Source of the DNA: Sulfurospirillum multivorans DSM 12446
GTDB taxonomy: Bacteria; Campylobacterota; Campylobacteria; Campylobacterales; Sulfurospirillaceae
Length of the DNA: 64,000 nucleotides
Assembly (NCBI RefSeq): GCF_000568815.1
Contig: NZ_CP007201.1
Span: 744,001 to 808,000 of the forward strand
Direction of reading: 5' to 3'
Below, one piece after another: positions 1 through 64,000 of the stretch. Numbering within the stretch: the first letter of the stretch is position 1; the number at the start of each line of letters is the position of its first letter. Below the pieces are notes generated by a model. It was not told where the DNA came from, did no database searches, and worked only from the letters and a program-made list of their open reading frames with translations. A program made the position numbers and the translations under genes.

Positions 1-2
1 AT

Positions 3-563
3 AAACTCAAACAGATCTATTATGACGATTACGAATACAAATACGGTGATTTAGAAAATGATCTTAAATACCATGTGAGTGACAAAATTTCACTGGGACA
101 CAACCTTCACTTCTCACATGAATACCATAAAATTTCACGGAATCAAATCTCGATTAATTATGCTGATGATCTTTACTCAACCTCCCTTCGTTACACCTAC
201 CAAGATGCCGTGTATAAAGAAAACACCATTTACAAAGTGGAAGAAGATGCTGCGGTTGATAAAGATTATAGCTATGTGACATTCTATGCCGATACGAAGT
301 ATTTCACCCATTATAATCTCTTTGGAAGTGTGAATTATGATGTGAAAGACGATGAGTTTAAAGGGTGGAGTTTGGGCTTTAAGAAAAGTTTGAAATGTTG
401 GGATTACTCTATTCAATACAGAGATACGACTACGCCTAAACTCACAAGTGTTGGTACAGATTCGGTTAACAAACAAGGTATTATGTTTATGTTTAATCTC
501 TATCCAATGGGTAGTGTTAGCTATGATTTCTCAAGAGAGTCAGAGCAAAAAGTTACAAATTAA
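3..563 (+). CDS. LptD-like outer-membrane beta-barrel protein, C-terminal part (5' end outside window)
   Basis: The reading frame is open from the first bases of the window to the TAA at 563, so only the C-terminal ~186 residues are present; the GTG at 75 is internal. The sequence alternates polar and aromatic residues in short strands (repeated Tyr/Phe, motifs such as YADTKYF and SLGFKKSLKCWDYSIQY) and ends in a short charged tail, as in the barrel of LPS-assembly protein LptD, which inserts lipopolysaccharide in the outer leaflet. Context supports this: in Helicobacter an LptD/OstA gene lies a few genes upstream of pnp and atpE. The single Cys in KCWDY fits the C-terminal disulfide region of LptD. 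Another large outer-membrane protein cannot be excluded because the N-terminus is missing. Confidence 0.6.
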   Translation, partial: KLKQIYYDDYEYKYGDLENDLKYHVSDKISLGHNLHFSHEYHKISRNQISINYADDLYSTSLRYTYQDAVYKENTIYKVEEDAAVDKDYSYVTFYADTKYFTHYNLFGSVNYDVKDDEFKGWSLGFKKSLKCWDYSIQYRDTTTPKLTSVGTDSVNKQGIMFMFNLYPMGSVSYDFSRESEQKVTN

Positions 564-592
564 AATTGAGTAAAAATTGAAGGAGCATCAGC

Positions 593-2836
593 GTGGAATA
601 TAAAATTAGAGTGAATAACCAAGAAGAGATTTACGATCTTGGCAAAGTTGCAAAACAAGCAGCAGGGGCTGCATTATTAAAGATTAAAAATACGGTTATT
701 TTAGCAACAGTTGCACGAGATGATAACCAAGTGGGTGAAAATTTTGTACCTTTAACTGTGCAATATGTTGAAAAAACCTATGCGGTTGGAAAAATTCCTG
801 GAGGCTATTTTAAACGTGAGACAAAGCCAGGTGATTTTGAAACATTAACCTCACGCATCATTGATAGAAGCCTTCGTCCCCTTTTTCCTAAAGGGTATGC
901 TTATCCAACACAAATTGTTATTTTCGTCTTAAGCTGCGATCCTGAAGTTGATCTTCAAGTAGCAGCGCTTAACGCTGCGAGTGCGGCACTTTATCTTTCC
1001 GATATTCCTGTGAATAAAGCAGTCGCAGGTGTACGCATTGGTTACATTGATGGGCAGTATGTTGTAAATCCTTCCAACTCAGCTTTAAAAACAAGCACAT
1101 TGGATCTGTATGTTGCTGGAACAAAAGAAGAGCTCTTGATGATCGAGATGCGCTCCCTCGCTTCCATGGAGAGTATGAGCCTTCCGATTATGGCCATTGA
1201 CCCGATGCTTGATCCTACCCTTGCACAGAGCGTTATTGTGAATCAATCGGTCAATGAATTTGATGAAGATGCGATTCTTGCCGCAATTGATAAAGCACAA
1301 AGCGCAATTACCGAAGCAACAACGGCGTATGAAAATACCTTTAAACCTCTTAAAAAAGAGGATGCTGTACTTGATTATAAACAAGATTTAGCCAATGATT
1401 CTATTTTTGCGTATGTGGATGAATTTTACAAAGACGAGGTTAACAACGCGATCAACCAAATGGCAAAAAGTGAGCGTGCGAGTGAGCTTGGAAAAATTGT
1501 TACTAAAATTTTAGGTGATGAAGTAGCGGTCCTAGAGGGCTGGAGCAAAGAGTTAGTGGACAGCGTTGTGCAAGCGTATAAAAAGAAAATCGTGCGAGAG
1601 ATGATTATTGAAAAACGTGTGCGTGCCGATGGTAGAAAACTCGATGAAATCAGACCGATTAGCATTGAGACTAACATTTTACCTTTTGCACATGGCTCAT
1701 GCCTCTTTACACGTGGACAGACACAAGCGCTTGCGGTTGTCACACTTGGAAATGATAAAGATGCACAAATGTACGATCTTTTGACGGAAAAAAATACAAT
1801 TAACGATACCTTTATGGTGAATTATAACTTCCCAGGTTTCTCCGTAGGTGAAGCTTCTCCGCTTCGCGCTCCTGGTCGAAGAGAATTAGGTCATGGCAAT
1901 CTTGCACGTCGTGCACTTGAACCTGTTCTTGATAGAAATCGTTTGCAAACCATTCGTCTGGTCTCAGAGATTTTAGAGTCCAACGGCTCTTCTTCTATGG
2001 CAACCATTTGCGGTGGTGCATTAGCCCTTAAAGCAGCAGGAATCAATCTTGAAAAACTCGTAGCGGGTATTGCGATGGGACTTGTTTTTGAGGGTGATAA
2101 ACATGCGGTTCTAAGTGACATCATGGGCTTAGAAGATCACGATGGCGATATGGACTTTAAAGTCGCTGGAACAAGGGAAGGCATTACAGCCCTTCAAATG
2201 GATATTAAATTGGGCGGCATTTCACGTGATGTCCTTAAAGAAGCATTGTATCAAGCCAAAGAGGGTAGAGCGCATATTTTAGGTTTGATGGAAGCGGCAA
2301 GCGAAGAGATTGTGATTAACAATGCCATTTTGCCAAAACTGGAACTCTTTAGTGTTGATCCTTCCAAAATTGTGGATATTATTGGGCAAGCGGGTAAAAC
2401 GATTCGTGAGATTATTGAGCGATTTGAAGTCTCTATTGATCTTGATCGTGAAAAAGGCGAAGTGAAGATTGCAGGCGAGAACAAAGAAAAAGTAGAAGCG
2501 GCTAAAGAGCATATCATTCAAATTACCAATAAGCCTTCTTTTGGCGGACGTGGCGGCGGAAGAGACAGAGGCGGCGATAGACACAGCACTCCTAGAGAAG
2601 AAAAACCAGTACCAACGTTCGTGCAAGATGAAGTGGTCGATGGTGTGGTGAAACGCATTGTTGATTTTGGGGCGTTTATTGAGCTTCCTGGTGGGATTGA
2701 TGGGCTTTTACATGTATCCAAAATTGCCGATCACCGTGTGGATAAAGTAAGCGATTATTTAGCCCTTGAGCAAAAAGTTCGCGTTAAAATCTTAAAGCAA
2801 ACAGGAAATAAAATCGAGCTTGGCTTGGAGCGATAA
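593..2836 (+). CDS. pnp: Polyribonucleotide nucleotidyltransferase (PNPase)
   Basis: Phosphorolytic 3'-5' exoribonuclease of mRNA decay. The 747-residue product has two RNase PH domains (about 1-220 and 330-550), a KH domain (about 565-635) and a C-terminal S1 domain (about 675-745). Catalytic-core signatures such as [23 protein letters not shown] and the [19 protein letters not shown] segment are visible. It starts with GTG at 593 behind the SD AAGGAGCA. Between KH and S1 (about 650-662) there is a Gly/Arg-rich insert ([13 protein letters not shown]), which makes it longer than the 711-residue E. coli enzyme. One TTTACATGTAT word falls in the S1 domain at 2707, where it encodes the ordinary S1 motif LHVS. 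It follows the LptD-like gene by 29 bp. Confidence 0.97.
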
Positions 2837-2865
2837 CTTTAAAGGCTTTTTAACAATTGGATGGC

Positions 2866-2871
2866 TATAAT
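2866..2871 (+). promoter_or_regulatory. -10 box (TATAAT) in front of atpE
   Basis: A perfect TATAAT preceded by GGC lies in the 102-bp gap between pnp and atpE, 68 bp before the atpE start. Campylobacterota sigma-70 promoters have a strong -10 and little -35, which fits. It suggests atpE is transcribed separately from pnp. Confidence 0.5.
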
Positions 2872-2938
2872 CTCGCTCACAAAGTGGAAAGTAGGGATGT
2901 TATCCGAACAGACTTTGAAAAACATATAGGAGCAATCT

Positions 2939-3241
2939 TTGAAAAAGATTCTTTTTTTAATGGTAGCATTTGCGACATTCGCGTTTGCAGGTGAGGGTGA
3001 AACAGTTAAAGCATATTCAGCACTCGCTGTAGGTATCGTACTTGGTCTTGCTGCACTTGGTGGCGCAATCGGTATGGGTAACACTGCCTCTTCAGCAATT
3101 TCTGGAACAGCAAGAAATCCTGGTCTTGGTGGTAAACTTGTAACAACAATGTTTATTGCACTTGCGATGATCGAAGCACAAGTTATTTATGCACTTGTTA
3201 TCTCTTTGATCCTTCTTTACAAAAACCCGTTTCTTGGTTAA
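2939..3241 (+). CDS. atpE: F0F1 ATP synthase subunit c
   Basis: Proteolipid of the membrane rotor of ATP synthase. Two transmembrane helices flank a polar loop with ARNP (family RQP-type loop), and the ion-binding carboxylate is the Glu in ALAMIEAQVIY of helix 2. The N-terminus (MKKILFLMVAFATFAFA) looks like a cleavable leader, as in other Campylobacterota c subunits, giving 100 residues instead of about 80. Start is TTG at 2939 with the SD AGGAGC 6 bp upstream. The gene stands alone, away from any other atp genes, next to pnp as in H. pylori. It has its own promoter and a strong terminator. The glycine-rich first helix (GIVLGLAALGGAIGMG) is typical. Confidence 0.96.
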   Translation: MKKILFLMVAFATFAFAGEGETVKAYSALAVGIVLGLAALGGAIGMGNTASSAISGTARNPGLGGKLVTTMFIALAMIEAQVIYALVISLILLYKNPFLG

Positions 3242-3259
3242 TTAATACAACAAACACAT

Positions 3260-3290
3260 GAGACCTTTTTAAAAGGTCTCACCTTCTTTT
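3260..3290 (+). terminator. Rho-independent terminator after atpE
   Basis: GAGACCTTTT and AAAAGGTCTC form a perfect 10-bp dyad around one T (3260-3280), followed by a T-rich run (CCTTCTTTT). It lies 19 bp after the atpE stop and just before the tRNA gene. Confidence 0.8.
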
Positions 3291-3292
3291 AT

Positions 3293-3377
3293 GCGGTCGT
3301 GGTGGAACGGTAGACACGCTACCTTGAGGTGGTAGTGCCCTACGGGTGTGGGGGTTCAAATCCCCCCGACCGCACCA
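3293..3377 (+). tRNA. tRNA-Leu (anticodon GAG)
   Basis: The 7-bp acceptor stem GCGGTCG/CGACCGC closes the cloverleaf; the discriminator is A and CCA (3375-3377) is encoded. The anticodon arm is CTACC-TTGAGGT-GGTAG, giving anticodon GAG. A long variable arm (tgccctacgggtgtg) and the T arm GGGGGTTCAAATCCCCC follow, as expected for a class II leucine tRNA. T-rich sequence follows (CTCCTTTTTTTAC). Confidence 0.96.
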
Positions 3378-3474
3378 TTTTATCTCTCCTTTTTTTACTT
3401 CCCTTCTTTTATAAAACTCACTGTTGAATTATGGTATCATTAACCCTTATTTTTTCAATCTTGAAAGGTTCTTG

Positions 3475-3735
3475 ATGCGAGAGTTAGAGCTAAAAAATGT
3501 CATCAAACTTGGTGATCGTGAGTTTTTAATTTCAACCATTAGTATGCATGTTCGCCACTCTTTTTTCGAAGGAGACTCTAAAAAAATTGTCTATGAAACC
3601 ATGGTGTTTGAAATTATGAATGATGAAGTACAATTTCACCATCCTATTTTCAATGAACGCTACAATATGGCAGACGAAGCTATCGCAGAGCATGGTGCTA
3701 TTATCAAGCATCCTGAAAACTTTTTTATCATCTAA
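3475..3735 (+). CDS. Small conserved-type protein of unknown function
   Basis: An 86-residue acidic soluble protein starting MRELELKNVIKLGD. I chose ATG 3475 because GAAAGG sits 8 bp before it; an in-frame ATG at 3424 exists but overlaps the likely promoter (TATCAT near 3435). There is no signal peptide and no membrane segment. It is rich in His, Glu and Phe, with HVRHSFFEGD and a C-terminal HPENFFII. I do not recognise the family. It sits between the tRNA and the two-component system on the same strand, 18 bp before the kinase gene, so it may be co-transcribed with it. Codon use looks like the neighbours, and length and SD argue for a real gene. Confidence 0.6.
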   Translation: MRELELKNVIKLGDREFLISTISMHVRHSFFEGDSKKIVYETMVFEIMNDEVQFHHPIFNERYNMADEAIAEHGAIIKHPENFFII

Positions 3736-3753
3736 TCCAAACCCTTCTAATCC

Positions 3754-5940
3754 ATGAAAAAGATTTTTTTACTCTGTTGTTTGAGTTTGGGAGTGCTTTT
3801 CGCTCAAAATTCAAAAGATATATTGATCATCCATTCGTATCATAAAGGGTACAAGTGGAGCGATGATATTTCTAAAGTTATTGAAAAAAACTTTTTAGAT
3901 AAAGAAAATATTTTTGTATCTTCTGTATATATGGACACAAAACGTGTTGATAGCCCTGAGTATTTAGATACTTTTTACCACTACTACCAAGAGCGTTTTA
4001 AACACTACACGTTTGATGTTGTTATCGCCGTGGATAATAGCGCATTAGCCTTTGTTAAAGAGCATTATGAAGAGCTTTTTTCAAAAAAAACGCCCATCGT
4101 TTTTGTAGGTATTAATAATTTTGAACCTTCTTTAATCGAAGGGATCAAAAACATTAGTGGCGTGGTTGAAAATGTGGATATTGAAAAAAATATTGATTTG
4201 ATGATTAGTCTGCAACCCAATCTTGATAAAATCTTGATTATAAATGAGAAAACAATCACAGGCGATGCCGTTCGCAAAGAGATTGATGCGGTAAGCCCTA
4301 AGTATGAAAGTCGCATCGAAATTGAGCATGTTGATAGTATGGATATGGATGAGATCGCATCAAAAACAGCGGGGCTTAGCAAAAACAGTGCTATTTTATG
4401 GGTTCTTCTTTTCAAAGATAAAACAGGACGTTTTTTTACCTATAAAGATAATTTACAACAGATTCGCAAAATTACCAATACCCCTATCTATGGACTTTGG
4501 GATTTTTATTTGGATTATGGCATTGTGGGTGGTTTTTTAACCAGTGCGACGGCTCAAGCAGAAGCTGCATCCAAAATTGTTGAGCAAATTTTGGCTGGTA
4601 AAAATCCGAGTTATATTCCCATTGTACAAAAGAGTCCCAACCGTTATCTTTTTGATTATAATGAGCTCGTTAACCATCAAATAGATCCATCCCCTGTCTT
4701 AAAAAATTATGAAGTGATCAATAAGCCTTTCTCCTTTTACGAAGAGTATAAGCACTATATTTGGCTTTTTACTGCTATTCTTAGTGCTATCATTATGATT
4801 ATTCTCTTTTTGATGCAAAATGTGCGTATTCGAAAACAGAGTGAAATGGCGCTTAAAAACCAACTGGAGTTTATCAAAGTTCTGCTGGATACGATCCCCA
4901 ATCCTATTTATTTCACCAATGTTGAGGGGAAGTATATTGGGAGTAATATGGCGTTTGCAAAGCTTTATGACCAGAGCAAAGAGGAGATTATTGGAAAGTC
5001 CGTTTTCGATTTTTTCCCAAAAGAGTGGGCATCTGAGAGGCGAAAAAGCGATGTTGAACTCTTAGCCAAGAAAGGTTCTGATACGCTTGAACTGATGCTC
5101 CATACCCCCAAAAAAAAGGCGCGTCTTTTTACGCTGAGTAAAGCCGTGTACAGCAATATTGATGGGAGTGTTGGCGGTATTGTTTGTATTATGGATGATA
5201 TGACGGAGCGGGTACAGCAACAACAATTTTTAATTCAACAATCGAAACTGACTGAAATGGGTGAGATGATCGCGGGCGTTGCGCACCAGTGGAATGAGCC
5301 TTTGGTAGAGCTTTCTGCTATTATGCAAGATATGGAGTTTTGTTTTAACAAGGGCGAGATGGATCGGGTGAAAATGAAAGAGTTTGTACGCGACGCCATC
5401 ATTCAGATACAATACATGTCACAAACGCTTAAAGACTTCCGTAATTTCCTTAAACCATCGACCAAAAAGACACTCTTTTGTGCCAAAAAAGCGCTGAACG
5501 AAGTGTTGGAAATCATTGGCAGACAGATTTTTTATGCGCATATTGATCTTAGTGTCATTTATCTTAAAGAGGACGACTCTTTTCCTGTGTATGGTTTTGA
5601 GAATGAGTTTAAACAAGTACTCATTAATGTCATTAATAATGCTAAAATTAAACTGGTTAAAGCTCATAAAAGTGGGAAAATTAGCATTGAAGTTGATCGC
5701 GAGATGCTTTCTACCAAAATCATCATTAGCGACGATGGAGGTTTTATTCCCGAAAAAATCATTGGGTTTATTTTTGATCCTTATTTTACGACGAACAAAA
5801 ATGGAACGGGTTTGGGCCTTTATATGGCGAAGATGATTATTGAAGATAAGATGGGTGGGAGTATTCGCGTTCAAAACAGAGATGTTAGTACGGTCGAATT
5901 TACCATTTTAGTTCCTAATGCAAACAAAGGCAACGAATGA
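3754..5940 (+). CDS. Sensor histidine kinase with periplasmic ABC-substrate-binding-like sensor and PAS domain
   Basis: Membrane sensor kinase, 728 residues. A signal peptide (about 1-18) precedes a periplasmic domain (about 20-330) of the ABC_sub_bind type (opening DILIIHSYHKGYKW, later PIVFVGINNF), which in this family binds a small solute. One TM helix lies at about 335-355, then a PAS domain (about 371-480, IPNPIYFTNVEGKYIGSN) and the kinase core. The phospho-acceptor is His511 in GVAHQWNEPL, a variant of the HQWRQPL box common in Campylobacterota. The N box (INVINNAK, about 628), G1 (DDGG) and G2 (GTGLGLYMAK) boxes are intact. It overlaps the response-regulator gene by 4 bp (ATGA), so the two are partners. 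Since TRAP permease genes follow, it may sense the TRAP substrate; that is inference. Confidence 0.9.
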   Translation: MKKIFLLCCLSLGVLFAQNSKDILIIHSYHKGYKWSDDISKVIEKNFLDKENIFVSSVYMDTKRVDSPEYLDTFYHYYQERFKHYTFDVVIAVDNSALAFVKEHYEELFSKKTPIVFVGINNFEPSLIEGIKNISGVVENVDIEKNIDLMISLQPNLDKILIINEKTITGDAVRKEIDAVSPKYESRIEIEHVDSMDMDEIASKTAGLSKNSAILWVLLFKDKTGRFFTYKDNLQQIRKITNTPIYGLWDFYLDYGIVGGFLTSATAQAEAASKIVEQILAGKNPSYIPIVQKSPNRYLFDYNELVNHQIDPSPVLKNYEVINKPFSFYEEYKHYIWLFTAILSAIIMIILFLMQNVRIRKQSEMALKNQLEFIKVLLDTIPNPIYFTNVEGKYIGSNMAFAKLYDQSKEEIIGKSVFDFFPKEWASERRKSDVELLAKKGSDTLELMLHTPKKKARLFTLSKAVYSNIDGSVGGIVCIMDDMTERVQQQQFLIQQSKLTEMGEMIAGVAHQWNEPLVELSAIMQDMEFCFNKGEMDRVKMKEFVRDAIIQIQYMSQTLKDFRNFLKPSTKKTLFCAKKALNEVLEIIGRQIFYAHIDLSVIYLKEDDSFPVYGFENEFKQVLINVINNAKIKLVKAHKSGKISIEVDREMLSTKIIISDDGGFIPEKIIGFIFDPYFTTNKNGTGLGLYMAKMIIEDKMGGSIRVQNRDVSTVEFTILVPNANKGNE

Positions 5941-6581
5941 AAATTTTACTTTTAGAAGACAATGCACGCTTTAATGCCACCATTGTCAAGCGGTTGGAAG
6001 CGAAAGGGTATCATATTGATTCGTTTATGGATGGGCAAGAAGCATATGATGCTTTGGACAATGGCTATGCCTGTTTTATCTTAGACATCAATGTTCCCAC
6101 GCTTGATGGCATTGAAATCTTGAAAAAAATACGCGATTTTTACCCAGAGACGCCGGTGATTATTATGAGCTCCAGCGTGGAACTTGAGGTAATTAAAGAC
6201 GCTTATAATTTTGGATGCAATGACTTTTTAAAAAAGCCTTTTTTTATTGATGAGCTTGAAATTAAAATTGAAAAACTCTGCAATATCCGCCATGATATTG
6301 TTGATTTAGGGCATGAGTGTTGTTTTGATTTTAAAACAAGCTTACTTCGTATCGGGCAGGAGCAAGAAGAGCATCTTTCACGCAAAGAAAAACTTCTTTT
6401 AAATGTACTCATTAGCGAAAAAGGCAAAGTCGTTACGTTTGACAAAATTCAAGCGATGGTCTGGGAAGGCAACTTCGCAAGTTTGGATTCGATTCGCTCT
6501 TTAATGCGACGACTGCGTAAAAAAATTCCGTTTGAGTGCATCGAAACGGTCGTCGATGTGGGGTATATTCTGCGTTATTAA
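5937..6581 (+). CDS. OmpR-type response regulator
   Basis: Cytoplasmic transcription factor, 214 residues. The receiver domain (1-115) has the acidic pair Glu7/Asp8, phospho-acceptor Asp50 (FILDINVPTLDG) and Lys100 before Pro. The C-terminal winged helix (about 120-214) carries the trans_reg_C pattern (LSRKEKLLLNVLI ... IRSLMRRLRKKI ... VVDVGYILRY). ATG overlaps the kinase stop. Its likely targets are the TRAP genes 133 bp downstream on the same strand. A copy of the TTTACATGTAA repeat begins 4 bp after its stop codon. Confidence 0.93.
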   Translation: MKILLLEDNARFNATIVKRLEAKGYHIDSFMDGQEAYDALDNGYACFILDINVPTLDGIEILKKIRDFYPETPVIIMSSSVELEVIKDAYNFGCNDFLKKPFFIDELEIKIEKLCNIRHDIVDLGHECCFDFKTSLLRIGQEQEEHLSRKEKLLLNVLISEKGKVVTFDKIQAMVWEGNFASLDSIRSLMRRLRKKIPFECIETVVDVGYILRY

Positions 6582-6584
6582 TGC

Positions 6585-6595
6585 TTTACATGTAA
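6585..6595. repeat. TTTACATGTAA iterated palindrome, single copy
   Basis: One of at least 38 TACATGTA-core words in the window (see findings). This one is immediately 3' of the response-regulator gene. Confidence 0.85.
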
Positions 6596-6656
6596 CCTGC
6601 TTTGCCAACGGCTCAGATGTTGCATTATGCGTTTATTTCAGTGTTTCGTAAACTAT

Positions 6657-6698
6657 AAAGCGAGCATCTTTAGAAGAAGGTTCTCGCTTTGCATTTTT
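6657..6698 (+). terminator. Hairpin with T run between the response regulator and dctQ
   Basis: AAAGCGAG (6657-6664) pairs with CTCGCTTT (6683-6690), loop 18 nt, followed by GCATTTTT. It ends only a few bases before the dctQ ribosome-binding site (AAAAAGGA, 6701-6708). It could terminate the upstream operon or act as a leader attenuator for the TRAP genes. Confidence 0.5.
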
Positions 6699-6713
6699 GG
6701 AAAAAGGATTTCA

Positions 6714-7247
6714 ATGCTCTTAATGATTGAAAAATGGTTTGATAAAATCAGCCACGTGATTGGGTATCTTTGCTCAGGGTTGATGCTTGTGATGATGTTA
6801 AATATCTTTTACGATGTGTTTATGCGGTATCTGTTTAAAAGTGGTTCCATCGCACTTCAAGAGATGGAGTGGCATCTTTTCTCCGTCATTATTCTCCTTG
6901 GGACTTCGTATGCCCTTATGGAAGATTCACATGTTCGCGTGGATGTTCTGTACGCAAAATTCAGCGACAAGAAAAAAGCGTTGGTCAATATCTTTGGCGC
7001 GATTGTTTTTATTACGCCTATTGCACTTTTAGTTGCGCTAAGCTCTGTGGGGTTTGTGATGGAAGCGTTTACGTCTAACGAAATTAGCAGCGATCCAGGA
7101 GGGTTGACACACCGTTGGATTTTAAAAGCGTTTATCCCGTTTTCCTTTTGGTTATTGATTGTTATGACGTTTGGATTTATTATTAAAAATATCAACATCT
7201 ACCGAGGTGTCACAAAAGCACATTTTAGAAAGCAGGAAGAGTTATGA
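6714..7247 (+). CDS. dctQ: TRAP transporter small permease (DctQ family)
   Basis: Small membrane subunit of a tripartite ATP-independent periplasmic transporter, 177 residues. Four hydrophobic helices are visible (GYLCSGLMLVMMLNIFYDVFMRY; EWHLFSVIILLGTSYALME; IFGAIVFITPIALLVAL; FIPFSFWLLIVMTFGFII) with the family-typical QEMEWHL and HVRVDV motifs. Start is ATG 6714, with AAAAAGGA 6 bp upstream; the longer in-frame ORF from 6627 reads through the hairpin and is unlikely. It overlaps dctM by 4 bp (ATGA). No dctP is adjacent. Confidence 0.9.
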   Translation: MLLMIEKWFDKISHVIGYLCSGLMLVMMLNIFYDVFMRYLFKSGSIALQEMEWHLFSVIILLGTSYALMEDSHVRVDVLYAKFSDKKKALVNIFGAIVFITPIALLVALSSVGFVMEAFTSNEISSDPGGLTHRWILKAFIPFSFWLLIVMTFGFIIKNINIYRGVTKAHFRKQEEL

Positions 7248-8596
7248 TTGGTATTGTGATGTTTGTCGTAGGCATGCTGATGCTGCTTCTTGGCTTCCCT
7301 GTTGCGTTCACCTTTGGTGCTGTGTCGGTCTTTTTTGGTTTGGCTTCGGGAATAATTGCCTCTTTGGGTGATGGTGGTACGGTGATGGAAGGGCTTGATG
7401 CGGGGGCGCGGATGTTTGCTTTTATGCCCCATCGTATTTGGAGCATTATGAACAATACGATTCTTATCTCCGTTCCAATGTTTATTCTGATGGGCATTAT
7501 TTTACAAAAATCACGTTTAGCGGAGCGTCTTTTAGAAGCGATGGGCTTTTTGTTTGGCGAAATTCGTGGAGGTCTTGCCATCAGCACGGTTTTAGTAGGC
7601 GCCCTTCTTGCCGCATCGACCGGTGTTGTTGGAGCAAGCGTTGTGGCAATGGGCGTTATCTCTTTGCCCGTTATGCTCAAATACAACTATTCTAAATCCC
7701 TCGCATGTGGAACCATCTGCGCTTCAGGAACACTGGGGCAGATTATCCCACCATCCGTTGTTTTGATTATTTTAGGCGATGTTTTTCAACTTCCCGTGGG
7801 TGATCTTTTTGAAGGCGCTTTTTGGCCAGGATTGACACTGGTGGCTGTTTATATTCTCTACATTGCTATCGTCTCTTTTTTCAACAAAGAGATGGCTCCT
7901 TCTATCCCTAAAAGTGAGTTGACGCACAGCAAATCCAAACAAGTGGTAAATGCGTTTAAAGCAATTTTGCCACCACTCATTTTAATTATTTTGGTTTTGG
8001 GTTCTATTTTTGAAGGCATCGCAACGCCTACGGAGTCTTCTGCTGTTGGGTGTATTGGTGCGATGATTTTGGCGTGGATCTACAAATCGTTTTCGTTTAA
8101 AATGATCCATGAAGCATCGATGGAGACCGTGCGTACAACGGCAATGGTTTTTGCCATTTTAATTGGCGCGACTGCTTTTTCTATGGTTTTTAGCTACACA
8201 GGTGGCGATGAAATTATCGCAGAGGTTATGCGTTCTTTACCCGGTGATAAATGGGGCTTTATTGTTGTCTCGATGGCGGCGATTATGGCACTGGGCTTTT
8301 TTATCGATTTTGTGGAGATATCTTATATTATCATTCCTATTTTAGCACCAATTGCAGAAGCGATTGGGATCAGTCCTGTTTGGTATGCGCTTCTAATCGC
8401 ACTTAACTTGCAAACATCGTTTCTAACGCCACCGTTTGGTTTTAGCCTCTTTTATCTCAGAGGCGTTGCACCTTCCTGCGTTACAACGATAGACATCTAC
8501 AAAGGTGTGGTGCCGTTTATTATATTGCAATTTTTAGTTATGGCAGTTTTTACACTTTTCCCAGAGGTCTACGGTGTCTCAATGATGCTCAAATAG
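7244..8596 (+). CDS. dctM: TRAP transporter large permease (DctM family)
   Basis: The transport channel of a TRAP system, 450 residues with about 12 membrane helices. Family signatures are clear: GFPVAFTFGAVSVFFGL near the N-terminus, SVPMFILMG, ASGTLGQIIPPS in the middle, TPTESSAVG, and LTPPFGFSLFYL near the end. These proteins use a sodium or proton gradient to import organic acids delivered by a periplasmic DctP protein. It is translationally coupled to dctQ. The next gene (159 bp downstream) is a D-lactate dehydrogenase, so a 2-hydroxy acid such as lactate is a plausible but unproven substrate. Two repeat copies lie 3' of it. Confidence 0.93.
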   Translation: MIGIVMFVVGMLMLLLGFPVAFTFGAVSVFFGLASGIIASLGDGGTVMEGLDAGARMFAFMPHRIWSIMNNTILISVPMFILMGIILQKSRLAERLLEAMGFLFGEIRGGLAISTVLVGALLAASTGVVGASVVAMGVISLPVMLKYNYSKSLACGTICASGTLGQIIPPSVVLIILGDVFQLPVGDLFEGAFWPGLTLVAVYILYIAIVSFFNKEMAPSIPKSELTHSKSKQVVNAFKAILPPLILIILVLGSIFEGIATPTESSAVGCIGAMILAWIYKSFSFKMIHEASMETVRTTAMVFAILIGATAFSMVFSYTGGDEIIAEVMRSLPGDKWGFIVVSMAAIMALGFFIDFVEISYIIIPILAPIAEAIGISPVWYALLIALNLQTSFLTPPFGFSLFYLRGVAPSCVTTIDIYKGVVPFIILQFLVMAVFTLFPEVYGVSMMLK

Positions 8597-8629
8597 CCTC
8601 GTTTAGAAAAAATGTTTCGCTTCTTCTTC

Positions 8630-8679
8630 TTTACATGTAAGGTATGTCACTTTTTGACTTGATAGGCTTTACATGTAAA
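8630..8679. repeat. Pair of TTTACATGTAAA palindromes 3' of dctM
   Basis: TTTACATGTAA at 8630-8640 and the full TTTACATGTAAA at 8668-8679 (inside CTTTACATGTAAAG), 27 bp apart; the second is followed by TTTTTT. The two can pair with each other, or each can fold alone. Just beyond lies a further inverted repeat, TTTGACA (8684-8690) and TGTCAAA (8710-8716), in the likely promoter region of the dehydrogenase gene. Confidence 0.8.
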
Positions 8680-8754
8680 GTTTTTTGACAAAATATCATG
8701 TGTTTTTTATGTCAAATTGCTACACTGAGTAAAACCCCCTATAAAGGATTGTGA

Positions 8755-11580
8755 ATGTTATTAAGCGGAAAGTATCTTGATTTCTATAATGAAATCATCA
8801 CGTTTATTCCCGAGAAGAGAATTTTTACAGATCCCCTTCATACCATAGCATACGGTACGGATGCTTCGTTTTACAGGTTAGTTCCCAAAGTCGTCGTTTG
8901 GGCCAATAATGCTGATGAAGTGAGTCAAATTCTTAAAATCACCTCTTCACTCTCCTTGCCAGTTGTTTTTCGAGCGGCAGGGACAAGCCTCTCTGGGCAA
9001 GCGATTACCGATTCCATTTTACTCATGACCTCACGTGATTGGAAAGGGATTAATGTCAATAAAGAGGTGAGTACCATTACCATGCAACCCTCGGTGCTTG
9101 GTTCGGATGCGAATGCGTATTTGCTTCCGTATGGGAAAAAAATAGGTCCCGATCCTGCGAGTATTACCTCCGCGATGATTGCTGGAATTGCAGCCAATAA
9201 TGCCAGTGGTATGTGCTGTGGTACAACCGACAACTCCTACAAAACGCTTGAAGCAATGAAGATTATCTTTCATGATGGCTCTGAACTCGATACGGCGTCA
9301 CCCCAAAGTATCAAAGAGTTTAAACAATACCATCACGCTCTGGTAGAGCGCATTAGCGCACTCCACGCTGAGATTAAAGCCAATCCCGCACTTCACGATA
9401 AAATCGTCCGCAAATTTAAGATCAAAAACACCTGTGGGTATAGCCTCAATGCACTGGTAGATTATGAAGATCCTATCGATATTATCGCACACCTCATGAT
9501 CGGTAGCGAAGGCACACTCGGATTTATCAAAGAGATTACCTTTAGAACCGTTCCTGAGTACAAAGATAAAGCCAGTGCGTTAATGATCTTTAAAAACATC
9601 AAAGATGCCTGTGACGCGGTTATCGTGCTTAAAACACAGTGTAAAGACAATGTGGCAGCCGCTGAGCTGATGGACAGGGCAGGGCTTGCGAGTGTTGAAA
9701 GTAAAGAGGGCATGCCAAGTTTCCTTAAAACGCTCAGTCCTACAGCGACCGCTGTTTTGGTCGAAAGTCGCGCCGAAAATGATGCAAAATTGGATGAAAA
9801 CATTGCAGTGATCTTAGAAAAACTCTCCCACATTGAGCCTGAAATGCCACTGCATTTTACCAAAGATGTGTATGAGTATACGAAGTATTGGAAAATTCGT
9901 AAAGGACTTTTTCCCGCTGTTGGTGCTGTGCGTGAGAGTGGAACGACTGTTATCATCGAAGATGTGGCGTATCCTATCGAGTCTTTGGCGGATGCCACGT
10001 TGGAACTTCAAGAACTCTTCAAAAAATACGGCTACAACGAAGCGATTATTTTTGGACATGCCTTGGATGGTAACCTTCACTTTGTCTTCACCCAAGCCTT
10101 TGAAGATCCTAAAGAGATTCAACGCTACGAAGCGTTTATGCAAGATGTGGCTGAGCAAGTAGCCACAAAATACCATGGAAGTCTTAAAGCCGAACACGGA
10201 ACAGGACGCAATATGGCACCGTTTGTCGAGCTGGAATGGGGAAATGATGCTTATATGCTCATGAAAGAGATTAAGAACATTTTTGACCCTCGTGGACTTC
10301 TTAATCCAGGCGTCATTATCAACGATGATCCTAAAGCGCATCTTAAAAATTTCAAACCAATGCCCGTAACGGATGAGCTTATCGATAAGTGCATCGAGTG
10401 CGGTTTTTGTGAGCCTGTCTGTCCATCGAACTTTTTAACATTCACCCCACGACAACGCATTGTCTCCAATCGTTATATGAGTACACTCAAAAATGCAGGA
10501 GATGAAGAGGCGCTTGAGGCGTTTATCGCCTTGTACCAGTACGATGGTGTTGAAACCTGCGCAACGTGTTCACTCTGTTCATTGGTCTGTCCGGTTGGAA
10601 TTGATACCGGAGCGTTAACGAAGAAGATTCGTGCACACCAAATTACACCGACACAACACAAGATGGCTGGAATGATTGCCAATAACTATGGAACCATTTT
10701 AGGCGTAGGTAGTTTTGTACTGAGTGCTGTAAAAGGTGTTAACGCTGTTATTCCTGATGGTGTGATGAAAGCAATGAGCGCAGGTGTTACCGCGCTCAGT
10801 GGCAATAAATTGCCACTATGGACAACCAGTCTTCCAGGAGGTCATACGTTTAAAGACAGTCGAAAACTCTTTGGTATGGCTGAAAAAGTGGTCTATTTTT
10901 CATCCTGTTTGAATCGCACGATGGGCAATCCAAAGCCAAAAGGTGAAGAGAAAGAGTTAGATGAACTCATCATTGGTATTTTGGAAAAAGCGGGTTATGA
11001 AGTCATTTTTCCAGAACAGCTAAAACCGCTCTGCTGTGGTATGCCTTTCTCCAGTAAGGGTTATAAAGCAGAAGGCAAACAAAAATCAATGGAGTTAGAA
11101 GCTGCGCTTAATAAAGCAAGCGAAAATGGGAAATACCCTATCTTGTGTGATATGAGTTCGTGTACGAAAACGATGATGGAGTATTTTGATTCTGGTTTAA
11201 AAGTTCATGATCCTATTGAGTTTATTCACGATTATCTTTTAGATAAATTAACGATTAAACAGATTAGTGAGCCTGTTGTGATTCATTCCATCTGTAGCAC
11301 AAGAAAGATGGGCTTAACAGAGAAATTTGAAAAAATTGCACGTTTATGCAGCTCTAAAGTCACTGTTCCTGCGGATGTAACGTGTTGTGGGTTTGCGGGA
11401 GATCGTGGCTTTAACTATCCAGAGCTCAATAAGTCGGCGTTACGTCATCTTAAAGCATCCATCCCCAGTGATACAAAACTCGCCTTTTCAACAGGAAAAC
11501 CATGCGAAATTGGTCTGACTGAACAGAGTGGATTAGAGTATCGCTCACTCTTTTATCTCCTTGAGCGCGCTATTTCCTAA
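8755..11580 (+). CDS. dld: FAD- and Fe-S-dependent D-lactate (2-hydroxyacid) dehydrogenase
   Basis: A 941-residue fusion of a GlcD/VAO-type flavoprotein and a GlpC-type Fe-S module. The FAD_binding_4 domain (about 35-260) has RAAGTSLSGQA and GPDPASITSAMIAGIAANNASG; the FAD-oxidase C domain (about 270-535) has GHALDGNLH and the KAEHGTGRN signature. Two ferredoxin-type clusters follow (CIECGFCEPVCP, about 547; CATCSLCSLVCP, about 602), then two CCG domains (LKPLCCGMPFSSKG, VTCCGFAGDRGF). Such proteins pass electrons from D-lactate to the quinone pool at the inner membrane; C. jejuni has a similar fused D-lactate dehydrogenase (Cj1585c). No transmembrane segment is evident. Start ATG 8755 has AAAGGA upstream. 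D-2-hydroxyglutarate or glycolate are alternative substrates. Confidence 0.85.
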   Translation: MLLSGKYLDFYNEIITFIPEKRIFTDPLHTIAYGTDASFYRLVPKVVVWANNADEVSQILKITSSLSLPVVFRAAGTSLSGQAITDSILLMTSRDWKGINVNKEVSTITMQPSVLGSDANAYLLPYGKKIGPDPASITSAMIAGIAANNASGMCCGTTDNSYKTLEAMKIIFHDGSELDTASPQSIKEFKQYHHALVERISALHAEIKANPALHDKIVRKFKIKNTCGYSLNALVDYEDPIDIIAHLMIGSEGTLGFIKEITFRTVPEYKDKASALMIFKNIKDACDAVIVLKTQCKDNVAAAELMDRAGLASVESKEGMPSFLKTLSPTATAVLVESRAENDAKLDENIAVILEKLSHIEPEMPLHFTKDVYEYTKYWKIRKGLFPAVGAVRESGTTVIIEDVAYPIESLADATLELQELFKKYGYNEAIIFGHALDGNLHFVFTQAFEDPKEIQRYEAFMQDVAEQVATKYHGSLKAEHGTGRNMAPFVELEWGNDAYMLMKEIKNIFDPRGLLNPGVIINDDPKAHLKNFKPMPVTDELIDKCIECGFCEPVCPSNFLTFTPRQRIVSNRYMSTLKNAGDEEALEAFIALYQYDGVETCATCSLCSLVCPVGIDTGALTKKIRAHQITPTQHKMAGMIANNYGTILGVGSFVLSAVKGVNAVIPDGVMKAMSAGVTALSGNKLPLWTTSLPGGHTFKDSRKLFGMAEKVVYFSSCLNRTMGNPKPKGEEKELDELIIGILEKAGYEVIFPEQLKPLCCGMPFSSKGYKAEGKQKSMELEAALNKASENGKYPILCDMSSCTKTMMEYFDSGLKVHDPIEFIHDYLLDKLTIKQISEPVVIHSICSTRKMGLTEKFEKIARLCSSKVTVPADVTCCGFAGDRGFNYPELNKSALRHLKASIPSDTKLAFSTGKPCEIGLTEQSGLEYRSLFYLLERAIS

Positions 11581-11589
11581 GGATTCTGC

Positions 11590-11641
11590 TTTACATGTAA
11601 ACGTGGGTCAATCACTCTTTATTTGAGAATGAATTGACCCA
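11590..11641 (+). terminator. TTTACATGTAAA plus hairpin 3' of the D-lactate dehydrogenase gene
   Basis: The repeat (11590-11601) is followed at once by a 9-bp dyad: TGGGTCAAT (11604-11612) and ATTGACCCA (11633-11641), loop 20 nt. There is no T run (ACTCCCCC follows), so it may be a processing or Rho-related structure and not a classical terminator. Confidence 0.5.
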
Positions 11642-11711
11642 ACTCCCCCACCTTCTAAACCACTTTTTCATAGGTTTGATTTAATAAATAAAATGATAAA
11701 ATACTAAAATT

Positions 11712-11740
11712 TTGACTATACTTTTTAGTTAAATTTAAAT
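11712..11740 (+). promoter_or_regulatory. Candidate promoter of the oad-pckA operon
   Basis: TTGACT (11712-11717) and an AT-only -10 region (TTTAAAT about 17 bp further) precede the oadG start at 11757. The SD AAAAAGGG lies between. There is no closer gene it could serve. Confidence 0.4.
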
Positions 11741-11756
11741 AAAAAGGGTTGCGTCT

Positions 11757-12002
11757 ATGGAAGTTAATCTGATTGGGGAAAGCCTTAAATTCTTGGTATT
11801 AGGGATGTCCACGGTATTTATGTTTTTGGTCTTAATGGTTGTTGTTTTGGAGCTTCAGGCTAAAATTATTCTCAAATATTTTCCTCCTAAAGAGGGAACT
11901 GTTCATAATTCTACACAAGAATTATCACAAAAAGATAACTTCACAGTAGTGGCAGCCATTGCTGCTTCTATTCAGGCATACAAAAAAAAATCAAACCAGT
12001 AA
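11757..12002 (+). CDS. oadG: Oxaloacetate decarboxylase gamma subunit (OadG family)
   Basis: An 81-residue single-span membrane protein: a short N-terminus (MEVNLIGESLK), a hydrophobic helix at about 11-31 (FLVLGMSTVFMFLVLMVVVLEL), then a polar tail (KIILKYFPPKEG) ending in AAIAASIQAYKKKS. The helix followed by a FL..M..V.E pattern and the AAIAAAI-like tail are typical of OadG/sodium-pump decarboxylase gamma subunits, which hold the alpha subunit to the beta subunit and help assembly. It is the first gene of oadG-oadA-oadB, 15 bp before oadA. Confidence 0.85.
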   Translation: MEVNLIGESLKFLVLGMSTVFMFLVLMVVVLELQAKIILKYFPPKEGTVHNSTQELSQKDNFTVVAAIAASIQAYKKKSNQ

Positions 12003-12017
12003 AAAGGGCAAAGTAAG

Positions 12018-13832
12018 ATGGCTAAAAAATACATCGACGTGATGGATACGACGTTTAGAGATGGTTTTCAATCGGTTTTTGGTGGACGTGTACTTATGGA
12101 TGATTTTCTCCCTGCTGTTGCTGCAGCAAGAGATGCAGGTATTAGCCATTTTGAATTTGGTGGAGGAGCGCGCTTTCAAAGCCTTTACTTCTATTTGAAT
12201 GAAGATGCCTTTGAAATGATGGATCGCTTTCGCGCCATTGCAGGTCCTGATGCCAACCTTCAAACCTTAGCGCGCGGTGTCAATACCGTTATGCTCGATA
12301 CCGGCAATCGCGATTTGATTGACTTGCATGCCAAAATGTTTAAAAAGCACAGTACGACAACGATTCGTAACTTTGATGCACTGAACGATGTTGAAAACCT
12401 CAAATACAGCGGTGAACGCATTGTGCATCATGGACTTAAACACGAGATCGTGGTGACAATGATGGACCTTCCTCCTAAATGTGTGGGGGCTCATGATGTC
12501 GCTTTTTACGAGAAAACGCTTCGTGATATTTTGGATTCAGGTATCCCGTATCACAGTGTCTGTTTTAAGGATGCAAGCGGAACATCCAGCCCACAAAAAG
12601 TGTATGAGACCATTAAAATGGCTAAAAAACTCCTTCCTGAAGAGATGCATGTAAGACTTCATACGCATGAAACAGCAGGTGTCAGTGTGGCGTGTTATCT
12701 CGCCGCACTGGAAGCAGGTGCCGATGGAATCGATCTTGCCGCTTCTCCTGTAAGTGGTGGAACCTCTCAGCCAGACATTTTAACGATGCTTCATGCCGTC
12801 AAAGGTAAAAATTACGATCTTGGTGGACTAGAACTTGAAAAAATTCTAACCTACGAGGATGTGTTACAAGACTGCTTAAAAGACTACTTTATGCCACCCG
12901 AAGCAGTGCAAGTCTCTCCTTTAATTCCTTTTTCTCCAATGCCTGGTGGTGCACTCACTGCCAATACTCAAATGCTTCGCGATAACAACATTTTACATAA
13001 ATTTCCAGAAGTCATCAAAGCGATGCGTGAAGTCGTTGAAAAAGGTGGCTACGGTACGAGTGTAACACCTGTATCGCAATTTTATTTCCAACAAGCGTTT
13101 AATAATGTGATGTTTGGACCGTGGACAAAAATCGCAGAGGGCTATGGCAAAATGGTTCTTGGTTATTTTGGCAAAACACCCGTTGCTCCTGATGAAAACG
13201 TCGTAGCATTGGCAAGTGCACAACTTAAATTAGAACCAACGAAGAAAAATGCGCTTGATTTGGCGGATGCGGATGAGAGCAAATCGCTTGCAAATGTAAA
13301 ACAGATATTAGAAAAAGAGGGACTTCCTACAACGGAAGAGAATCTCTTTATTGCCGCTTCATGTAAAGAAAAAGGCATTGCATTCCTCAAAGGTGAGGCA
13401 AAAGTTAATGTTCGTAAAATTGGTAAAGCAGAAAAAGAGAAGATTGTTTGCAGTGCCTCTTCAGATTATACCGTGATGGTCAATGGTCAAAAATACAATG
13501 TTAAATCTTCCGATAAACAAGATGCTTTTGTCATTAACGGTCAAGAGTATTTTATCGAAATTGAAGAGGGTTGCAGTGATGAAGGAAGTGGCTCTAGTGT
13601 CGCAGCTTCTGCTTCCTCAGGCGGTACTGAAATCAAAGCGGGAATTCCTGGTTCTATCTTTAAAGTGCTTGTAAATGTCGGCGATAAAGTGAGTAAAGGT
13701 CAGCCCGTCATTGTGATTGAAGCTATGAAAATGGAAATTGAAGTGGCAGCACCATCTGATGGTGTTGTCAGTAGCGTTAGAGTTAAACAAGGTGATACCA
13801 TCGTCAATAATCAACTGCTTGTCACATTATAA
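12018..13832 (+). CDS. oadA: Oxaloacetate decarboxylase alpha subunit (biotin carboxyltransferase)
   Basis: A 604-residue enzyme that moves the carboxyl group of oxaloacetate to biotin. The HMGL-like carboxyltransferase domain (about 1-290) opens with [13 protein letters not shown] and contains the metal-binding HTHE segment (RLHTHETAG); a PYC_OADA domain follows (about 300-490); and a C-terminal biotinyl domain (about 535-604) carries the acceptor Lys571 in EAMKMEIE, linked by a Ser/Ala/Gly-rich hinge ([13 protein letters not shown]). Similar proteins in Campylobacter are annotated as pyruvate carboxylase subunit B. The presence of oadG and oadB in the same operon favours the sodium-pumping decarboxylase. 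An OadA that serves both a decarboxylase and a separate PycA is possible. Confidence 0.9.
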
Positions 13833-13840
13833 GGGCTCAT

Positions 13841-15151
13841 ATGAAAAAAAAGATCATTGGGGTAATGTTGCTATTAGGATTGATGGTGATCCCATCCTTT
13901 CTAAATGCTAGCGATGTGGCCAAAGAGAATTTAAACCAAGATTATAAATCCAAAAGTGTTTCTGAGCTTTTTGTCTCATTGTACGAATCAACCGGTATTA
14001 ATGCTATGATTAATCCTGTTGAAGGATTACTTTCGCATGGCATTCCTGTTTCGACCTTTAACCAAGGTGCAGGTCGAGTCGTCATGATGGGAATCTGCTT
14101 TTTATTGATCTATCTAGCCATTGCGAAAGGATTTGAGCCGTTGCTGCTCATACCCATTGCTTTTGGTGGGTTTTTAGCCAATATTCCTGTGGCGGATATT
14201 GCTGGACCTGAGGGATTTTTAGGAATTTTATTTAATATGGGTATTAGCTCAGGGCTTTTTCCCTTGATGATTTTTATGGGTGTGGGTGCCATGACGGACT
14301 TTGGTCCCCTTTTGGCAAACCCAAAGACGGCTCTTTTGGGAGGTGCCGCGCAATTTGGTATCTTTGGTACGATTGTAGGTGCGGCTGTTTTAACCGAATA
14401 CACAGGTTTTATCAACTTCTCTTTAAAAGATGCGTGCGCCATTGGTATTATCGGTGGAGCAGATGGTCCGACGTCTATTTTTGTTGCGAGCCGTTTGGCA
14501 CCGGATCTTTTAGGTGCGATTGCCGTAGCTGCGTATTCGTATATGGCATTGGTTCCTATTATTCAACCTCCTATCATGCGGGCTCTCACGACAAAAGAGG
14601 AACGCAAAATCAAGATGGCTCAATTGCGCGAAGTTTCTAAACTTGAAAAAATTATTTTCCCTATTACGGTGATGATTTTATGTGTTTTGATCTTGCCTGA
14701 TGCGACCCCTTTGATTGGAGCCCTCGCTTTTGGAAATTTAGCCCGTGAGTCGGGTGTGGTCAAACGATTGTCTGACACAATGGAAAATGCCTTAATTAAC
14801 ATTGTCACCATTTTCCTAGGACTCTCTGTTGGTTCAAAATTAGCCGCAGAAAAGTTTTTGGTTCCAGAGACTTTAGGTATTATTGTGTTAGGTCTTATCG
14901 CCTTTTCTATGGGAACGGCAAGTGGTATTATGATGGCAAAAGTGATGAATAAGTTTAGCAAGCACAAAGTAAACCCACTCATTGGCTCAGCCGGTGTCAG
15001 TGCTGTACCTATGGCGGCAAGGGTTTCTAATAAAGAAGGTATGAAGGAAGATTCAACCAATATGCTTTTAATGCATGCGATGGGTCCAAATGTGGCAGGT
15101 GTCATTGGCTCTGCGGTTGCAGCAGGTGTGCTGCTGTCCATTTTTAAATAA
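13841..15151 (+). CDS. oadB: Oxaloacetate decarboxylase beta subunit (sodium pump)
   Basis: A 436-residue integral membrane protein that decarboxylates carboxybiotin and exports sodium ions. It has many hydrophobic helices and the family signatures [44 protein letters not shown] (with the conserved Asp of the sodium site), and [18 protein letters not shown] at the C-terminus. It starts with a signal-like helix ([23 protein letters not shown]). It lies 8 bp after oadA and 23 bp before pckA, which indicates one transcript. Confidence 0.95.
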
Positions 15152-15174
15152 AACGTTTTGAGGATATAAACACG

Positions 15175-16752
15175 ATGTCGAAGATTAATGAAATTGAAAA
15201 GTTAGGCTTAACTTCTATAGGAAAGATTCATTACAATCTAACGTATGAAGAGTTAAGGAATCACGAAATTGCCAATAACGAAGGGCGTGTAACCAGCAAT
15301 GGTACGTTTAGTGTCGATACAGGAATTTTTACAGGTCGAAGCCCAAAAGATAAATATTTTGTAGATCAAGATCCTTCCAACAAATATATCTCATGGGGCA
15401 AAATGAACCATAAGGTCAGTAAAGAGATTTTTGAGGAACTTTTTAACAAAGTCAAAAAACAGCTCTCTGGTAAAGATATTTACGTTCAAGATGCTTACAG
15501 TGGTGGAAGTCTTGCCAGTCGTAAAAGTATTCGTGTGGTTACAGAGATTGCATGGCAAGCCCATTTTGTTAAAAACATGTTTATTCGTCCAAGCGAAGAA
15601 GAACTAGCCCAGTTTAAACCAGACTTTGTGCTCTACAATGCATGTAAAATGGTCAACGATGAGTATAAAAAACACAACCTGCATTCTGATGTGTTTGTGG
15701 TGTTCAATGTGGAAGAGAATATCGCGATTATCGGTGGAACGTGGTACGGTGGAGAGATCAAAAAAGGTATCTTCTCGATGATGAACTACTGGTTACCATT
15801 AGAAGGCAAACTCTCGATGCACTGTTCTGCCAATGTGGGTGAAAAAGGCGATACCGCCCTTTTCTTTGGACTTTCTGGAACGGGTAAAACAACACTTTCA
15901 ACCGATCCTAAACGTAAGTTAATTGGCGATGATGAACACGGTTGGGATGATGAGGGTGTCTTTAACTTTGAAGGCGGCTGTTATGCAAAATGTATCAATC
16001 TTGATCCAAGCAGTGAGCCTGAAATTTACGGCGCGATTCGTCAAGATGCACTTTTAGAAAATGTTGTGATGAACGAAAAAGGGGTCGTAGATTATGCCGA
16101 TGACTCTAAAACAGAAAATACTCGCGTCTCTTACCCTATTTATCATATTGACAATCACGAAGCAAGCCTCCAAGCAGGTCACCCTAAAAAAATTATCTTT
16201 CTTAGTGCGGATGCTTTTGGTGTTTTGCCTCCTGTGGCAAAATTGACCAAAGAGCAAGCGATGTACTACTTCCTCAGTGGTTATACGGCTAAAGTTGCAG
16301 GAACAGAGCGTGGCGTTACCGAGCCTGTTGCAACCTTTAGCGCATGTTTTGGCGAGGCGTTTTTACCCCTGCATCCAACCGTGTATGCGAAGCTTTTAGG
16401 CGAAAAGATTGCCAAGCACAATGTGGACGTCTACTTGGTCAATACAGGCTGGAGTGGCGGAAGCTATGGTATCGGTAAACGCATGAGCATTAAAGCAACC
16501 CGTGCGTGTATTAACGCCATTCTTGATGGCAGTATCAACGAATGTGAGTTTGAAACCATTCCGGTCTTTAATATTCAAGCCCCTAAAGCGCTTGCAGGCG
16601 TTCCAACCGAAGTACTCAACCCTAAAAGTACATGGGAGAACAAGAGCCTTTACGATGCAACCAGAGATGAGCTTGCAGAGATGTTTATTGAGAATTTCAA
16701 AAAATACATTACAGCCGATTCTGATTTTTCTAACGCGGGTCCAAAACTCTAA
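15175..16752 (+). CDS. pckA: Phosphoenolpyruvate carboxykinase (ATP)
   Basis: A 525-residue cytosolic enzyme interconverting oxaloacetate + ATP and PEP + CO2 + ADP. The N-terminal [11 protein letters not shown] motif (substrate Arg), the P loop [11 protein letters not shown] (about 231-241), the metal-binding [18 protein letters not shown] segment and the adenine-site region [15 protein letters not shown] are all present. It is encoded in the same run as the oxaloacetate decarboxylase, so both genes dispose of or supply oxaloacetate: one to PEP, the other to pyruvate with sodium export. A repeat-based terminator follows 7 bp after the stop. Confidence 0.96.
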
Positions 16753-16759
16753 TTTAATC

Positions 16760-16791
16760 TTTACATGTAAAGGAGTTTCAAACTCCTTTAC
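16760..16791 (+). terminator. Terminator built on the TTTACATGTAAA repeat, 3' of pckA
   Basis: The 3' half of the palindrome is the start of a 12-bp perfect stem: GTAAAGGAGTTT (16767-16778), loop C, AAACTCCTTTAC (16780-16791). No clear T run follows. Confidence 0.7.
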
Positions 16792-16839
16792 GTTATGTCC
16801 ACATCACATTATCTTATTATCTTACAGGGAGACACGTTC

Positions 16840-18225
16840 ATGTCAAAACTATGGTCAGGCAGATTTGCCGCAAGCGGAGCCACTTTGCTCGATCAATTTA
16901 ACGCCTCATTACCATTCGATAAAAAACTTTATGCAGAAGATATTAAAGGCTCCATTGCGCACGCTACGATGCTTGCAAAACAGGGCATTTTAACACAGGA
17001 TGAAGCCGATCAAATTGCCAAAGGGCTTTTGCAAATTAAACAAGAGATTGAAGAAGAAAAATTTGTTTTTGATATTGCGCATGAAGATATTCACATGTCT
17101 GTGGAGACAAGACTCATTGATCTCATCGGTGAAGCGGGAAAACGCCTGCACACAGCGCGAAGTCGCAACGATCAAGTTGCGGTTGATTTTAAACAGTATG
17201 TGCAAAAACACACCCTTATCACTGTACGTGCTTTAGAAGAGGTCATTGATGTTTTGATGAGCATTGCTAAAGAGCATACCAATACATTGCTTCCTGGAAT
17301 GACGCATCTGCAACACGCCCAACCGATCAACCTTGCTTTTCATCTTCTCGCCTACGTTTCGATGTTTAAACGCGACATTGAGCGTCTTGAGAGCTCCTAC
17401 CATCGCAACAATGTTTTACCCCTTGGATGTGCCGCACTTGCGGGCACGCCACATAACATTGATCGAGAGTACGTAGCCAAACTTCTTGGGTTTGACAGTG
17501 TCAGCGTAAATTGCCTTGACACGGTCAGCGATCGTGACTTTGCATTAGAAATTCTTTTTAATATTTCGACCATTATGATGCACATTTCACGTTTTGCGGA
17601 AGAGCTCATTTTATGGTCAAGTTATGAGTTTAAATTTATCACGCTCAGTGATGAGTACTCCACCGGTAGCTCCATCATGCCACAAAAGAAAAACCCTGAT
17701 GTGCCTGAACTTTTACGCGGTAAAACAGGGCGCGTGAATGGCAATCTCATTTCACTCTTAACCGTACTCAAAGGGCTTCCTTTAGCGTACAACAAAGATA
17801 TGCAAGAGGATAAAGAGGGTGTGTTTGATAGCGTGGAAACCGTGTTCATGTCACTCAATATTCTCAAAGAAGCGGTACGTACGATGACCATCAATGTAGG
17901 ACGAATGAAGCAAGCGTGCGAAGTAGGGCATCTCAGTGCTACCGATTTGGCGGACTATTTGGTTCAAAAGTGCAATATTCCTTTCCGCGAAGCCCATTTT
18001 ATCACAGGGCGCGCCGTGGCGCATGCGGAAGGATTGGGTATTGATCTCAGTGTCATGAGTGTGCCTGAGCTTCAAAAAGTCGATGCGCGCATTGGTGAAG
18101 ATGTGAGTGAATACCTCAGTCTTGTGCATTCGATGAACGCTCGAACCTCCCAAGGAGGAACGGCAGTCTCTTCTACATGTAAACAGATTGAAATTTTTGA
18201 AACATGGATACAATCGCGTCATTAA
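16840..18225 (+). CDS. argH: Argininosuccinate lyase
   Basis: Last enzyme of arginine synthesis (argininosuccinate to arginine + fumarate), 461 residues from ATG 16840. That start was chosen because CAGGGAGAC lies 7 bp upstream and the protein begins with the family's SKLWSGRF; the longer ORF from 16795 adds unrelated residues. Fumarase/lyase signatures are clear: [19 protein letters not shown] and [11 protein letters not shown] (about 277-287). Near the C-terminus, STCK is encoded by a TCTACATGTAAA copy of the repeat (core at 18174). It stands alone, ending tail to tail with the HIT gene. Confidence 0.96.
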
Positions 18226-18234
18226 AAGAGAGAA

Positions 18235-18254
18235 GAAGAGGTGAAAACCTCTTC
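18235..18254. terminator. Hairpin between convergent argH and HIT genes
   Basis: GAAGAGGT-GAAA-ACCTCTTC, an 8-bp stem with a GNRA-like tetraloop, lies between the two stop codons. It has no T run and could serve both strands. Confidence 0.5.
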
Positions 18255-18260
18255 GATGTG

Positions 18261-18617
18261 TCATAGAAAATTGTGGGTGTCGCTGTCGCTTAAGTGACTC
18301 CATGAAAGTTTTGCCCCACCTAAAAGGTGAAAATGCAGATGCAACACCTCTTGCCCACCGTCACTGCCGTTATTGGTAATCAAACGATACCCACGCTCAT
18401 CCAATCCTAAAAGCTTTGCCACTTTTTGGGTAAATTCTGTGAGTCCTACCATAATTTTTGGATCAACTTCTTGAAAACAGGTGTACTCAATTTTAGGGAT
18501 AATCAGGATATGCACCGGTGCTTTGGGGTTAATATCATGAAACGCTAAAAAGTCCTCATTTTCAAGTACTTTATTGCATGGAATTTCGCCACTCACAATT
18601 TTACTAAAGATTGTCAT
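18261..18617 (-). CDS. HIT-family (HINT-like) nucleotide hydrolase
   Basis: A 118-residue cytosolic protein of the histidine-triad family, which hydrolyses AMP-linked phosphoramidates. The triad HLHFHLL is at residues 93-97, with the N-terminal FSKIVSGEIPC and the HDINPKAPVHILIIPK segment typical of HINT. It is transcribed divergently from pheS, the arrangement known for HP0404/HP0403 in H. pylori. The SD GGAGAA lies just upstream of ATG 18617. Confidence 0.95.
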   Translation of the reverse strand: MTIFSKIVSGEIPCNKVLENEDFLAFHDINPKAPVHILIIPKIEYTCFQEVDPKIMVGLTEFTQKVAKLLGLDERGYRLITNNGSDGGQEVLHLHFHLLGGAKLSWSHLSDSDTHNFL

Positions 18618-18695
18618 TGCATTCTCCTTCGTTTTATGGATATAGTGTAGTACATAGTGCTTTGAATTTCGTCTAAACGTTGGATTTTAACCTTT

Positions 18696-18701
18696 TATAA
18701 T
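18696..18701 (+). promoter_or_regulatory. -10 box (TATAAT) upstream of pheS
   Basis: A perfect TATAAT in the HIT/pheS divergent gap, 79 bp before the pheS start. No clear -35 is visible, as is usual in this phylum. Confidence 0.45.
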
Positions 18702-18774
18702 TAAAGTTTGACTAAAATGGGCTTCCTAATAGACTTAAGAGCAGAGTAGATGCTCACGAATGAAAGGTAACCCT

Positions 18775-19767
18775 TTGAAAGATATAGAAAATGCGATTGC
18801 TTCATGCACTTCGCTTGTTGAATTAGAAAAATTAAGAGTCTCACTCTTTGGTAAAAAAGGGCATTTCGCAGCGCAATTTGAAAAGCTGAAAAAGCTTGAA
18901 GGCGATGCTAAAAAAGAGTTTGCTCAAAATCTTAATATCACCAAAGAGAATTTTTTAGAGCTGCTCAATCAAAAAAAGAGTGCATTGGATGCGGTGATGA
19001 TTGAAGCGCAAATGCGCAAAAGCAGTGTGGATGTCACCCTTTTCAATCAAGAAAGTAGTGCAGGTGCACTTCATCCTGTGATGGATACGATGGATAAAAT
19101 TATTGAATATTTTGTGAGTATGAACTTTTCCATCGAAGAAGGTCCTTTGGTTGAAGATGACTTCCATAACTTTGAAGCACTGAATCTTCCCAAATACCAC
19201 CCCGCACGCGATATGCAAGATACCTTTTATTTTAAAGATTCGATGTTGCTTCGTACCCACACGTCACCGGTTCAAATCAGGACAATGCTCAAGCAGAGCG
19301 CTCCGATTCGTATGATCTGCCCAGGTGCGGTCTTTAGACGTGATTTTGATATTACCCACACCCCGATGTTTCACCAAGTTGAAGGTTTGGTTGTTGATAA
19401 GACAGGAAAAGTCTCCTTTGCCAATCTAAAATTTATTCTCGAAGACTTTTTAAAGTACATGTTTGGCGATGTCAAAGTGCGTTTTCGTCCAAGTTTCTTC
19501 CCGTTTACGGAGCCAAGTGCGGAGGCGGATATTAGCTGTATTTTCTGTAAAGGCGAAGGGTGTCGTGTCTGTTCGCACACGGGCTGGCTCGAAGTGCTAG
19601 GATGTGGCGTAGTGGATTCGAATGTCTTTAAAGCGGTTGGCTACAAAGATGTGAGTGGCTATGCGTTTGGACTCGGCGTTGAGCGCTTTGCGATGCTGTT
19701 GCATCAGATTCCAGATTTGCGGTCTTTGTTTGAGGGTGATTTGAGATTATTGGAGCAATTTAGATGA
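18775..19767 (+). CDS. pheS: Phenylalanyl-tRNA synthetase alpha subunit
   Basis: Catalytic subunit of the (alpha-beta)2 PheRS, 330 residues if it starts at TTG 18775, which has AAAGG 7 bp upstream; ATG 18760 is an alternative with no visible SD. The N-terminal coiled coil (about 1-80) is followed by the class II core: motif 2 ([25 protein letters not shown]) and motif 3 ([12 protein letters not shown]-type, here [11 protein letters not shown]). A Cys-rich insert ([12 protein letters not shown]) near the C-terminus resembles the zinc-knuckle-like segment found in some PheS. It overlaps pheT by 4 bp. Confidence 0.96.
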
Positions 19768-22103
19768 TAGTAACAAAACAGTGGTTAAATGAATGGATCG
19801 ATCTTAGTGCGATTGATACCGATAAAATTTCTGTAGCGCTGAACGCCATTGGTCTTGAAGTCGATGGGCTCACCAAAATCCGAATGCCTGAAAATGTCGT
19901 TGTCGGCCATGTCATTTCGTGTGAAAAACACCCCAATGCCGATAAACTCAATGTCTGCCAAGTGGATGTGGGCGAAAGCATCCAACAGATTGTCTGTGGG
20001 GCTAAAAATGTCGCAGCGGGTCAAATGGTGGCTGTGGCGCTGATTGGTGCCATGCTTCCAGGTGATCTTAAAATCAAAAAAGCGAAACTGCGTGATGTCG
20101 AATCCTGCGGTATGATCTGCTCTTCAACAGAACTTGGTCTTCCAAAAATCAATGATGGCATTATGATTTTAGATGAGAGCATTGGAAAGCTTGAGCTCGG
20201 AAAACCTTTGTGCGAATATCCTCTCATCAATGATGATGTGATCGAAATTGGACTCACTCCAAACCGAGGCGATTGCCAAAGTGTTTATGGTGTTGCCAGA
20301 GATTTGAGCGTCTATTTTGATTTGGAAGTCAAAACATTGGGGCACAAAGAAGAAGAGGAAAACCAACCAGGGGTGGGTCGTGTGCTTCATCTGCATGGTA
20401 GCGAAGCACTCTCTGGTTCTTACATGTACAAAGTGTTTGACAACACCGAGATTGAAGTTCCGCTTATCATTCAACTGCGCTTAGGCTTTGCCGAGGTTGA
20501 GAACAGTTGTTTACTCGGTAAACTCATTGATTATTCTACCTATGTCACGGGTGTATTGCTTCGTGCGTACAACCAAAGTTGTTTTGGAGCCAAAGAGGAG
20601 AAAGCCAAGATTGCCATCGCTAAAGATGAAAATGGCTTGGATGCTATTTTCGGTCTTGAGGGTCAAAAAGTGGCGATTACGGGTGTGACACAGATGAGCG
20701 AGTGCAGAGCCACAGCACTGGATGAGCGCATTATTGTTGAAGCGAATTACACGCATCCTGAGATCATTGCATCACGCAGTGCCAACAAAAAATTAAATGC
20801 CGATAAACATCTTTACCGCTCTTCCAGAGGCAGTGAGCCGCAACTGGCTTTTGGTTTGAACTATTTCTTTAAAATGCTGACTAAACGCTCTAAAATCATG
20901 ACGTATGCAGATTCCCAACAAGTCACACAAGATTTTGAAGCAAAAATTATCAATATTCACCAAAGTGATTTGACCGAAATGATTGGGGAAGAGATCCCTA
21001 AAAATAAGATTATTAAAATTTTAAAACAGTTAGGCTTTGGCGTTAACTTCGCGTTTGAGCAAGATGTCATTAATGTCAAAGTACCACAATTTCGATCGGA
21101 TGTTGTGAATACACAAGATATTTGCGAAGAGATTGTACGTATTGTGGGCATTGATAATATCACCTCAAAACCTTTTGTCTTTGCTGAACAACTCAAAATC
21201 AATCCACCGTATTTGAACTTCAAAAAAAGACAAATGTACCGTCACCGTGCTGTTTCTGCAGGATTTTTTGAGACCTTGCATTTCGTTTTTGATGATCGTG
21301 AAAAGGCTGGAAAATTTCATTTACCGCTTTTAAATGAAGGACTGGATGTTGCCAATCCGATTACCAGTGAGCTTAACACGCTTCGCAGTTCGTTGTTACC
21401 CAATATCTTAAATGCGGTTTCCAATAACCTCAAATTTGGTAAAAAACGTGTGGCACTTTTTGAAGTGGGCAGTGTGTTTGACTCTGAGCGAAATGAGAGC
21501 AAAAAAATAGCGTTTGTGTTTAGTGGTGAGAATGGCATCGCTGAGATTGCAAATCACGGTAAACCTAGAGAGATTGACTTCTTTGCCTTTGCCAGTAAAA
21601 TCCAGAGTATTTTAGGGAACTTTACCCTGCTTCCTTTAAGCAATGTCAATGGTCTGTGCAGTCCGTATGAAGCCGCTCGTGTGCTCATTGACGGTGTGGA
21701 AGCGGGTTACATGGCGCGTGTCAACGTGCAGGTTGAAAAAGAGCTTGATTTGGTACGTACGTACATTTGTGAGCTTGATTTTGATGCCTTGATGTATCAA
21801 CGTAAAATTGCCAAAGAGTACTCAAAACTTCCCTCATCATCACGTGATCTCAGCTTGCTTGTCGATGCGAAGATGCACTATTTTGAGCTAGAGCAGTTTA
21901 TCACGTCCATTGCTCCCAAAGCGTTGGTGAAATTTGCAGTCATTGATCGTTACGTGCATGAGAGTCTTGGCGATAAGGTCAGTTTGACGCTTAAACTTCA
22001 ATTCCAATCGATGGAAAAGACTTTTGAAGAGGAAGAGATTGCTTCGATGGTTGAAGAAATTCTTGCAAAAATTCACGAAAAATTTGGAATTTCCATCCGA
22101 TGA
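19764..22103 (+). CDS. pheT: Phenylalanyl-tRNA synthetase beta subunit
   Basis: The 779-residue beta subunit. It has a tRNA-binding (EMAP-like) domain at about 40-150 ([28 protein letters not shown]), B3/B4 editing domains, B5, the catalytic-like core, and a C-terminal ferredoxin-fold anticodon-binding domain ([16 protein letters not shown]...). Start ATG overlaps the pheS stop and its own stop overlaps aroA. The repeat core at 20421 is read here in the rare Tyr-Met frame (SYMYKVF), the only such case I found in the window. Confidence 0.96.
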
Positions 22104-23383
22104 AAACCTTACATGTAAACCCAAAAGGACACTTTTCGTTTACAACCGATCAGATCGCCAGCGATAAGTCTATTTCGCATCGCTGCGCGATTTTCTCCCT
22201 CCTCAGTGATCAACCTTCCATCATTCAAAATTACCTGCCTGCGGAAGATACGTTGTGCACACTCAGCATTGTTCAATCCTTGGGTGCACAGGTTGAAAAA
22301 GCCGATGATGGCACACTCACAATTACGCCACCTCTTAGCATAGTGGAGCCGCCGCTCATTTTAGACTGCGGCAATTCGGGTACGGCGATACGCCTTTTGA
22401 TGGGATTTCTCTCTACATGTAAAGGCTTTTTTGTCTTGTATGGAGATAAATATTTATGCTCCAGACCGATGCGTCGTGTCGCAGACCCACTGCGTGAGAT
22501 TGGCGCGAAAATTGATGGCAGAAACAATGGTAATTATGCCCCTCTTGGCATTCGTGGTGAAACACTTAAAGCCTTTCATTACGAGAGTAAAATCGCCTCG
22601 GCACAAGTCAAAAGCGCGCTGATTTTAGCTGCCCTTCAAGCGGATGGTATCTCCACATTTTGTGAGCCCGAACTGAGTCGCGATCACAGCGAGCGCATGC
22701 TTCGTGGAATGGGTGCGAATGTTATTTCTGAGGGTTTACATGTAACAATCCATCCCCAATCTTCACCGCTGAAACCTTTACGTATGAAAGTACCCAATGA
22801 CCCTTCCAGTGGCTTTTTCTTTGCTGTTGCGGCGGCGATCAATCTTGGAAGCTCTGTCACACTGCACAATATGCTCCTCAATCCTACACGCATCGAAGCC
22901 TACAATGTGCTGAAACGCATGGGCGCTGAAGTTGTGTTTATCGAAAAAAAGAACGTGTATGAGAGCGTGGGTGATATTATTATTACGGGCAAAGAATTGC
23001 ATGGTGTTGAAGTGAGTGAAAACATCTCATGGTTAATTGATGAATTGCCAGCACTCTCCATTGCCTTTGCGTGCGCAAAAGGTAAAAGCCTTGTCAAAAA
23101 TGCACAGGAACTGCGTGTCAAAGAGAGCGATCGTATCTCCAGCGTTGTCAAAAATCTTCGTTTGTGTGGCATCGATGTCGAAGAGTTTGAGGATGGCTAT
23201 GAAGTCAGTGGCGGAGCGCTGAAGAGTGCCACGATTAACAGCTTTGGCGACCACCGCATTGCGATGAGTTTTGCGATTGCAGGAACGAAAATAGCGATGA
23301 AAATTGAAGATATTGAGTGCATTAACACCTCATTTCCCAATTTCATTGAGCTGTTGTCTCAGATAGGAAAGGTTGAGCAATGA
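22100..23383 (+). CDS. aroA: 3-phosphoshikimate 1-carboxyvinyltransferase (EPSP synthase)
   Basis: Shikimate-pathway enzyme joining PEP to shikimate 3-phosphate, 427 residues. Signatures: [12 protein letters not shown] near residue 20, [15 protein letters not shown] (about 92-106), and [10 protein letters not shown] in the second half. It overlaps pheT and ispH by ATGA. Three copies of the repeat are inside it: 22109 (TLHVN at the very N-terminus), 22414 (STCKGFF) and 22735 (GLHVT). The first lies within the first ten codons, so the repeat is part of the translation start region. Confidence 0.96.
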
Positions 23384-24213
23384 AAATCAAACTTGCTGCG
23401 AGTTATGGATTTTGTTTTGGTGTCAAACGTGCCATCAAAATTGCGGAAAACACCAAAAATGCTTCCACCATTGGACCGCTCATTCACAACAACGAAGAGA
23501 TCAACCGTTTGCGTGAAAATTTCAATGTTAAAACCTTACACCATATCTCTGAAGCTGAGGGTGTGGGTAAAGCGATTATTCGCACCCATGGTATTCCTAA
23601 AAAAGACCTTGAAACGCTTCTGAACAGTGATGTTCAGGTTATTAATGCTACCTGCCCTTATGTGACAAAACCCCAAGAAATTTGTGAAAAAATGAGTATG
23701 GAAGGGTATGAGATTGTCATTTTTGGCGATGCCGATCATCCCGAAGTGAAGGGTGTTGAGAGCTACGCGATTCATGGAGCTCACGTGGTGCAAAGTGTCG
23801 AAGAGCTTGAAAAAGTGAGGTTTAAAGGCAATAAAATTGCCGTTGTTTCACAAACGACACGAAAAATCAGTGAATTTTTAGAAATCACCAATTTTTTAGA
23901 GACACGCTACAAAGAGGTGCGCGTCTTTAACACCATCTGCAACGCAACCTTTGAAAACCAAGATGCGGCGCGTGAGCTTGCCAAAGAAGCGGATGTCGTG
24001 ATCGTTATCGGAGGAAAAAACTCGTCCAATACGAAGCAATTGCACAGCATTTGCAAAGAGTATTGTAAGGATAGTTTTCTAGTCGAGAGTGAAAAAGATT
24101 TAGATCCGAGTTGGTTCGTAGGAAAAACGCTTTGTGGCGTGACTGCGGGCGCTTCGACACCGGATTGGATTATCGAAAAAATAGTTGGAAAAATCAGCGA
24201 AATTAAAGTATAA
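23380..24213 (+). CDS. ispH: 4-hydroxy-3-methylbut-2-enyl diphosphate reductase
   Basis: Last enzyme of the MEP isoprenoid pathway, an Fe-S reductase giving IPP and DMAPP. It is 277 residues, with the three cluster cysteines in SYGFCFGV (Cys12), INATCPYV and [12 protein letters not shown], and the conserved histidines in GPLIHNN and [13 protein letters not shown] overlap with aroA. The pairing aroA-ispH-rpsA is a hallmark of this phylum. Confidence 0.96.
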
Positions 24214-24222
24214 TAAACAACT

Positions 24223-24240
24223 TTTACATGTTTACATGTA
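24223..24240. repeat. Tandem TTTACATG / TTTACATGTA words between ispH and rpsA
   Basis: TTTACATGT (24223-24231) directly abuts TTTACATGTA (24231-24240), an incomplete double copy of the repeat in the 65-bp gap between the ispH stop and the rpsA start. Confidence 0.75.
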
Positions 24241-24278
24241 GCTAAATGTGTCAAAAATCAATCAAAAAAGGGTATAAA

Positions 24279-25955
24279 ATGGTAAATGAGGCGAACAAAG
24301 CTGTTCATACTGACGCCGTAGACGAACATGAGGAGATGGATTTTGCGGCTATGCTGGAAGAGTCTTTCAAAGATTCTGAGAGAGATGCACTCATCAATGG
24401 TGTTGTTGTAGCGATCAAAGAAGATGTTATCTTAGTTGATGTGGGTAAGAAGTCTGAGGGACGTCTAAACGCATCTGAGGTTACAGACGAAAATGGTAAC
24501 ATAACATGCAAAGTGGGAGATGTCATCGCTGTAGTTATTACAGGATTCAGAAACGAAAGACCAGCGGTTTCGCACAAAAAGGCCCTTCGTAAAGGTCATA
24601 TTAAATCATTTATCGCTGAATATAAAGAAGAAGACGATGTGGTTCTTGATGTTAAAATCACGGGTAAAAACAAAGGTGGATTTATCGCTGAGAACACTGA
24701 AGGTATTGAATTTTTCCTTCCACGTTCACAAGCAGCGGTCAAAGATATGAACGCACTTTTAGGTAAATCACTTAAAGTTAAAATCATTAAAATTGACACC
24801 GACACAGAATCTATCATCATTTCTCGCAAAAAATTCCTTGATGACGAGCGCAAAAAACGCAAAGAAATCGTTCAAGAGTTGATCGACCGTGACGAAGTGG
24901 TAGAGGGAACGATTAAAAAAATCACTACGTATGGTATGTTTGTTGATGTGGGTGGTATTGATGGTTTGGTTCACTACAGTGAGATCAGCTACAAAGGCCC
25001 TGTAAACCCTGGTACACTCTACAAAGAGGGTGAAGTCATTCCTGTTAAAGCGATCAAATACGACAAAGACAAACGTCATCTTTCTCTCTCCGTCAAAGCG
25101 GCGATGCCAGATCCTTGGGATGAGATCAAAGATGAATTAGAGACAGGCGATTCGATTCAAGTTACGATTAGCAATATTGAGCCATACGGTGCATTTGTTG
25201 ATCTTGGTAATGACATCGAAGGTTTCCTTCATATCTCTGAGATTTCATGGGATAAAAACATCAAACACCCACGCGATTACATCGAAGAGGGACAAGTGGT
25301 TGATGTTGAAGTCATTGAAATTGATGCTAAAGAGAGACGTTTACGTGTTTCTTTGAAAAATGTTCTTCCAAAACCATTTGATGATTTTATGAAAAAATTC
25401 AAAGTCGGCGATGTGGTTAAAGGTGCTATTACGACCATTACAAACTTTGGTGCTTTTGTTAAAATCGGTGGAATCGAAGGTCTTTTACACAATGAAGATG
25501 CCTCTTGGGATCGTAATAACAAATGTAAAGAGCTTTTCGCTGTAGCGGATGAAGTTGAAGTGAAGATTGTTAAAATTGACGAAGAGAATGAAAAAGTATC
25601 TCTCAGCAAAAAAGAGCTTGAAGATAGCCCAATCCAAAAATACGCAAAATCACACGAGAACGGCGACATCGTTCATGGTAAAATCAGAGATATTAAAGAG
25701 TTTGGTATCTTTGTTGAGCTTGAAGAGAATGTTGACGCGTTGATTCGTAAAGAAGATTTGGGTCAAGTGAATGAAGCTGATCTTAAAATTGGTGATGAAA
25801 TCGAAGCTGCCATTACCTTTATTGATGACAAGAAAAATCGCATTCGTCTCTCCGTAAGACGTCTTTCAAAACTGAAAGAGAGAGAAGCGCTTAAAGAGAT
25901 CAATAAAGAAGAGAAGATGACACTTGGGGACATCCTTAAAGACCAATTGAAATAA
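24279..25955 (+). CDS. rpsA: 30S ribosomal protein S1
   Basis: RNA-binding ribosomal protein that helps mRNA docking, 558 residues. Six S1 repeats are recognisable, the later ones with the full pattern (G.V..I..YG.FVD.G.I.GLVH.SEIS, then LEPYGAFVDLG-type and ITNFGAFVKIGGIEGLLHNED). Start at ATG 24279 has AAAAAGGG 7 bp upstream; an upstream in-frame start at 24246 would overlap the repeat region and is unlikely. It ends with a Lys/Glu-rich tail (EALKEINKEEKMTLGDILKDQLK region). Confidence 0.95.
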   Translation: MVNEANKAVHTDAVDEHEEMDFAAMLEESFKDSERDALINGVVVAIKEDVILVDVGKKSEGRLNASEVTDENGNITCKVGDVIAVVITGFRNERPAVSHKKALRKGHIKSFIAEYKEEDDVVLDVKITGKNKGGFIAENTEGIEFFLPRSQAAVKDMNALLGKSLKVKIIKIDTDTESIIISRKKFLDDERKKRKEIVQELIDRDEVVEGTIKKITTYGMFVDVGGIDGLVHYSEISYKGPVNPGTLYKEGEVIPVKAIKYDKDKRHLSLSVKAAMPDPWDEIKDELETGDSIQVTISNIEPYGAFVDLGNDIEGFLHISEISWDKNIKHPRDYIEEGQVVDVEVIEIDAKERRLRVSLKNVLPKPFDDFMKKFKVGDVVKGAITTITNFGAFVKIGGIEGLLHNEDASWDRNNKCKELFAVADEVEVKIVKIDEENEKVSLSKKELEDSPIQKYAKSHENGDIVHGKIRDIKEFGIFVELEENVDALIRKEDLGQVNEADLKIGDEIEAAITFIDDKKNRIRLSVRRLSKLKEREALKEINKEEKMTLGDILKDQLK

Positions 25956-25958
25956 TCA

Positions 25959-26447
25959 ATGCAAAAAAAAGTACTTGGCGCACTCTTTTTGCTCCTCTTT
26001 GTAGGAGTAGGATTTTTTCTTTCAAAACTTCTGAATCACGAGACAGATGTGAAGGAAGAGGTCGCCAAGTACGAACCTTCCAAAACGCAAGAAATCAAAC
26101 AAGAAACATCCCAAAACGTTTGGATCAAAGAGATGGCGCATAAAGACGCTAGGGAGTTTATTTTCCCTGTCAATGAGCTTTTTATGCAAATCGATGCGTA
26201 TGGGCAAAAAGGTGGAACTGCAGGCAAATTAAAGTCGTTTCGCTTGGTGATTGATCGAGCAGATCGCTACTCACTTTTTTGCATTGTTCAGACACTCACC
26301 GCTTTGCACCTACCGTATATGGTGATTAAGGAAGATAAAATTCCTATTATCTATATAGAAGAAAAAAGTGAAAAGCAACTTGAAAATGTTGTTCTAGAGC
26401 TTGAAAAATACGATATAAAATCAAAAATTGTCGAGGTTTGGTTATGA
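25959..26447 (+). CDS. Membrane-anchored protein of unknown function, conserved between rpsA and serA
   Basis: A 162-residue protein with one N-terminal membrane helix (about 5-24, LGALFLLLFVGVGFFLSKLL), a charged linker (about 25-60) and a soluble alpha/beta domain (about 70-162). No catalytic motif is visible. A gene of this size sits at the same place in H. pylori (HP0398) and C. jejuni (Cj0892c), both of unknown function, so it is a syntenic ortholog by position. It begins 3 bp after rpsA and overlaps serA by 4 bp. Confidence 0.8.
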   Translation: MQKKVLGALFLLLFVGVGFFLSKLLNHETDVKEEVAKYEPSKTQEIKQETSQNVWIKEMAHKDAREFIFPVNELFMQIDAYGQKGGTAGKLKSFRLVIDRADRYSLFCIVQTLTALHLPYMVIKEDKIPIIYIEEKSEKQLENVVLELEKYDIKSKIVEVWL

Positions 26448-28030
26448 AACAGAAGAAAATCATTGTATGCGATGCGATTCACGAAAAAGGTTTTGCAATC
26501 TTACGTGCTGAAAAAGATATCGAAGTTATTGACGCTGTGCGTTTGCCTAAAGATGAACTCCTCAAAATTATTGGCGAGAGTGATGTTGCGATTACACGAA
26601 GCTCTACCGATGTGGATGAAAAATTTTTAAACGCAGCCACAAACCTTAAAGCGATTGTAAGAGCAGGTGTTGGTGTTGACAACGTAGATCAAGATGGTTG
26701 TAGCAGACGTGGCATCATTGCGATGAACGTTCCAACCGCCAATACCATTGCTGCGGTTGAGCTTACGATGGCGCATCTTTTAGGCTGTGCACGAAGCTTT
26801 ACCAACGCCAACAATCACCTCAAAATTGATCGTGTATGGAACCGCGAAAAATGGTACGGCGTTGAGTTGTGTGCGAAACGTCTTGGTGTCATTGGTTTTG
26901 GTAATATCGGTAGTCGTGTTGCGATTCGTGCCAAAGCCTTTGGCATGGAAGTGGTTGCGTATGATCCGTATATCTCTGCTTCCAAAGTGACCGATCTTGG
27001 CATGACCTATACTGAAAATTTCAATGACATTTTAAGCTGTGATTTTATTACGATTCATACTCCAAAAAACAAAGAGACGATTAATATCATTTCTCACGAT
27101 GAAATCGCAAAGATGAAAGATGGTGTACGCCTCATCAACTGTGCGCGTGGTGGTCTTTACAATGAAGATGCATTAGTGGAAGGCATTAAAAGTGGCAAAA
27201 TCGCTTTTGCGGGCATTGATGTTTTCTCCAAAGAGCCAGCAACCAACCATCCTTTATTGGATCTTGAGCATATTTGTGTGACCCCACACCTTGGTGCCAA
27301 TACTTTGGAATCTCAAGAAAAAATCGCGATTCAAGCTGCAGAAAATGCGATCAGTGCGGCACGTGGCATTAGTTATCCTAATGCACTGAATCTTCCGATT
27401 AAAGCAGAAGATATTCCTGCTTTTGTTGAACCTTACTTAGAGCTTGTGCAAAAAATGGGCTTTTTAGCCGCACAATTGAACCGCTCAGCGATCAAATCCA
27501 TTAAGCTTGAGCTTGAAGGAGAGATCGGTGGCTACGCTAAATCCCTCTTAACCTTTGGTATCGTAGGCTCTTTGAAAGAGGCGAATGAGAACAAAATCAA
27601 CTATGTCAATGCTGAATTTGTTGCTAAAGAGAAAAATATTGAGAGTAAATTTGAAGTGGCTGCGAGTTCCAGTGGCTATAAAAACAAAGTCACACTTGTC
27701 TTAACCACTGAAAAAGATGTCGTCAGTATCAGCGGAACCGTTTTTGGCGAAGATGAGCAACGCATCGTGGGTATCAATGGCTTCAAGTTTGACTTTAAAC
27801 CTAAAGGCAAAATGATTATCTTTAAAAACAATGACGTACCCGGGGTTATTGCCCATATCGCTACGATTTTAGCTAAAGAGGGCATTAACATCGCTGACTT
27901 TAGATTGGGTCGTGGTGCGCACCAATTTGCGATGGCAGTTATCTTGGTGGATACGGACATTGATAAAAAGATCATTGCAGAACTGACCAAACTGGAGTCA
28001 TGCGTTTGGGTGGAATACGCTGTTTTATAG
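26444..28030 (+). CDS. serA: D-3-phosphoglycerate dehydrogenase
   Basis: First enzyme of serine synthesis, 528 residues, the long form with a substrate-binding domain, an NAD-binding domain (GFGNIGSRVAIRAKAFG), an intervening ASB domain and a C-terminal ACT domain (about 455-528, IIFKNNDVPGVIAHIATIL) that usually binds serine as feedback inhibitor. Catalytic Arg (NCARGG), Glu (DVFSKEPA) and His (VTPHLGANT) are present. ATG 26444 forms an ATGA overlap with the upstream stop. A strong terminator ends the block. Confidence 0.96.
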   Translation: MKQKKIIVCDAIHEKGFAILRAEKDIEVIDAVRLPKDELLKIIGESDVAITRSSTDVDEKFLNAATNLKAIVRAGVGVDNVDQDGCSRRGIIAMNVPTANTIAAVELTMAHLLGCARSFTNANNHLKIDRVWNREKWYGVELCAKRLGVIGFGNIGSRVAIRAKAFGMEVVAYDPYISASKVTDLGMTYTENFNDILSCDFITIHTPKNKETINIISHDEIAKMKDGVRLINCARGGLYNEDALVEGIKSGKIAFAGIDVFSKEPATNHPLLDLEHICVTPHLGANTLESQEKIAIQAAENAISAARGISYPNALNLPIKAEDIPAFVEPYLELVQKMGFLAAQLNRSAIKSIKLELEGEIGGYAKSLLTFGIVGSLKEANENKINYVNAEFVAKEKNIESKFEVAASSSGYKNKVTLVLTTEKDVVSISGTVFGEDEQRIVGINGFKFDFKPKGKMIIFKNNDVPGVIAHIATILAKEGINIADFRLGRGAHQFAMAVILVDTDIDKKIIAELTKLESCVWVEYAVL

Positions 28031-28049
28031 TTTTTCTAAATCTTCTATA

Positions 28050-28084
28050 GGAGTGCCACTTTTGAAGTGGCACTCCTTTTTTTT
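28050..28084 (+). terminator. Rho-independent terminator after serA
   Basis: GGAGTGCCACTT - TTG - AAGTGGCACTCC followed by eight T. A perfect 12-bp GC-containing stem, the strongest classical terminator in the window; it does not contain the TTTACATGTAAA repeat. Confidence 0.93.
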
Positions 28085-28267
28085 ATGTTAAATATAGTTA
28101 ACTTATCTTCTCTTTTGTTCGCTTGATCGTGCTTTAACAACTCTTTTAAAAAGTAAAATTTTATTATCTTTTCATAAAACAATCTGCTTAATATTTTTCA
28201 ATAAATAAATAAACATTATAGTTTTGATAATATGAGCAGAATAAAACAATGAGAGAAGGGATTTTGC

Positions 28268-29611
28268 ATGCGAATCATGTTGCTTGTTCTACTTGCCTTT
28301 TGTCTCTGCTTTGCAGAGGAGGGACTCCGTTTAGACGATGCGATCCAAAAAGTCAAAGAGCATAATAGCGAGATTGTGATTGCAAAGTTTGATGAAAGAA
28401 TTAAAATGCTAGAACACCAAGCCGCATTGGGTGCAAACTACGGAAGCTTGGAGCTCTCGCAAGCAGCACTTCGCAGTAACGATGCACTGAACATCTTTGG
28501 CTATAAACTCCAATCACGTGAAGCCACGTTTTCGGACTTTGGCTTTAAGCAATTAGATATAAGTAATCCTAACTACAATGCAACGCCCAGTGATCTTAAC
28601 AACCCAAAAGATCGCAACCATTTTCAAACCAAAATAGAGTATACCTTACCGCTTTACACAGGTGGAAAAATTGAGCAGTATGGCAAAATCACCCAAGCCT
28701 TGCATGCCATGAGCACGCTAGATCGTGAGGCATTAATCCTTCAAAAAATTTATGAGCTCAAAAAGAGTTTTTTTGCCATATCGCTTTTGGATGCGCACCT
28801 TTACACCCTTCATATGATTGCTTCTAACACGGCAAAACTCGAAGCAAAAACAGCGGCGATGATGGAGGAAGGGTATGTTAAAAAAGTCGATCTTCTTGAA
28901 GTCCAGAGCAAACAAGCCGATGTCGAGCGACTGATCCATCAAGCCGAAGCCAATAGAGCGCTTTTATACGCCTTTGTCTCGTTCTTAGTGGATGAGCCTG
29001 TGACGCAAATTTCGAGAAATGATGAAGAGGCACCGACACTAATAAGCAGTGATGCGAACATTTTGAGCGACAATCTTGAGATCAAAAAAGCCGAGCAAGG
29101 CGTGGAGATCTCAAAGATGGGCATTGCATTGCAACAGAGTGCTTTTTTGCCGCAAGTGGGTGCATTTGCAAATTATGGCAGCAGTGATGATAAGCTGTTG
29201 AACGACTTCTCAAAAAACGATGCGTACACGGTCGGGCTTCAAGTGAAATGGAACCTTTTTAACGGTGGAAGCGATAACAATAATTTGGAAAAAGCGCGCG
29301 TCGAAAACCTCAAAGCTTCGCAACAACTGGTGTTAGCAAAAAAGCAAATTGCCTTACATGTAAAGCAAATTCAAACGCAGATTCAAAATGATGAGTATGA
29401 GATCAAAAGCCTTAAAAAAGAGGTGGAACTTTCCCATCTCATCTATGAAAACTATGCAGGAAGATACGAGCAAAAACTCGTCTCGATCAATGATGTTTTG
29501 ATGAAACAATCCGAAGAGCTCACCAAAGTGCTCAGGCTCAAAGAGGTGCAAAATGCACGTAATGAGAAGATCTTTGAGCTTCAAAAATTAGCCAGTAAGG
29601 AAGTGCAATGA
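28268..29611 (+). CDS. TolC-family outer-membrane efflux protein
   Basis: Outer-membrane channel partner of an efflux pump, 447 residues. Signal peptide MRIMLLVLLAFCLCFAE, then two OEP repeats rich in amphipathic helices (for example KIEYTLPLYTGGKIEQYG and the matching LQVKWNLFNGGSDNNNLEKA, the paired LY/LFNGG beta-to-alpha turns of TolC). Coiled-coil helices follow each. A repeat copy (29354) encodes ALHVKQ. It overlaps the adaptor gene by 4 bp. The AT-rich region upstream (28085-28267) holds likely promoter elements (GATAAT near 28229) but no clear operator. Confidence 0.9.
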   Translation: MRIMLLVLLAFCLCFAEEGLRLDDAIQKVKEHNSEIVIAKFDERIKMLEHQAALGANYGSLELSQAALRSNDALNIFGYKLQSREATFSDFGFKQLDISNPNYNATPSDLNNPKDRNHFQTKIEYTLPLYTGGKIEQYGKITQALHAMSTLDREALILQKIYELKKSFFAISLLDAHLYTLHMIASNTAKLEAKTAAMMEEGYVKKVDLLEVQSKQADVERLIHQAEANRALLYAFVSFLVDEPVTQISRNDEEAPTLISSDANILSDNLEIKKAEQGVEISKMGIALQQSAFLPQVGAFANYGSSDDKLLNDFSKNDAYTVGLQVKWNLFNGGSDNNNLEKARVENLKASQQLVLAKKQIALHVKQIQTQIQNDEYEIKSLKKEVELSHLIYENYAGRYEQKLVSINDVLMKQSEELTKVLRLKEVQNARNEKIFELQKLASKEVQ

Positions 29612-30414
29612 AATCTTTACATGTAAAAGCGCTCATGCTTGTTTTCATCACGACAGGAGCACTTCAAGCAGGAAGTTTGACCTTAAGCGGTAGTGTGATT
29701 TCGGAGAATCAAAAAACGATTTCAAGCCGTTACATGGGCTTTGTGCAAACGGTAAATGTGAACGAAGGTGATGTCGTTAAAAAGGGCGATCTGCTCTACA
29801 CCATTGACTCCAAAGAGGTCGATACGTCGCTTGCGCAAAGTGAGCTTGCCATTTCTCAAGCAGAGATTAGTCTGAAAATGTACGAAAACCAGTACCAAAA
29901 TGCAAAGCTTAATTTGGAGCGTTATCAGCGCTTGCTTGAAAAAGATATGGTCTCAAAGTTTGAGGTCGAAAACTTGGAGCTTTCAATGTCCAATCTAAAA
30001 GCAATGGTTGAGATCGCCATCAAGCAGGTTTCCCAAGCCAAACAAAAACGCCAAGAGGTTCAAAACCAGTACCAATACCTCAAAGTCAAAGCGCCCAATG
30101 AGAGTGTGGTGATCGAAAAGCACATCAAAGCAGGCGAGATGGCGCTCTCGGGAGTTCCCACATTGGTTTTAGCCGATCTTAGCGCACTGAGAGTCAGCAC
30201 AGAGATTGCTGAAAGCTATCTTGGCAGTGTTAAAGTAGGCGATAAGGCGCGTGTGGAAGTGCCTTCCATTGGGTGTATTAGCGAAGGAAAAGTGGAAGCG
30301 ATTATCCCCAGTTCCAACCCCATGGCGCACACGTTTCGGGTAAAACTCTCCTTTACATGTAAGGATGCTAAAGCGTATCCTGGCATGTACGCCGTTGCAA
30401 CAGTGGGTGAATAG
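29608..30414 (+). CDS. RND efflux periplasmic adaptor (membrane fusion protein)
   Basis: Periplasmic adaptor joining pump and TolC channel, 268 residues, short for the family. N-terminal signal helix, a lipoyl half-motif (VNVNEGDVVKKGDLLYTID), a coiled-coil hairpin (about 75-150), the second lipoyl half (LKVKAPNESVVIEKHIKAGEMA) and a beta-barrel (about 180-268). Two repeat copies are inside: 29616, three codons after the ATG (KSLHVK), and 30352 (SFTCKDAK). It ends 2 bp before the pump gene. Confidence 0.9.
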   Translation: MKSLHVKALMLVFITTGALQAGSLTLSGSVISENQKTISSRYMGFVQTVNVNEGDVVKKGDLLYTIDSKEVDTSLAQSELAISQAEISLKMYENQYQNAKLNLERYQRLLEKDMVSKFEVENLELSMSNLKAMVEIAIKQVSQAKQKRQEVQNQYQYLKVKAPNESVVIEKHIKAGEMALSGVPTLVLADLSALRVSTEIAESYLGSVKVGDKARVEVPSIGCISEGKVEAIIPSSNPMAHTFRVKLSFTCKDAKAYPGMYAVATVGE

Positions 30415-30416
30415 CG

Positions 30417-32000
30417 ATGAAGTACAAAGAGCGATACCTCGCAGGCTACTTAGCGCGCCTTTTTTTGAAAAACCCTTTGACGATGATTTTAGGGGTGAGT
30501 TTAATTGCCTTAGGCGTGATCGCACTCTCATTGATGCCCAGAGAAGAAGACCCTCAAATCTCGATCAGCGGTGGTGTGGTCATCGTCTCAATGCCAGGTG
30601 CTAGTGCCACAGAAATCGAGCAGATGATTGTCCGCCCACTCGAGAGGCGCATCAAAGAGATCAAAGGGGTGGAGCATATTTATGGGATTGCCAGTGATAA
30701 TGTGGGCATTGTGAACGTGATGTATTTTATCGGTGAAAACCGTGAGGCGTCGAACCTCAAACTCTACGATAAAGTGATGCAAAATATGGATCAACTGCCC
30801 CAAGGGGCAACAACGCCACTGGTGCGTCCTTTTGACATCGACATTGACATTCCTATTCTTTCCATCGCTTTTTACGCCAAAACGCCTCAAGGGGTGGATA
30901 ATGTGAGCCTTTACAAGCGTGTGGAAGCCTTCCGAAATTCTTTGGGCAATGTGGATAATGTTGCTAAAACTGAGATCAAAGGCGAGCACAAAGAGCAGTT
31001 TAACATCGAGATCGATCTTCCTAAACTCTCCGCCTATCACCTCTCTTTGGAGCAGATTGTAAGCTCTTTAAAATCACTCACGGCCTCTTCGCCAGAAGTA
31101 AAAAATAGAACGCACGAGGGAAAATTGATTGTTTTTGGTGTGAAAAATGCGTTAGAAAAAGTCGAAGATATTCAAAATCTGATTGTGGCAAATGTGGGTG
31201 GTTCTGTTGTCTATCTTAAAGACATTGCCGCCATTCATCTAGGAGATGACATCCAAAACACAAAGAGTGCGCAGATCAGCTACAAGCAGGGTGAGACCTT
31301 TACCTCTTTGCAAGATCAAGTCACGCTGAGTGTCTCCAAACTCAAAGGCTCAAACGCTGTTGTGATCGCACATGATGTGATCGCCCGTCTTGACGCTTCC
31401 AAAAGTGCTTTGGAGCGGGATGGCATTGGCTACATCGTGACGCGAAATTACGGTGAGCGTGCCAATGAAGCGGTGAATGAGTTGGTTTTTCACCTGCTGA
31501 TTTCCATCGTGATTATTGCCCTTTTGCTGATTTTTATTTTGGGTTGGAGGGAAGGATTGATCGTCACCCTCACGGTTCCTGCGATCTTGGCGATTACAAT
31601 TTTTATCGCTTACATGAGCGATCAAACGATAAACCGTATTACGCTTTTTGCTTTTTTGCTGAGCCTTGGGCTTTTGGTGGATGATGTCATCGTGGTGATT
31701 GAAAACATTCACCGCCATCTGCACGCGAAAGAGGCAAAAGGCAAAGAGATGGACGAACTACTTATCGAAGCGACTGATGAGATCGGGGCTCCCACGAACT
31801 TAGCAACGATTGCTATCATCTTAACGATGGTGCCGATGGCATTTGTGGGGCAGATGATGGGTGAGTTTATGAAGCCGATTCCACTCAATGTTCCTGTGGC
31901 GATGCTGTCATCGCTTTTGATCGCCTATATTTTTACGCCATTTTTAGCGCGAAAACTTCTTACAAAACCAACGAAAGGTGAGCGTCATGCAGAAATTTGA
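30417..32000 (+). CDS. RND efflux permease, N-terminal half
   Basis: A 527-residue half of an RND pump: TM1 (about 16-36), one porter domain (PREEDPQISISGGVVIVSMPGASA), then TM2-TM6 with LGLLVDDVIVVIENIHRH, which holds the proton-relay Asp pair. It ends LARKLLTKPTKGERHAEI, right after TM6 in the cytoplasmic linker between the two halves of an ordinary ~1,040-residue pump. The stop overlaps the start of the second half. Family: HAE-type drug/hydrophobe efflux by the VDD motif. Confidence 0.85.
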   Translation: MKYKERYLAGYLARLFLKNPLTMILGVSLIALGVIALSLMPREEDPQISISGGVVIVSMPGASATEIEQMIVRPLERRIKEIKGVEHIYGIASDNVGIVNVMYFIGENREASNLKLYDKVMQNMDQLPQGATTPLVRPFDIDIDIPILSIAFYAKTPQGVDNVSLYKRVEAFRNSLGNVDNVAKTEIKGEHKEQFNIEIDLPKLSAYHLSLEQIVSSLKSLTASSPEVKNRTHEGKLIVFGVKNALEKVEDIQNLIVANVGGSVVYLKDIAAIHLGDDIQNTKSAQISYKQGETFTSLQDQVTLSVSKLKGSNAVVIAHDVIARLDASKSALERDGIGYIVTRNYGERANEAVNELVFHLLISIVIIALLLIFILGWREGLIVTLTVPAILAITIFIAYMSDQTINRITLFAFLLSLGLLVDDVIVVIENIHRHLHAKEAKGKEMDELLIEATDEIGAPTNLATIAIILTMVPMAFVGQMMGEFMKPIPLNVPVAMLSSLLIAYIFTPFLARKLLTKPTKGERHAEI

Positions 32001-33642
32001 GTCGTTTGTCTATTCTCTGTTGGTGGAAGAGCGTAAGAAAAAGCTTGTGCTTCTTTTGACGTTTTTGGCGTTTGTGCTAGCGGTATTGATGTTTCCCACA
32101 AAAATTGTCTTAGCAAAGATGTTGCCGGGGAAAAGTACCAACACGTTTTCGATCTATGTGGATCTTCTCAGTGGAAGTTCGTATCAAGAGACCGATAGGG
32201 TCAATGCGTGTGTGGTCTCTATTTTGCAAAAAGAGAAAGAGGTTCAAAACATTGAAGTCTTCAACGGCATGGGCTCTCCTTTGGATTATGCAGGGCTGGT
32301 GAAAGGCTCTGGGCTTAAAAGTGGTGAGCAAAGCAGTGAAATCGTGGTCAATCTCAGTGGCATTCATGAACGAGATGAGCGCTCCTTTGCGATGGTGCAT
32401 CGTTTGCGACCTTTCATTCAGAAACAATGTGAAGGTTTAATCCCAAAAACCTCCATCAAGATGGTTGAACAGCCTGCAGGCCCTCCAACGATGGCGGCGG
32501 TAGTAGTTGAACTGTATGGAGAAAAAAGTGAGCCTTTAAACGCTTTAGCCGGAAGAATCAAGCAAATTTTAGCGCAAACCAAAGACCTTGTCGATGTGGA
32601 TATACTCTCCGATGAGGTGTATGAGAAGTACGCGCTTATCCTTGATAAAGAAAAAGTTACCCGCTCGCATCTTAGCATCGCGCAGATCAATGCGCTTTTG
32701 TACCTTGCCTTTGAGGGCTCCCATGTAGCCCATAAAAACAGTGAAAATTCCCCTGAACAAATTCCGCTTTATCTGGTACTTAGCTCGCCTTCCAAGTCGC
32801 TTCCGCATGCTTCCAAAGAGGAGCTCAGCGCAAAACTGAGTGAGCTTAAACTGCTGAATGCTCAAGGAATGATGGTGCCACTTTCCGAGCTGGTGCGTGT
32901 TGAGAAAGTCGCTTCGAGTCCAACGATTATGTCCAAGAACCTTCAAAAGATGGTTAGCATCGTAGCCGAAGCCGATCTGGTTTCGCAAGTCTATCCGCTT
33001 TTAGACGCACGCTCAAAAATCAAAGACACGCTTGCAGAGGAGTTTGAAATACGTAGAAGTCATCTGTTCGATCTCACGCTCAAAGATAAAAAGAGCGGTG
33101 ATGTGTATGAACTGGTTTGGGATGGCGAGATGAAAGTGACGATGGATACGTTTCGTGACCTTGGCGCTGCGTTTATCGCAGCACTTCTTTTGATCTTTTT
33201 GTTGATGGTTGTTTACTACAAAAGCTTTGCGCTCTCTGGCATTGTGCTCTTGGGGAGTTTTCTTTCGATCATTGGAGTGATCATCGGGCATTGGATCATG
33301 GATCTTTTTGCTTCAACGACGTTCTTCTTGACCGCAACATCACTGATTGGGTTTATTTCGCTGATGGGAATTAGCTCTCGAAATGCGCTTTTATTGATTG
33401 ATTTTGCGCAGACATTGATTAAGCAAGGCACTCCAAAAAAAGAGGCGATAGCAGAGGCGAGTGCGACAAGGGCCAAGCCGATTATGCTCACCGCAGCGGC
33501 GATTATCTTAGCCAGTACGCTTCTTGCGACGGATCCTATTTTTGGGGGATTGGGGGTTGCGTTGATTTTTGGAACGATAGCGGCAGTGATCGTATCGTTG
33601 ATCGTGGTTCCGGTTCTTATGGACAGTACGAAGGCACTTTAG
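31987..33642 (+). CDS. RND efflux permease, C-terminal half
   Basis: A 551-residue protein corresponding to TM7, the second porter domain and TM8-TM12. The ATG at 31987 has its own SD (AAAGG, 31974-31978) 8 bp upstream and overlaps the first half by 14 bp. TM10 region reads GISSRNALLLIDFAQ, so Arg replaces the Lys found in AcrB-like GLSAKNAIL. The two halves together match one full pump. The break lies exactly at the linker and has a good SD, which favours a true two-gene pump, but a single frameshift is not excluded. Confidence 0.85.
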   Translation: MQKFESFVYSLLVEERKKKLVLLLTFLAFVLAVLMFPTKIVLAKMLPGKSTNTFSIYVDLLSGSSYQETDRVNACVVSILQKEKEVQNIEVFNGMGSPLDYAGLVKGSGLKSGEQSSEIVVNLSGIHERDERSFAMVHRLRPFIQKQCEGLIPKTSIKMVEQPAGPPTMAAVVVELYGEKSEPLNALAGRIKQILAQTKDLVDVDILSDEVYEKYALILDKEKVTRSHLSIAQINALLYLAFEGSHVAHKNSENSPEQIPLYLVLSSPSKSLPHASKEELSAKLSELKLLNAQGMMVPLSELVRVEKVASSPTIMSKNLQKMVSIVAEADLVSQVYPLLDARSKIKDTLAEEFEIRRSHLFDLTLKDKKSGDVYELVWDGEMKVTMDTFRDLGAAFIAALLLIFLLMVVYYKSFALSGIVLLGSFLSIIGVIIGHWIMDLFASTTFFLTATSLIGFISLMGISSRNALLLIDFAQTLIKQGTPKKEAIAEASATRAKPIMLTAAAIILASTLLATDPIFGGLGVALIFGTIAAVIVSLIVVPVLMDSTKAL

Positions 33643-33648
33643 AAATTC

Positions 33649-33689
33649 TTACATGTAAACGATTGGGCAACTTAGCGTTTTACATGTAA
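33649..33689. repeat. Pair of TTTACATGTAA palindromes 3' of the efflux operon
   Basis: TTACATGTAA (33649-33658) and TTTACATGTAA (33679-33689), 20 bp apart. The second overlaps the 3' end of a small reverse-strand ORF, where it encodes LLHVK. Confidence 0.8.
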
Positions 33690-33839
33690 GAGTTTTCGAC
33701 GCGTTGAAACCAACAGGCGCATCATACGGTAGACAAAAAGACGTTTCGTCATGATGTTTATTTTACGGCAATTCTTATCTTTCAAACACTCAAATACCTC
33801 TTCTAACGCCAACTTCTCACTCACGGATAGATTTGTCAT
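33672..33839 (-). CDS. 55-residue basic protein coupled to the HTH gene
   Basis: Not recognised. The ATG (33839-33837) overlaps the stop of the upstream HTH gene as ATGA, the usual coupling in this genome. The product has an acidic amphipathic start (SVSEKLALEEVFECLKDKN) and a very basic second half (MTKRLFVYRMMRLLVSTRRK), ending LLHVKR, which comes from the repeat at 33679. Small size makes it uncertain, but the coupling and convergent position support translation. Confidence 0.45.
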   Translation of the reverse strand: MTNLSVSEKLALEEVFECLKDKNCRKINIMTKRLFVYRMMRLLVSTRRKLLHVKR

Positions 33840-34084
33840 ACCGTTCCTTTTTGCCCATCGTTTATTTTGCGCACTAATCTCACAATATCTTCATCTTTTA
33901 ACATTCCGAGCATATTGAAAACCACAGGAATGCCCATAGGCGCGCTACTTCCAAGTCTCCACTCTTGATAGGTACGCATGGAAATACCAAAGGTTTCTGC
34001 CATCTTTTTTTGAGAAATTTTCTTCCCCATATTTTCGGCTTCAATGGCATTATGCAAAAGATTAATAATATCGTTGGTTTTCAT
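33836..34084 (-). CDS. Small XRE-type helix-turn-helix protein
   Basis: An 82-residue DNA-binding protein. The HTH spans about residues 22-45 (KKISQKKMAETFGISMRTYQEWRLGSS), followed by GIPVVFNMLGMLKDEDIVRLVRKI. Such proteins act as repressors or as antitoxins. It overlaps the 55-residue ORF by 4 bp and faces the AT-rich tract, from which it is divergent to efp. Its operator may be in that tract. Confidence 0.75.
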   Translation of the reverse strand: MKTNDIINLLHNAIEAENMGKKISQKKMAETFGISMRTYQEWRLGSSAPMGIPVVFNMLGMLKDEDIVRLVRKINDGQKGTV

Positions 34085-34093
34085 TCGTAAGAT

Positions 34094-34244
34094 TGTAGTT
34101 TAAAATGTATTAAACATAAATTAAATAGTATAAAATATACAAATAAATTTATAATATAAACTATTTTAAAGATTATATATAAATTATTTAAGATATATTA
34201 TACATTTAAATAGAATAAATACACAATATATTGTATAAAAATAG
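34094..34244. other. Extremely AT-rich intergenic tract
   Basis: About 150 bp with roughly one G or C in nine bases, full of TATA/ATAT/TTTAAA words and short inverted repeats (for example ACAATATATTGT), between the HTH gene (-) and efp (+). It probably holds the HTH promoter and could bind nucleoid proteins. Confidence 0.6.
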
Positions 34245-34272
34245 CCTGTTTTGTTGTCGCTCTTTTTTTCGC

Positions 34273-34278
34273 TATAAT
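34273..34278 (+). promoter_or_regulatory. -10 box (TATAAT) of efp
   Basis: GCTATAATGG, 28 bp before the efp start, with the SD AGGAG at 34296-34300. A run of seven T just upstream fits Campylobacterota promoters. Confidence 0.6.
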
Positions 34279-34305
34279 GGCGAAAACTAAATTTTAGGAG
34301 AATAT

Positions 34306-34869
34306 ATGGCCTCTATCTCAATGGGCGATTTAAAAAAAGGGTTAAAAATCGAAATCAACGGGACTCCGTATAAAATTGTGGAGTATCAACATGTCAAACC
34401 AGGCAAAGGTGCGGCGTTTGTACGTTGTAAAATCAAATCATTTATGGATGGTAGAGTCATCGAAAAAACATTCCATGCGGGTGATAAATGTGAAACGCCT
34501 CAGCTTGAAGATAAAATCATGCAATTTTTATATGACGATGGTGATTTTTTACAATTTATGGACAGTGTGACCTATGAGCAAATCGCGTTAACACACGATC
34601 AAGTAGGAGAAGCAGCGGATTGGATCATCGATGGTATGAATGTCGATATGCTTTACCATAATGGACAACCTATCAGCGTGGAAGCACCTCAATTTGTTCA
34701 GCTTAAAATTGTGGAAACTCCTCCTAACTTCAAAGGCGATACACAAGGTGGCAAAAAACCAGCAACGCTTGAGAGCGGCGCGGTTGTTCAAGTACCTTTC
34801 CACGTGGTTGAAGGCGATGTCATCAAAGTTGACACCGTTCGTGGCGAATATTTAGAAAAAGTAAAATAA
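34306..34869 (+). CDS. efp: Translation elongation factor P
   Basis: Relieves ribosome stalling at polyproline, 187 residues with the three OB-like domains of EF-P. The tip loop [12 protein letters not shown] places Lys34 at the position that is modified in many bacteria. The C-terminal [17 protein letters not shown] matches the family end (GD.I.VDT..G.Y..R). No modification enzyme genes are nearby. Confidence 0.97.
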
Positions 34870-34871
34870 GC

Positions 34872-34915
34872 TTACATGTAAAAACATAGCGCAGGTGATG
34901 GTGCTATGTTTTTAC
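34872..34915 (+). terminator. Repeat-based terminator after efp
   Basis: TTACATGTAA (34872-34881) runs into a 13-bp perfect stem: GTAAAAACATAGC (34878-34890) and GCTATGTTTTTAC (34903-34915), loop 12 nt. It starts 2 bp after the efp stop. Confidence 0.8.
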
Positions 34916-34939
34916 GCTCTCTCTTCTCCTCTTTCATGT

Positions 34940-34945
34940 TATAAT
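34940..34945 (+). promoter_or_regulatory. -10 box (TATAAT) of the chemoreceptor gene
   Basis: TGTTATAATAAC, 31 bp before the ATG at 34976, with TTAGGAG as the SD. Confidence 0.5.
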
Positions 34946-34975
34946 AACTCCAAACTCACGTGTTAGGAGTGTACT

Positions 34976-36832
34976 ATGTTCACCAACCTCTCCATCAAAG
35001 CGCGCAATATTTTATTGGCCTGTGTTGTTGTCGTGGGGCTTACTGCTATTCACACAACGTCAAAAATTTTTCATGATCAAGAAAAAGACCTTTTACATCT
35101 TCGTGAAAATATCGCCTCTCTTAAAGAAGATATTTTGACGCTTCGCAAACATGAAAAAGACTTTTTGATGCGCCACGATGTCGCGTATGAAAAAGCACTG
35201 CTAGAATCATCTACCAAACTTTTAGAACGTATAAAAATGATGACCCAAAAAGTAGATGAAAAAGGCATAAATACAACCAATCTCACGCAGTTGCACGAAG
35301 TGACCACGACCTATGTCCATCTTTTTAATGAAGTCGTTGCTCAAAAAAAGAAAATAGGGCTGAGTTCAGAAGCGGGACTCGAAGGACACATGCGTCAAGC
35401 GATTCATGAAGCGGAGAGTGGTTTTAAAGATCTTAAAGATTACAAAATGCAGACGCTGATGCTGACGTTGCGTCGTAATGAAAAAGACTTTATGCTCCGT
35501 CTTGCTCCCAAATATGCCGAAGAGCATCGTGTCAATTATGAAAAGGCGCTTGCGTATGCGCAGAGTCATGAAGAGCTTGCTTTTTCTGTGAAACTTCTTG
35601 AGACGTATCGCCAGAGCTTTGTTGAATTTGTGAAGGCGTATGAAGTGTTAGGGTTGAATGAAAAAAGTGGGCTCAATGGAAAACTTCGCGACACTGTACA
35701 TCAAACCGAAGCGCTTGTGGAAAAATCTACGCAGACATTGGACACCGAAATTGATGAGAGTATTCGTAGGACAACCGTGATTTATGTCATCGTAGGTGGA
35801 ATGATCGTGGGAAGTGTGTTGTGTCTCATTTTCTTGATCATTCGCAGTGTTTTAGTTCCCTTGCGTGGTTTAACTCAAGCAATTGTCGCCAATGAACGCG
35901 ATTTAACCCTTCGTTATAGTACGCCTTACAATGATGAGCTCAAAGAGATTGTGGATGCACTCAATGCCTTTATGGAGCGGTTGCGAAAGATTGTGATTGG
36001 TGCGATTCATGCGAGTGATGAGAATGCTGCCGTGTCGCATGAACTCTCGACTACATCCAACAACATTGGTAAACGTGCAGAAGAAGAGAGTCACATCGTG
36101 GCGCGTACGACTCAAACGGGCAATCAAGCACGTGATAACATCGATGAATCGGTGGATAACTCCAAAAAGGCGCAAGTTGAAATTATCCAAACCAACGAGG
36201 CACTCACGGAGGCCAATCAAATTTTTACGGTTTTAATTGCAAAAATTGAGCAAACAGCTGTCGTCGAGAGTGAATTGCAAACCAAAATGGTCACACTTTC
36301 ACAAGATGCTGAGAATGTCAAAGGGATTTTGGGCGTGATTAGTGACATCGCCGATCAGACCAACTTATTGGCACTCAATGCTGCCATCGAAGCCGCACGT
36401 GCAGGTGAACATGGCAGAGGATTTGCGGTTGTGGCGGATGAGGTGCGTAAACTGGCGGAACGAACACAGAAAAGTTTGGTCGAAATCCACGCAACGGTCA
36501 GTGTCATAGTGCAAGCGATTGTCAATGCCGCCGCGCAGATAGAACAAAATGCAACACTGTTTGAAGGTCTTGTAACCCAATCAGCGGAAGTTTCCCATAA
36601 AATAGACACGTCGGTGGTACTCATGGGCAATGCCATTAACGTGGTCGCTTTAGCCACCCACACTTCGGAAGAGACCGGCAGTGAGATCAAAACCATTGTC
36701 GATGAGATTAATGAGATCAACCATATCACATCAAGTAATGCAAGAGACATCGAAGAGATCGCTTCAGCGGCAGAACATCTGCACAGCGTGACGCAAAAAC
36801 TCAACGACCAGTTACACTATTTTAAAGTTTAA
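34976..36832 (+). CDS. Methyl-accepting chemotaxis protein with HBM-type sensor
   Basis: Inner-membrane chemoreceptor, 618 residues. TM1 at about 11-28; periplasmic domain (about 30-260) with two copies of the helical bimodular signature ([11 protein letters not shown] and [11 protein letters not shown]), each starting a helical bundle; TM2 at about 270-292; HAMP; and a signalling domain whose tip ([39 protein letters not shown] region) is canonical. HBM receptors known in Pseudomonas sense TCA intermediates; that substrate is only a guess here. No C-terminal CheR-binding pentapeptide is seen. DJ-1 follows 15 bp downstream. Confidence 0.93.
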
Positions 36833-36847
36833 AACAAGGAGTTCAAA

Positions 36848-37396
36848 ATGAGCAAAAAAGTGATTGTCCCTTTGGCTGAGGGATTTGAAGAGATCGAAGC
36901 CTTGAGTATTGTCGATATTTTAAGACGAGCAGGGATTGAGGTGGTGATGGCAGCGTTAGAATCTTTACATGTAAAAGGGGCACACGGTGTAACCGTCGTA
37001 GCAGACGCACTTTTAAAAGAGTTAGATGGAAACCGTTTTGATATGATAGCACTTCCCGGAGGACTTCCCGGTGCGACCAATTTAGCGGCAGATCAAAACG
37101 TACAGGCACTCCTAAAAGCATTTGATGCCAAAGGCAAAGCGATAGCCGCTATTTGTGCCGCTCCTTATGCGCTTAAAACGGCGGGCGTGCTGAAAAACAC
37201 CTACACGTGTTACCCCGGATTTCAGGCTAAAATTGGCGCAGAAGGGTACACCGCAAACGCTAAAGTGATCAAAGATGCCAATGTAACAACATCGCAAGGG
37301 CCCAGCACCGCCATGCTATTTGCACTCTCACTCGTGGAACAGTTGTGCTCTAAAAATGTGGCGGATGCGTTAGCCAAAGATTTATTGTTAGTGTAG
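36848..37396 (+). CDS. DJ-1/PfpI family protein (YajL-like)
   Basis: A 182-residue protein of the DJ-1 superfamily, linked to protection from oxidative or carbonyl damage. The nucleophile is Cys103 in AAICAAPYAL, with the conserved Glu near the N-terminus (EGFEEIEAL). A full repeat copy at 36964 encodes SLHVKG. The SD AAGGAG is 8 bp before ATG. It sits between two chemoreceptor genes and is followed at once by a receptor-gene remnant. Confidence 0.93.
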   Translation: MSKKVIVPLAEGFEEIEALSIVDILRRAGIEVVMAALESLHVKGAHGVTVVADALLKELDGNRFDMIALPGGLPGATNLAADQNVQALLKAFDAKGKAIAAICAAPYALKTAGVLKNTYTCYPGFQAKIGAEGYTANAKVIKDANVTTSQGPSTAMLFALSLVEQLCSKNVADALAKDLLLV

Positions 37397-37480
37397 AGCA
37401 GTATTATTACAGCCGCTGAACATTTGGCACGTTTATCGGAGAGTTTGAGCCTCACATTAGCACAATTTAAAACCGCGTAA
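37397..37480 (+). pseudogene. 3' remnant of a methyl-accepting chemotaxis gene
   Basis: The 84 bp directly after the DJ-1 stop read in frame as ITAAEHLARLSESLSLTLAQ and then FKTA-stop. This matches the C-terminus of the next receptor ([20 protein letters not shown], then FKTA-stop, ending 39241) at most positions. There is no start codon or body. It keeps its own repeat plus hairpin downstream (37484-37530). It is most simply the tail of a third receptor gene lost by deletion or recombination. Confidence 0.8.
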
Positions 37481-37483
37481 CCT

Positions 37484-37530
37484 TTTACATGTAAAGCTTA
37501 TACCTCTTTTTGAATTGAAGAGGTATAAGC
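37484..37530 (+). terminator. Repeat plus long hairpin after the receptor remnant
   Basis: TTTACATGTAAA (37484-37495) directly followed by GCTTATACCTCTT (37496-37508) and AAGAGGTATAAGC (37518-37530), a perfect 13-bp stem with a 9-nt loop. Confidence 0.75.
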
Positions 37531-37627
37531 GACTACGCTGTCTTCCTATAAAACAAAACTAATAATATTAATAATGAATTAAGTGAATAAAATATATTAT
37601 TACACACTATTTTATTAAAGGATAATA

Positions 37628-39241
37628 ATGTCAATTTCAACAATTAAAAGTAAACTGATACTTCTTTTGGTCGTATTGCTTACCAGTTTTGGTATTTTAG
37701 GTTACGAACTAAACCATTTGTCTAGTGTTGGAAAAGTGGCAGCGATGCGCTTGGCGGGGACGAGCGAGATAGAAGAACATATTTTACAAATGCGGTTAGA
37801 GCAATGGAATTATCAAATTTATTTTCAACAAAAAAATCTTGATAGGTATAAAGAGCATTATGAAGACGCTGTTAAAAAAATGGAGACGCTCTCTGGGCAG
37901 TTGCTTTTGAAAACCAATCAAGAAAAAGTGATCACCATTAAAAAAGGTCTTGAGGCGTGGTATGCTCTTGACGAACAGCGCATGGCACTTTGGAAAAAAT
38001 ATGGGAAAAAAGTGCATGAGCCCTCTTTTGAGGTAGACCATAAGGCTGATTATGAGACGCTGGAACGCATAGCCAAAGAGAGTGGCGAAATATTTAATCC
38101 ATTATTGGTACAGCTTAAAGATATTCATGATCAGATTAAAACAGTCAATTTTGAAAAACTTGATACGGCTAAACTAACGTCGATTACACTGCTGATCGTG
38201 GTTATTATCGTAGTGTTGATCATCTTTTTTATCATCAATTCATCGATACAATCTTCTGTAGAGCGTGCGAAAAAAAGCTGTGATGCGATAATTCATACGA
38301 AAGATTTAAGTCTGAAAATAGAAACTGGTAGTCACGATGAGATTAGTGGCATTACCCATGCTGTCAATACGCTTTTGGCGGAACTCAAAAATGCAATTTC
38401 AAATGCAAAAAGCAATGCTATCGAAAATGCTTCTGTGGCGGAGGAACTTTCTAGTACCAGTTTGCAAATTGGTAAGCGTGCGGAAGAAGAGTCTGCTATC
38501 GTCTTTCAAACAACAAGCGATGCGGGGATCGTTTCATCACAGATGGATGAAGCAAGTGCTCAAGCTAAAAAAGTCAAAGAGGTTACTTTCAAAGCACAAA
38601 AAAGTCTCTGCGTTGCACAAGATTTGCTTGAAGAGACTATCGCTCAACTCAATCAAACAGCACAAGCAGAAGCTGCCATCAATGAACGCCTCAATCATCT
38701 CTCAAGCGAAGCGCAACAGGTGCGAGCAGTTTTGGATGTTATCGGCGATATCGCAGACCAAACCAATCTTTTAGCACTTAACGCCGCCATAGAAGCCGCA
38801 AGAGCAGGAGAACATGGAAGAGGATTTGCCGTTGTAGCCGATGAAGTGCGAAAATTGGCGGAGCGAACCCAAAAAAGCCTTGTTGATACCAATGCAACCG
38901 TCAATGTTATCGTTCAATCCATTGGCGATATTAGTGGCGAGATGAATGGTAATGCCAAGCGCATCAATGAACTGACAGAATTTTCAACCAAAGTGACAAC
39001 CCAAACCAATGATGGTGTTGCTATGTTGGCGCAAAGCGTTGAAGCAACGGACGAAGTGGTTGAAAAAGCCAATGCCAATGTTAAATTGATTCAAAGTGCA
39101 GTGATTGAAAAAATTAGCACGATTAATGAACTTTCAAGTTCAAATGCGAGAAGTGTCGAAGAGATCGCCTCTGCTGCTGAACATCTCTCCAAATTAGCAG
39201 GTTCACTCAGCAGTACGCTCTCCCAGTTTAAAACCGCGTAA
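37628..39241 (+). CDS. Methyl-accepting chemotaxis protein
   Basis: Chemoreceptor of 537 residues. TM1 about 10-27; a helical periplasmic domain (about 30-185) of the four-helix-bundle kind (long charged helices, no Cache motifs); TM2 about 188-212 (a run of Ile/Val); a HAMP-like segment; and the MA signalling domain with the same tip as the upstream receptor. It ends [18 protein letters not shown] plus FKTA. The AT-rich leader has the SD AAAGGA 6 bp before ATG. It is preceded by the remnant of a related receptor. Confidence 0.93.
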
Positions 39242-39243
39242 GC

Positions 39244-39274
39244 TTTACATGTAAAGAGTAGAAATACTCTTTAC
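39244..39274. terminator. Repeat-based bidirectional terminator
   Basis: TTTACATGTAAA (39244-39255) with GTAAAGAGTA (39251-39260), loop GAAA, TACTCTTTAC (39265-39274), between the convergent receptor gene and mutS7; it overlaps the last codon of the latter. Confidence 0.7.
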
Positions 39275-41898
39275 TTCTCTTCGTAGTGGAGTTTTAAACC
39301 GTCACTGCCCATCACAAAACCGCTAATGACAATCTTTCCCTCGTGTACCATTTTATGATGTTTGGCGCAGAGCGGGATGAGGTTGTAGCGGTGGTTTTGG
39401 TGAAAATGCTCGATGTTGCCATGCTCATCTGCACTCTCTTGGGCTTTGATGTGGTGGACCTCTTCGACATACTCGTCGCAGAGTGCGCATTTTGCCAGAT
39501 AGAGGTTTTTATTGTATTTGCTACGTTTTTTCTGTTTTAACAGTTCGACTTCGCCCAATTCGTTTGCCAATCGGTTGCGAATTTCGTAAGCGGTTTTAAT
39601 AAAATCGGCGTCCATATGAAGCGATTTGGCAAATTCCAAACCGTAGAGCGAGCTACCGCTACCGATTTCCAATTTGCGGTTGTACAGAAGCGTATCGTGC
39701 TCTTCGTCGTAGCTCACGCCTAAATGCAGGGCGATCACGTTTTTAAGCGCACCGATGATCGTCAGTCGGGTGAGTTGATGCAAATGCGTGGCAAATACGA
39801 ACGCGGAGCCTAGAACGTGCATTTTTTGAATACTGCTTGCCACGATGGCGAGGGCCGATTCGGTTTCGGTTCCGTGACTGATTTCATCACCCAAAACGAG
39901 CGAGTAGGGCGTGGCGCGATTGAAAATATTTTTGAGCTCCAACATCTCCACCGTAAACGTCGAAAGCCCTTTATAGAGATTGTCGTGGCTCATGATGCGC
40001 GTAAAAATCTTATCAAAAACGTTAAAACGCATCGAAGCGCAAGGAACGAAAAAGCCCGATTGCGCCATAATGACGGCAATGCCTAAACTCTTCATCAAGG
40101 ATGATTTACCGCTAGAATTGATCCCGTAAAGCAAAATGCCCTGTACCGCATCGCTCGAACATGCTTCGATGGTGACGTGATCGTGCGTGATCGAAGGGGT
40201 GATCGAGCCTAGAAAAAGATCGTTGGGAATGTAAATGCCGTTTTCTTCGCGCGATTCGATCAAAGGATGGCGAAGCCCCACGACTTCGATAAAGCGGTTC
40301 TTCTCTTGCATCGGTAATACTTCGGGGCGCACGTAGTTGTATAAAACGGCGCATTTGGCGTTACTGAGCGCGACGTCGAGGGTTCCGACAAAGGAGATGA
40401 GATGCTCTAAACTTAAGGCGTAATGGGTCTCGATTTTTTCGAGTATTTCATCATAGCGTTGTTTAACCAAGGCGATCATTTGAACATTGTTTAGCGTGAT
40501 TTCGTGGGAGATTTCCTCGATCAAAGAGGCGGAGATTTTGACGCTGTTTTTCAGTCGGCGAAACGTAAAATCTTTGAAAAAGTAGTGCTGTTCGCCTATC
40601 GTGATAAAACTTTGCATCAGTTTGTCTTCAATGAGGGCAAAACGGTTTTTACTGATCGAAATATAATGCCCCTCGCTCTCTAACCATTCGATGCTGAGTG
40701 TCGTGCGCTGGCTCTCGTCGAAAAAGCTTTCGATATGCTCGGCAATACGTTCGAGTGCCTTCATACGCTCGCTTTTAGCGTGTTCGATTTTATCGATTTG
40801 CGGAAAGATGCCGCTTTGAAACAGGTTTTCGTTGATCTGGTCTTTGCGAAATTTTGCGCATACGTCCAACACGAACGTTTTTTGGAGCATGCAAAGCAGG
40901 GCTTCGCTTTCGTCAAAAAGGTTTTTGGGAATCGCCATTTGTTTCAGTTCCGCTTCGCGCAAAATGCTCAAAAGCGATTCGAGCGACGTGGCGAGGTAAT
41001 CGAGCTCCAAAGGGTGCAGCTTTTTGAGCGCGATGCGTCTTAAAATGCGCTCCAAATCGTACACTTGTTTGAGCGCAATTTCAAATTTTTTATAATCATT
41101 CATCAGTTGCGCGCTCAGATCGAAACGCTCTTGAAGCGTTTTAAGATCGCAAATAGGGTTTAAAAGGCGTTCTTTTAAAAGCCGTTTGCCGATAGCGGTG
41201 GAGGTCTGGTCGATGAGGTTCAGTAGGGTCATTTCGGAAGGATTGCGCGAAATAACCCCCAGTTGTTCGAGCGCGTTATTGCCGATGTAGAGGTAACGGC
41301 TGTTTCCAAGAAGGATCGGTCGGCTCATCTTTTCGATAATGCCGGCATCGTGCTCGATGATGAAATCGCACAAAATCGCCAACGATTCGCTGGCGTAAGG
41401 ATAGCGTTCGATGTCGAGGTATTCGATGGGAGAGAGCAAAGAGCGAATCGCGTAAATGCGCCCGAAAAGTTCGTTCTGGTAGGCAACTTTAAGGCGTTCT
41501 GTGTTGAAGCTGTGCGAGACGCTCGACGTGATTTCAAGGTAGTTTTGCACCCACTCTTTATCGATGCTCTCGGTATTGAACGTGAGGACGATTTCGGATG
41601 TTTTGTAGGTTTGTAAAAGGTTGAAAATTTCATCGAGCGCGTAGGTTTTATCTTCTCTTGTGCCGTGAACTTCGTTGATAACGGTTTTGCCCGTACTGAC
41701 GTCGATGGCGCTGTAGCCGACGGAATAAATGTGATGGTTGCAGTCGATCAGCAAGGAAACGAGGTAGTTTTCGCTCGATTCGATGACGTAATCGAAATTG
41801 GTTCCGGGGCTGATGATATTGGAGATGTAGCGTTTGACGTGAGGCGGTTCGCCTTTTTGACGTACTAAGACGATCGTGTATTTTTTAGCCTGAACCAA
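39271..41898 (-). CDS. MutS7-like mismatch repair protein with C-terminal HNH nuclease, main part after a frameshift
   Basis: DNA mismatch-repair ATPase, 875 codons in this frame. It continues from MutS domain II (about 20-140) through the core/lever (about 160-500) to the ATPase (Walker [15 protein letters not shown], about 593; Walker [19 protein letters not shown]). A C-terminal HNH domain (about 803-855) has [14 protein letters not shown], and [14 protein letters not shown]. MutS plus HNH is the layout of the MutS7 subfamily, described from octocoral mitochondria, some Campylobacterota and giant viruses. The natural N-terminus is in the next ORF (41885-42205). The TTG at 41898 is just where this frame opens. 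The DNA is richer in CG than its surroundings and has no TTTACATGTAAA copy. Confidence 0.85.
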
Positions 41899-42205
41899 AA
41901 CGGCTCAAATAGCGATCGAGCGAAACGGCGGGAATGCCCGCAAGCAGAGGATTTTGCACGGAGTTTTCTAAAATGGATTTGTTTTTACGCGTGAGTTGAA
42001 TGTTGAGAAGTTCGCTCACCTCTTTGGCTTTGCCGATTTGGTGGGTTTCGTTGTTGACTTCGTAGGTTTCGAAAAAAGAGCCGATTTCCATAAAGACAAT
42101 CGTATTTTTGCCGTATTTTTCTTCAAAAAAGAGCTGAAGATCAAAATAAATTTCGGTCAATAACTTCTCTTTAGAGCAAAGCATTTGTGCAATATTTTCA
42201 AACAT
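41885..42205 (-). CDS. MutS7-like protein, N-terminal mismatch-recognition domain (cut off by a frameshift)
   Basis: 106 codons encoding MutS domain I: the Phe-X-Glu mismatch-wedge motif is present in [12 protein letters not shown], followed by [14 protein letters not shown], the end of domain I. The frame then runs into GSG-stop. The neighbouring frame continues [18 protein letters not shown], exactly the expected next segment. Removing one base in the TTTTGG run (about 41891-41896) would join SRF to VQAKKY in one ~980-residue protein. It may be a real mutation, a slippage site or a sequence error. Confidence 0.85.
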
Positions 42206-42320
42206 TCGTATCGTTTTCGTCTCTTTAAAATGACTAGATTATAGCGCAGGAAAGCATAAAGTTTGGTTTGCCGCAAGCCGTTTTAAGGTACAATAAAAGG
42301 ACATTTTGTAAAGGATAACC

Positions 42321-42734
42321 ATGGAGATTGAAATTTCAACCCCCGCACTTTTATTTCCCGCCGTTTCGCTTCTTTTATTGGCGTACACCAACCGTTTCTT
42401 AGCCGTTGCGCAACTTGTACGGATGTTGCATCGACAATCCAGCGAGCGCGAAAATTGTGAAGAGTACAAACAAATCCAAAGCCTCAAACACCGTTTGGAA
42501 CTGACCAAATGGATGCAATTTTTCGGCGTACTTTCCATCTTACTTTGCACTTTCTCGATGTTTGATCTTTTCTTGGGCATTTTAGAGTTAGGAAAAAAAA
42601 TTTTTGGACTCAGTTTGATTGCGATGTGCATTTCGCTGTTTATCTCCCTTTGGGAAGTGATGATCTCGACGCGCGCTTTAAATATGGAACTGAGCGATAT
42701 GCACGATCGCTGTAAAATAATCGAGGACAAATGA
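42321..42734 (+). CDS. DUF2721 membrane protein
   Basis: A 137-residue protein with an N-terminal helix (TPALLFPAVSLLLLAYTNRFL) and two C-terminal helices (WMQFFGVLSILLCTFSMFDL, IFGLSLIAMCISLFISLWEVMIS). This start-helix plus RLELTKWMQ pattern is that of DUF2721, function unknown. TACAAT at 42289 and AAAGGA upstream of ATG support the start. It overlaps the next gene by 4 bp and is divergent from mutS7. Confidence 0.8.
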   Translation: MEIEISTPALLFPAVSLLLLAYTNRFLAVAQLVRMLHRQSSERENCEEYKQIQSLKHRLELTKWMQFFGVLSILLCTFSMFDLFLGILELGKKIFGLSLIAMCISLFISLWEVMISTRALNMELSDMHDRCKIIEDK

Positions 42735-43570
42735 ACCGATACTTGCTTGTAGGCGAAAAGAATCGTCTCAAAATCAACCGTTATACCGACAACGGCGTTT
42801 ACCTGATCTGTGAAGACAAAGACGAAGTCCTCATGCCCAACCAATACGTGAGTTACGCGATGAAAGAGGGCGACGAGATCGATGTATTTGTTTACTTTGA
42901 CTCGGAAGATCGCATCGTGGCAAGTACCACGTTTCCCAAGGCGATGTTGGATCAATTTGGCTGTTTTGAAGTGGTCGACGTAACGCCCTTTGGTGCTTTT
43001 TTGGACTGGGGCTTGCCTAAAGATCTGCTTGTTCCCAAAGCGCTTCAAAAGTTTCCGTTTTACGTGGGTATGAAGGTGATCGTTCAGGTCTGTTTGGACG
43101 ATGAGACGGGGCGCATCATTGGCTCTCAAAAGTACAATGACTTTTTAAAAAAAGAGTTGAGTGCGTTGAAGCTCAAACAAGAAGTGACCGTATTGGTGCG
43201 CGAGCGAACTCCGCTTGGCTTTAAAGTGATCGTCAACAATCTTTACGATGGGCTCATTTTTCACAATGAGATTTTTGAGAACATTGAAGTCGGTGATGAA
43301 AAAGTGGGTTACATTAAAACCCTTCGCAAAGATGGCAAACTGGACATCGTGTTGCGTCCTATTGGCGATAAAAGCGATGAAGTCGCAGCCGCTAAAATCG
43401 TTGAGATTCTAAGCCTCACGGGAGGTGCTTGCGAGATGAATTACAAGAGCACGCCTGAGCTTATTTCAGATCGTTTTGGGCTGAGTCGTAAGGCGTATAA
43501 ACGTGCTCTTACCAAACTCATTGAGGCGAAAAAACTTGAAGTGAACGATGAAGGTATGAAGCTTTTATGA
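42731..43570 (+). CDS. CvfB-like S1-domain RNA-binding protein
   Basis: A 279-residue protein with tandem S1-like domains (second one with VDVTPFGAFLDWGLPKDLLVP) and a C-terminal winged helix (STPELISDRFGLSRKAYKRALTKL), the architecture of CvfB/YitL. CvfB affects virulence regulators in Staphylococcus; its role here is unknown. It is coupled by ATGA overlaps to both neighbours. Confidence 0.85.
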   Translation: MNRYLLVGEKNRLKINRYTDNGVYLICEDKDEVLMPNQYVSYAMKEGDEIDVFVYFDSEDRIVASTTFPKAMLDQFGCFEVVDVTPFGAFLDWGLPKDLLVPKALQKFPFYVGMKVIVQVCLDDETGRIIGSQKYNDFLKKELSALKLKQEVTVLVRERTPLGFKVIVNNLYDGLIFHNEIFENIEVGDEKVGYIKTLRKDGKLDIVLRPIGDKSDEVAAAKIVEILSLTGGACEMNYKSTPELISDRFGLSRKAYKRALTKLIEAKKLEVNDEGMKLL

Positions 43571-44784
43571 GTCGTGTTGCCATCATTGGAGCGGGAGCGT
43601 CTGGGCTTGTGTGCGCCATCGAAGCTTCCCGCAAAGGACATAGCGTTACGCTGTTTGAGAAGAACAGCAAAGTCGGGCGCAAAATCCTCGCCACGGGCAA
43701 TGGCAAATGCAATATCTCCAATGAAAAGATCAGCATCGAACGTTACCATGGCGCATCTGCAAGCTTTGCCAAAGAGGCGCTGAGACGTTTTGACACCTTT
43801 ACATGTAAAACGTTTTTTCGCACGTTAGGACTGGAAATGCGCGAGGGTGAAGAGGGCCGTCTTTACCCGATGAGCCATCAAGCTTCGAGTGTGGTTGACA
43901 TGCTTTTGCATGAAGTGAGGTCTTTACATGTAAACATTGTGCTTGAGTGCGAAGTCAGCAAAATCGAGAAAAAAAGCGCCGAATTTGTTTTACATGTAAA
44001 CGCTCAAACGCATGTTTTCGATGCCTGCGTGATCGCCACGGGAAGTGTTGCTATGCCCACTCTGGGAAGTTCTGGCAGTGGGTATGGTTTTGCAAAAACC
44101 TTGGGACACAGCGTCATTGAGCCGTACCCTTCCTTAGTGCAGTTTGTCTGCGATGAGCCGCATCTCAAAGAGGTGAGTGGTGTGAAGATGGACGCGACTG
44201 TGGAGCTTTACATCGACAATCAAAAATGCCAAAGCGTGCAAGGCGATCTGCTCTTTACCGCCTATGGACTTTCAGGTTCGGCGATTTTAGATCTAAGCCG
44301 CAAAGCATCGCATGCGTTAGTTAGCCATGAATCCGTGCATGTCGTGCTCGATCTTTTGCCCACGCTTTCGCGTGAAGCACTGACCTCACTGCTTCAAAAA
44401 AGACTGAGTGTTGCCAAAGACAAATCGCTCTCATTGTGGCTTGAGGGGATGATCCCTAAAAAATTAGCCCATTTTATCATCGAAAACACAAAAATAGCGC
44501 ATATCAAAGAAGCCTCAACACTGGGTGCAAAAGAGATCAAAAAGATCGTCTTTGCGTTGAAGGCATTGCGTTTACATGTAAAGGCGACCAAAGGGTTTGA
44601 AAGTGCCGAAGTGTGCGCAGGTGGCGTGGATGTGAGAGAACTGGATGCTAAAAATCTGATGTCAAAAAAGATACCCAATCTCTATTTTTGCGGCGAAGTG
44701 TTGGACATCGATGGCGATTGCGGTGGGTTTAACCTTCACTTTGCGTGGGCTTCTGGTTATGTGGTCGGGCAATCGTTGCATTAA
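43567..44784 (+). CDS. HI0933/YhiN-family FAD-dependent oxidoreductase
   Basis: A 405-residue flavoprotein of unknown substrate. The Rossmann motif is VAIIGAGASGLVCAIEASRKG, with the family-specific GRKILATGNGKCNISN, and the C-terminal VLDIDGDCGGFNLHFAWASG that closes the FAD site. It holds four full TTTACATGTAAA copies (43798, 43923, 43989, 44571), the highest density in any gene here, read as FTCK, SLHVN, VLHVN and RLHVK. It overlaps cvfB by 4 bp. Confidence 0.92.
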   Translation: MSRVAIIGAGASGLVCAIEASRKGHSVTLFEKNSKVGRKILATGNGKCNISNEKISIERYHGASASFAKEALRRFDTFTCKTFFRTLGLEMREGEEGRLYPMSHQASSVVDMLLHEVRSLHVNIVLECEVSKIEKKSAEFVLHVNAQTHVFDACVIATGSVAMPTLGSSGSGYGFAKTLGHSVIEPYPSLVQFVCDEPHLKEVSGVKMDATVELYIDNQKCQSVQGDLLFTAYGLSGSAILDLSRKASHALVSHESVHVVLDLLPTLSREALTSLLQKRLSVAKDKSLSLWLEGMIPKKLAHFIIENTKIAHIKEASTLGAKEIKKIVFALKALRLHVKATKGFESAEVCAGGVDVRELDAKNLMSKKIPNLYFCGEVLDIDGDCGGFNLHFAWASGYVVGQSLH

Positions 44785-44785
44785 C

Positions 44786-45613
44786 ATGAAAGCATTTCTT
44801 TCTCTTTTGTGTATGGCTCTGTTGGCTGGTTGCACGAGCACTTCGCTTTCGATCGCATCACTTCAAGCTCCTTTTTTTACCCCTGAATCAATTCCCACAC
44901 CGCTTCCCTTAAAAGCGCAACATCGCCATCTCAATGCCACAGAGCCTCTTTGGATCGTGATCGAAGGCGATGGGCATGCGTGGAAAAGTGCTTCCATTCC
45001 TTCTTCTAACCCCACACCGCATGATCCTGTGGGTTGGAGATTGGCTACGTCCATTCATGCGGACAATGTGCTCTATCTTGCGCGTCCATGCCAATACTTG
45101 AATGAAATAGAGCTCAAAGCGTGCAGTGTCAGCGACTGGACAGACGGACGGTTTGCGCAAAAATGGGTTGTGATGATGAATGAAGCAATCTCCAACATCA
45201 AAGCACGCTACAGTTACTCTGAGATTATTTTGGTGGGCTATTCGGGTGGGGGAACGATGGCGGCACTTTTAGCGATAAGGCGCAATGATGTCAGTTTGCT
45301 GATAAGTGTGGCTTCGCCTTTGGACGTAAGTGCGTGGAGCGCGTATCATCACGTTTCACCTCTTGTGCTCTCTCTTGATCCTAGAGATGAGCATGCTAAA
45401 CTCTCTACAATTGCTCAGATTCATATTGTCGGTCAAAAAGACAGGGTTGTGCCGCCTTTGTTGGCGCAGGAGTTTGTAGCAGGGTATGTGAGTTCGAAAA
45501 AAGCGCGTATCATCGAAGTGGAGGCAGACCATACGATGCATCTGCCTCTGGATCTGGTGGAAATTAGAAGGTCATTCTTAAACTCAATTGATGCGCAAGA
45601 TAATCCTCTTTAG
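44786..45613 (+). CDS. Alpha/beta-hydrolase-like lipoprotein
   Basis: A 275-residue protein starting one base after the upstream stop. A lipoprotein signal with lipobox LLAGC (Cys at about 18) precedes a hydrolase fold: the nucleophile elbow GYSGGG, an Asp in the LDPRDEH/GQKDRVVPP region and a late His (EADHTMHL). Its substrate is unknown. Its last 50 bp overlap the 3' end of the autotransporter gene on the other strand. Confidence 0.8.
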   Translation: MKAFLSLLCMALLAGCTSTSLSIASLQAPFFTPESIPTPLPLKAQHRHLNATEPLWIVIEGDGHAWKSASIPSSNPTPHDPVGWRLATSIHADNVLYLARPCQYLNEIELKACSVSDWTDGRFAQKWVVMMNEAISNIKARYSYSEIILVGYSGGGTMAALLAIRRNDVSLLISVASPLDVSAWSAYHHVSPLVLSLDPRDEHAKLSTIAQIHIVGQKDRVVPPLLAQEFVAGYVSSKKARIIEVEADHTMHLPLDLVEIRRSFLNSIDAQDNPL

Positions 45614-48374
45614 CTTCTAGTGTGTAACCAATGCGAACCGTGTTTTCTTTGTCTCGTAAACATTCATATGAGAGGTCTAATTGCACCGCATCTCTTGGTG
45701 CTTCGGCATTGGTGACGCTAAAGGTTGAACTGCCGCTGATAAATCCTGCTGTTGTGGTGGCTTCATCGGCAAATTCATGCAAGTAACGAAGTCCTACAAG
45801 ATAAGTTGCGGCATTGCCATCGCGATACGCATATTCTGCTCCTACAATACTCTTAATTGAAGAGGCGTCATTGGCGTTTACATGTAACGCTCCCGAGCCT
45901 CCTTTCTCAGTATAGCTTTGCGTCCAGTTGTAGCTGTATTGAGCGCCTATCAAAGGTTTAAAACCACCTTGTATAGGGAAACCTACTTCAACTAAAGCTC
46001 CAAGAGCGTAGCCGTTGTACGAGCTCTCTTCAGTCTCATCAAAGCCAGAAAAGGAGACGACACGTCTGCCATCGTAGTGGTTAAAGGTTCCAATCACCGA
46101 ACTGTTGAGCGTATAATCCTGCTCGGTTTTTCCATAATAAGCGCCTACATGTAAAGAGTTAACGGAGGTATTATCCCCTTGGCTTTCATCTCTGCCGTAA
46201 CTTTTAGCCCCCGTGTATCCCCCAGAGAGTCCAAAAATCTCTGTGGAGCTTAGCTCTTGTTCATGCCCAAGTGCAACGCCCACGGCATCTACTCGGTACC
46301 CATCCGCTCCTTTGTAACTCTTTTGTTTCGCCGTATTGCCCAATATCTCCATCCAGTAGGTTCCCTCCGCTTCATCCCCCGCAGAAAGACCGCTTTGTGT
46401 TGGCGAGCTGATATTGTTCATTCGGTGTGAAAAGGCTCCAAAGAGTGTATTTTGAGCGACATTAACGGTTTGTGCAACGCTATTATTAGTCGTTGGGCTG
46501 AGCTGTTTCATCGCATTTTTAACCTCTTCGTTTGAGGAGAGCGCATAGAGGCTGCTTAAGAGCGATGAGGATTCATCGGAACCCAGTGCGTTCAAAAGTG
46601 CTTGATTGTTGGAACTCATCGCATTGAGCGTTGTGGTATCGTAGGTAGATGTCACGATAAGATCATTGCCTGTTTGGCTCAGTGAAAAATTAACAAGGGC
46701 TGAGGTGTCTAGGATACGGAGCTGAGAAACATTCGTATTTAGCGTTCCTGCCGATAAAATGGTGGAATTCAGACCGTTTGAGACACTGCCCACAATGACA
46801 GGTTTAATGATAGTTCCATCGGCTAATGTAACCGTACCCGAAAAACTGAGTGTCTCAGCAGACGTTCCACTTAAGTGTGTTTCAAGAATCGCGCCGCTTT
46901 GCGTTGTCAAATTTTCAAATCCACTGAGCGATGTACGAGCACTCAAGGTTTGGGCACTGCCTAAAACAACCGTATCATCACCCAATCCTCCCACAATCGT
47001 TCCACTAATCGTGCCCCCTAAGAGAGACAGCGTATCATCGCCATTCCCCAGATCAATCGCAAGTCCATTTTGCCCCGTAATAGTTCCGTAATTGGTTAAA
47101 GTATCGTCTCCAGCTCCCATTTGAATCGCCGCACCTGCGGTTGTGGATGAGAGTGCATCGACCAAAACGGCACTGCTTCCTCCGATTATGACACCCGTAG
47201 CGTTATTGACAATCACATCATCATAATCCCCAACCAATCCAATCGCCGCTTTGGTTGCTCCTTGAATCGTACCGCTGTTCGTAATGGTAACGACTCCTCC
47301 CACTGCAGTCGAGGTTCCTCTGCCTGAACTCATTACCGTACCATTGGCACCATCATCAATTAAAATACCAACCGATTGTCCGTAAATGGTTGCTCCTGCA
47401 TAATTGGTAATCGTACCGCCACCCGCAGCAATTCCTTCAGCACCGTTGGCATAACCTGATGAATCCACACCACCCGCACCTAAGCCTTGAATCGTTCCAT
47501 AGTTGGTAATGGTCGCAATACCATCAATGTCAACACCGTCACCGTCGCCGTTAAGGGATGTCGGATCATTTCCTGTGTAAACGTTCCCTGCTCCTGCATA
47601 ACTTCCTGTAATGGTTCCATAGTTTATGACGGTTGCGGTACTATCACTGCCAACACCTGAGCCATTATTGCCTGTAATAACGCCTGTTGCATAGTTGGTG
47701 ATCGTAGCGCTACTCCCATCGCCCAAATCAATACCATGACGAGGACCACTAATCGTACCCCAATTGTTAATAACGGCATTGGTTCTATCATCTTCTACTG
47801 CAACACCGTCGTAAGCACTAATATCATCATGCGAGCCATCTGCATCTTTCGTATTGACGATACCTGTAGAAATAATTGTTCCATAGTTATTTAATGTCAC
47901 ATTGCTACCAATGCGGATTGCATCATTATTGCTTGCAGAAATTAAAGCAGAAGAACCGATGGCAGAGCCATTGCTAATAGTGCCACCTACTGAAAAGTTT
48001 TTATCGGCTTTAATAGCACGACTACCATCAAGTGCCGTACCACTTTGAATGATGGAACCTTCGTTATTAAGAATAAACGTAGTAGCGGCTCGATCAAAAC
48101 GGATTGCTTCTGAAGAGCTACCTCCTGAAGCTTCTATCACAGCACCTTCGGCGATCGAAATAGTAATATTGGGTGTTCCAGCGCTACTATCAATAGCCCT
48201 TCCTGAACTCACCAAAAGTGTTGCATCTTCTTGAAGCGTAACAGTGCTTGTTCCTGTTAGAATACTGATAGCACTTGTACTCGTTGTGTTGCTTGCAATT
48301 GTAAAATCAGTTGCATGTAACAGGGTGGCAGATAAAGTCAAAGAGAGCAAAGCATAGCGACTGTAGCGAATCAT
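45564..48374 (-). CDS. Autotransporter outer-membrane protein (type Va)
   Basis: A 936-residue surface protein. Signal peptide (about 1-21, ending LLHA); a passenger (about 22-590) made of many short repeats of the N-Y/W-G-T-I-x-G kind (NYGTITG, NYGTIQG, NWGTISG) that suit a right-handed beta helix; then a C-terminal barrel (about 660-936) ending in SLRMTF with the terminal Phe needed for BAM insertion. Two repeat copies lie in the barrel (45877, ALHVNAND; 46146, SLHVGAYY). Likely role adhesion or biofilm; no protease triad is visible. It converges on and overlaps the hydrolase gene. Confidence 0.9.
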   Translation of the reverse strand: MIRYSRYALLSLTLSATLLHATDFTIASNTTSTSAISILTGTSTVTLQEDATLLVSSGRAIDSSAGTPNITISIAEGAVIEASGGSSSEAIRFDRAATTFILNNEGSIIQSGTALDGSRAIKADKNFSVGGTISNGSAIGSSALISASNNDAIRIGSNVTLNNYGTIISTGIVNTKDADGSHDDISAYDGVAVEDDRTNAVINNWGTISGPRHGIDLGDGSSATITNYATGVITGNNGSGVGSDSTATVINYGTITGSYAGAGNVYTGNDPTSLNGDGDGVDIDGIATITNYGTIQGLGAGGVDSSGYANGAEGIAAGGGTITNYAGATIYGQSVGILIDDGANGTVMSSGRGTSTAVGGVVTITNSGTIQGATKAAIGLVGDYDDVIVNNATGVIIGGSSAVLVDALSSTTAGAAIQMGAGDDTLTNYGTITGQNGLAIDLGNGDDTLSLLGGTISGTIVGGLGDDTVVLGSAQTLSARTSLSGFENLTTQSGAILETHLSGTSAETLSFSGTVTLADGTIIKPVIVGSVSNGLNSTILSAGTLNTNVSQLRILDTSALVNFSLSQTGNDLIVTSTYDTTTLNAMSSNNQALLNALGSDESSSLLSSLYALSSNEEVKNAMKQLSPTTNNSVAQTVNVAQNTLFGAFSHRMNNISSPTQSGLSAGDEAEGTYWMEILGNTAKQKSYKGADGYRVDAVGVALGHEQELSSTEIFGLSGGYTGAKSYGRDESQGDNTSVNSLHVGAYYGKTEQDYTLNSSVIGTFNHYDGRRVVSFSGFDETEESSYNGYALGALVEVGFPIQGGFKPLIGAQYSYNWTQSYTEKGGSGALHVNANDASSIKSIVGAEYAYRDGNAATYLVGLRYLHEFADEATTTAGFISGSSTFSVTNAEAPRDAVQLDLSYECLRDKENTVRIGYTLEAKEDYLAHQLSLRMTF

Positions 48375-48580
48375 AAAATCCCCTTTGTGTGATCAAATCC
48401 AAATTTGCTAATAATCCTAAGAAAAGAGTATTACCATTTAATTACATTTTGGAAAATTTATTTATAATATCAACCCAATAGGTTTAACTATAGCTTTGTA
48501 TTTTCTTTGTGAATTAAGGTACAGACAAGTAGAATAACAGCCTTAAACTCATAGTTTAGTGAGAGTAAGTCTTACGTATT

Positions 48581-50218
48581 ATGTTCAAAAGAGGTGCCGT
48601 GTTTACGCTGAAATACGATAGTTTTGATAAAATTAAAAATAGCATTATTGCGAGGGTTATTTTATTTGCATGTGTTATGATTCTTATTGGGGGATTAACA
48701 CGGTATTACCTCTCCGTCAATACCATCCATTCAAATCTTTTTAAAATTATTTCGATTCATCAAGAAGCGCTTGCCAACGAGGCGGCTAAAGAGATCACGC
48801 ATGATATAGATGTTCGCAAAACGTTGCTTTCACACATCGCTTCTCACATGCCTTTAGGATTGCTTGAAAGTCCAAGTCAACTTCAAAGATGGCTTGGCGA
48901 GTTGCATGGGTTTAATCCGCTCTTCTCCAGTGCTTTGTTTGTGCTCAATGAAGAGGGAAGTTTGATCGCAGGGACGGGGGCTGAAATAGCAGAGGGTGAA
49001 AAAGCCTATGCGCACGATGATTTTTTTAAGCGTGCGTTTACCCAAGAGTTTGTGATTGGAACGCTGAAGGTCAGTAAGCGTTTAAACGAGCCTGTTCTTC
49101 CTATGGCGATGCCGATCAAAGATGATTTGGGGCATGTGCGTGCCATCGTGGTAGGCATGACGTATTACGATGCCACGTTTTTCAATCGTGTCCTCAATGG
49201 GCGCATTGGCAAGACAGGCGGTTTCTTGCTGATTGATGCGAAACAGCAAATTTTTATCGCAGCGGCGAACAAAGAGCTGATACTCAAACCCACGCCTCCA
49301 AAAGGGAAAAACCTCTTGCATGACAAAGCGTTGGAGGGTTTTAGAGGCAGTGGCATTACGATCAACACCGATGGTATTGAAGAGTTATCAGCGATTGCCT
49401 CCATTCCCAATACCGACTGGTTTGTTGTTTCTCGCATCCAGACCAAAGAGGCTTTTGTGATGGAAGATAATATTAAAAAAACCCTGATCCAAGCTCATAT
49501 CATTAGTCTCATCATTGTTCCAACCATACTTCTTCTTTTCCTATTTTTCTTTTTTAAACCGCTTCGAACGTCGGCTTCTTTGGCAAACAAAATGTCTCTT
49601 GGCGAAGTTCCTCTCAAACCACTGCCGATCAAAAGAATGGATGAAGTGGGGTATTTGACGGTTGCCTTTAACCGTTTGATGGCGATGCTTTTAGCGAGTC
49701 AAAAAGAGCTGAGGGAGATCGCACACTATGACTACTTGACCAAGCTGCCTAATCGTTTTTTGATGGTCGATCGGTTGGAGCAAGCTTTGGCACGGTGCGC
49801 ACGAAACAATACTCGCCTAGCGCTGCTTTTTATGGATTTGGATGGATTTAAGGCGATCAATGACTCTTTGGGGCATAGTGCAGGAGATCAAGCATTGATT
49901 GAAGTGGCGAAGCGGTTTTCGGCGTTGATACGCGAGAGCGATACGTTAGCACGCGTGGGAGGGGATGAATTTGTGATTTTACTCAGCGACCTTGAGAGTG
50001 ATGTATCCTCTGCACGCAACGCTGCACGTCTTGTTGCAACGAAGTGTGCAGAAGCCTTAAAAGAGCCCTTCTTATTTCAAGGCAATGCCAAAATCTTGGG
50101 TGTGTCCATCGGTATGGCAATGGGCGACAAAGAGAGCAGGGTTGATAACTTGATGGTTGAGGCGGATACAAAAATGTATAAAGCTAAAAATGCAATACAT
50201 TCCAATTTCACTGAATAG
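48581..50218 (+). CDS. Membrane diguanylate cyclase with Cache-type sensor
   Basis: A c-di-GMP synthase of about 545 residues. TM1 (about 20-42), a periplasmic Cache-like domain (about 45-290, with the late SAIASIPNTDWFVVSRI strand), TM2 (about 300-325), a HAMP segment and a GGDEF domain (about 375-540) with the intact motif RVGGDEFVIL and DLDGFKAIND. No RxxD inhibitory site precedes GGDEF in an obvious form. GTG 48599, with AGAGG before it, is an alternative start. Divergent from the autotransporter; a repeat copy lies 22 bp after the stop. Confidence 0.9.
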   Translation: MFKRGAVFTLKYDSFDKIKNSIIARVILFACVMILIGGLTRYYLSVNTIHSNLFKIISIHQEALANEAAKEITHDIDVRKTLLSHIASHMPLGLLESPSQLQRWLGELHGFNPLFSSALFVLNEEGSLIAGTGAEIAEGEKAYAHDDFFKRAFTQEFVIGTLKVSKRLNEPVLPMAMPIKDDLGHVRAIVVGMTYYDATFFNRVLNGRIGKTGGFLLIDAKQQIFIAAANKELILKPTPPKGKNLLHDKALEGFRGSGITINTDGIEELSAIASIPNTDWFVVSRIQTKEAFVMEDNIKKTLIQAHIISLIIVPTILLLFLFFFFKPLRTSASLANKMSLGEVPLKPLPIKRMDEVGYLTVAFNRLMAMLLASQKELREIAHYDYLTKLPNRFLMVDRLEQALARCARNNTRLALLFMDLDGFKAINDSLGHSAGDQALIEVAKRFSALIRESDTLARVGGDEFVILLSDLESDVSSARNAARLVATKCAEALKEPFLFQGNAKILGVSIGMAMGDKESRVDNLMVEADTKMYKAKNAIHSNFTE

Positions 50219-50240
50219 TAATGTAATACATCACATTATG

Positions 50241-50264
50241 TTTACATGTAACGCTATTTAAGCG
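50241..50264. repeat. TTTACATGTAA with small hairpin between diguanylate cyclase and hemJ
   Basis: TTTACATGTAA (50241-50251) followed by CGCT-ATTTA-AGCG, between convergent genes. Confidence 0.75.
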
Positions 50265-50277
50265 ATAAAAGGGAAAA

Positions 50278-50793
50278 TCATCCTTTATGTTTCGGTTGCT
50301 GGAAAATCATGTAAATGACAAAGGCAAAAAAGGCGACCGTGATGGAGGTAAAAAGCAGTGAAAACGTTTTGACCACAACGTAAGCGACGATCAAAATAGA
50401 GAGCAAGGTTGGCACTTCATTGTACGCACGGAAGAATTTGCCACTTTGCGTGCATTCATCGTTTTCCAACTGCACACGGTAGTATTCCAATGAAAAGGAG
50501 TAAGCGGTTAAAAGCGCAACTACCGTTAATTTAGCGTAAAGCCATTCGCCTGATTCAAATAAAATAGGGTTGATGATCAGCATCGCTGCACCGCTTAAAA
50601 GTGTTGCCCAAAAGGCAGGCAGACCAATGTACTTATAGATTTTGTACTCTTGAATCTTTACCACTTCGACAAATTCGCTTTTGTGTGCGTGTTCAACATG
50701 GTAGACAAAAAGACGTGGCAGATAAAAAAGCATCGCCATCCATGACATAAACGACATAACGTGAAAGGTTAAAATCCAACTGTAATACTCCAT
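50278..50793 (-). CDS. hemJ: HemJ-like protoporphyrinogen oxidase (CopD/UPF0093 family)
   Basis: A 171-residue protein with four or five membrane helices. The N-terminal HVMSFMSWMAMLFYLPRLFVYH signature, with conserved His and Trp, and the later EWLYAKLTVVALL (conserved Lys) are those of HemJ, which oxidises protoporphyrinogen IX in heme synthesis in many bacteria lacking HemG/HemY. The SD AGGAGTGA precedes ATG. Confidence 0.85.
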   Translation of the reverse strand: MEYYSWILTFHVMSFMSWMAMLFYLPRLFVYHVEHAHKSEFVEVVKIQEYKIYKYIGLPAFWATLLSGAAMLIINPILFESGEWLYAKLTVVALLTAYSFSLEYYRVQLENDECTQSGKFFRAYNEVPTLLSILIVAYVVVKTFSLLFTSITVAFFAFVIYMIFQQPKHKG

Positions 50794-50855
50794 CGCTCAC
50801 TCCTGCAAAATAGTAAAGCAATTATAGCAAGTGTGAGAGGTTTTTTAAGGGATTT

Positions 50856-51158
50856 TTAACAGCATTCCATTTCAGCTTTTTCCATCAATTCGATTCCTTT
50901 TTCAAACGCATACGTTTCAAAAAGAGCCGAAAGATAAAAAACATGCGAGCAGATGTGGTACAAAATGTCCTTAGAATCATGCTTAGCAAAAATAGCCTTG
51001 TAATCTTTAGGTATCAACGTCTCAAAACGAATCCACAAACCATCTTTCGCTTCAGGGTAAAGCTCAAAAAGCTCATACATCGCATCTAACACTTGGGTCG
51101 CATTTTCATAGCAGTCGATGTTATGAAAACTGACATATCGATCGCGAATTTCGTCCAT
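50856..51158 (-). CDS. cowN: CowN-like protein (protects nitrogenase from carbon monoxide)
   Basis: A 100-residue soluble protein. DRYVSFHNIDCYENA at the start, HICSHVFYLSALFE in the middle and a C-terminal ECC match the family pattern of CowN (DRYVSF..IDC..NA ... ICSHV.Y...LFE ... ECC), known from Rhodospirillum as needed for nitrogen fixation in the presence of CO. No nif genes are in the window. A sigma-54-type -24/-12 element lies just upstream (51185-51200), which fits control by the nitrogen-fixation regulon. The SD AAAGG is 9 bp before ATG. Confidence 0.85.
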   Translation of the reverse strand: MDEIRDRYVSFHNIDCYENATQVLDAMYELFELYPEAKDGLWIRFETLIPKDYKAIFAKHDSKDILYHICSHVFYLSALFETYAFEKGIELMEKAEMECC

Positions 51159-51184
51159 CTTATTGTGCCTTTTTAAGCTGTTTA

Positions 51185-51200
51185 TGCACGTTGTGTTCCA
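51185..51200 (-). promoter_or_regulatory. Candidate sigma-54 promoter of cowN
   Basis: On the minus strand the sequence reads TGGAACACAACGTGCA: GG and GC exactly 10 bases apart, with TGG.AC and TGCA matching the TGGCAC-N5-TTGCA consensus at most key positions. The predicted start would lie about 16 bp before the cowN ATG. No TGT-N10-ACA NifA site was found in the 100 bp upstream. Confidence 0.5.
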
Positions 51201-51304
51201 TAAGCTTACGTGATGTTTGAAGCTTTGTTTTTTAAAGTTTTTTAAGTTCTTAAACGCGGTGGGTTTTCTGAAATGGTCGTCATAAAAATAGGGTAGAGAC
51301 TTTT

Positions 51305-51694
51305 TTAAAGCTTTTTTCCCAAGTCATTTTGTATCTGCTTAAGCACCATCAACACATCAGCAATATTGTTTTTACAAATACCAAATATCATTTCTGCATC
51401 CAAATCAAAATAGTGATGCGATATAAAATCTCGAATCCCTTTTATCTTTTTCCACTCAATCTGTGGGTAAGCGGTCAAAAGCTTTTTATCGGTGATTTTG
51501 TCGATGTTTTTTAAACTTTCACCTATGGCGATGAGCTTCATACAAATGCTGTCTAACTTTTCTTGTCCCTCTTTGGTGTCCATAAAGTCATTTTGACAGG
51601 TTGCAAACGCACATCGCTCTTGTACGATCATGATAGCTTCGATAATCTGCTCTAAAATATCGAGAACGAGCTCTTTATCATACATAGATGCCAT
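51305..51694 (-). CDS. hepT: HepT-like toxin (DUF86)
   Basis: A 129-residue helical protein with the HEPN RNase/NMP-target motif R-x4-H-x-Y at Arg88-His93-Tyr95 (IRDFISHHYFDLD). It overlaps the nucleotidyltransferase gene by 17 bp. In known HepT/MntA pairs the MntA partner AMPylates the toxin at the Tyr. ATG 51685 is an alternative start. Confidence 0.88.
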   Translation of the reverse strand: MASMYDKELVLDILEQIIEAIMIVQERCAFATCQNDFMDTKEGQEKLDSICMKLIAIGESLKNIDKITDKKLLTAYPQIEWKKIKGIRDFISHHYFDLDAEMIFGICKNNIADVLMVLKQIQNDLGKKL

Positions 51695-51998
51695 CCCTTA
51701 AAATCCTCTTTTTTAGAGCAGGATTCATCTTCTCTCGCAGTCTTACGACATCTACTTTTGTATCAAATGCTTTTTCTAAACGCTCTTTGAAATCATAAAG
51801 CAAAAAATAATCACTCAGACTCGTGTCTATGGCTATATCGATGTCGCTGTCATCACGGTTTTCATCTCGTGCAAATGAGCCAAAGAGGGCAATGTTTGAA
51901 ATGTGGTATTTTTGGGCAAATTCATCTTTGTGATTTTTCAAGTACACCAAAATCGCATCTTTTTTCACTGCTTCCCTCCGCCTATCATTCATGTTCAT
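51678..51998 (-). CDS. mntA: MntA-like nucleotidyltransferase antitoxin
   Basis: A minimal nucleotidyltransferase of about 106 residues with the GSX10DXD motif (LFGSFARDENRDDSDIDIAID). These enzymes neutralise HepT by AMP transfer. ATG 51998 (MNMNDRRREAV) is preferred over the in-frame ATG at 52028; ATG 51992 is also possible. First gene of the pair. Confidence 0.88.
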   Translation of the reverse strand: MNMNDRRREAVKKDAILVYLKNHKDEFAQKYHISNIALFGSFARDENRDDSDIDIAIDTSLSDYFLLYDFKERLEKAFDTKVDVVRLREKMNPALKKRILRDGIYV

Positions 51999-52225
51999 TT
52001 TTCTTAAGGAAGTATAGCAAAAATGCAATAGCTTATCAGTTCACATTCCTGCCATGGAAACAGGAAAATTAAGAAAGTTAAAAATTTAGCTCCCGTCTTT
52101 AAAACAATAGACCCTAAAAAGTGGAAATCCACACTCTAAATTCAAGCCTTGGGCGTAAATTTTTTATTTTTTCAAATAAAGTAAATGTCGCCCACTATTT
52201 GGCTTCACTCTTTTAGAACGTAAAT

Positions 52226-52507
52226 CTACTTTTGAGGCGCATTATATAATGTACACCATCCTTCACCGTTGATTGTTCCGTCTACAAGCTTACACTGTTT
52301 CTTCTCAGCTTCAAAATGCATACACCCTTTACAGGACTGACCATTGTTAGGTGTGGATTGATACTTAAATTGCTCTTTGGTACCTTTGGCATACAGTGGC
52401 ATCGTTGAGAATGTCAGTAAACTCAAAAAAGCCACACTTTTAAAAAACACTCTACGCGGTAACGTTTGGTCGAAACTTTTGATCGTTTCTTTAGATTCAT
52501 GTGTCAT
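52226..52507 (-). CDS. High-potential iron-sulfur protein (HiPIP)
   Basis: A 93-residue secreted electron carrier. A twin-arginine-type signal (LPRRVFFKSVAFLSLLTFSTMPLYAKG) precedes a small domain with four cysteines, CKGC...C...WC, in HiPIP spacing; these bind one 4Fe-4S cluster. ATG 52507 was chosen because AAAGGA lies 6 bp upstream; the longer start at 52522 begins on that SD. No dedicated partner is adjacent. The 190 bp upstream carry no gene I can support. Confidence 0.85.
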   Translation of the reverse strand: MTHESKETIKSFDQTLPRRVFFKSVAFLSLLTFSTMPLYAKGTKEQFKYQSTPNNGQSCKGCMHFEAEKKQCKLVDGTINGEGWCTLYNAPQK

Positions 52508-52695
52508 TGAAAATCCTTTCATAATGGTTTTGTTGATTCATTATAAATTTACACTTCTTGGGTTAATTTATAGTTACGAAACTGGGATGAAGCCATACGG
52601 GCATAGAGTATCGAATTGTGGCAATAAGCTTGGAGTAAAATTTGGAGTTTTATGCAGAGCGTAGCAATGCCGTGAGGTTTTTATTCTCTAATTTC

Positions 52696-52714
52696 TTTAC
52701 ATGTAAACAGTTTA
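52696..52714. repeat. TTTACATGTAAA with short hairpin 3' of the EAL gene
   Basis: TTTACATGTAAA (52696-52707); its right half forms GTAAAC-A-GTTTAC (52702-52714), overlapping the stop codon of the EAL gene. Confidence 0.7.
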
Positions 52715-53956
52715 CCGAAGCACTAAACTCGCAAACGGTTTAGGTTCGCTGAAATGGTACCCTTGAAAATAGTCAATTCCCAGCTCTTTACATGTAAGGT
52801 ATATCTCTTCGTTTGCGACGAATTCTGCGACGGTTTGCATGCGCATTTTTTGTGCGAAGGTGACCATGGTTTCGACGACGGCTTTGTGGATGGCGTTTTT
52901 GTGGATATTTTTGATGAGACTGCCATCGATCTTGATGAAATCGGCTTGGAGTTTGACCAGATATTCAAAGTTCGAGTAGCCTGTTCCAAAATCATCGATG
53001 GCGATTTTGACCCCTTGGCTTTTGAGTGAGCTTAAAAACGAGATGACTTCGGGGTGATTTTCGATGCCTTCGCCCTCGGTGACTTCAACGGTCAAGCGTT
53101 CTGCTACGTTAAATTCATACATTTTCTCAAACAAAAAGTCGATGCGATTTTGGTCCAATATATCGCTGAGTGCGAGGTTGATCGAAAATTCGGCGTGTTT
53201 GTCAGCAAAAAAAGCAAACGATTTTTGGATGACGATTTTGGTGATCGCGCCATAGAGATTGGCACGTTTGGCATGCTCTAAAAAAAGATACGGCGAGATA
53301 ATGCGCCCATCGGGGTGATGCAGACGCACCAAGCACTCAAACTTGGGGATTTTGCCCCCTTCGATACTTTGCGCAAAGACATCAAAACGCCCTTTTTTCA
53401 GCCCTTCGCGAATCGTCCGTTCCCACTCGACATCGGCTCTTGCAGTGGATTGGGGCGTGCACAACGAAGGAATCGCAGCATCGTAAACCATCAAATCTTT
53501 ACCAATGCGTTTAGCCTGTTTGATTGCAAATTCAGCGTTGAGAAAAAGGTCGTCATACCCGATGGCAACACCGATGCGAAGCGGTGTGTAGATGCGCTCA
53601 TTCGCCACTTCGATGGGTGAGTAACCAAAATACCAGAGGCATGATTCGATGTTTTGCAAGAAGTGCTCCAGCGCAACCTCTTTTCCCGCAAGAATCGCAA
53701 AAAGATCGGCACCCAAGTGAAAAACGACGGCTCCTGAGAAGCGACGTTGCAGCCTTTGAGAGATGGTTTTTAAGATTTGATCGCCGACCTCGTAGCCAAA
53801 GGAGTGGTTGAAGTTCCAAAAGCCATTGACATTGAGGAGAGCGAGTTTATTGGCGGTTGAGTTTGCAAGGGTGTTGACAAAGCGCTGACGATCGGGCAGT
53901 TCGGTTAGGGGATGAATTCTGCCGTATTTTAATTCGTACTTGAGCTCTTTTCGCAT
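52712..53956 (-). CDS. c-di-GMP phosphodiesterase with degenerate GGDEF and EAL domain
   Basis: A 414-residue cytoplasmic protein. The GGDEF domain (about 15-165) is degenerate: HLGADLF replaces GGDEF, so it should not make c-di-GMP. The EAL domain (about 185-410) keeps FECLVR (in place of EALVR), the Asn of INLALSD, VEVTEGEG, IDDFGTGYSNFEYL and FIKIDGSLI, and looks active. There is no membrane segment or sensor. A repeat copy (52787) encodes LTCKELG. Confidence 0.9.
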   Translation of the reverse strand: MRKELKYELKYGRIHPLTELPDRQRFVNTLANSTANKLALLNVNGFWNFNHSFGYEVGDQILKTISQRLQRRFSGAVVFHLGADLFAILAGKEVALEHFLQNIESCLWYFGYSPIEVANERIYTPLRIGVAIGYDDLFLNAEFAIKQAKRIGKDLMVYDAAIPSLCTPQSTARADVEWERTIREGLKKGRFDVFAQSIEGGKIPKFECLVRLHHPDGRIISPYLFLEHAKRANLYGAITKIVIQKSFAFFADKHAEFSINLALSDILDQNRIDFLFEKMYEFNVAERLTVEVTEGEGIENHPEVISFLSSLKSQGVKIAIDDFGTGYSNFEYLVKLQADFIKIDGSLIKNIHKNAIHKAVVETMVTFAQKMRMQTVAEFVANEEIYLTCKELGIDYFQGYHFSEPKPFASLVLR

Positions 53957-54030
53957 CCTTGCTTAACCCTTGTGGTGATAATTGCGTTATTGTACTATCA
54001 GACGGTTTAAAAAAACATCGCCTAAAATAC

Positions 54031-54041
54031 TTTACATGTAA
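54031..54041. repeat. TTTACATGTAA single copy 3' of the Old Yellow Enzyme gene
   Basis: Located 3 bp beyond the stop codon of the reverse-strand oxidoreductase gene, in the gap to the EAL gene. Confidence 0.8.
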
Positions 54042-54043
54042 CG

Positions 54044-55078
54044 CTAAAAGGCTCTTAAATACGAAGGCTCAATCAGCGCTTTTTTCCTCTCTTCTTTGGC
54101 AGCGAAAAAGACAAAATTGGGGTTGCGAAGCAGTTCTCTACCGTACGCGACCAAATCACAAAAACCACCTGCTAATAGCTTTTCGCCTTCAACGGCAGTG
54201 GTAATGAGCCCGACGGCAATCGTTGGAATTTCAACACTTTCACGAATCACTTTGGCGTAAGCAGCTTGATAGAGGGGAACAAGCGGAGGCATTTTCTGCG
54301 CTTCATTATTGCCACCAGCTGAGACGTGAATCATCGCAACACCAATGCTTTGAAGCTGTTTTGAAAGGTAAATACTCTCTTCAGCACTCCACCCTTTTTC
54401 CATCCATTCATCCGCACTAATGCGCACAAACAGAGGCACGTCCTTGGTCGCATCTAAGATCGCTTGCGCCACTTCGAGGACAAATGCACAACGGTTTTCC
54501 AAACTGCCACCGTATTTGTCGGTGCGTTGGTTGGAAAGAGGCGATAAAAATTCGCACAACAGATAACCATGTGCGGCGTGCAGTTCAAGGAACTCATACC
54601 CTGCATACGTCGCGCGAAGGGCAGCTTGCACAAAGTGTTTTTTGACGTTCTCCATCTCTTCAAGGCTGAGTTCATGCGGAAGTTTGTAGCCATTGGTTGC
54701 ACTAAATGCAAGGGCACTAGGAGCGACAGGTGTGGAAGAAGCACAGATACTTTTACGCCCTGCGTGTGCTAGTTGTATGCCCATTTTGGCACCGTATTCA
54801 TGGCACAACTGAACCAACTGTTGATGCCCTGGCACTTGCGCATCATCCCAAAGACCCAGGTCGGTCTCACTGATGCGACCACGCGCTTCAACCGCTGTGG
54901 CCTCGACAATAATCAACCCCACACCTCCGATTGCGCGCGTCGTGTAATGCACGAGGTGAAACGGGGTGACTTCGCCATCACTTTCGGCTTTATACATGCA
55001 CATCGGTGCCATCACCACGCGGTTTTTAAGGGAGAGTCCGTTCTCTTCGTAAGGGCTTAACAGTAGGCTCATTTTCAC
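54044..55078 (-). CDS. NADH:flavin oxidoreductase, Old Yellow Enzyme family (YqjM-like)
   Basis: A 344-residue FMN ene-reductase. MAPMCMYKAE carries the Cys that tunes FMN in the YqjM class; the substrate His pair is in LELHAAHGYLLCEFLSP, followed by NQRTDKYGGSLENR. The C-terminus has VAYGRELLRNPNFVFFAA. It reduces activated double bonds or quinones; the true substrate is unknown. It is 4 bp downstream of the outer-membrane efflux gene and so may be the last gene of that operon. Confidence 0.92.
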   Translation of the reverse strand: MKMSLLLSPYEENGLSLKNRVVMAPMCMYKAESDGEVTPFHLVHYTTRAIGGVGLIIVEATAVEARGRISETDLGLWDDAQVPGHQQLVQLCHEYGAKMGIQLAHAGRKSICASSTPVAPSALAFSATNGYKLPHELSLEEMENVKKHFVQAALRATYAGYEFLELHAAHGYLLCEFLSPLSNQRTDKYGGSLENRCAFVLEVAQAILDATKDVPLFVRISADEWMEKGWSAEESIYLSKQLQSIGVAMIHVSAGGNNEAQKMPPLVPLYQAAYAKVIRESVEIPTIAVGLITTAVEGEKLLAGGFCDLVAYGRELLRNPNFVFFAAKEERKKALIEPSYLRAF

Positions 55079-55082
55079 TCCT

Positions 55083-56483
55083 TTAGTTTACATGTAAAAG
55101 TTCAGCTTCATTCCAACCGCCGCCGAGGGCTTTAAAGAGTTCGGCTTGGTCGGTCAAAAGAGCTTGCTGGGTTGCGATGACACTAAGCGTGCTACTGAGC
55201 ACCCCTTTTTGTGCGTCTAAGACTTCAAGTTGGTTCGCAACGCCTTGATTGAAACGTTTGGTCGAGAGGTCTAACACTTTTTGGTAGGCTTTGAGCTCTT
55301 CTTGTTGAAAGACAAGGCGGCTTTGGGCTAGATTCTCTTTTGCAAGGGCGTCATGCACCTCTTTATACGCTTTTTTCACGGTTTGCTCGTAGCTTACTAA
55401 AGACGATTGCAAATCGGTTTCAGAGATGGAGACACGCTGTTTGATACGCCCAAAATCAAAAATCGGCACGCTAAGGCTTGGTCCCAAGCTCCAACGATTC
55501 GCACTGGATTTGAGGATGTTGCCTAGATCATCGCTTTGTTGACCGTAACTGCCTGTTAGGCTAATCGTCGGGAAATAAGCGGCTTTTTCAACCCCAATGA
55601 GCGCATTTTTACTTTTGAGATTCTCCAGTGACTCTTTAATATCAGGGCGATTTTCCATGAGTGTGGAAGGGACTCCTTGTGGAATGACCAATGCGCTAGG
55701 AAGAGTTGCTTCCAGTTTGGAATCCTCAAAAAGTGCTTGCGGGCTTTTGCCGACCAAGATAGCTAAAGCACTTTTTTGCAGCGCAAAACTCTCCATCAAG
55801 CTATTTTGAGAGGCTTTGGCATTGTTGTACTGTGCTAAAGCTTGGTTGGCTAAGACGTCGCTGATCGTGCCTGCTTTTTGCTGTTTGGAGCGAAACTCAT
55901 AATTCTCTTTATAGGCTTGGGCGGTTTGTTCTAACACACGCATTCGCGCTTGCAGGGAGGCTAGGTTAAAGTAAGCGCTGATCACATCGTGGATGAGGGT
56001 ATTGCGAACCGTCTCACGCGCGGCTTGCGTGGCTAAGTAGAGCGACCAGCTGGATTCACTCTGATTAGAAAGGCGTCCCCAAAAGTCGATCTCATAAGAG
56101 AGCGTGCCACTCATAGCAAAATCGGAATACTCCGCTCCCTTGTTTTTCGTTGAATACGCCTCATCGCTGGTTTTTTGACGCGTGTTACTGGCATTAGCAT
56201 TGAGCGTTGGGAGTTCATTAGCCGTGTTCAGTCCATACGTTTGGCGCGCTTTAAGCACTTTGAGCGCTGAAAGCTTTAGATCATCACTGCCAAGGAGTGC
56301 TTCATCCACGAGGGCATTGAGCTTGGCATCGTTAAATTGCTTCCACCACTCTTTGTTTACATGTAAAGCTTCTTGGGTACTTTTGGGTTGCTCCATTTGC
56401 GGAACATTAAGCTCAGGCTTGAGCGAACATCCACCCAAAAAAAGGATGGTGACAAAGGATAAAAGGGTAATGCTACGAGTCAT
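55083..56483 (-). CDS. Outer-membrane efflux lipoprotein (CmeC/NodT family)
   Basis: A 466-residue TolC-like channel. The lipoprotein signal ends LFLGGC (Cys at about 19), followed by SLKPELNVP, as in CmeC/OprM. Two OEP repeats follow (LSYEIDFWGRLSNQSESSW; LGPSLSVPIFDFGRIKQRV). Repeat copies fall at both ends: 56356 (EALHVNKEWW) and 55087 (the last residues ELLHVN). It overlaps the pump gene by 11 bp. Confidence 0.93.
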   Translation of the reverse strand: MTRSITLLSFVTILFLGGCSLKPELNVPQMEQPKSTQEALHVNKEWWKQFNDAKLNALVDEALLGSDDLKLSALKVLKARQTYGLNTANELPTLNANASNTRQKTSDEAYSTKNKGAEYSDFAMSGTLSYEIDFWGRLSNQSESSWSLYLATQAARETVRNTLIHDVISAYFNLASLQARMRVLEQTAQAYKENYEFRSKQQKAGTISDVLANQALAQYNNAKASQNSLMESFALQKSALAILVGKSPQALFEDSKLEATLPSALVIPQGVPSTLMENRPDIKESLENLKSKNALIGVEKAAYFPTISLTGSYGQQSDDLGNILKSSANRWSLGPSLSVPIFDFGRIKQRVSISETDLQSSLVSYEQTVKKAYKEVHDALAKENLAQSRLVFQQEELKAYQKVLDLSTKRFNQGVANQLEVLDAQKGVLSSTLSVIATQQALLTDQAELFKALGGGWNEAELLHVN

Positions 56484-57588
56484 GAACGACTCCTTTTTTG
56501 GTAAACTTTTCTTTCGTTTTCATAATGAGGTAGAAAAAGAGCGGTACAAAAAACGTACCGATCAACGTCAATGTAATCATACCACCCACAACTGTTGTTC
56601 CGATGATATGACGGCTATTGGCACCCGCTCCTGTACTGAGAGCCAGTGGCAAGGTTCCTGCGATAAACGCAAATGAGGTCATAACGATTGGTCGGAAACG
56701 AATGCGCGCCCCCTCAATCGTAGCATCGATCAAACTGTAGCCATCATGAAGCTTTTGCATCGCAAATTCCACCATCAAAATCGCGTTTTTGGACGAAAGC
56801 CCCACAAGTGTTACAAGCCCCACTTGGAAGTAGATGTCATTTTGCAAATCTCTAAAATAAACCGCGAGTGCCGCGCCCAAAAGTGCGAATGGAACGGCTA
56901 AAACGATTGCAAATGGAATCGTCCAGCTCTCATACAGTGCCGCCAAGATCAAGAAAACAAAGATGATCGCATAGATGAAAGCGGTATTGCCACTTTTTTC
57001 AAGCAATTTTTCTTGGTACGACGTACCTGACCAAGCGATGGTGTAGCCGTTTGGAAGCACACTTTTTGCGACCTCTTCGATGATGCGAAGCGCGTCACCT
57101 GAACTGTAGCCAGGACTTGGCTGACCTGAAATTTGCGCGGCTTGGAACATGTTGAACTTTTGAACAATCGAAGGGCCAACGATGCGCTTAATACTCGCAA
57201 GGGAGCTGATCGGGATGAGCCTTCCTTCGCTGGATTTGACAAAAACATCGTTGTAATTTTCCGTCCCTTCTCTAAAGGTGCTGTCACTTTGAACATTGAC
57301 ATGATACGTTCGCCCAAAGAGGTTAAAGTCGTTGGTGTAAGTATTGCCAAAAGTCGCTTGAATGGTAGTAAAGATGTCCGCAGTATCGACACCCAGCGAT
57401 TTCGCTTTTTCGGTGTCAACGTTGATGAGAAATTGCGGCACATTGGTGTTGATGGTCGAACGCATCGCAGAGAGCTCTTTTCGTTCCGCCGCTTTAGCGA
57501 GGATCTCTTTTACATAACCATCAAGCACTTGAATGTTCCCGCCCGTTCGATCTTGCACAAACATCTCAAAGCCACCTGTGGTACTCAT
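56473..57588 (-). CDS. RND efflux permease (CmeB/AcrB-like), C-terminal part after a frameshift
   Basis: 371 codons covering the rest of the second porter domain and TM8-TM12 (TIPFAIVLAVPFALLGA; GLSSKNAILMVEFAM with the relay Lys; PIVMTSFAFIAGTLPL). It starts MSTTGGFEMFVQDRTGG, which in AcrB-like pumps directly follows the PPPI segment. Its ATG overlaps the stop of the first part (ATGA), so some coupled translation is possible, but the break is in the middle of a porter subdomain. Confidence 0.88.
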   Translation of the reverse strand: MSTTGGFEMFVQDRTGGNIQVLDGYVKEILAKAAERKELSAMRSTINTNVPQFLINVDTEKAKSLGVDTADIFTTIQATFGNTYTNDFNLFGRTYHVNVQSDSTFREGTENYNDVFVKSSEGRLIPISSLASIKRIVGPSIVQKFNMFQAAQISGQPSPGYSSGDALRIIEEVAKSVLPNGYTIAWSGTSYQEKLLEKSGNTAFIYAIIFVFLILAALYESWTIPFAIVLAVPFALLGAALAVYFRDLQNDIYFQVGLVTLVGLSSKNAILMVEFAMQKLHDGYSLIDATIEGARIRFRPIVMTSFAFIAGTLPLALSTGAGANSRHIIGTTVVGGMITLTLIGTFFVPLFFYLIMKTKEKFTKKGVVHDS

Positions 57589-59600
57589 ACCATAATCGGT
57601 GGTGGTGTTACGGCGATCAAAAATGCCTCTTTATTTTGAGACAGACCACCCATCATTTTACCCGCAATCGCTTGCGAAGTTTGATCTGCGTTGGGTCTTT
57701 CATCCCAAGGACGAAGACGAATAAAGCTAATACCCGAATCGGTTTTATACGCATTGATAATAAAATCAAGCCCCGACATCGCTCCCACACGAATGACATC
57801 TGGGTTGGTAAAGGCAAAGTCACTGACTTGTTGGCTGACCTTTTGCGTTCGATCCAGTGAAGCACCTGGCATAAGGTTGTTGATGATAAGGATCATACCT
57901 TTGTCTTCGTTCGGAACCAAACCTGTAGGAATACGTGCGGTGATAAGGAAAATCGCAGCAATGAGGATACCAAAAATCGCAATGTTCATGACACCAAAGC
58001 GAATCGTTTTGCGCACTCCGGTTGAGAAAAGTTGCGTTCCCACTTCAAAAAAGTCGTTAAATTTTTGAATAAGCCAAAACGGTGCACTCTCATGTTTACG
58101 CAAAAGCAGGGCACAAAGCGCTGGCGTTAAGGTCAATGCCACGATACCTGAGATGGTAACGGAGATGATGACGGTCATCGCAAATTGCTTGTACATCGTA
58201 CCGCTAAAACCACCCATAAACGCAGCGGGAACGAAGACCGCACATAAAACCATCACGATGGCGATAACAGGACTGGTGATCTCTTTCATCGCCTTAATCG
58301 TCGCATCTTTGACACTGAGCTCTTCTTCTTCCCGCAAAATACGCTCAACGTTCTCAATGACGACAATCGCATCATCAACGACCAGACCAATGGCTAGGGT
58401 CAAACCAAAGAGGGTTAGCAGGTTGATCGAAAAACCCGCAATATAAAAGCCTGCAAAGGTTCCAATGATGGAGACAGGAATGGCAAGAACGGGAATAAAC
58501 GTCGCGCGCAAATTGCCCAAAAAGAGGTAGATAATACCCACAACAAGCGCAATAGAGAGGATCAACGTAAAGATCACTTCGTGGATCGATTCGCGTACGA
58601 AAATGGTCGGATCATACGCCGTGTCAATTTCAAGATCGCTCGGGAAGTTGGGTGAAATCTCCGCCAATTTTTGCTCTAAAAGATCAGAAACTTCCAGTGC
58701 ATTGGCGCCTGAGGCTAAGAAAATACCAATAGGGATCATCGGTTTGTTGTTAAAAATACCGCTAAAATAGTACGACTCAACGCCCAGTTCGACGTTGGCA
58801 ACATCTCCTAGTTTTAAAGAGGAGCCATCGCTGTTGGATTTGATGATGATTTTCTCAAATTCGCTGGCATTTTTAAGTCTGCCATCGGTTTTCACCGTGT
58901 AGGTATAGGTGGGTTGTTTTGCCATCGGCTCTTGTCCGATTTGACCTGCGGCGTACTGCTCATTTTGGCTTTTGATCGCATTGATCACTTCCGCGGTGGT
59001 TAGATCGTAGGTTGATAATTTATCAGGCTTGATCCAGACGCGAATTGCGTAGTTTTTATTTCCAAAAATGGTCACATCACCGATGCCGGGGATGCGCTTA
59101 AGATCATCCACGATGTTGACAAGCGCGTAATTGGAGATAAACGTTGTATCGTGCGAATTGTCTTTGGAGGTAAGTGTTAAAACTTTGAGGATGTCAGGAG
59201 AGCGCTCTCTGGTGGAAACACCTTGCTTGCGCACTGCTTCGGGGAGTTTGTTGGTGGCGATTTGCACACGGTTATTCACATCGACTTTGGCTTGTGCGAC
59301 ATCCGATCCAATTTGAAAATAGACGTTGATGCTTACATTACCACTGGGAGAGGCGGTGGTGGTCATGTAGAGCATATTGGGCACACCATTGATCTCCTCT
59401 TCCAAAGGTGCGGCCACCGTCGTTGCAATGGTTTGCGCATCCGCACCTGGATAGGTTGCAGAGACGATGATCTGCGGAGGTGCGATGCTAGGATACTCTT
59501 GAATAGGCAGCGATTTGATCGCAATGACACCCGCCAAAATAATCACAATCGACACAACGGTTGCAAAAATAGGGCGGTTGATAAAAAACTTCGAAAACAT
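57585..59600 (-). CDS. RND efflux permease (CmeB/AcrB-like), N-terminal part
   Basis: 671 codons: TM1 (IFATVVSIVIILAGVIAI), the first porter/docking domain (GADAQTIATTVAAPLEEEINGV), TM2-TM6 with LAIGLVVDDAIVVIENVERI, TM7 and the start of the second porter domain. It ends AVTPPPIMV-stop. Adding one G after IM would give PPPIMG-MSTTGGF in one frame of about 1,043 residues, the usual pump length. So it is a single-base loss, real or technical. Confidence 0.88.
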   Translation of the reverse strand: MFSKFFINRPIFATVVSIVIILAGVIAIKSLPIQEYPSIAPPQIIVSATYPGADAQTIATTVAAPLEEEINGVPNMLYMTTTASPSGNVSINVYFQIGSDVAQAKVDVNNRVQIATNKLPEAVRKQGVSTRERSPDILKVLTLTSKDNSHDTTFISNYALVNIVDDLKRIPGIGDVTIFGNKNYAIRVWIKPDKLSTYDLTTAEVINAIKSQNEQYAAGQIGQEPMAKQPTYTYTVKTDGRLKNASEFEKIIIKSNSDGSSLKLGDVANVELGVESYYFSGIFNNKPMIPIGIFLASGANALEVSDLLEQKLAEISPNFPSDLEIDTAYDPTIFVRESIHEVIFTLILSIALVVGIIYLFLGNLRATFIPVLAIPVSIIGTFAGFYIAGFSINLLTLFGLTLAIGLVVDDAIVVIENVERILREEEELSVKDATIKAMKEITSPVIAIVMVLCAVFVPAAFMGGFSGTMYKQFAMTVIISVTISGIVALTLTPALCALLLRKHESAPFWLIQKFNDFFEVGTQLFSTGVRKTIRFGVMNIAIFGILIAAIFLITARIPTGLVPNEDKGMILIINNLMPGASLDRTQKVSQQVSDFAFTNPDVIRVGAMSGLDFIINAYKTDSGISFIRLRPWDERPNADQTSQAIAGKMMGGLSQNKEAFLIAVTPPPIMV

Positions 59601-60751
59601 TATTTTGCCTCTTCGTTGATCACTTTATCCACCTTCACAGGTGCTCCCGCTTTGATTCTAAAGAAGTTATTGACGATGACCACATCGCCCTCTTTAAGAC
59701 CGCTTTCTATCACGTAGTCATTCTCACTTGCTTCGCCCATTTTTACAGGTTTAACCACTGCTTTGCCCTCTTCAACAACAAAGACAACGGTGCCAAGTGG
59801 GTTTTGAAGCACCGCTTTTTGTGGCACTTTGATGACGTTGTTGCGGGTTAAGCCCACAAGATTGACCTTGACAAATTGGTTTGGAAGCAGCTCTTTGCCT
59901 TCGTTTTTAAACGTCGCTCGCGCTTTGAGTGAGCCAGTTTTGGCATTGAGTGAGCTGTCTAAAAAGTCTATGACACCCATCTCTTTAAATTTTGCATCGC
60001 CAATCTGTAAAGAGGCTTTGAGTTTACCCTCTGCGGGGTTGGACCATTTGCCATTTTTGATGTTGTATTTTTGCTTCATCACATCAATGTCGGGGATGGA
60101 AAACTCTACATGTAAAGGGGTGATTTGCGTGATGTCAACTAACGCCGTGCCATCGGTGACAAGGGCTCCTACATCGACTTGCTTCAGTCCTGTCATACCG
60201 CTCATTGTGGCTTTAATGGTGGTACGATCTAAATTAATGCTCGCCGTTTGCAAGGATGCTTTAGCACTCGCAAGACTCGCTTTGGCCCCTTCATAGGTCC
60301 AATACGCACTGTCTTTTTCTTGCTCACTCGAAGCACCTGATTCATAAAGGGCTTTGATTCGATCCCAATCTTTAGACGCTTTTTGCAGTTGAACATCCAG
60401 AGAATTCACGTTGGCTTTGGCAAGATTGAGCGCTGCTTCATAGCTATCTGGCTCGATTTTATAGAGTACATCGCCCTCTTTGACAAAATCACCTTCGTTG
60501 AAGAATTTCTTCATCAAAATACCATTGGTACGTGCTTTGATCGTCACACTTTGCGAACTGATGGTTTTACCAGGGTATTGCAAGCTCAGTGCCTCTTCTT
60601 TTGCCGCAGTGATTTTGTAGACATCCACAGCAGGAGCAGGCGCATTTGTAGTGGCAGGGGAAGGCTGTTTTTTTGCCTCTTCCGCATAACTTTGAGTGCC
60701 AAGAGCAAGGCACGTGACCAAAAGAAAGATCTTCTTATTGAGTAAAAACAT
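59600..60751 (-). CDS. RND efflux periplasmic adaptor (CmeA/AcrA-like)
   Basis: A 383-residue adaptor. Signal peptide ending QSYAEE; lipoyl halves (SVTIKARTNGILMKKFFNEGDFVKEGDVLYKIEPD and TIKATMSGMTGLKQVDVGALV); coiled-coil hairpin (about 100-165); barrel and membrane-proximal domains (LLPNQFVKVNLVG). ATG 60751 has AAGGA 6 bp upstream; the ATG at 60757 is too close to it. First gene of adaptor-pump-channel, the order of cmeABC. A repeat core at 60107 encodes PLHVEFS. The stop overlaps the pump ATG by one base. Confidence 0.92.
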   Translation of the reverse strand: MFLLNKKIFLLVTCLALGTQSYAEEAKKQPSPATTNAPAPAVDVYKITAAKEEALSLQYPGKTISSQSVTIKARTNGILMKKFFNEGDFVKEGDVLYKIEPDSYEAALNLAKANVNSLDVQLQKASKDWDRIKALYESGASSEQEKDSAYWTYEGAKASLASAKASLQTASINLDRTTIKATMSGMTGLKQVDVGALVTDGTALVDITQITPLHVEFSIPDIDVMKQKYNIKNGKWSNPAEGKLKASLQIGDAKFKEMGVIDFLDSSLNAKTGSLKARATFKNEGKELLPNQFVKVNLVGLTRNNVIKVPQKAVLQNPLGTVVFVVEEGKAVVKPVKMGEASENDYVIESGLKEGDVVIVNNFFRIKAGAPVKVDKVINEEAK

Positions 60752-60903
60752 CAGCATTCCTTAGAGGTGATTATAATATGAATAAATTGTAACATATTGG
60801 GATTAATAGTAGGTAAATAACGATGGGTGGAGTAGAGGTTTAATCATCTTTAAACCAAACACACCTTATACTCAAATCAAAGAAGCGTTTAAGGAATAGA
60901 CAG

Positions 60904-61302
60904 ATGCAAACCGTAGGTGATGAGATTTTGCTGGATGAAACCTCTTTGTTGGTCTCCGAAACAGATGCGAAGGGAAATATTGTGTATGCGGATGAAACCT
61001 TTGTCAAATTTTCTGAGTATAGCTTGGAAGAGCTCATTGGAAAACCCCACAATATGATTCGCCATCCCGATATGCCCAAAGCGACCTTTAAAGAGCTTTG
61101 GGAGAGTCTGAAACAAGGCAATGTTTGGCAAGGATTTGTCAAAAACCGTACAAAAAGCGGTAAATTTTACTGGGTTTACGCCACCATCTTTCCTTTTGGT
61201 AAAGAGCATTACCTCTCTGTACGAAAAATGGCAAGCAAAGATGAGGTCGAAAAATACACCCAACTTTACGCCATCATGCGCGCAAGTGAGAGGCAAAAAT
61301 GA
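60904..61302 (+). CDS. Single PAS-domain protein (Aer/CetB-like)
   Basis: A 132-residue soluble protein that is one PAS domain: [33 protein letters not shown] and the strand [22 protein letters not shown] with the Trp that stacks on FAD in Aer-like PAS. It overlaps the chemoreceptor gene by 4 bp. This mirrors CetB/CetA of C. jejuni, where a PAS protein feeds redox signals to a receptor, though the receptor here also has its own periplasmic sensor. Confidence 0.85.
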
Positions 61303-63002
61303 GACAGTTAAGCATTCAATTTAAAGTAACCTTGTTGCTGGTGATCTCGTTGGTGCTCACAGCGGTGATCTCGACCGTGGTTGTGGTCGTTTTGATGCAA
61401 AAAGAGGCCGATGAACGCTTGGAGGGGATTCGCGCGATCATGGCACGTGAAAAAGTAGAAGCGCTCTCCGACAAGGTCAAAATTGCGCATCATGTGGTCA
61501 ATTCATTTTACGAGGCACTGCAAAAAGAGCCTGAAAAAGAGGCACCAGAGGTTCTTAAAGCGTATCAAGAAAAAGCCAAAATGGCCGTTAAACAGCTTCG
61601 TTTTGGCGAAGATGGCTACTTTTGGATTAACGATTTTGCTCCTAAGATGGTCATGCACCCGATTAAACCAGCCTTAGATGGTTCTGACTTGAGCCGATCA
61701 AAAGATCCTGCGGGTAAGTTTTTATTTAACGAGATGGTGGATGTGGCTTCCAAAAAGGGAAAAGGCGTGGTGAATTATCAGTGGGAAAAACCAGGCTTTA
61801 ACACGCCTCAAGCAAAAATCTCTTTTGTCGAAGCCTTTAAGCCATGGGGTTGGATCATTGGAACGGGTGTGTATGCCGATGATATTGATGCTTTAGTTGA
61901 AAAAGAGAAGCAAAAACTGGATGAGGCACTTTTGGAGATGGTGGTGCGCAACAGCCTGATTCTTTTGGCGGTCGTCATTGTCTTTTCTCTCTTTTCACGC
62001 TATTTGAGTCAAAAACTCATTGGTCGTCGTATGGCGGATTTGAAGCGTTATGTGGAGGATTTTGGGCTTTATGTGACCAATAAAAAGAATGTGATCGATT
62101 TCCAGTTGGAAGATGCGTCGACGGATGAGATAGGTTCAACCATTCGCGTGATCGATAAGACGTTTAAAGATTTTGAAAAGCTTCGTTTGGATGATGTGCG
62201 TGTCGTGGGCGAAGTGCTCATCATCTGCTCTAAAATGTCCAAAGGCTACATGGAGAACAAAACTTCGTATGTCTCATCAAACTTTTTGACCAATCGCCTC
62301 TCGTACGAGATCGATGGGATGATCGCCAAAGTCAATGAAGTGATGGATGCAACACTGGTCTCTTTGAAAAATTTCCAAAACGGGGATTTTAGCCAGCCGA
62401 TTTCCATTCAAACCCATGGTGAGCTTCAAGAGTTGGTCGAAGGGGTGAATGCGCTAGGAAGTGCGCTCTCTTCAATGATCAGTGAAAATGCTGAACAGAG
62501 TGCAAAGCTGCATGAAAATGCTAAGCACCTCGCCGATTCGGTTGCGACCATCAAAAATGAACCTTTGAGTGATCTCAATCGTATTGTGAAAAAAACGACC
62601 ATGTCGATGCAAGAGATGGGCTCGATTCAGCAACATCTTGCCGATACATTAAGCACGCTAACTCACAACGCGAAAGAGGCGAATGATATTTTAAATATGA
62701 TTGGCGATATTGCCGATCAGACCAATTTGCTGGCACTCAATGCTGCCATCGAAGCGGCGCGTGCAGGCGATCACGGGCGTGGATTTGCCGTTGTTGCCGA
62801 TAATATTCGCGAACTTGCCGATAAAACCAGCCACTCTCTGACGCAAATCCAAGCAACCATTGGGGTTATCGTGGGCGGCATCGTCGATAGCTCGGCTAAA
62901 ATGAGTCACAACGCCAAAGAGATGAACAGTCTCACCAAAGATGTTGAAGAGATCGAAGAAAAGACCGGCGACATCTTAAACATCATGAGTAAATTGGGTT
63001 AA
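61299..63002 (+). CDS. Methyl-accepting chemotaxis protein with single-Cache sensor
   Basis: A 567-residue receptor. TM1 (about 9-32), an sCache_2 domain (about 40-200: [56 protein letters not shown]), TM2 (about 215-235), then a long HAMP-like linker and a short signalling domain with the tip [23 protein letters not shown]. It ends soon after the tip, so it is one of the shorter cytoplasmic classes. Such Cache domains often bind small organic acids. Translationally coupled to the PAS gene. Confidence 0.92.
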
Positions 63003-63008
63003 AAATCC

Positions 63009-63040
63009 TTACATGTAACGTGAAATTTCTTTACATGTAA
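63009..63040. repeat. Pair of TTTACATGTAA palindromes 3' of the chemoreceptor gene
   Basis: TTACATGTAA (63009-63018) and TTTACATGTAA (63030-63040), 11 bp apart, 6 bp after the stop. Confidence 0.8.
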
Positions 63041-63127
63041 GGTCTCTTTTGAACTGTTTTTCCTTCATTTTTTTGAAGAATACCCGATATGGTTAACGGG
63101 GGCAAATGAAAACTAAAGGAGATGGTC

Positions 63128-63631
63128 ATGAGCACCATTAACACATCGTATTCATCCCAAGTTCTGGTCGATCAAAATACCGCCAGTAGTAGTTCAGCAC
63201 TCTTAACTTCAACGAATGAAGAAGAAGACGAGAGTACAACCAGTTCGAGCAGTCTACCTGTAGACACCGTTGAAATTTCCGATGAAGCAAAAGCGTTAGC
63301 CGCATCCAGCAGTAACAGCTCAACGAGCACCAGCGAAGAGAGTTCAACTGAAAGTTCGACAACAAGTGAAAGTAGTAGCCAAAGCGGGGGCGCAAGTGCC
63401 ACTTCTGGAACCAGTAGTGCATCAACAAGTAGCAGTGACAGCATTGATGCACAAATCGAAGCGTTAGAGAAAAAAATTGCTGCACTCGAAAAAGAGATCG
63501 CAGCGGCACAACAAAAATCAAGTGGTGATGAAAAGAGTGCTCAAGATGTTCAGGCGAAACAAGCCATGGTCGCATCGTATCAAGCGCAAATTTCTACCCT
63601 TGAAACGCAGGCTGCTGAAACATCTGCCTAA
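63128..63631 (+). CDS. Ser/Thr-rich FlxA-like coiled-coil protein
   Basis: A 167-residue protein. Residues about 1-105 are low-complexity and very rich in Ser and Thr, with the short motif DTVEISDEAKALA seen in several flagellum-related small proteins. Residues about 105-165 form a heptad coiled coil (IEALEKKIAALEKEIAAAQQK ... AQISTLETQ) like FlxA. No signal peptide is present. ATG 63128 is 7 bp after AAAGGA; ATG 63122 is too close. Function is uncertain; a role with the flagellum is inferred from the motif only. Confidence 0.65.
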   Translation: MSTINTSYSSQVLVDQNTASSSSALLTSTNEEEDESTTSSSSLPVDTVEISDEAKALAASSSNSSTSTSEESSTESSTTSESSSQSGGASATSGTSSASTSSSDSIDAQIEALEKKIAALEKEIAAAQQKSSGDEKSAQDVQAKQAMVASYQAQISTLETQAAETSA

Positions 63632-63653
63632 AATCTCCCTGTTTGGCTTGGGC

Positions 63654-63689
63654 AAAAGCTTTACATGTAAGCTTACATGTAAAGCTTTT
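63654..63689. terminator. 36-bp perfect palindrome made of two repeat copies
   Basis: Two repeat copies (63660-63670 and 63673-63682) are nested in a perfect 36-bp palindrome centred between 63671 and 63672; each arm is AAAAGCTTTACATGTAAG. It ends in TTTT and lies 22 bp after the FlxA-like gene and 82 bp before dnaE, so it can act as a terminator. Confidence 0.8.
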
Positions 63690-63770
63690 AAGGCAACTCT
63701 TACACCCTCTTAAGTCCTCATTCGCTACAATAATCTCTTAATGAAAAAACTAAATTATTGATGAGAAACG

Positions 63771-64000
63771 ATGAGCGACACACCTTACACCCATTTACAT
63801 TTACACACCGAATACTCCCTTTTGGATGGCGCCAATAAAATAGGCAAGCTAGCCAAAAAACTCAAATCCCAAGGCGTCACTTCGGTTGCGATTACAGATC
63901 ATGGAAACATGTTTGGCGCGATTGATTTTTACAAAACGATGCGCAAAGAGGGCATTAAGCCTATCATTGGCATGGAAGCGTACATTCACAACCAAGATGA
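63771..64000 (+). CDS. dnaE: DNA polymerase III alpha subunit, N-terminus (3' end outside window)
   Basis: ATG 63771 opens a frame that runs off the window. The first 76 residues are the PHP domain start of Dna[27 protein letters not shown], then [19 protein letters not shown] and [10 protein letters not shown], which are diagnostic. Possible SD is GAGAAACG just upstream. DnaE is the main replicative polymerase. Confidence 0.95.

Follow-up and report, generated by a model that had tools for sequence, protein, structure and literature searches.

The DNA analysed here, below called the window, is a stretch of 64,000 nucleotides from Sulfurospirillum multivorans DSM 12446, whose genome of 3.18 Mb forms a single contig. 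In the window the genes serA, tolC, adaptor, RND permease N-half, RND permease C-half and efp follow one another in this order (Table 1), the names serA and efp being derived from sequence matches. As is characteristic of HAE-1 pumps, the genes for an adaptor and an outer-membrane channel stand in one operon with the permease, both directly upstream of it. The hairpin behind serA may set the pump operon apart. An initial annotation had described an RND pump encoded by two half-genes at 30417-33642, the second of which has its own ATG, a 14-bp overlap with the first and AAAGG 8 nt upstream; the sequence bears out each of these statements.

Table 1. Genes and features of the pump operon (positions in the window)
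Feature	Position	Strand	Basis or remark
Terminator-like hairpin behind serA	28049..28077	+	13-pair stem, then T run; consensus match only
TolC-family outer-membrane channel gene, 447 aa	28268..29611	+	First in operon; PF02321 9.3e-33
Periplasmic adaptor (membrane-fusion) gene, 268 aa	29608..30414	+	TIGR01730 109 bits (cut-off 94.9); PF16576
RND permease N-half, 527 aa: TM1, periplasmic porter part, TM2-6	30417..32000	+	PF00873 1e-74, TM peaks, residues
AAAGG, Shine-Dalgarno-like site of second gene, within first gene	31974..31978	+	8 nt 5' of ATG
14-bp overlap of N-half and C-half genes	31987..32000	+	Second gene in +1 frame
RND permease C-half, 551 aa from ATG: amphipathic helix I-alpha, TM7, periplasmic porter part, TM8-12	31987..33642	+	PF00873 5.4e-44

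The window also contains 31 sites of the palindrome TTACATGTAA (between 6586 and 63682, e.g., at 29354, 30353, 33649, and 33680), where 0.04 would be expected. It is a highly iterated palindrome: CTTACATGTAA is present in 238+243 copies in the genome as compared with 0/1 for the reversed control. Among 80 fetched regions, each of the 10 from the same genus has 1-7 copies, 3 from the same family have one copy apiece, and the remaining 67 have none.

The N-half covers positions 2-497 of the PF00873 profile with 252.3 bits and the C-half positions 525-1016 with 150.7 bits (cut-off 28), so that the homology to the whole profile expected of an HAE-1 permease is provided by the two halves together. 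By hydropathy the N-half has TM1-6, the last peaking at residues 492-510, and a further weak peak at 255-273, in the stretch from TM1 to TM2; the C-half has six TM, starting with one at 20-38. This is the HAE-1 arrangement of 12 TM in two repeats, each with a large loop behind its first helix (TM1 or TM7), here as 6+6. What is absent is the single chain of about 1000-1100 residues: two genes are found instead, in the window and at all 71 loci of the clade described below, and the computed masses of the window proteins are 58.1 kDa and 60.3 kDa. Among solved structures, the N-half matches chain 8f3e (AcrD by title) best by sequence, and the C-half MexK. Each half lies far under the cut-offs of the whole-protein models of NCBIfam. 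Thus TIGR00914, for HME pumps (CusA/CzcA), gives 133.8 and 58 bits as compared with a cut-off of 701.45, which is set for the whole protein. The best SecDF model of NCBIfam reaches 34.5 bits on the N-half (cut-off 721), and none is among the matches listed for the C-half. It should be noted, however, that PF02355 scores 23.6 on the N-half, slightly above its cut-off of 20.5, where PF00873 scores 252.3. By homology the pair is an AcrB-type, HAE-1-like RND permease and not a SecDF protein; the likeness to SecD/SecF that had been proposed for the two polypeptides holds for their organisation and does not extend to kinship.

The junction aligns to residues 523/524 of AcrB, between TM6 and the cytoplasmic helix I-alpha. 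The second protein therefore opens with helix I-alpha, followed by TM7; it had been annotated as opening directly at TM7. AlphaFold models of each half alone (mean pLDDT 58.8 and 51.3) are too poor to use. The low-confidence C-half model has helices at 2-13 and 15-34 at its start, and its Foldseek matches to AcrB-type pumps (TM-scores ~0.3) were not relied on.

Eighty-six loci were read as DNA (the window itself, the 80 fetched regions, and five further loci taken from other searches), of which 71 are split and 15 fused. Two of the split loci are duplicates lying on contigs of equal length and having the same junctions (L047 = L089 and L051 = L097), which leaves 69 distinct ones. The split loci span 13 family codes of the order and two named plasmids; the identity of their C-halves to that of the window is 44-100%, that of the fused relatives 35-43%. 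The N-halves end shortly past TM6, usually with a tail that is basic and in many cases rich in His, and the C-halves generally open with an amphipathic stretch (e.g., MxxFExxIYxIL) ahead of TM7. Of the 71 split loci, 65 have a TolC match upstream on the same strand, 63 an adaptor match, and 60 have both. In addition, serA lies upstream in at least 29, efp downstream in at least 37, and both in at least 27 of the 71, these being lower bounds because of short regions. From this placement between serA and efp a housekeeping role for the pump might be guessed. Distant fused relatives likewise adjoin efp in three genomes (L105 in G034, L106 in G042, and L155 in G091), and L105 also stands behind serA; this site has therefore held both forms, perhaps by replacement of one by the other beside efp.

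The proton relay of AcrB is formed by D407 and D408 in TM4 and K940 in TM10, with R971 and T978 also involved, and lies where the two TM repeats, which move as rigid bodies joined by I-alpha, face each other (according to the text available of PMC8277102). The corresponding residues in the window are Asp422 and Asp423 of the N-half and Arg465, Arg495, and Thr502 of the C-half (D, D, R, R, T). In all 71 split loci the N-half has Asp at D407 and the C-half Arg, Arg, and Thr at 940, 971, and 978. Neither half alone thus has the relay. That Arg replaces the TM10 Lys of AcrB, as the initial annotation had remarked, is correct. It marks neither novelty nor the split, since Arg is found at the K940 position also in 15 of 15 fused relatives and in 5 of 5 from other phyla or classes. 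The D408 position is more variable: it is Ala in 54, Asp in 16 (the window included), and Ser in 1 of the split loci; among the fused relatives 6 have Asp and 9 have Ser. Ala at this position in most split relatives would run against a relay of the AcrB type, although the window keeps its Asp; no compensating acidic residue was obvious in the TM columns of the Ala-408 loci that were inspected.

The division of the relay bears on the question whether the halves function independently of each other, say as two distinct homo-oligomers or with one half turned into a regulator. Each half retains a complete six-TM repeat, and in some bacteria SecD and SecF are separate six-TM chains. Those of T. thermophilus are heterodimeric though fused elsewhere (PMC8277102). 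However, in every one of the 71 loci the relay pair of D407 and Arg940 has one member on each chain, at what is in AcrB the interface of the two repeats (PMC8277102). In addition, the halves are adjacent in all 71 loci read and have diverged in step: N-half and C-half distances correlate with r 0.955 over 68 loci (L138, L047, and L051 dropped), the permutation maximum being 0.193. Separate functions are therefore very improbable. It is likely, because the relay residues are divided between the halves, that these assemble jointly into one working pump.

The junctions vary from locus to locus. Overlaps of 4 bp (23 loci), 1 bp (21), 14 bp (10), 8 bp (6), 0 bp (3), -9 bp (3), -1 bp (2), -8 bp (1), and 38 bp (1) were recorded for the 71 split loci. 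At L138 the script had mis-set the start to a late GTG; its ATG, with AAAGGAG before it, gives an overlap of 11. Relative to the first gene, the second is in frame +2 in 45, +1 in 20, and 0 in 6 of the 71. Its start codon, as chosen by the script, is ATG in 62, GTG in 8 (including the mis-set one of L138), and TTG in 1. Ahead of this codon, an SD-like site (AAGG, AGGA, GGAG, GAGG, or longer, at a distance of 3-13 nt) is present in 69 of 70 loci with L138 dropped, as compared with a mean of 22.8 and a maximum of 34 in shuffled sequences. Strong cores (AAGGA or AGGAG) are present in 41 of the 70 (shuffled: 9.1, maximum 19), and the one split locus lacking an SD-like site is the copy on the Sulfuricurvum plasmid. 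In the PLSDB table derived from RefSeq, the Sulfurovum and Sulfuricurvum plasmid pairs are given as two CDS each, both named permease subunit. The locus tags of the half-genes at L056 and L057 are out of series with those of their neighbours, as if the annotation had once been different and was later revised.

Short overlaps would also be compatible with programmed frameshifting or stop-codon readthrough that yields a fused, full-length pump, the more so as the frames are in phase in 6 of the 71 loci and the stop stands directly before the start in L134, L143, and L145. Against this, none of the three relative frames is missing (45, 20, and 6 of 71), the overlaps range from +38 to -9, and the second gene has retained a start codon of its own, with an SD-like site in 69 of 70; no common slippery site could serve every locus. 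Mixed frames and overlaps thus argue strongly against a programmed event, which is very unlikely.

How far the split is conserved was followed from the genus to the phylum. Within the genus a match to the C-half was found in 24 of 24 genomes, as a full-length frame of 553-566 aa in 22 and in pieces in 2 (G015 and G019), and a match to the N-half likewise in 24 of 24, with frames of 529-596 aa in 23. In the draft genome G020 (L180; 86% completeness) the N-half frame is interrupted near TM4 and the C-half is open, which reflects either decay or an assembly error. No frame of fused length was among the matches in the 24 genomes. The comparison of related genomes for one or two ORFs that had been suggested at the outset thus gave both halves throughout the genus and the split at 71 loci, and a continuous gene in sister strains, which would have spoken for an error, was not encountered within the genus.

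In the family, 42 of 44 genomes have a match at E<=1e-40 (none in G035 and G037); G034 and G042 have only a fused relative of 1076-1077 aa with 38-39% identity. At E<=1e-60 a match is present in 276 of the 398 genomes sampled from the order and absent from the other 122, and in the phylum sample 163 of 397 match, all of them Campylobacterales; among the matches listed, which are the best-ranked ones, all are half-size or fragments in both samples. A further 80 matching genomes of the order, chosen so as to favour low scorers not listed before, comprised 40 with a split pump, 29 with a more distant fused relative, 1 in which a contig end truncates a fused gene, and 10 with fragments too short to judge. 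Two apparent exceptions proved not to be such. G233 seemed to have a fused gene in the split clade (an open frame of 1084 aa), but its DNA has a TAG directly before the ATG and it is counted among the 40 split ones on this evidence; G237 (632 aa) seemed to be split in the fused clade and has a fused gene cut by the contig end. One split and one fused copy occur together in G047, and the second copies L178 (G173) and L179 (G059) are split at the same place.

In 13 genomes of the order 57 RND permeases were found in single frames, one of them being the fused relative in G058, together with 14 split pairs in 12 genomes, every pair at a C-half match of this pump family. One further RND gene is in pieces (G080). 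Within this sample, and apart from the gene in G080, splitting is peculiar to this pump family.

Both halves are under purifying selection. In seven of eight comparisons of the window with relatives the dN/dS (NG86) was 0.028-0.073 in both halves, and in one it was not computable; dS was below 1 only for L088 and L089, where dN/dS is 0.052-0.063. A tree built from 81 rows groups the 56 split ones into a single clade (SH-aLRT 100), which requires one change. The tree is a quick one without mixture model or bootstrap, from which 16 of 97 rows were dropped and in which the split clade is nested by virtue of the outgroup root, with warnings for long rows (including L057_split and L166_FUSED) and for long outgroup branches that meet. 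An unannotated Persicobacter record and a second Polaromonas record (one gene, 1093 aa) were left out. The fused relatives beside the split clade come from the same order, from Alpha-, Beta-, and Gammaproteobacteria, Cyanobacteria, and Bacteroidota, and are single genes encoding 1060-1119 aa. Since one split clade stands among one-gene relatives, a single ancient fission in the Campylobacterales would be the simplest reading.

A frameshift pseudogene or a sequencing error in a normally single gene, to which the one-nucleotide offset of the two frames, as after an indel, and another RND gene of the window broken that way might point, is practically ruled out by the genus, family, and order searches, in view of the same split in all 71 loci of one clade and the low dN/dS of both halves. 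The initial annotation had leaned the same way on the ground that a chance frameshift would hardly strike precisely at the linker and bring an SD site as well; the view stands by virtue of conservation, but one argument for it is weak, because chance may also produce a new start at an ATG, as the other broken gene demonstrates. The case for the split thus rests on its conservation and not on the look of one genome. In that other gene (56473-59600, minus strand) the break lies at PF00873 position 662/663 and leaves frames of 671 and 371 aa with a 4-bp overlap at an ATG. Among 9 other genomes of the genus that were inspected, 8 have its relative (86-99% identity) as a single frame of 1022-1051 aa, counting one (G008) with a TAA within its match, and G005 has a frame of 785 aa; the gene in the window is thus a pseudogene or contains a sequence error.

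The preferred reading, for which we estimate a probability of almost nine in ten (about 0.88), combines an ancient fission, coupled translation, and assembly of the halves into a tripartite pump. One AcrB/HAE-1-like RND permease gene would have been cut once, between TM6 and the cytoplasmic helix I-alpha. In the common operon the second gene would be translated in a coupled fashion, either by the ribosome that has ended the first gene or by one recruited by the internal SD-like site. TM repeat 1 with its porter part, contributed by the N-half, and I-alpha and TM repeat 2 with the second porter part, contributed by the C-half, would then form a 12-TM protomer, three of which together with adaptor and TolC would make up a proton-driven tripartite pump. 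That the halves reassemble is inferred from the distribution of the relay over both chains and from the natural cut at the spot at which MexB is reported to have been halved with retention of function; preservation of the same cut in many relatives of one order also suggests that they do so.

A natural and long-lived two-chain pump cut at I-alpha would show that evolution can dispense with the covalent link between the repeats. It would provide a system in which the purpose of this link, the assembly of the halves, and the sufficiency of one TM4 Asp can be tested. Such pairs may also be mistaken for frameshifted pseudogenes, which should be thought of in genome annotation. A more far-reaching idea, which we consider unlikely, is that many members of the Campylobacterales use an obligate two-subunit RND pump in which the rocking repeats are untethered and the free ends allow a mechanism or control absent from one-chain pumps. 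Such a mechanism could involve a larger disengagement of the repeats, a swapping of halves among paralogous pairs where a genome has two, or a proton relay altered to rely on one TM4 Asp.

RND drug pumps are described as single chains with two TM repeats that rock against each other (in the text available of PMC8277102), and no description of a natural split HAE-1 pump was found by title or abstract in searches of the open-licence literature. Two candidates were discarded: for AreGHI of Aliarcobacter the authors give three structural components, and the word "split" is absent from the main text in the version available (PMC8300790), and AmeD is a 12-TM HAE3 chain of 787 aa (according to the accessible part of PMC6394551).

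With the HAE-1 permeases AcrB, AcrD, MexB, MexK, and TriC the split pump shares the PF00873 domain, the order of TM and periplasmic parts, and the operon with adaptor and TolC; it differs from them in being made of two polypeptides and in having Arg in place of Lys940. SecD and SecF also belong to the RND superfamily and are two six-TM chains in some bacteria, but they are a protein-export helper, whereas the split pump lies in an efflux operon. In MdtBC each chain is a whole 12-TM permease. This RND pump has two different permease chains, which form a heterotrimer (PMC8277102, as far as available). A naturally split polytopic membrane protein with a fission near the root of its clade is the split-Doa10 of Kluyveromyces (PMC3464245, as far as available), which is, however, unrelated and eukaryotic. 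A further parallel is MexB, which is cited as functional when its chain is divided at the N-terminal end of I-alpha and expressed as two halves (Eda, Yoneyama, and Nakae, 2003, as reported in the accessible text of PMC4359379, eLife 2014), a helix that moves with repeat 2 according to the same paper. The split pump matches this artificial split: the cut is at the same spot and the helix stays with the second half. The halved MexB is a laboratory construct, whereas the split described here is natural and spread over an order.

Follow-up and report, generated by a model that had tools for sequence, protein, structure and literature searches.

Why does the gene for CowN, a protein that protects the Mo-nitrogenase (PMC8047169) and allows N2 fixers to go on working under carbon monoxide, stand apart from the nitrogen fixation genes in Sulfurospirillum multivorans, and does the sigma-54-like promoter in front of it make it a member of the nif regulon? 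CowN, its role and the nif control of cowN are already known (PMC8047169), and S. multivorans is a known N2 fixer with two nitrogenases (PMC4794192). Our approach was sequence-based and covered gene identity, the promoter element and its conservation, the nif genes, co-occurrence and change of place. The window, i.e., the whole 64-kb stretch of DNA that was analysed (genome positions 744001-808000), was found to contain no nif genes, as the earlier note had observed for the part in its view. The features are listed in Table 1.

The open reading frame starts with ATG and matched two curated models, the NF033689 equivalog (59.5 bits versus a cut-off of 48, NCBIfam profile search) and PF20543 (81.1 bits versus a cut-off of 27, Pfam profile search), over residues 4-100 of its product. 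By these matches the gene is cowN, and the identification proposed in the earlier note is confirmed. No other copy exists in the whole 3,175,729-base genome, and a PDB search with CowN returned no relative. The hemJ gene follows on the same strand after a gap of 62 nt (window 50278-51158), a pairing kept in most of the genus, and read-through from cowN into hemJ during N2 fixation is possible. On the other side, the HepT/MntA pair (51305-52028) adjoins cowN only in the S. multivorans genome and in its nearest relative, G019; these toxin and antitoxin genes are outside the nif regulon.

Table 1. Features of the cowN locus and of its putative regulators (positions in the window or, where marked G000:C1, in the S. 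multivorans genome).
Feature	Position	Strand	Remarks
hemJ	50278..50793	(-)	TIGR00701, 145 bits > 138; directly downstream of cowN; synteny
cowN	50856..51158	(-)	N2-fixation sustaining protein CowN, 100 aa; NF033689 and PF20543; single copy
Predicted cowN 5' leader	51159..51174	(-)	inferred from element spacing; AAAAAGG, Shine-Dalgarno-like stretch
Sigma-54 -24/-12 element TGGAACACAACGTGCA	51185..51200	(-)	GG-N10-GC; -11 base A at 51185; top match of the nifH matrix; conserved in genus
HepT-like RNase toxin gene of HepT/MntA pair	51305..51694	(-)	PF01934, 62 bits; upstream neighbour of cowN
MntA-type nucleotidyltransferase antitoxin gene	51678..52028	(-)	NF047752, 62.1 bits > 60; upstream of cowN
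Two sigma-54 (rpoN) genes	G000:C1:1203377-1204603; 1462482-1463705		separate clades, one in nif region
NifA, 465 aa, without Fis-type HTH	G000:C1:1291094-1292491 (L081:5095-6492)		near nif genes

The first G of the -24/-12 element sits 41 nt before the cowN ATG, and its -12 half is GTGC, unlike the textbook TTGC. Its spacing predicts that transcription starts at about 51174, giving a leader of some 16 nt in which AAAAAGG falls at the ribosome-binding position; an AAAAGG motif upstream of cowN is kept in relatives. The GG-N10-GC pattern matched 341 times in the window, and eleven other window sites scored as high as the cowN element against the generic sigma-54 consensus. Because the generic consensus does not discriminate, we used instead a scoring matrix made from five distinct nifH promoters, all from genomes of other species. 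With this matrix the cowN element scored highest among the roughly 128,000 positions of the window, at 14.9 bits versus 11.3 bits for the runner-up, and six positions in 15 simulated windows of the same composition equalled or exceeded its score. The score by itself is thus modest and indecisive against simulated windows, and the case rests on position and conservation. The upstream regions of 35 cowN loci were compared. A GG-N10-GC/GT element was present in all 19 primary copies of the genus, with GT in one of them, at about 40-54 nt from the start codon, and 20 of the 35 loci scored above 95% of random pieces of their own sequence. No recognisable promoter of cowN's own was found in several other genera among these loci, and the second cowN copies of two genomes, G004 and G006 (L031 and L034), have no -24/-12 element. 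Judged by its position and conservation, the element upstream of cowN is real, beyond chance. The candidate promoter that the earlier note had read from GG and GC ten bases apart, with a comparison of relatives as its check, therefore stands, with first rank in the window under the nifH matrix and a near-constant distance in every primary copy of the genus.

The S. multivorans genome codes for nifH, nifD and nifK at 1.25 Mb, all above the cut-offs in the genome profile search, for nifB at 1.177 Mb, for nifEN at 1.185 Mb and for anfDGK at 1.60 Mb, together with two NifA-type activators and two rpoN genes. The distance from cowN is 0.45 Mb to nifH and about 0.38 Mb to nifB. Both nitrogenase clusters, and the type of each, agree with PMC4794192; the iron-iron nitrogenase of S. 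multivorans has already been reported, and N2 fixation has been shown there (cited in PMC4794192). Matches to TIGR01282 at 1.60 Mb, which gave the appearance of a second nifD, were rejected as the genes are anfD. Beside anfDGK, this segment (G000:C1:1599470-1602874, L070) also holds a gene of the NifE-like kind and one for an activator of the AnfA type, without anfH, and only one nifH-type gene above the cut-off exists in the genome. The claim that this organism fixes nitrogen thus finds its genes in the genome, and with nifHDK and NifA-type activators both present the objection of a genome without nif genes falls away.

The promoter upstream of cowN is of the same type as those of the nif genes. 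The nifH promoter of the same genome is CGGAACACAATATGCA, and the cowN sequence GGAACACAACGTGCA nearly matches the nifH sequence GGAACACAATATGCA; the nifB and anfD elements are likewise almost identical to that of cowN. A genome-wide search for GGAAYRYNNNNTGCA found 16 sites, versus 4 with the reversed control, and the sites at gene starts include those of cowN, nifH, nifB, the ferredoxin gene by nifE, anfD and a Rop-like gene; nifE is preceded by a related -24/-12 site. These results support the view that cowN is one of several outliers, with the Rop-like gene and anfDGK, in a scattered nif regulon. The outlier status suggested earlier is borne out by the nifH-like promoter at such a distance from nifH, and cowN is not the only case. 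The Rop-like gene (PF05082, G000:C1:345742-346011), a lone gene at 346 kb with a nif-type promoter, is another nif outlier. In some genera (the G035, G027, G241 and G177 loci), nif-type promoters of nifH, nifE or cowN have TGTA in place of TGCA in their -12 half. No TGT-N10-ACA enhancer was found within 500 nt of cowN, and likewise none for nifH, nifB and anfD. Across the phylum, hardly any was found upstream of nif genes (nifE and other species included), even where NifA keeps its HTH, so that its absence is no proof of a model without enhancers.

Co-occurrence was examined in 249 Campylobacterota genomes that are at least 90% complete. The nifD gene was present in 33 and cowN in 21, and all 21 genomes with cowN also have nifD. 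Thus cowN occurs in 21 of the 33 genomes with nifD versus none of the 216 without it (Fisher p = 2e-22, not corrected for phylogeny); outside the genus the counts are 11 of 23 versus 0 of 215 (p = 5e-13, likewise not corrected for phylogeny). In seven related genera (G035, G027, G028, G268, G205, G186 and G244) cowN adjoins nifE, nifN or nifH, whereas in this genus most genomes have it in front of hemJ. From this difference in place, it is most likely that cowN moved out of the nif cluster, its promoter being of the same kind. One near relative, G010 (L020), has cowN and its promoter, and nifD and nifH were not found in its 99% complete draft; this may be an assembly gap or a recent loss. In another Campylobacterota genome (G241:C1:286578-301018, L133), cowN is split by about 14 kb of DNA that carries genes for a Tn3-family transposase and a resolvase along with metal-efflux-like genes. 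This is a natural cowN disruption; a programmed excision element was considered and rejected, the insert being a Tn3-family transposon.

The two sigma-54 proteins, RpoN-A and RpoN-B, are 43.7% identical and form separate clades with full support in the tree. RpoN-B adjoins nifEN in several genera, and at least two rpoN matches were found in 22 of 25 genomes with nifD versus 6 of 35 others. The base at -11, directly after GC, is A at seven sites (cowN, nifH, nifB, nifE, ferredoxin, Rop-like gene and anfD) and T at three flagellar sites (flgB, flgFG and the flgP-like gene beside flgR); for this split p = 0.008 on ten sites, only three of them flagellar. In Cereibacter sphaeroides, it is the -11 position that distinguishes the promoters of RpoN1 (nif) from those of RpoN2 (flagella) (PMC11999139).

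The NifA encoded near the nif genes ends after the AAA+ lid, and HTH_8 was not found in this 465-aa protein even at E 1. It scored 494 bits against TIGR01817, below the cut-off of 528.85, and matched up to position 441 of 534; by this match the protein resembles NifA as far as the missing domain. The same C-terminal end was seen in all seven species of the genus that were checked, and the next gene starts directly after it, so that a recent frameshift is not the cause. The NifA proteins of G205 and G244 retain HTH_8, as does the AnfA-type protein encoded in the S. multivorans genome. No anfD match was found in G008 and G013, so that these two genomes probably have no AnfA to help NifA. The flagellar activator FlgR (387 aa) is also without HTH. 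When named genomes were scanned with NifA, most of the sigma-54 activators obtained belonged to other phyla, and the scan was uninformative.

The CowN proteins of Rhodospirillum rubrum, Rhodobacter capsulatus and Gluconacetobacter diazotrophicus belong to the same family and, as here, come from nitrogen-fixing hosts. G. diazotrophicus has a NifA site upstream of cowN (PMC8047169), and control of the NifA/sigma-54 type is expected here as well. The locus in S. multivorans differs from those systems in that cooA and algH are not adjacent, CooA-like and TGT-N10-ACA sites are absent upstream, the neighbour is hemJ and the host is a campylobacterote. With C. sphaeroides, S. multivorans shares two RpoN paralogues, putatively one tied to nif and one to flagella, and a -11 base that differs between the nif and flagellar sets (PMC11999139); no loss of the DNA-binding domain is described for the NifA of C. 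sphaeroides, whereas both NifA and FlgR lack the HTH here and the functional split is putative. Among enhancer-binding proteins, group 5 comprises activators that have no DNA-binding domain, such as FlgR of Helicobacter and CtcC of Chlamydia, while NifA is placed with those that have an HTH (PMC7175178). Like NifA here, FlgR and CtcC are AAA+ sigma-54 activators, but they are response regulators, whereas this NifA carries a GAF domain, and the group to which it belongs is otherwise recorded as having an HTH (PMC7175178).

The best explanation of the locus, and one that we consider highly probable, is that cowN functions as part of a nif regulon whose genes are dispersed. Under a shortage of fixed nitrogen, sigma-54 RNA polymerase would bind the nif-type element at 51200-51185, and an AAA+ activator of the NifA type would open the cowN promoter. 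CowN would then be made alongside nitrogenase, and the Mo enzyme could keep turning over despite CO. We infer sigma-54 dependence, NifA dependence and CO protection of cowN in this organism. The frequency of GG-N10-GC in the window, and the link of cowN to CooA in Gluconacetobacter and Rhodobacter capsulatus (PMC8047169), would fit a chance element with cowN driven by a sigma-70 promoter or by a CO-sensing regulator (CooA or RcoM). We give this very little credence, because all primary cowN copies of the genus have the element at a fixed position, it matches nifH of the same genome, and the CooA-like palindrome GTC-N8-GAC was not found in the 500 nt upstream of cowN. It is equally improbable that cowN is a relic or serves some other purpose unconnected with N2 fixation; its distance of 0.4 Mb from nif and its presence in G010 are in line with such a role, but the gene is missing from every genome of the phylum sample that lacks nifD, and the CowN protein is intact and conserved.

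How promoters are chosen within the dispersed nif regulon is less clear-cut. We tentatively propose that the nif-linked RpoN-B picks its promoters through the core element, with A at -11, and that NifA without an HTH is unable to bind an enhancer. Promoter choice would then come from RpoN-B reading the core element rather than from enhancer binding by NifA. The nif regulon of Sulfurospirillum, cowN included, may on this proposal have given up enhancer-based control, with RpoN-B reading A at -11 and RpoN-A serving the flagellar promoters with T, although we hold this with somewhat less than even confidence. Alternatively, cowN could be read from the same -24/-12 element by the housekeeping RpoN-A or by both paralogues, the specificity of NifA coming from a further helper protein or enhancer site and RpoN-B being redundant. 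The RpoN box is almost alike in RpoN-A and RpoN-B (RRTITKYR), and in G037, G050 and G056, nif-containing genomes from other families, a single rpoN was seen. Against these points stand the place of RpoN-B within the nif region and its tracking of nif across genomes, the different -11 base of nif and flagellar promoters, and the missing DNA-binding domain of NifA; this second reading is a serious but rather doubtful possibility.

In the open literature on CowN and nitrogenase, Campylobacterota were not found in titles or abstract openings. A dispersed cowN with a nif-type promoter in Campylobacterota, and an HTH-less NifA combined with a nif-linked sigma-54, are new with respect to the open literature checked. 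The distribution of cowN means that CO protection of nitrogenase often belongs to the nif set in Campylobacterota. If true, the combination of an HTH-less NifA with a nif-linked sigma-54 would be a second, apparently separate case of paralogues dividing promoters by the -11 base.
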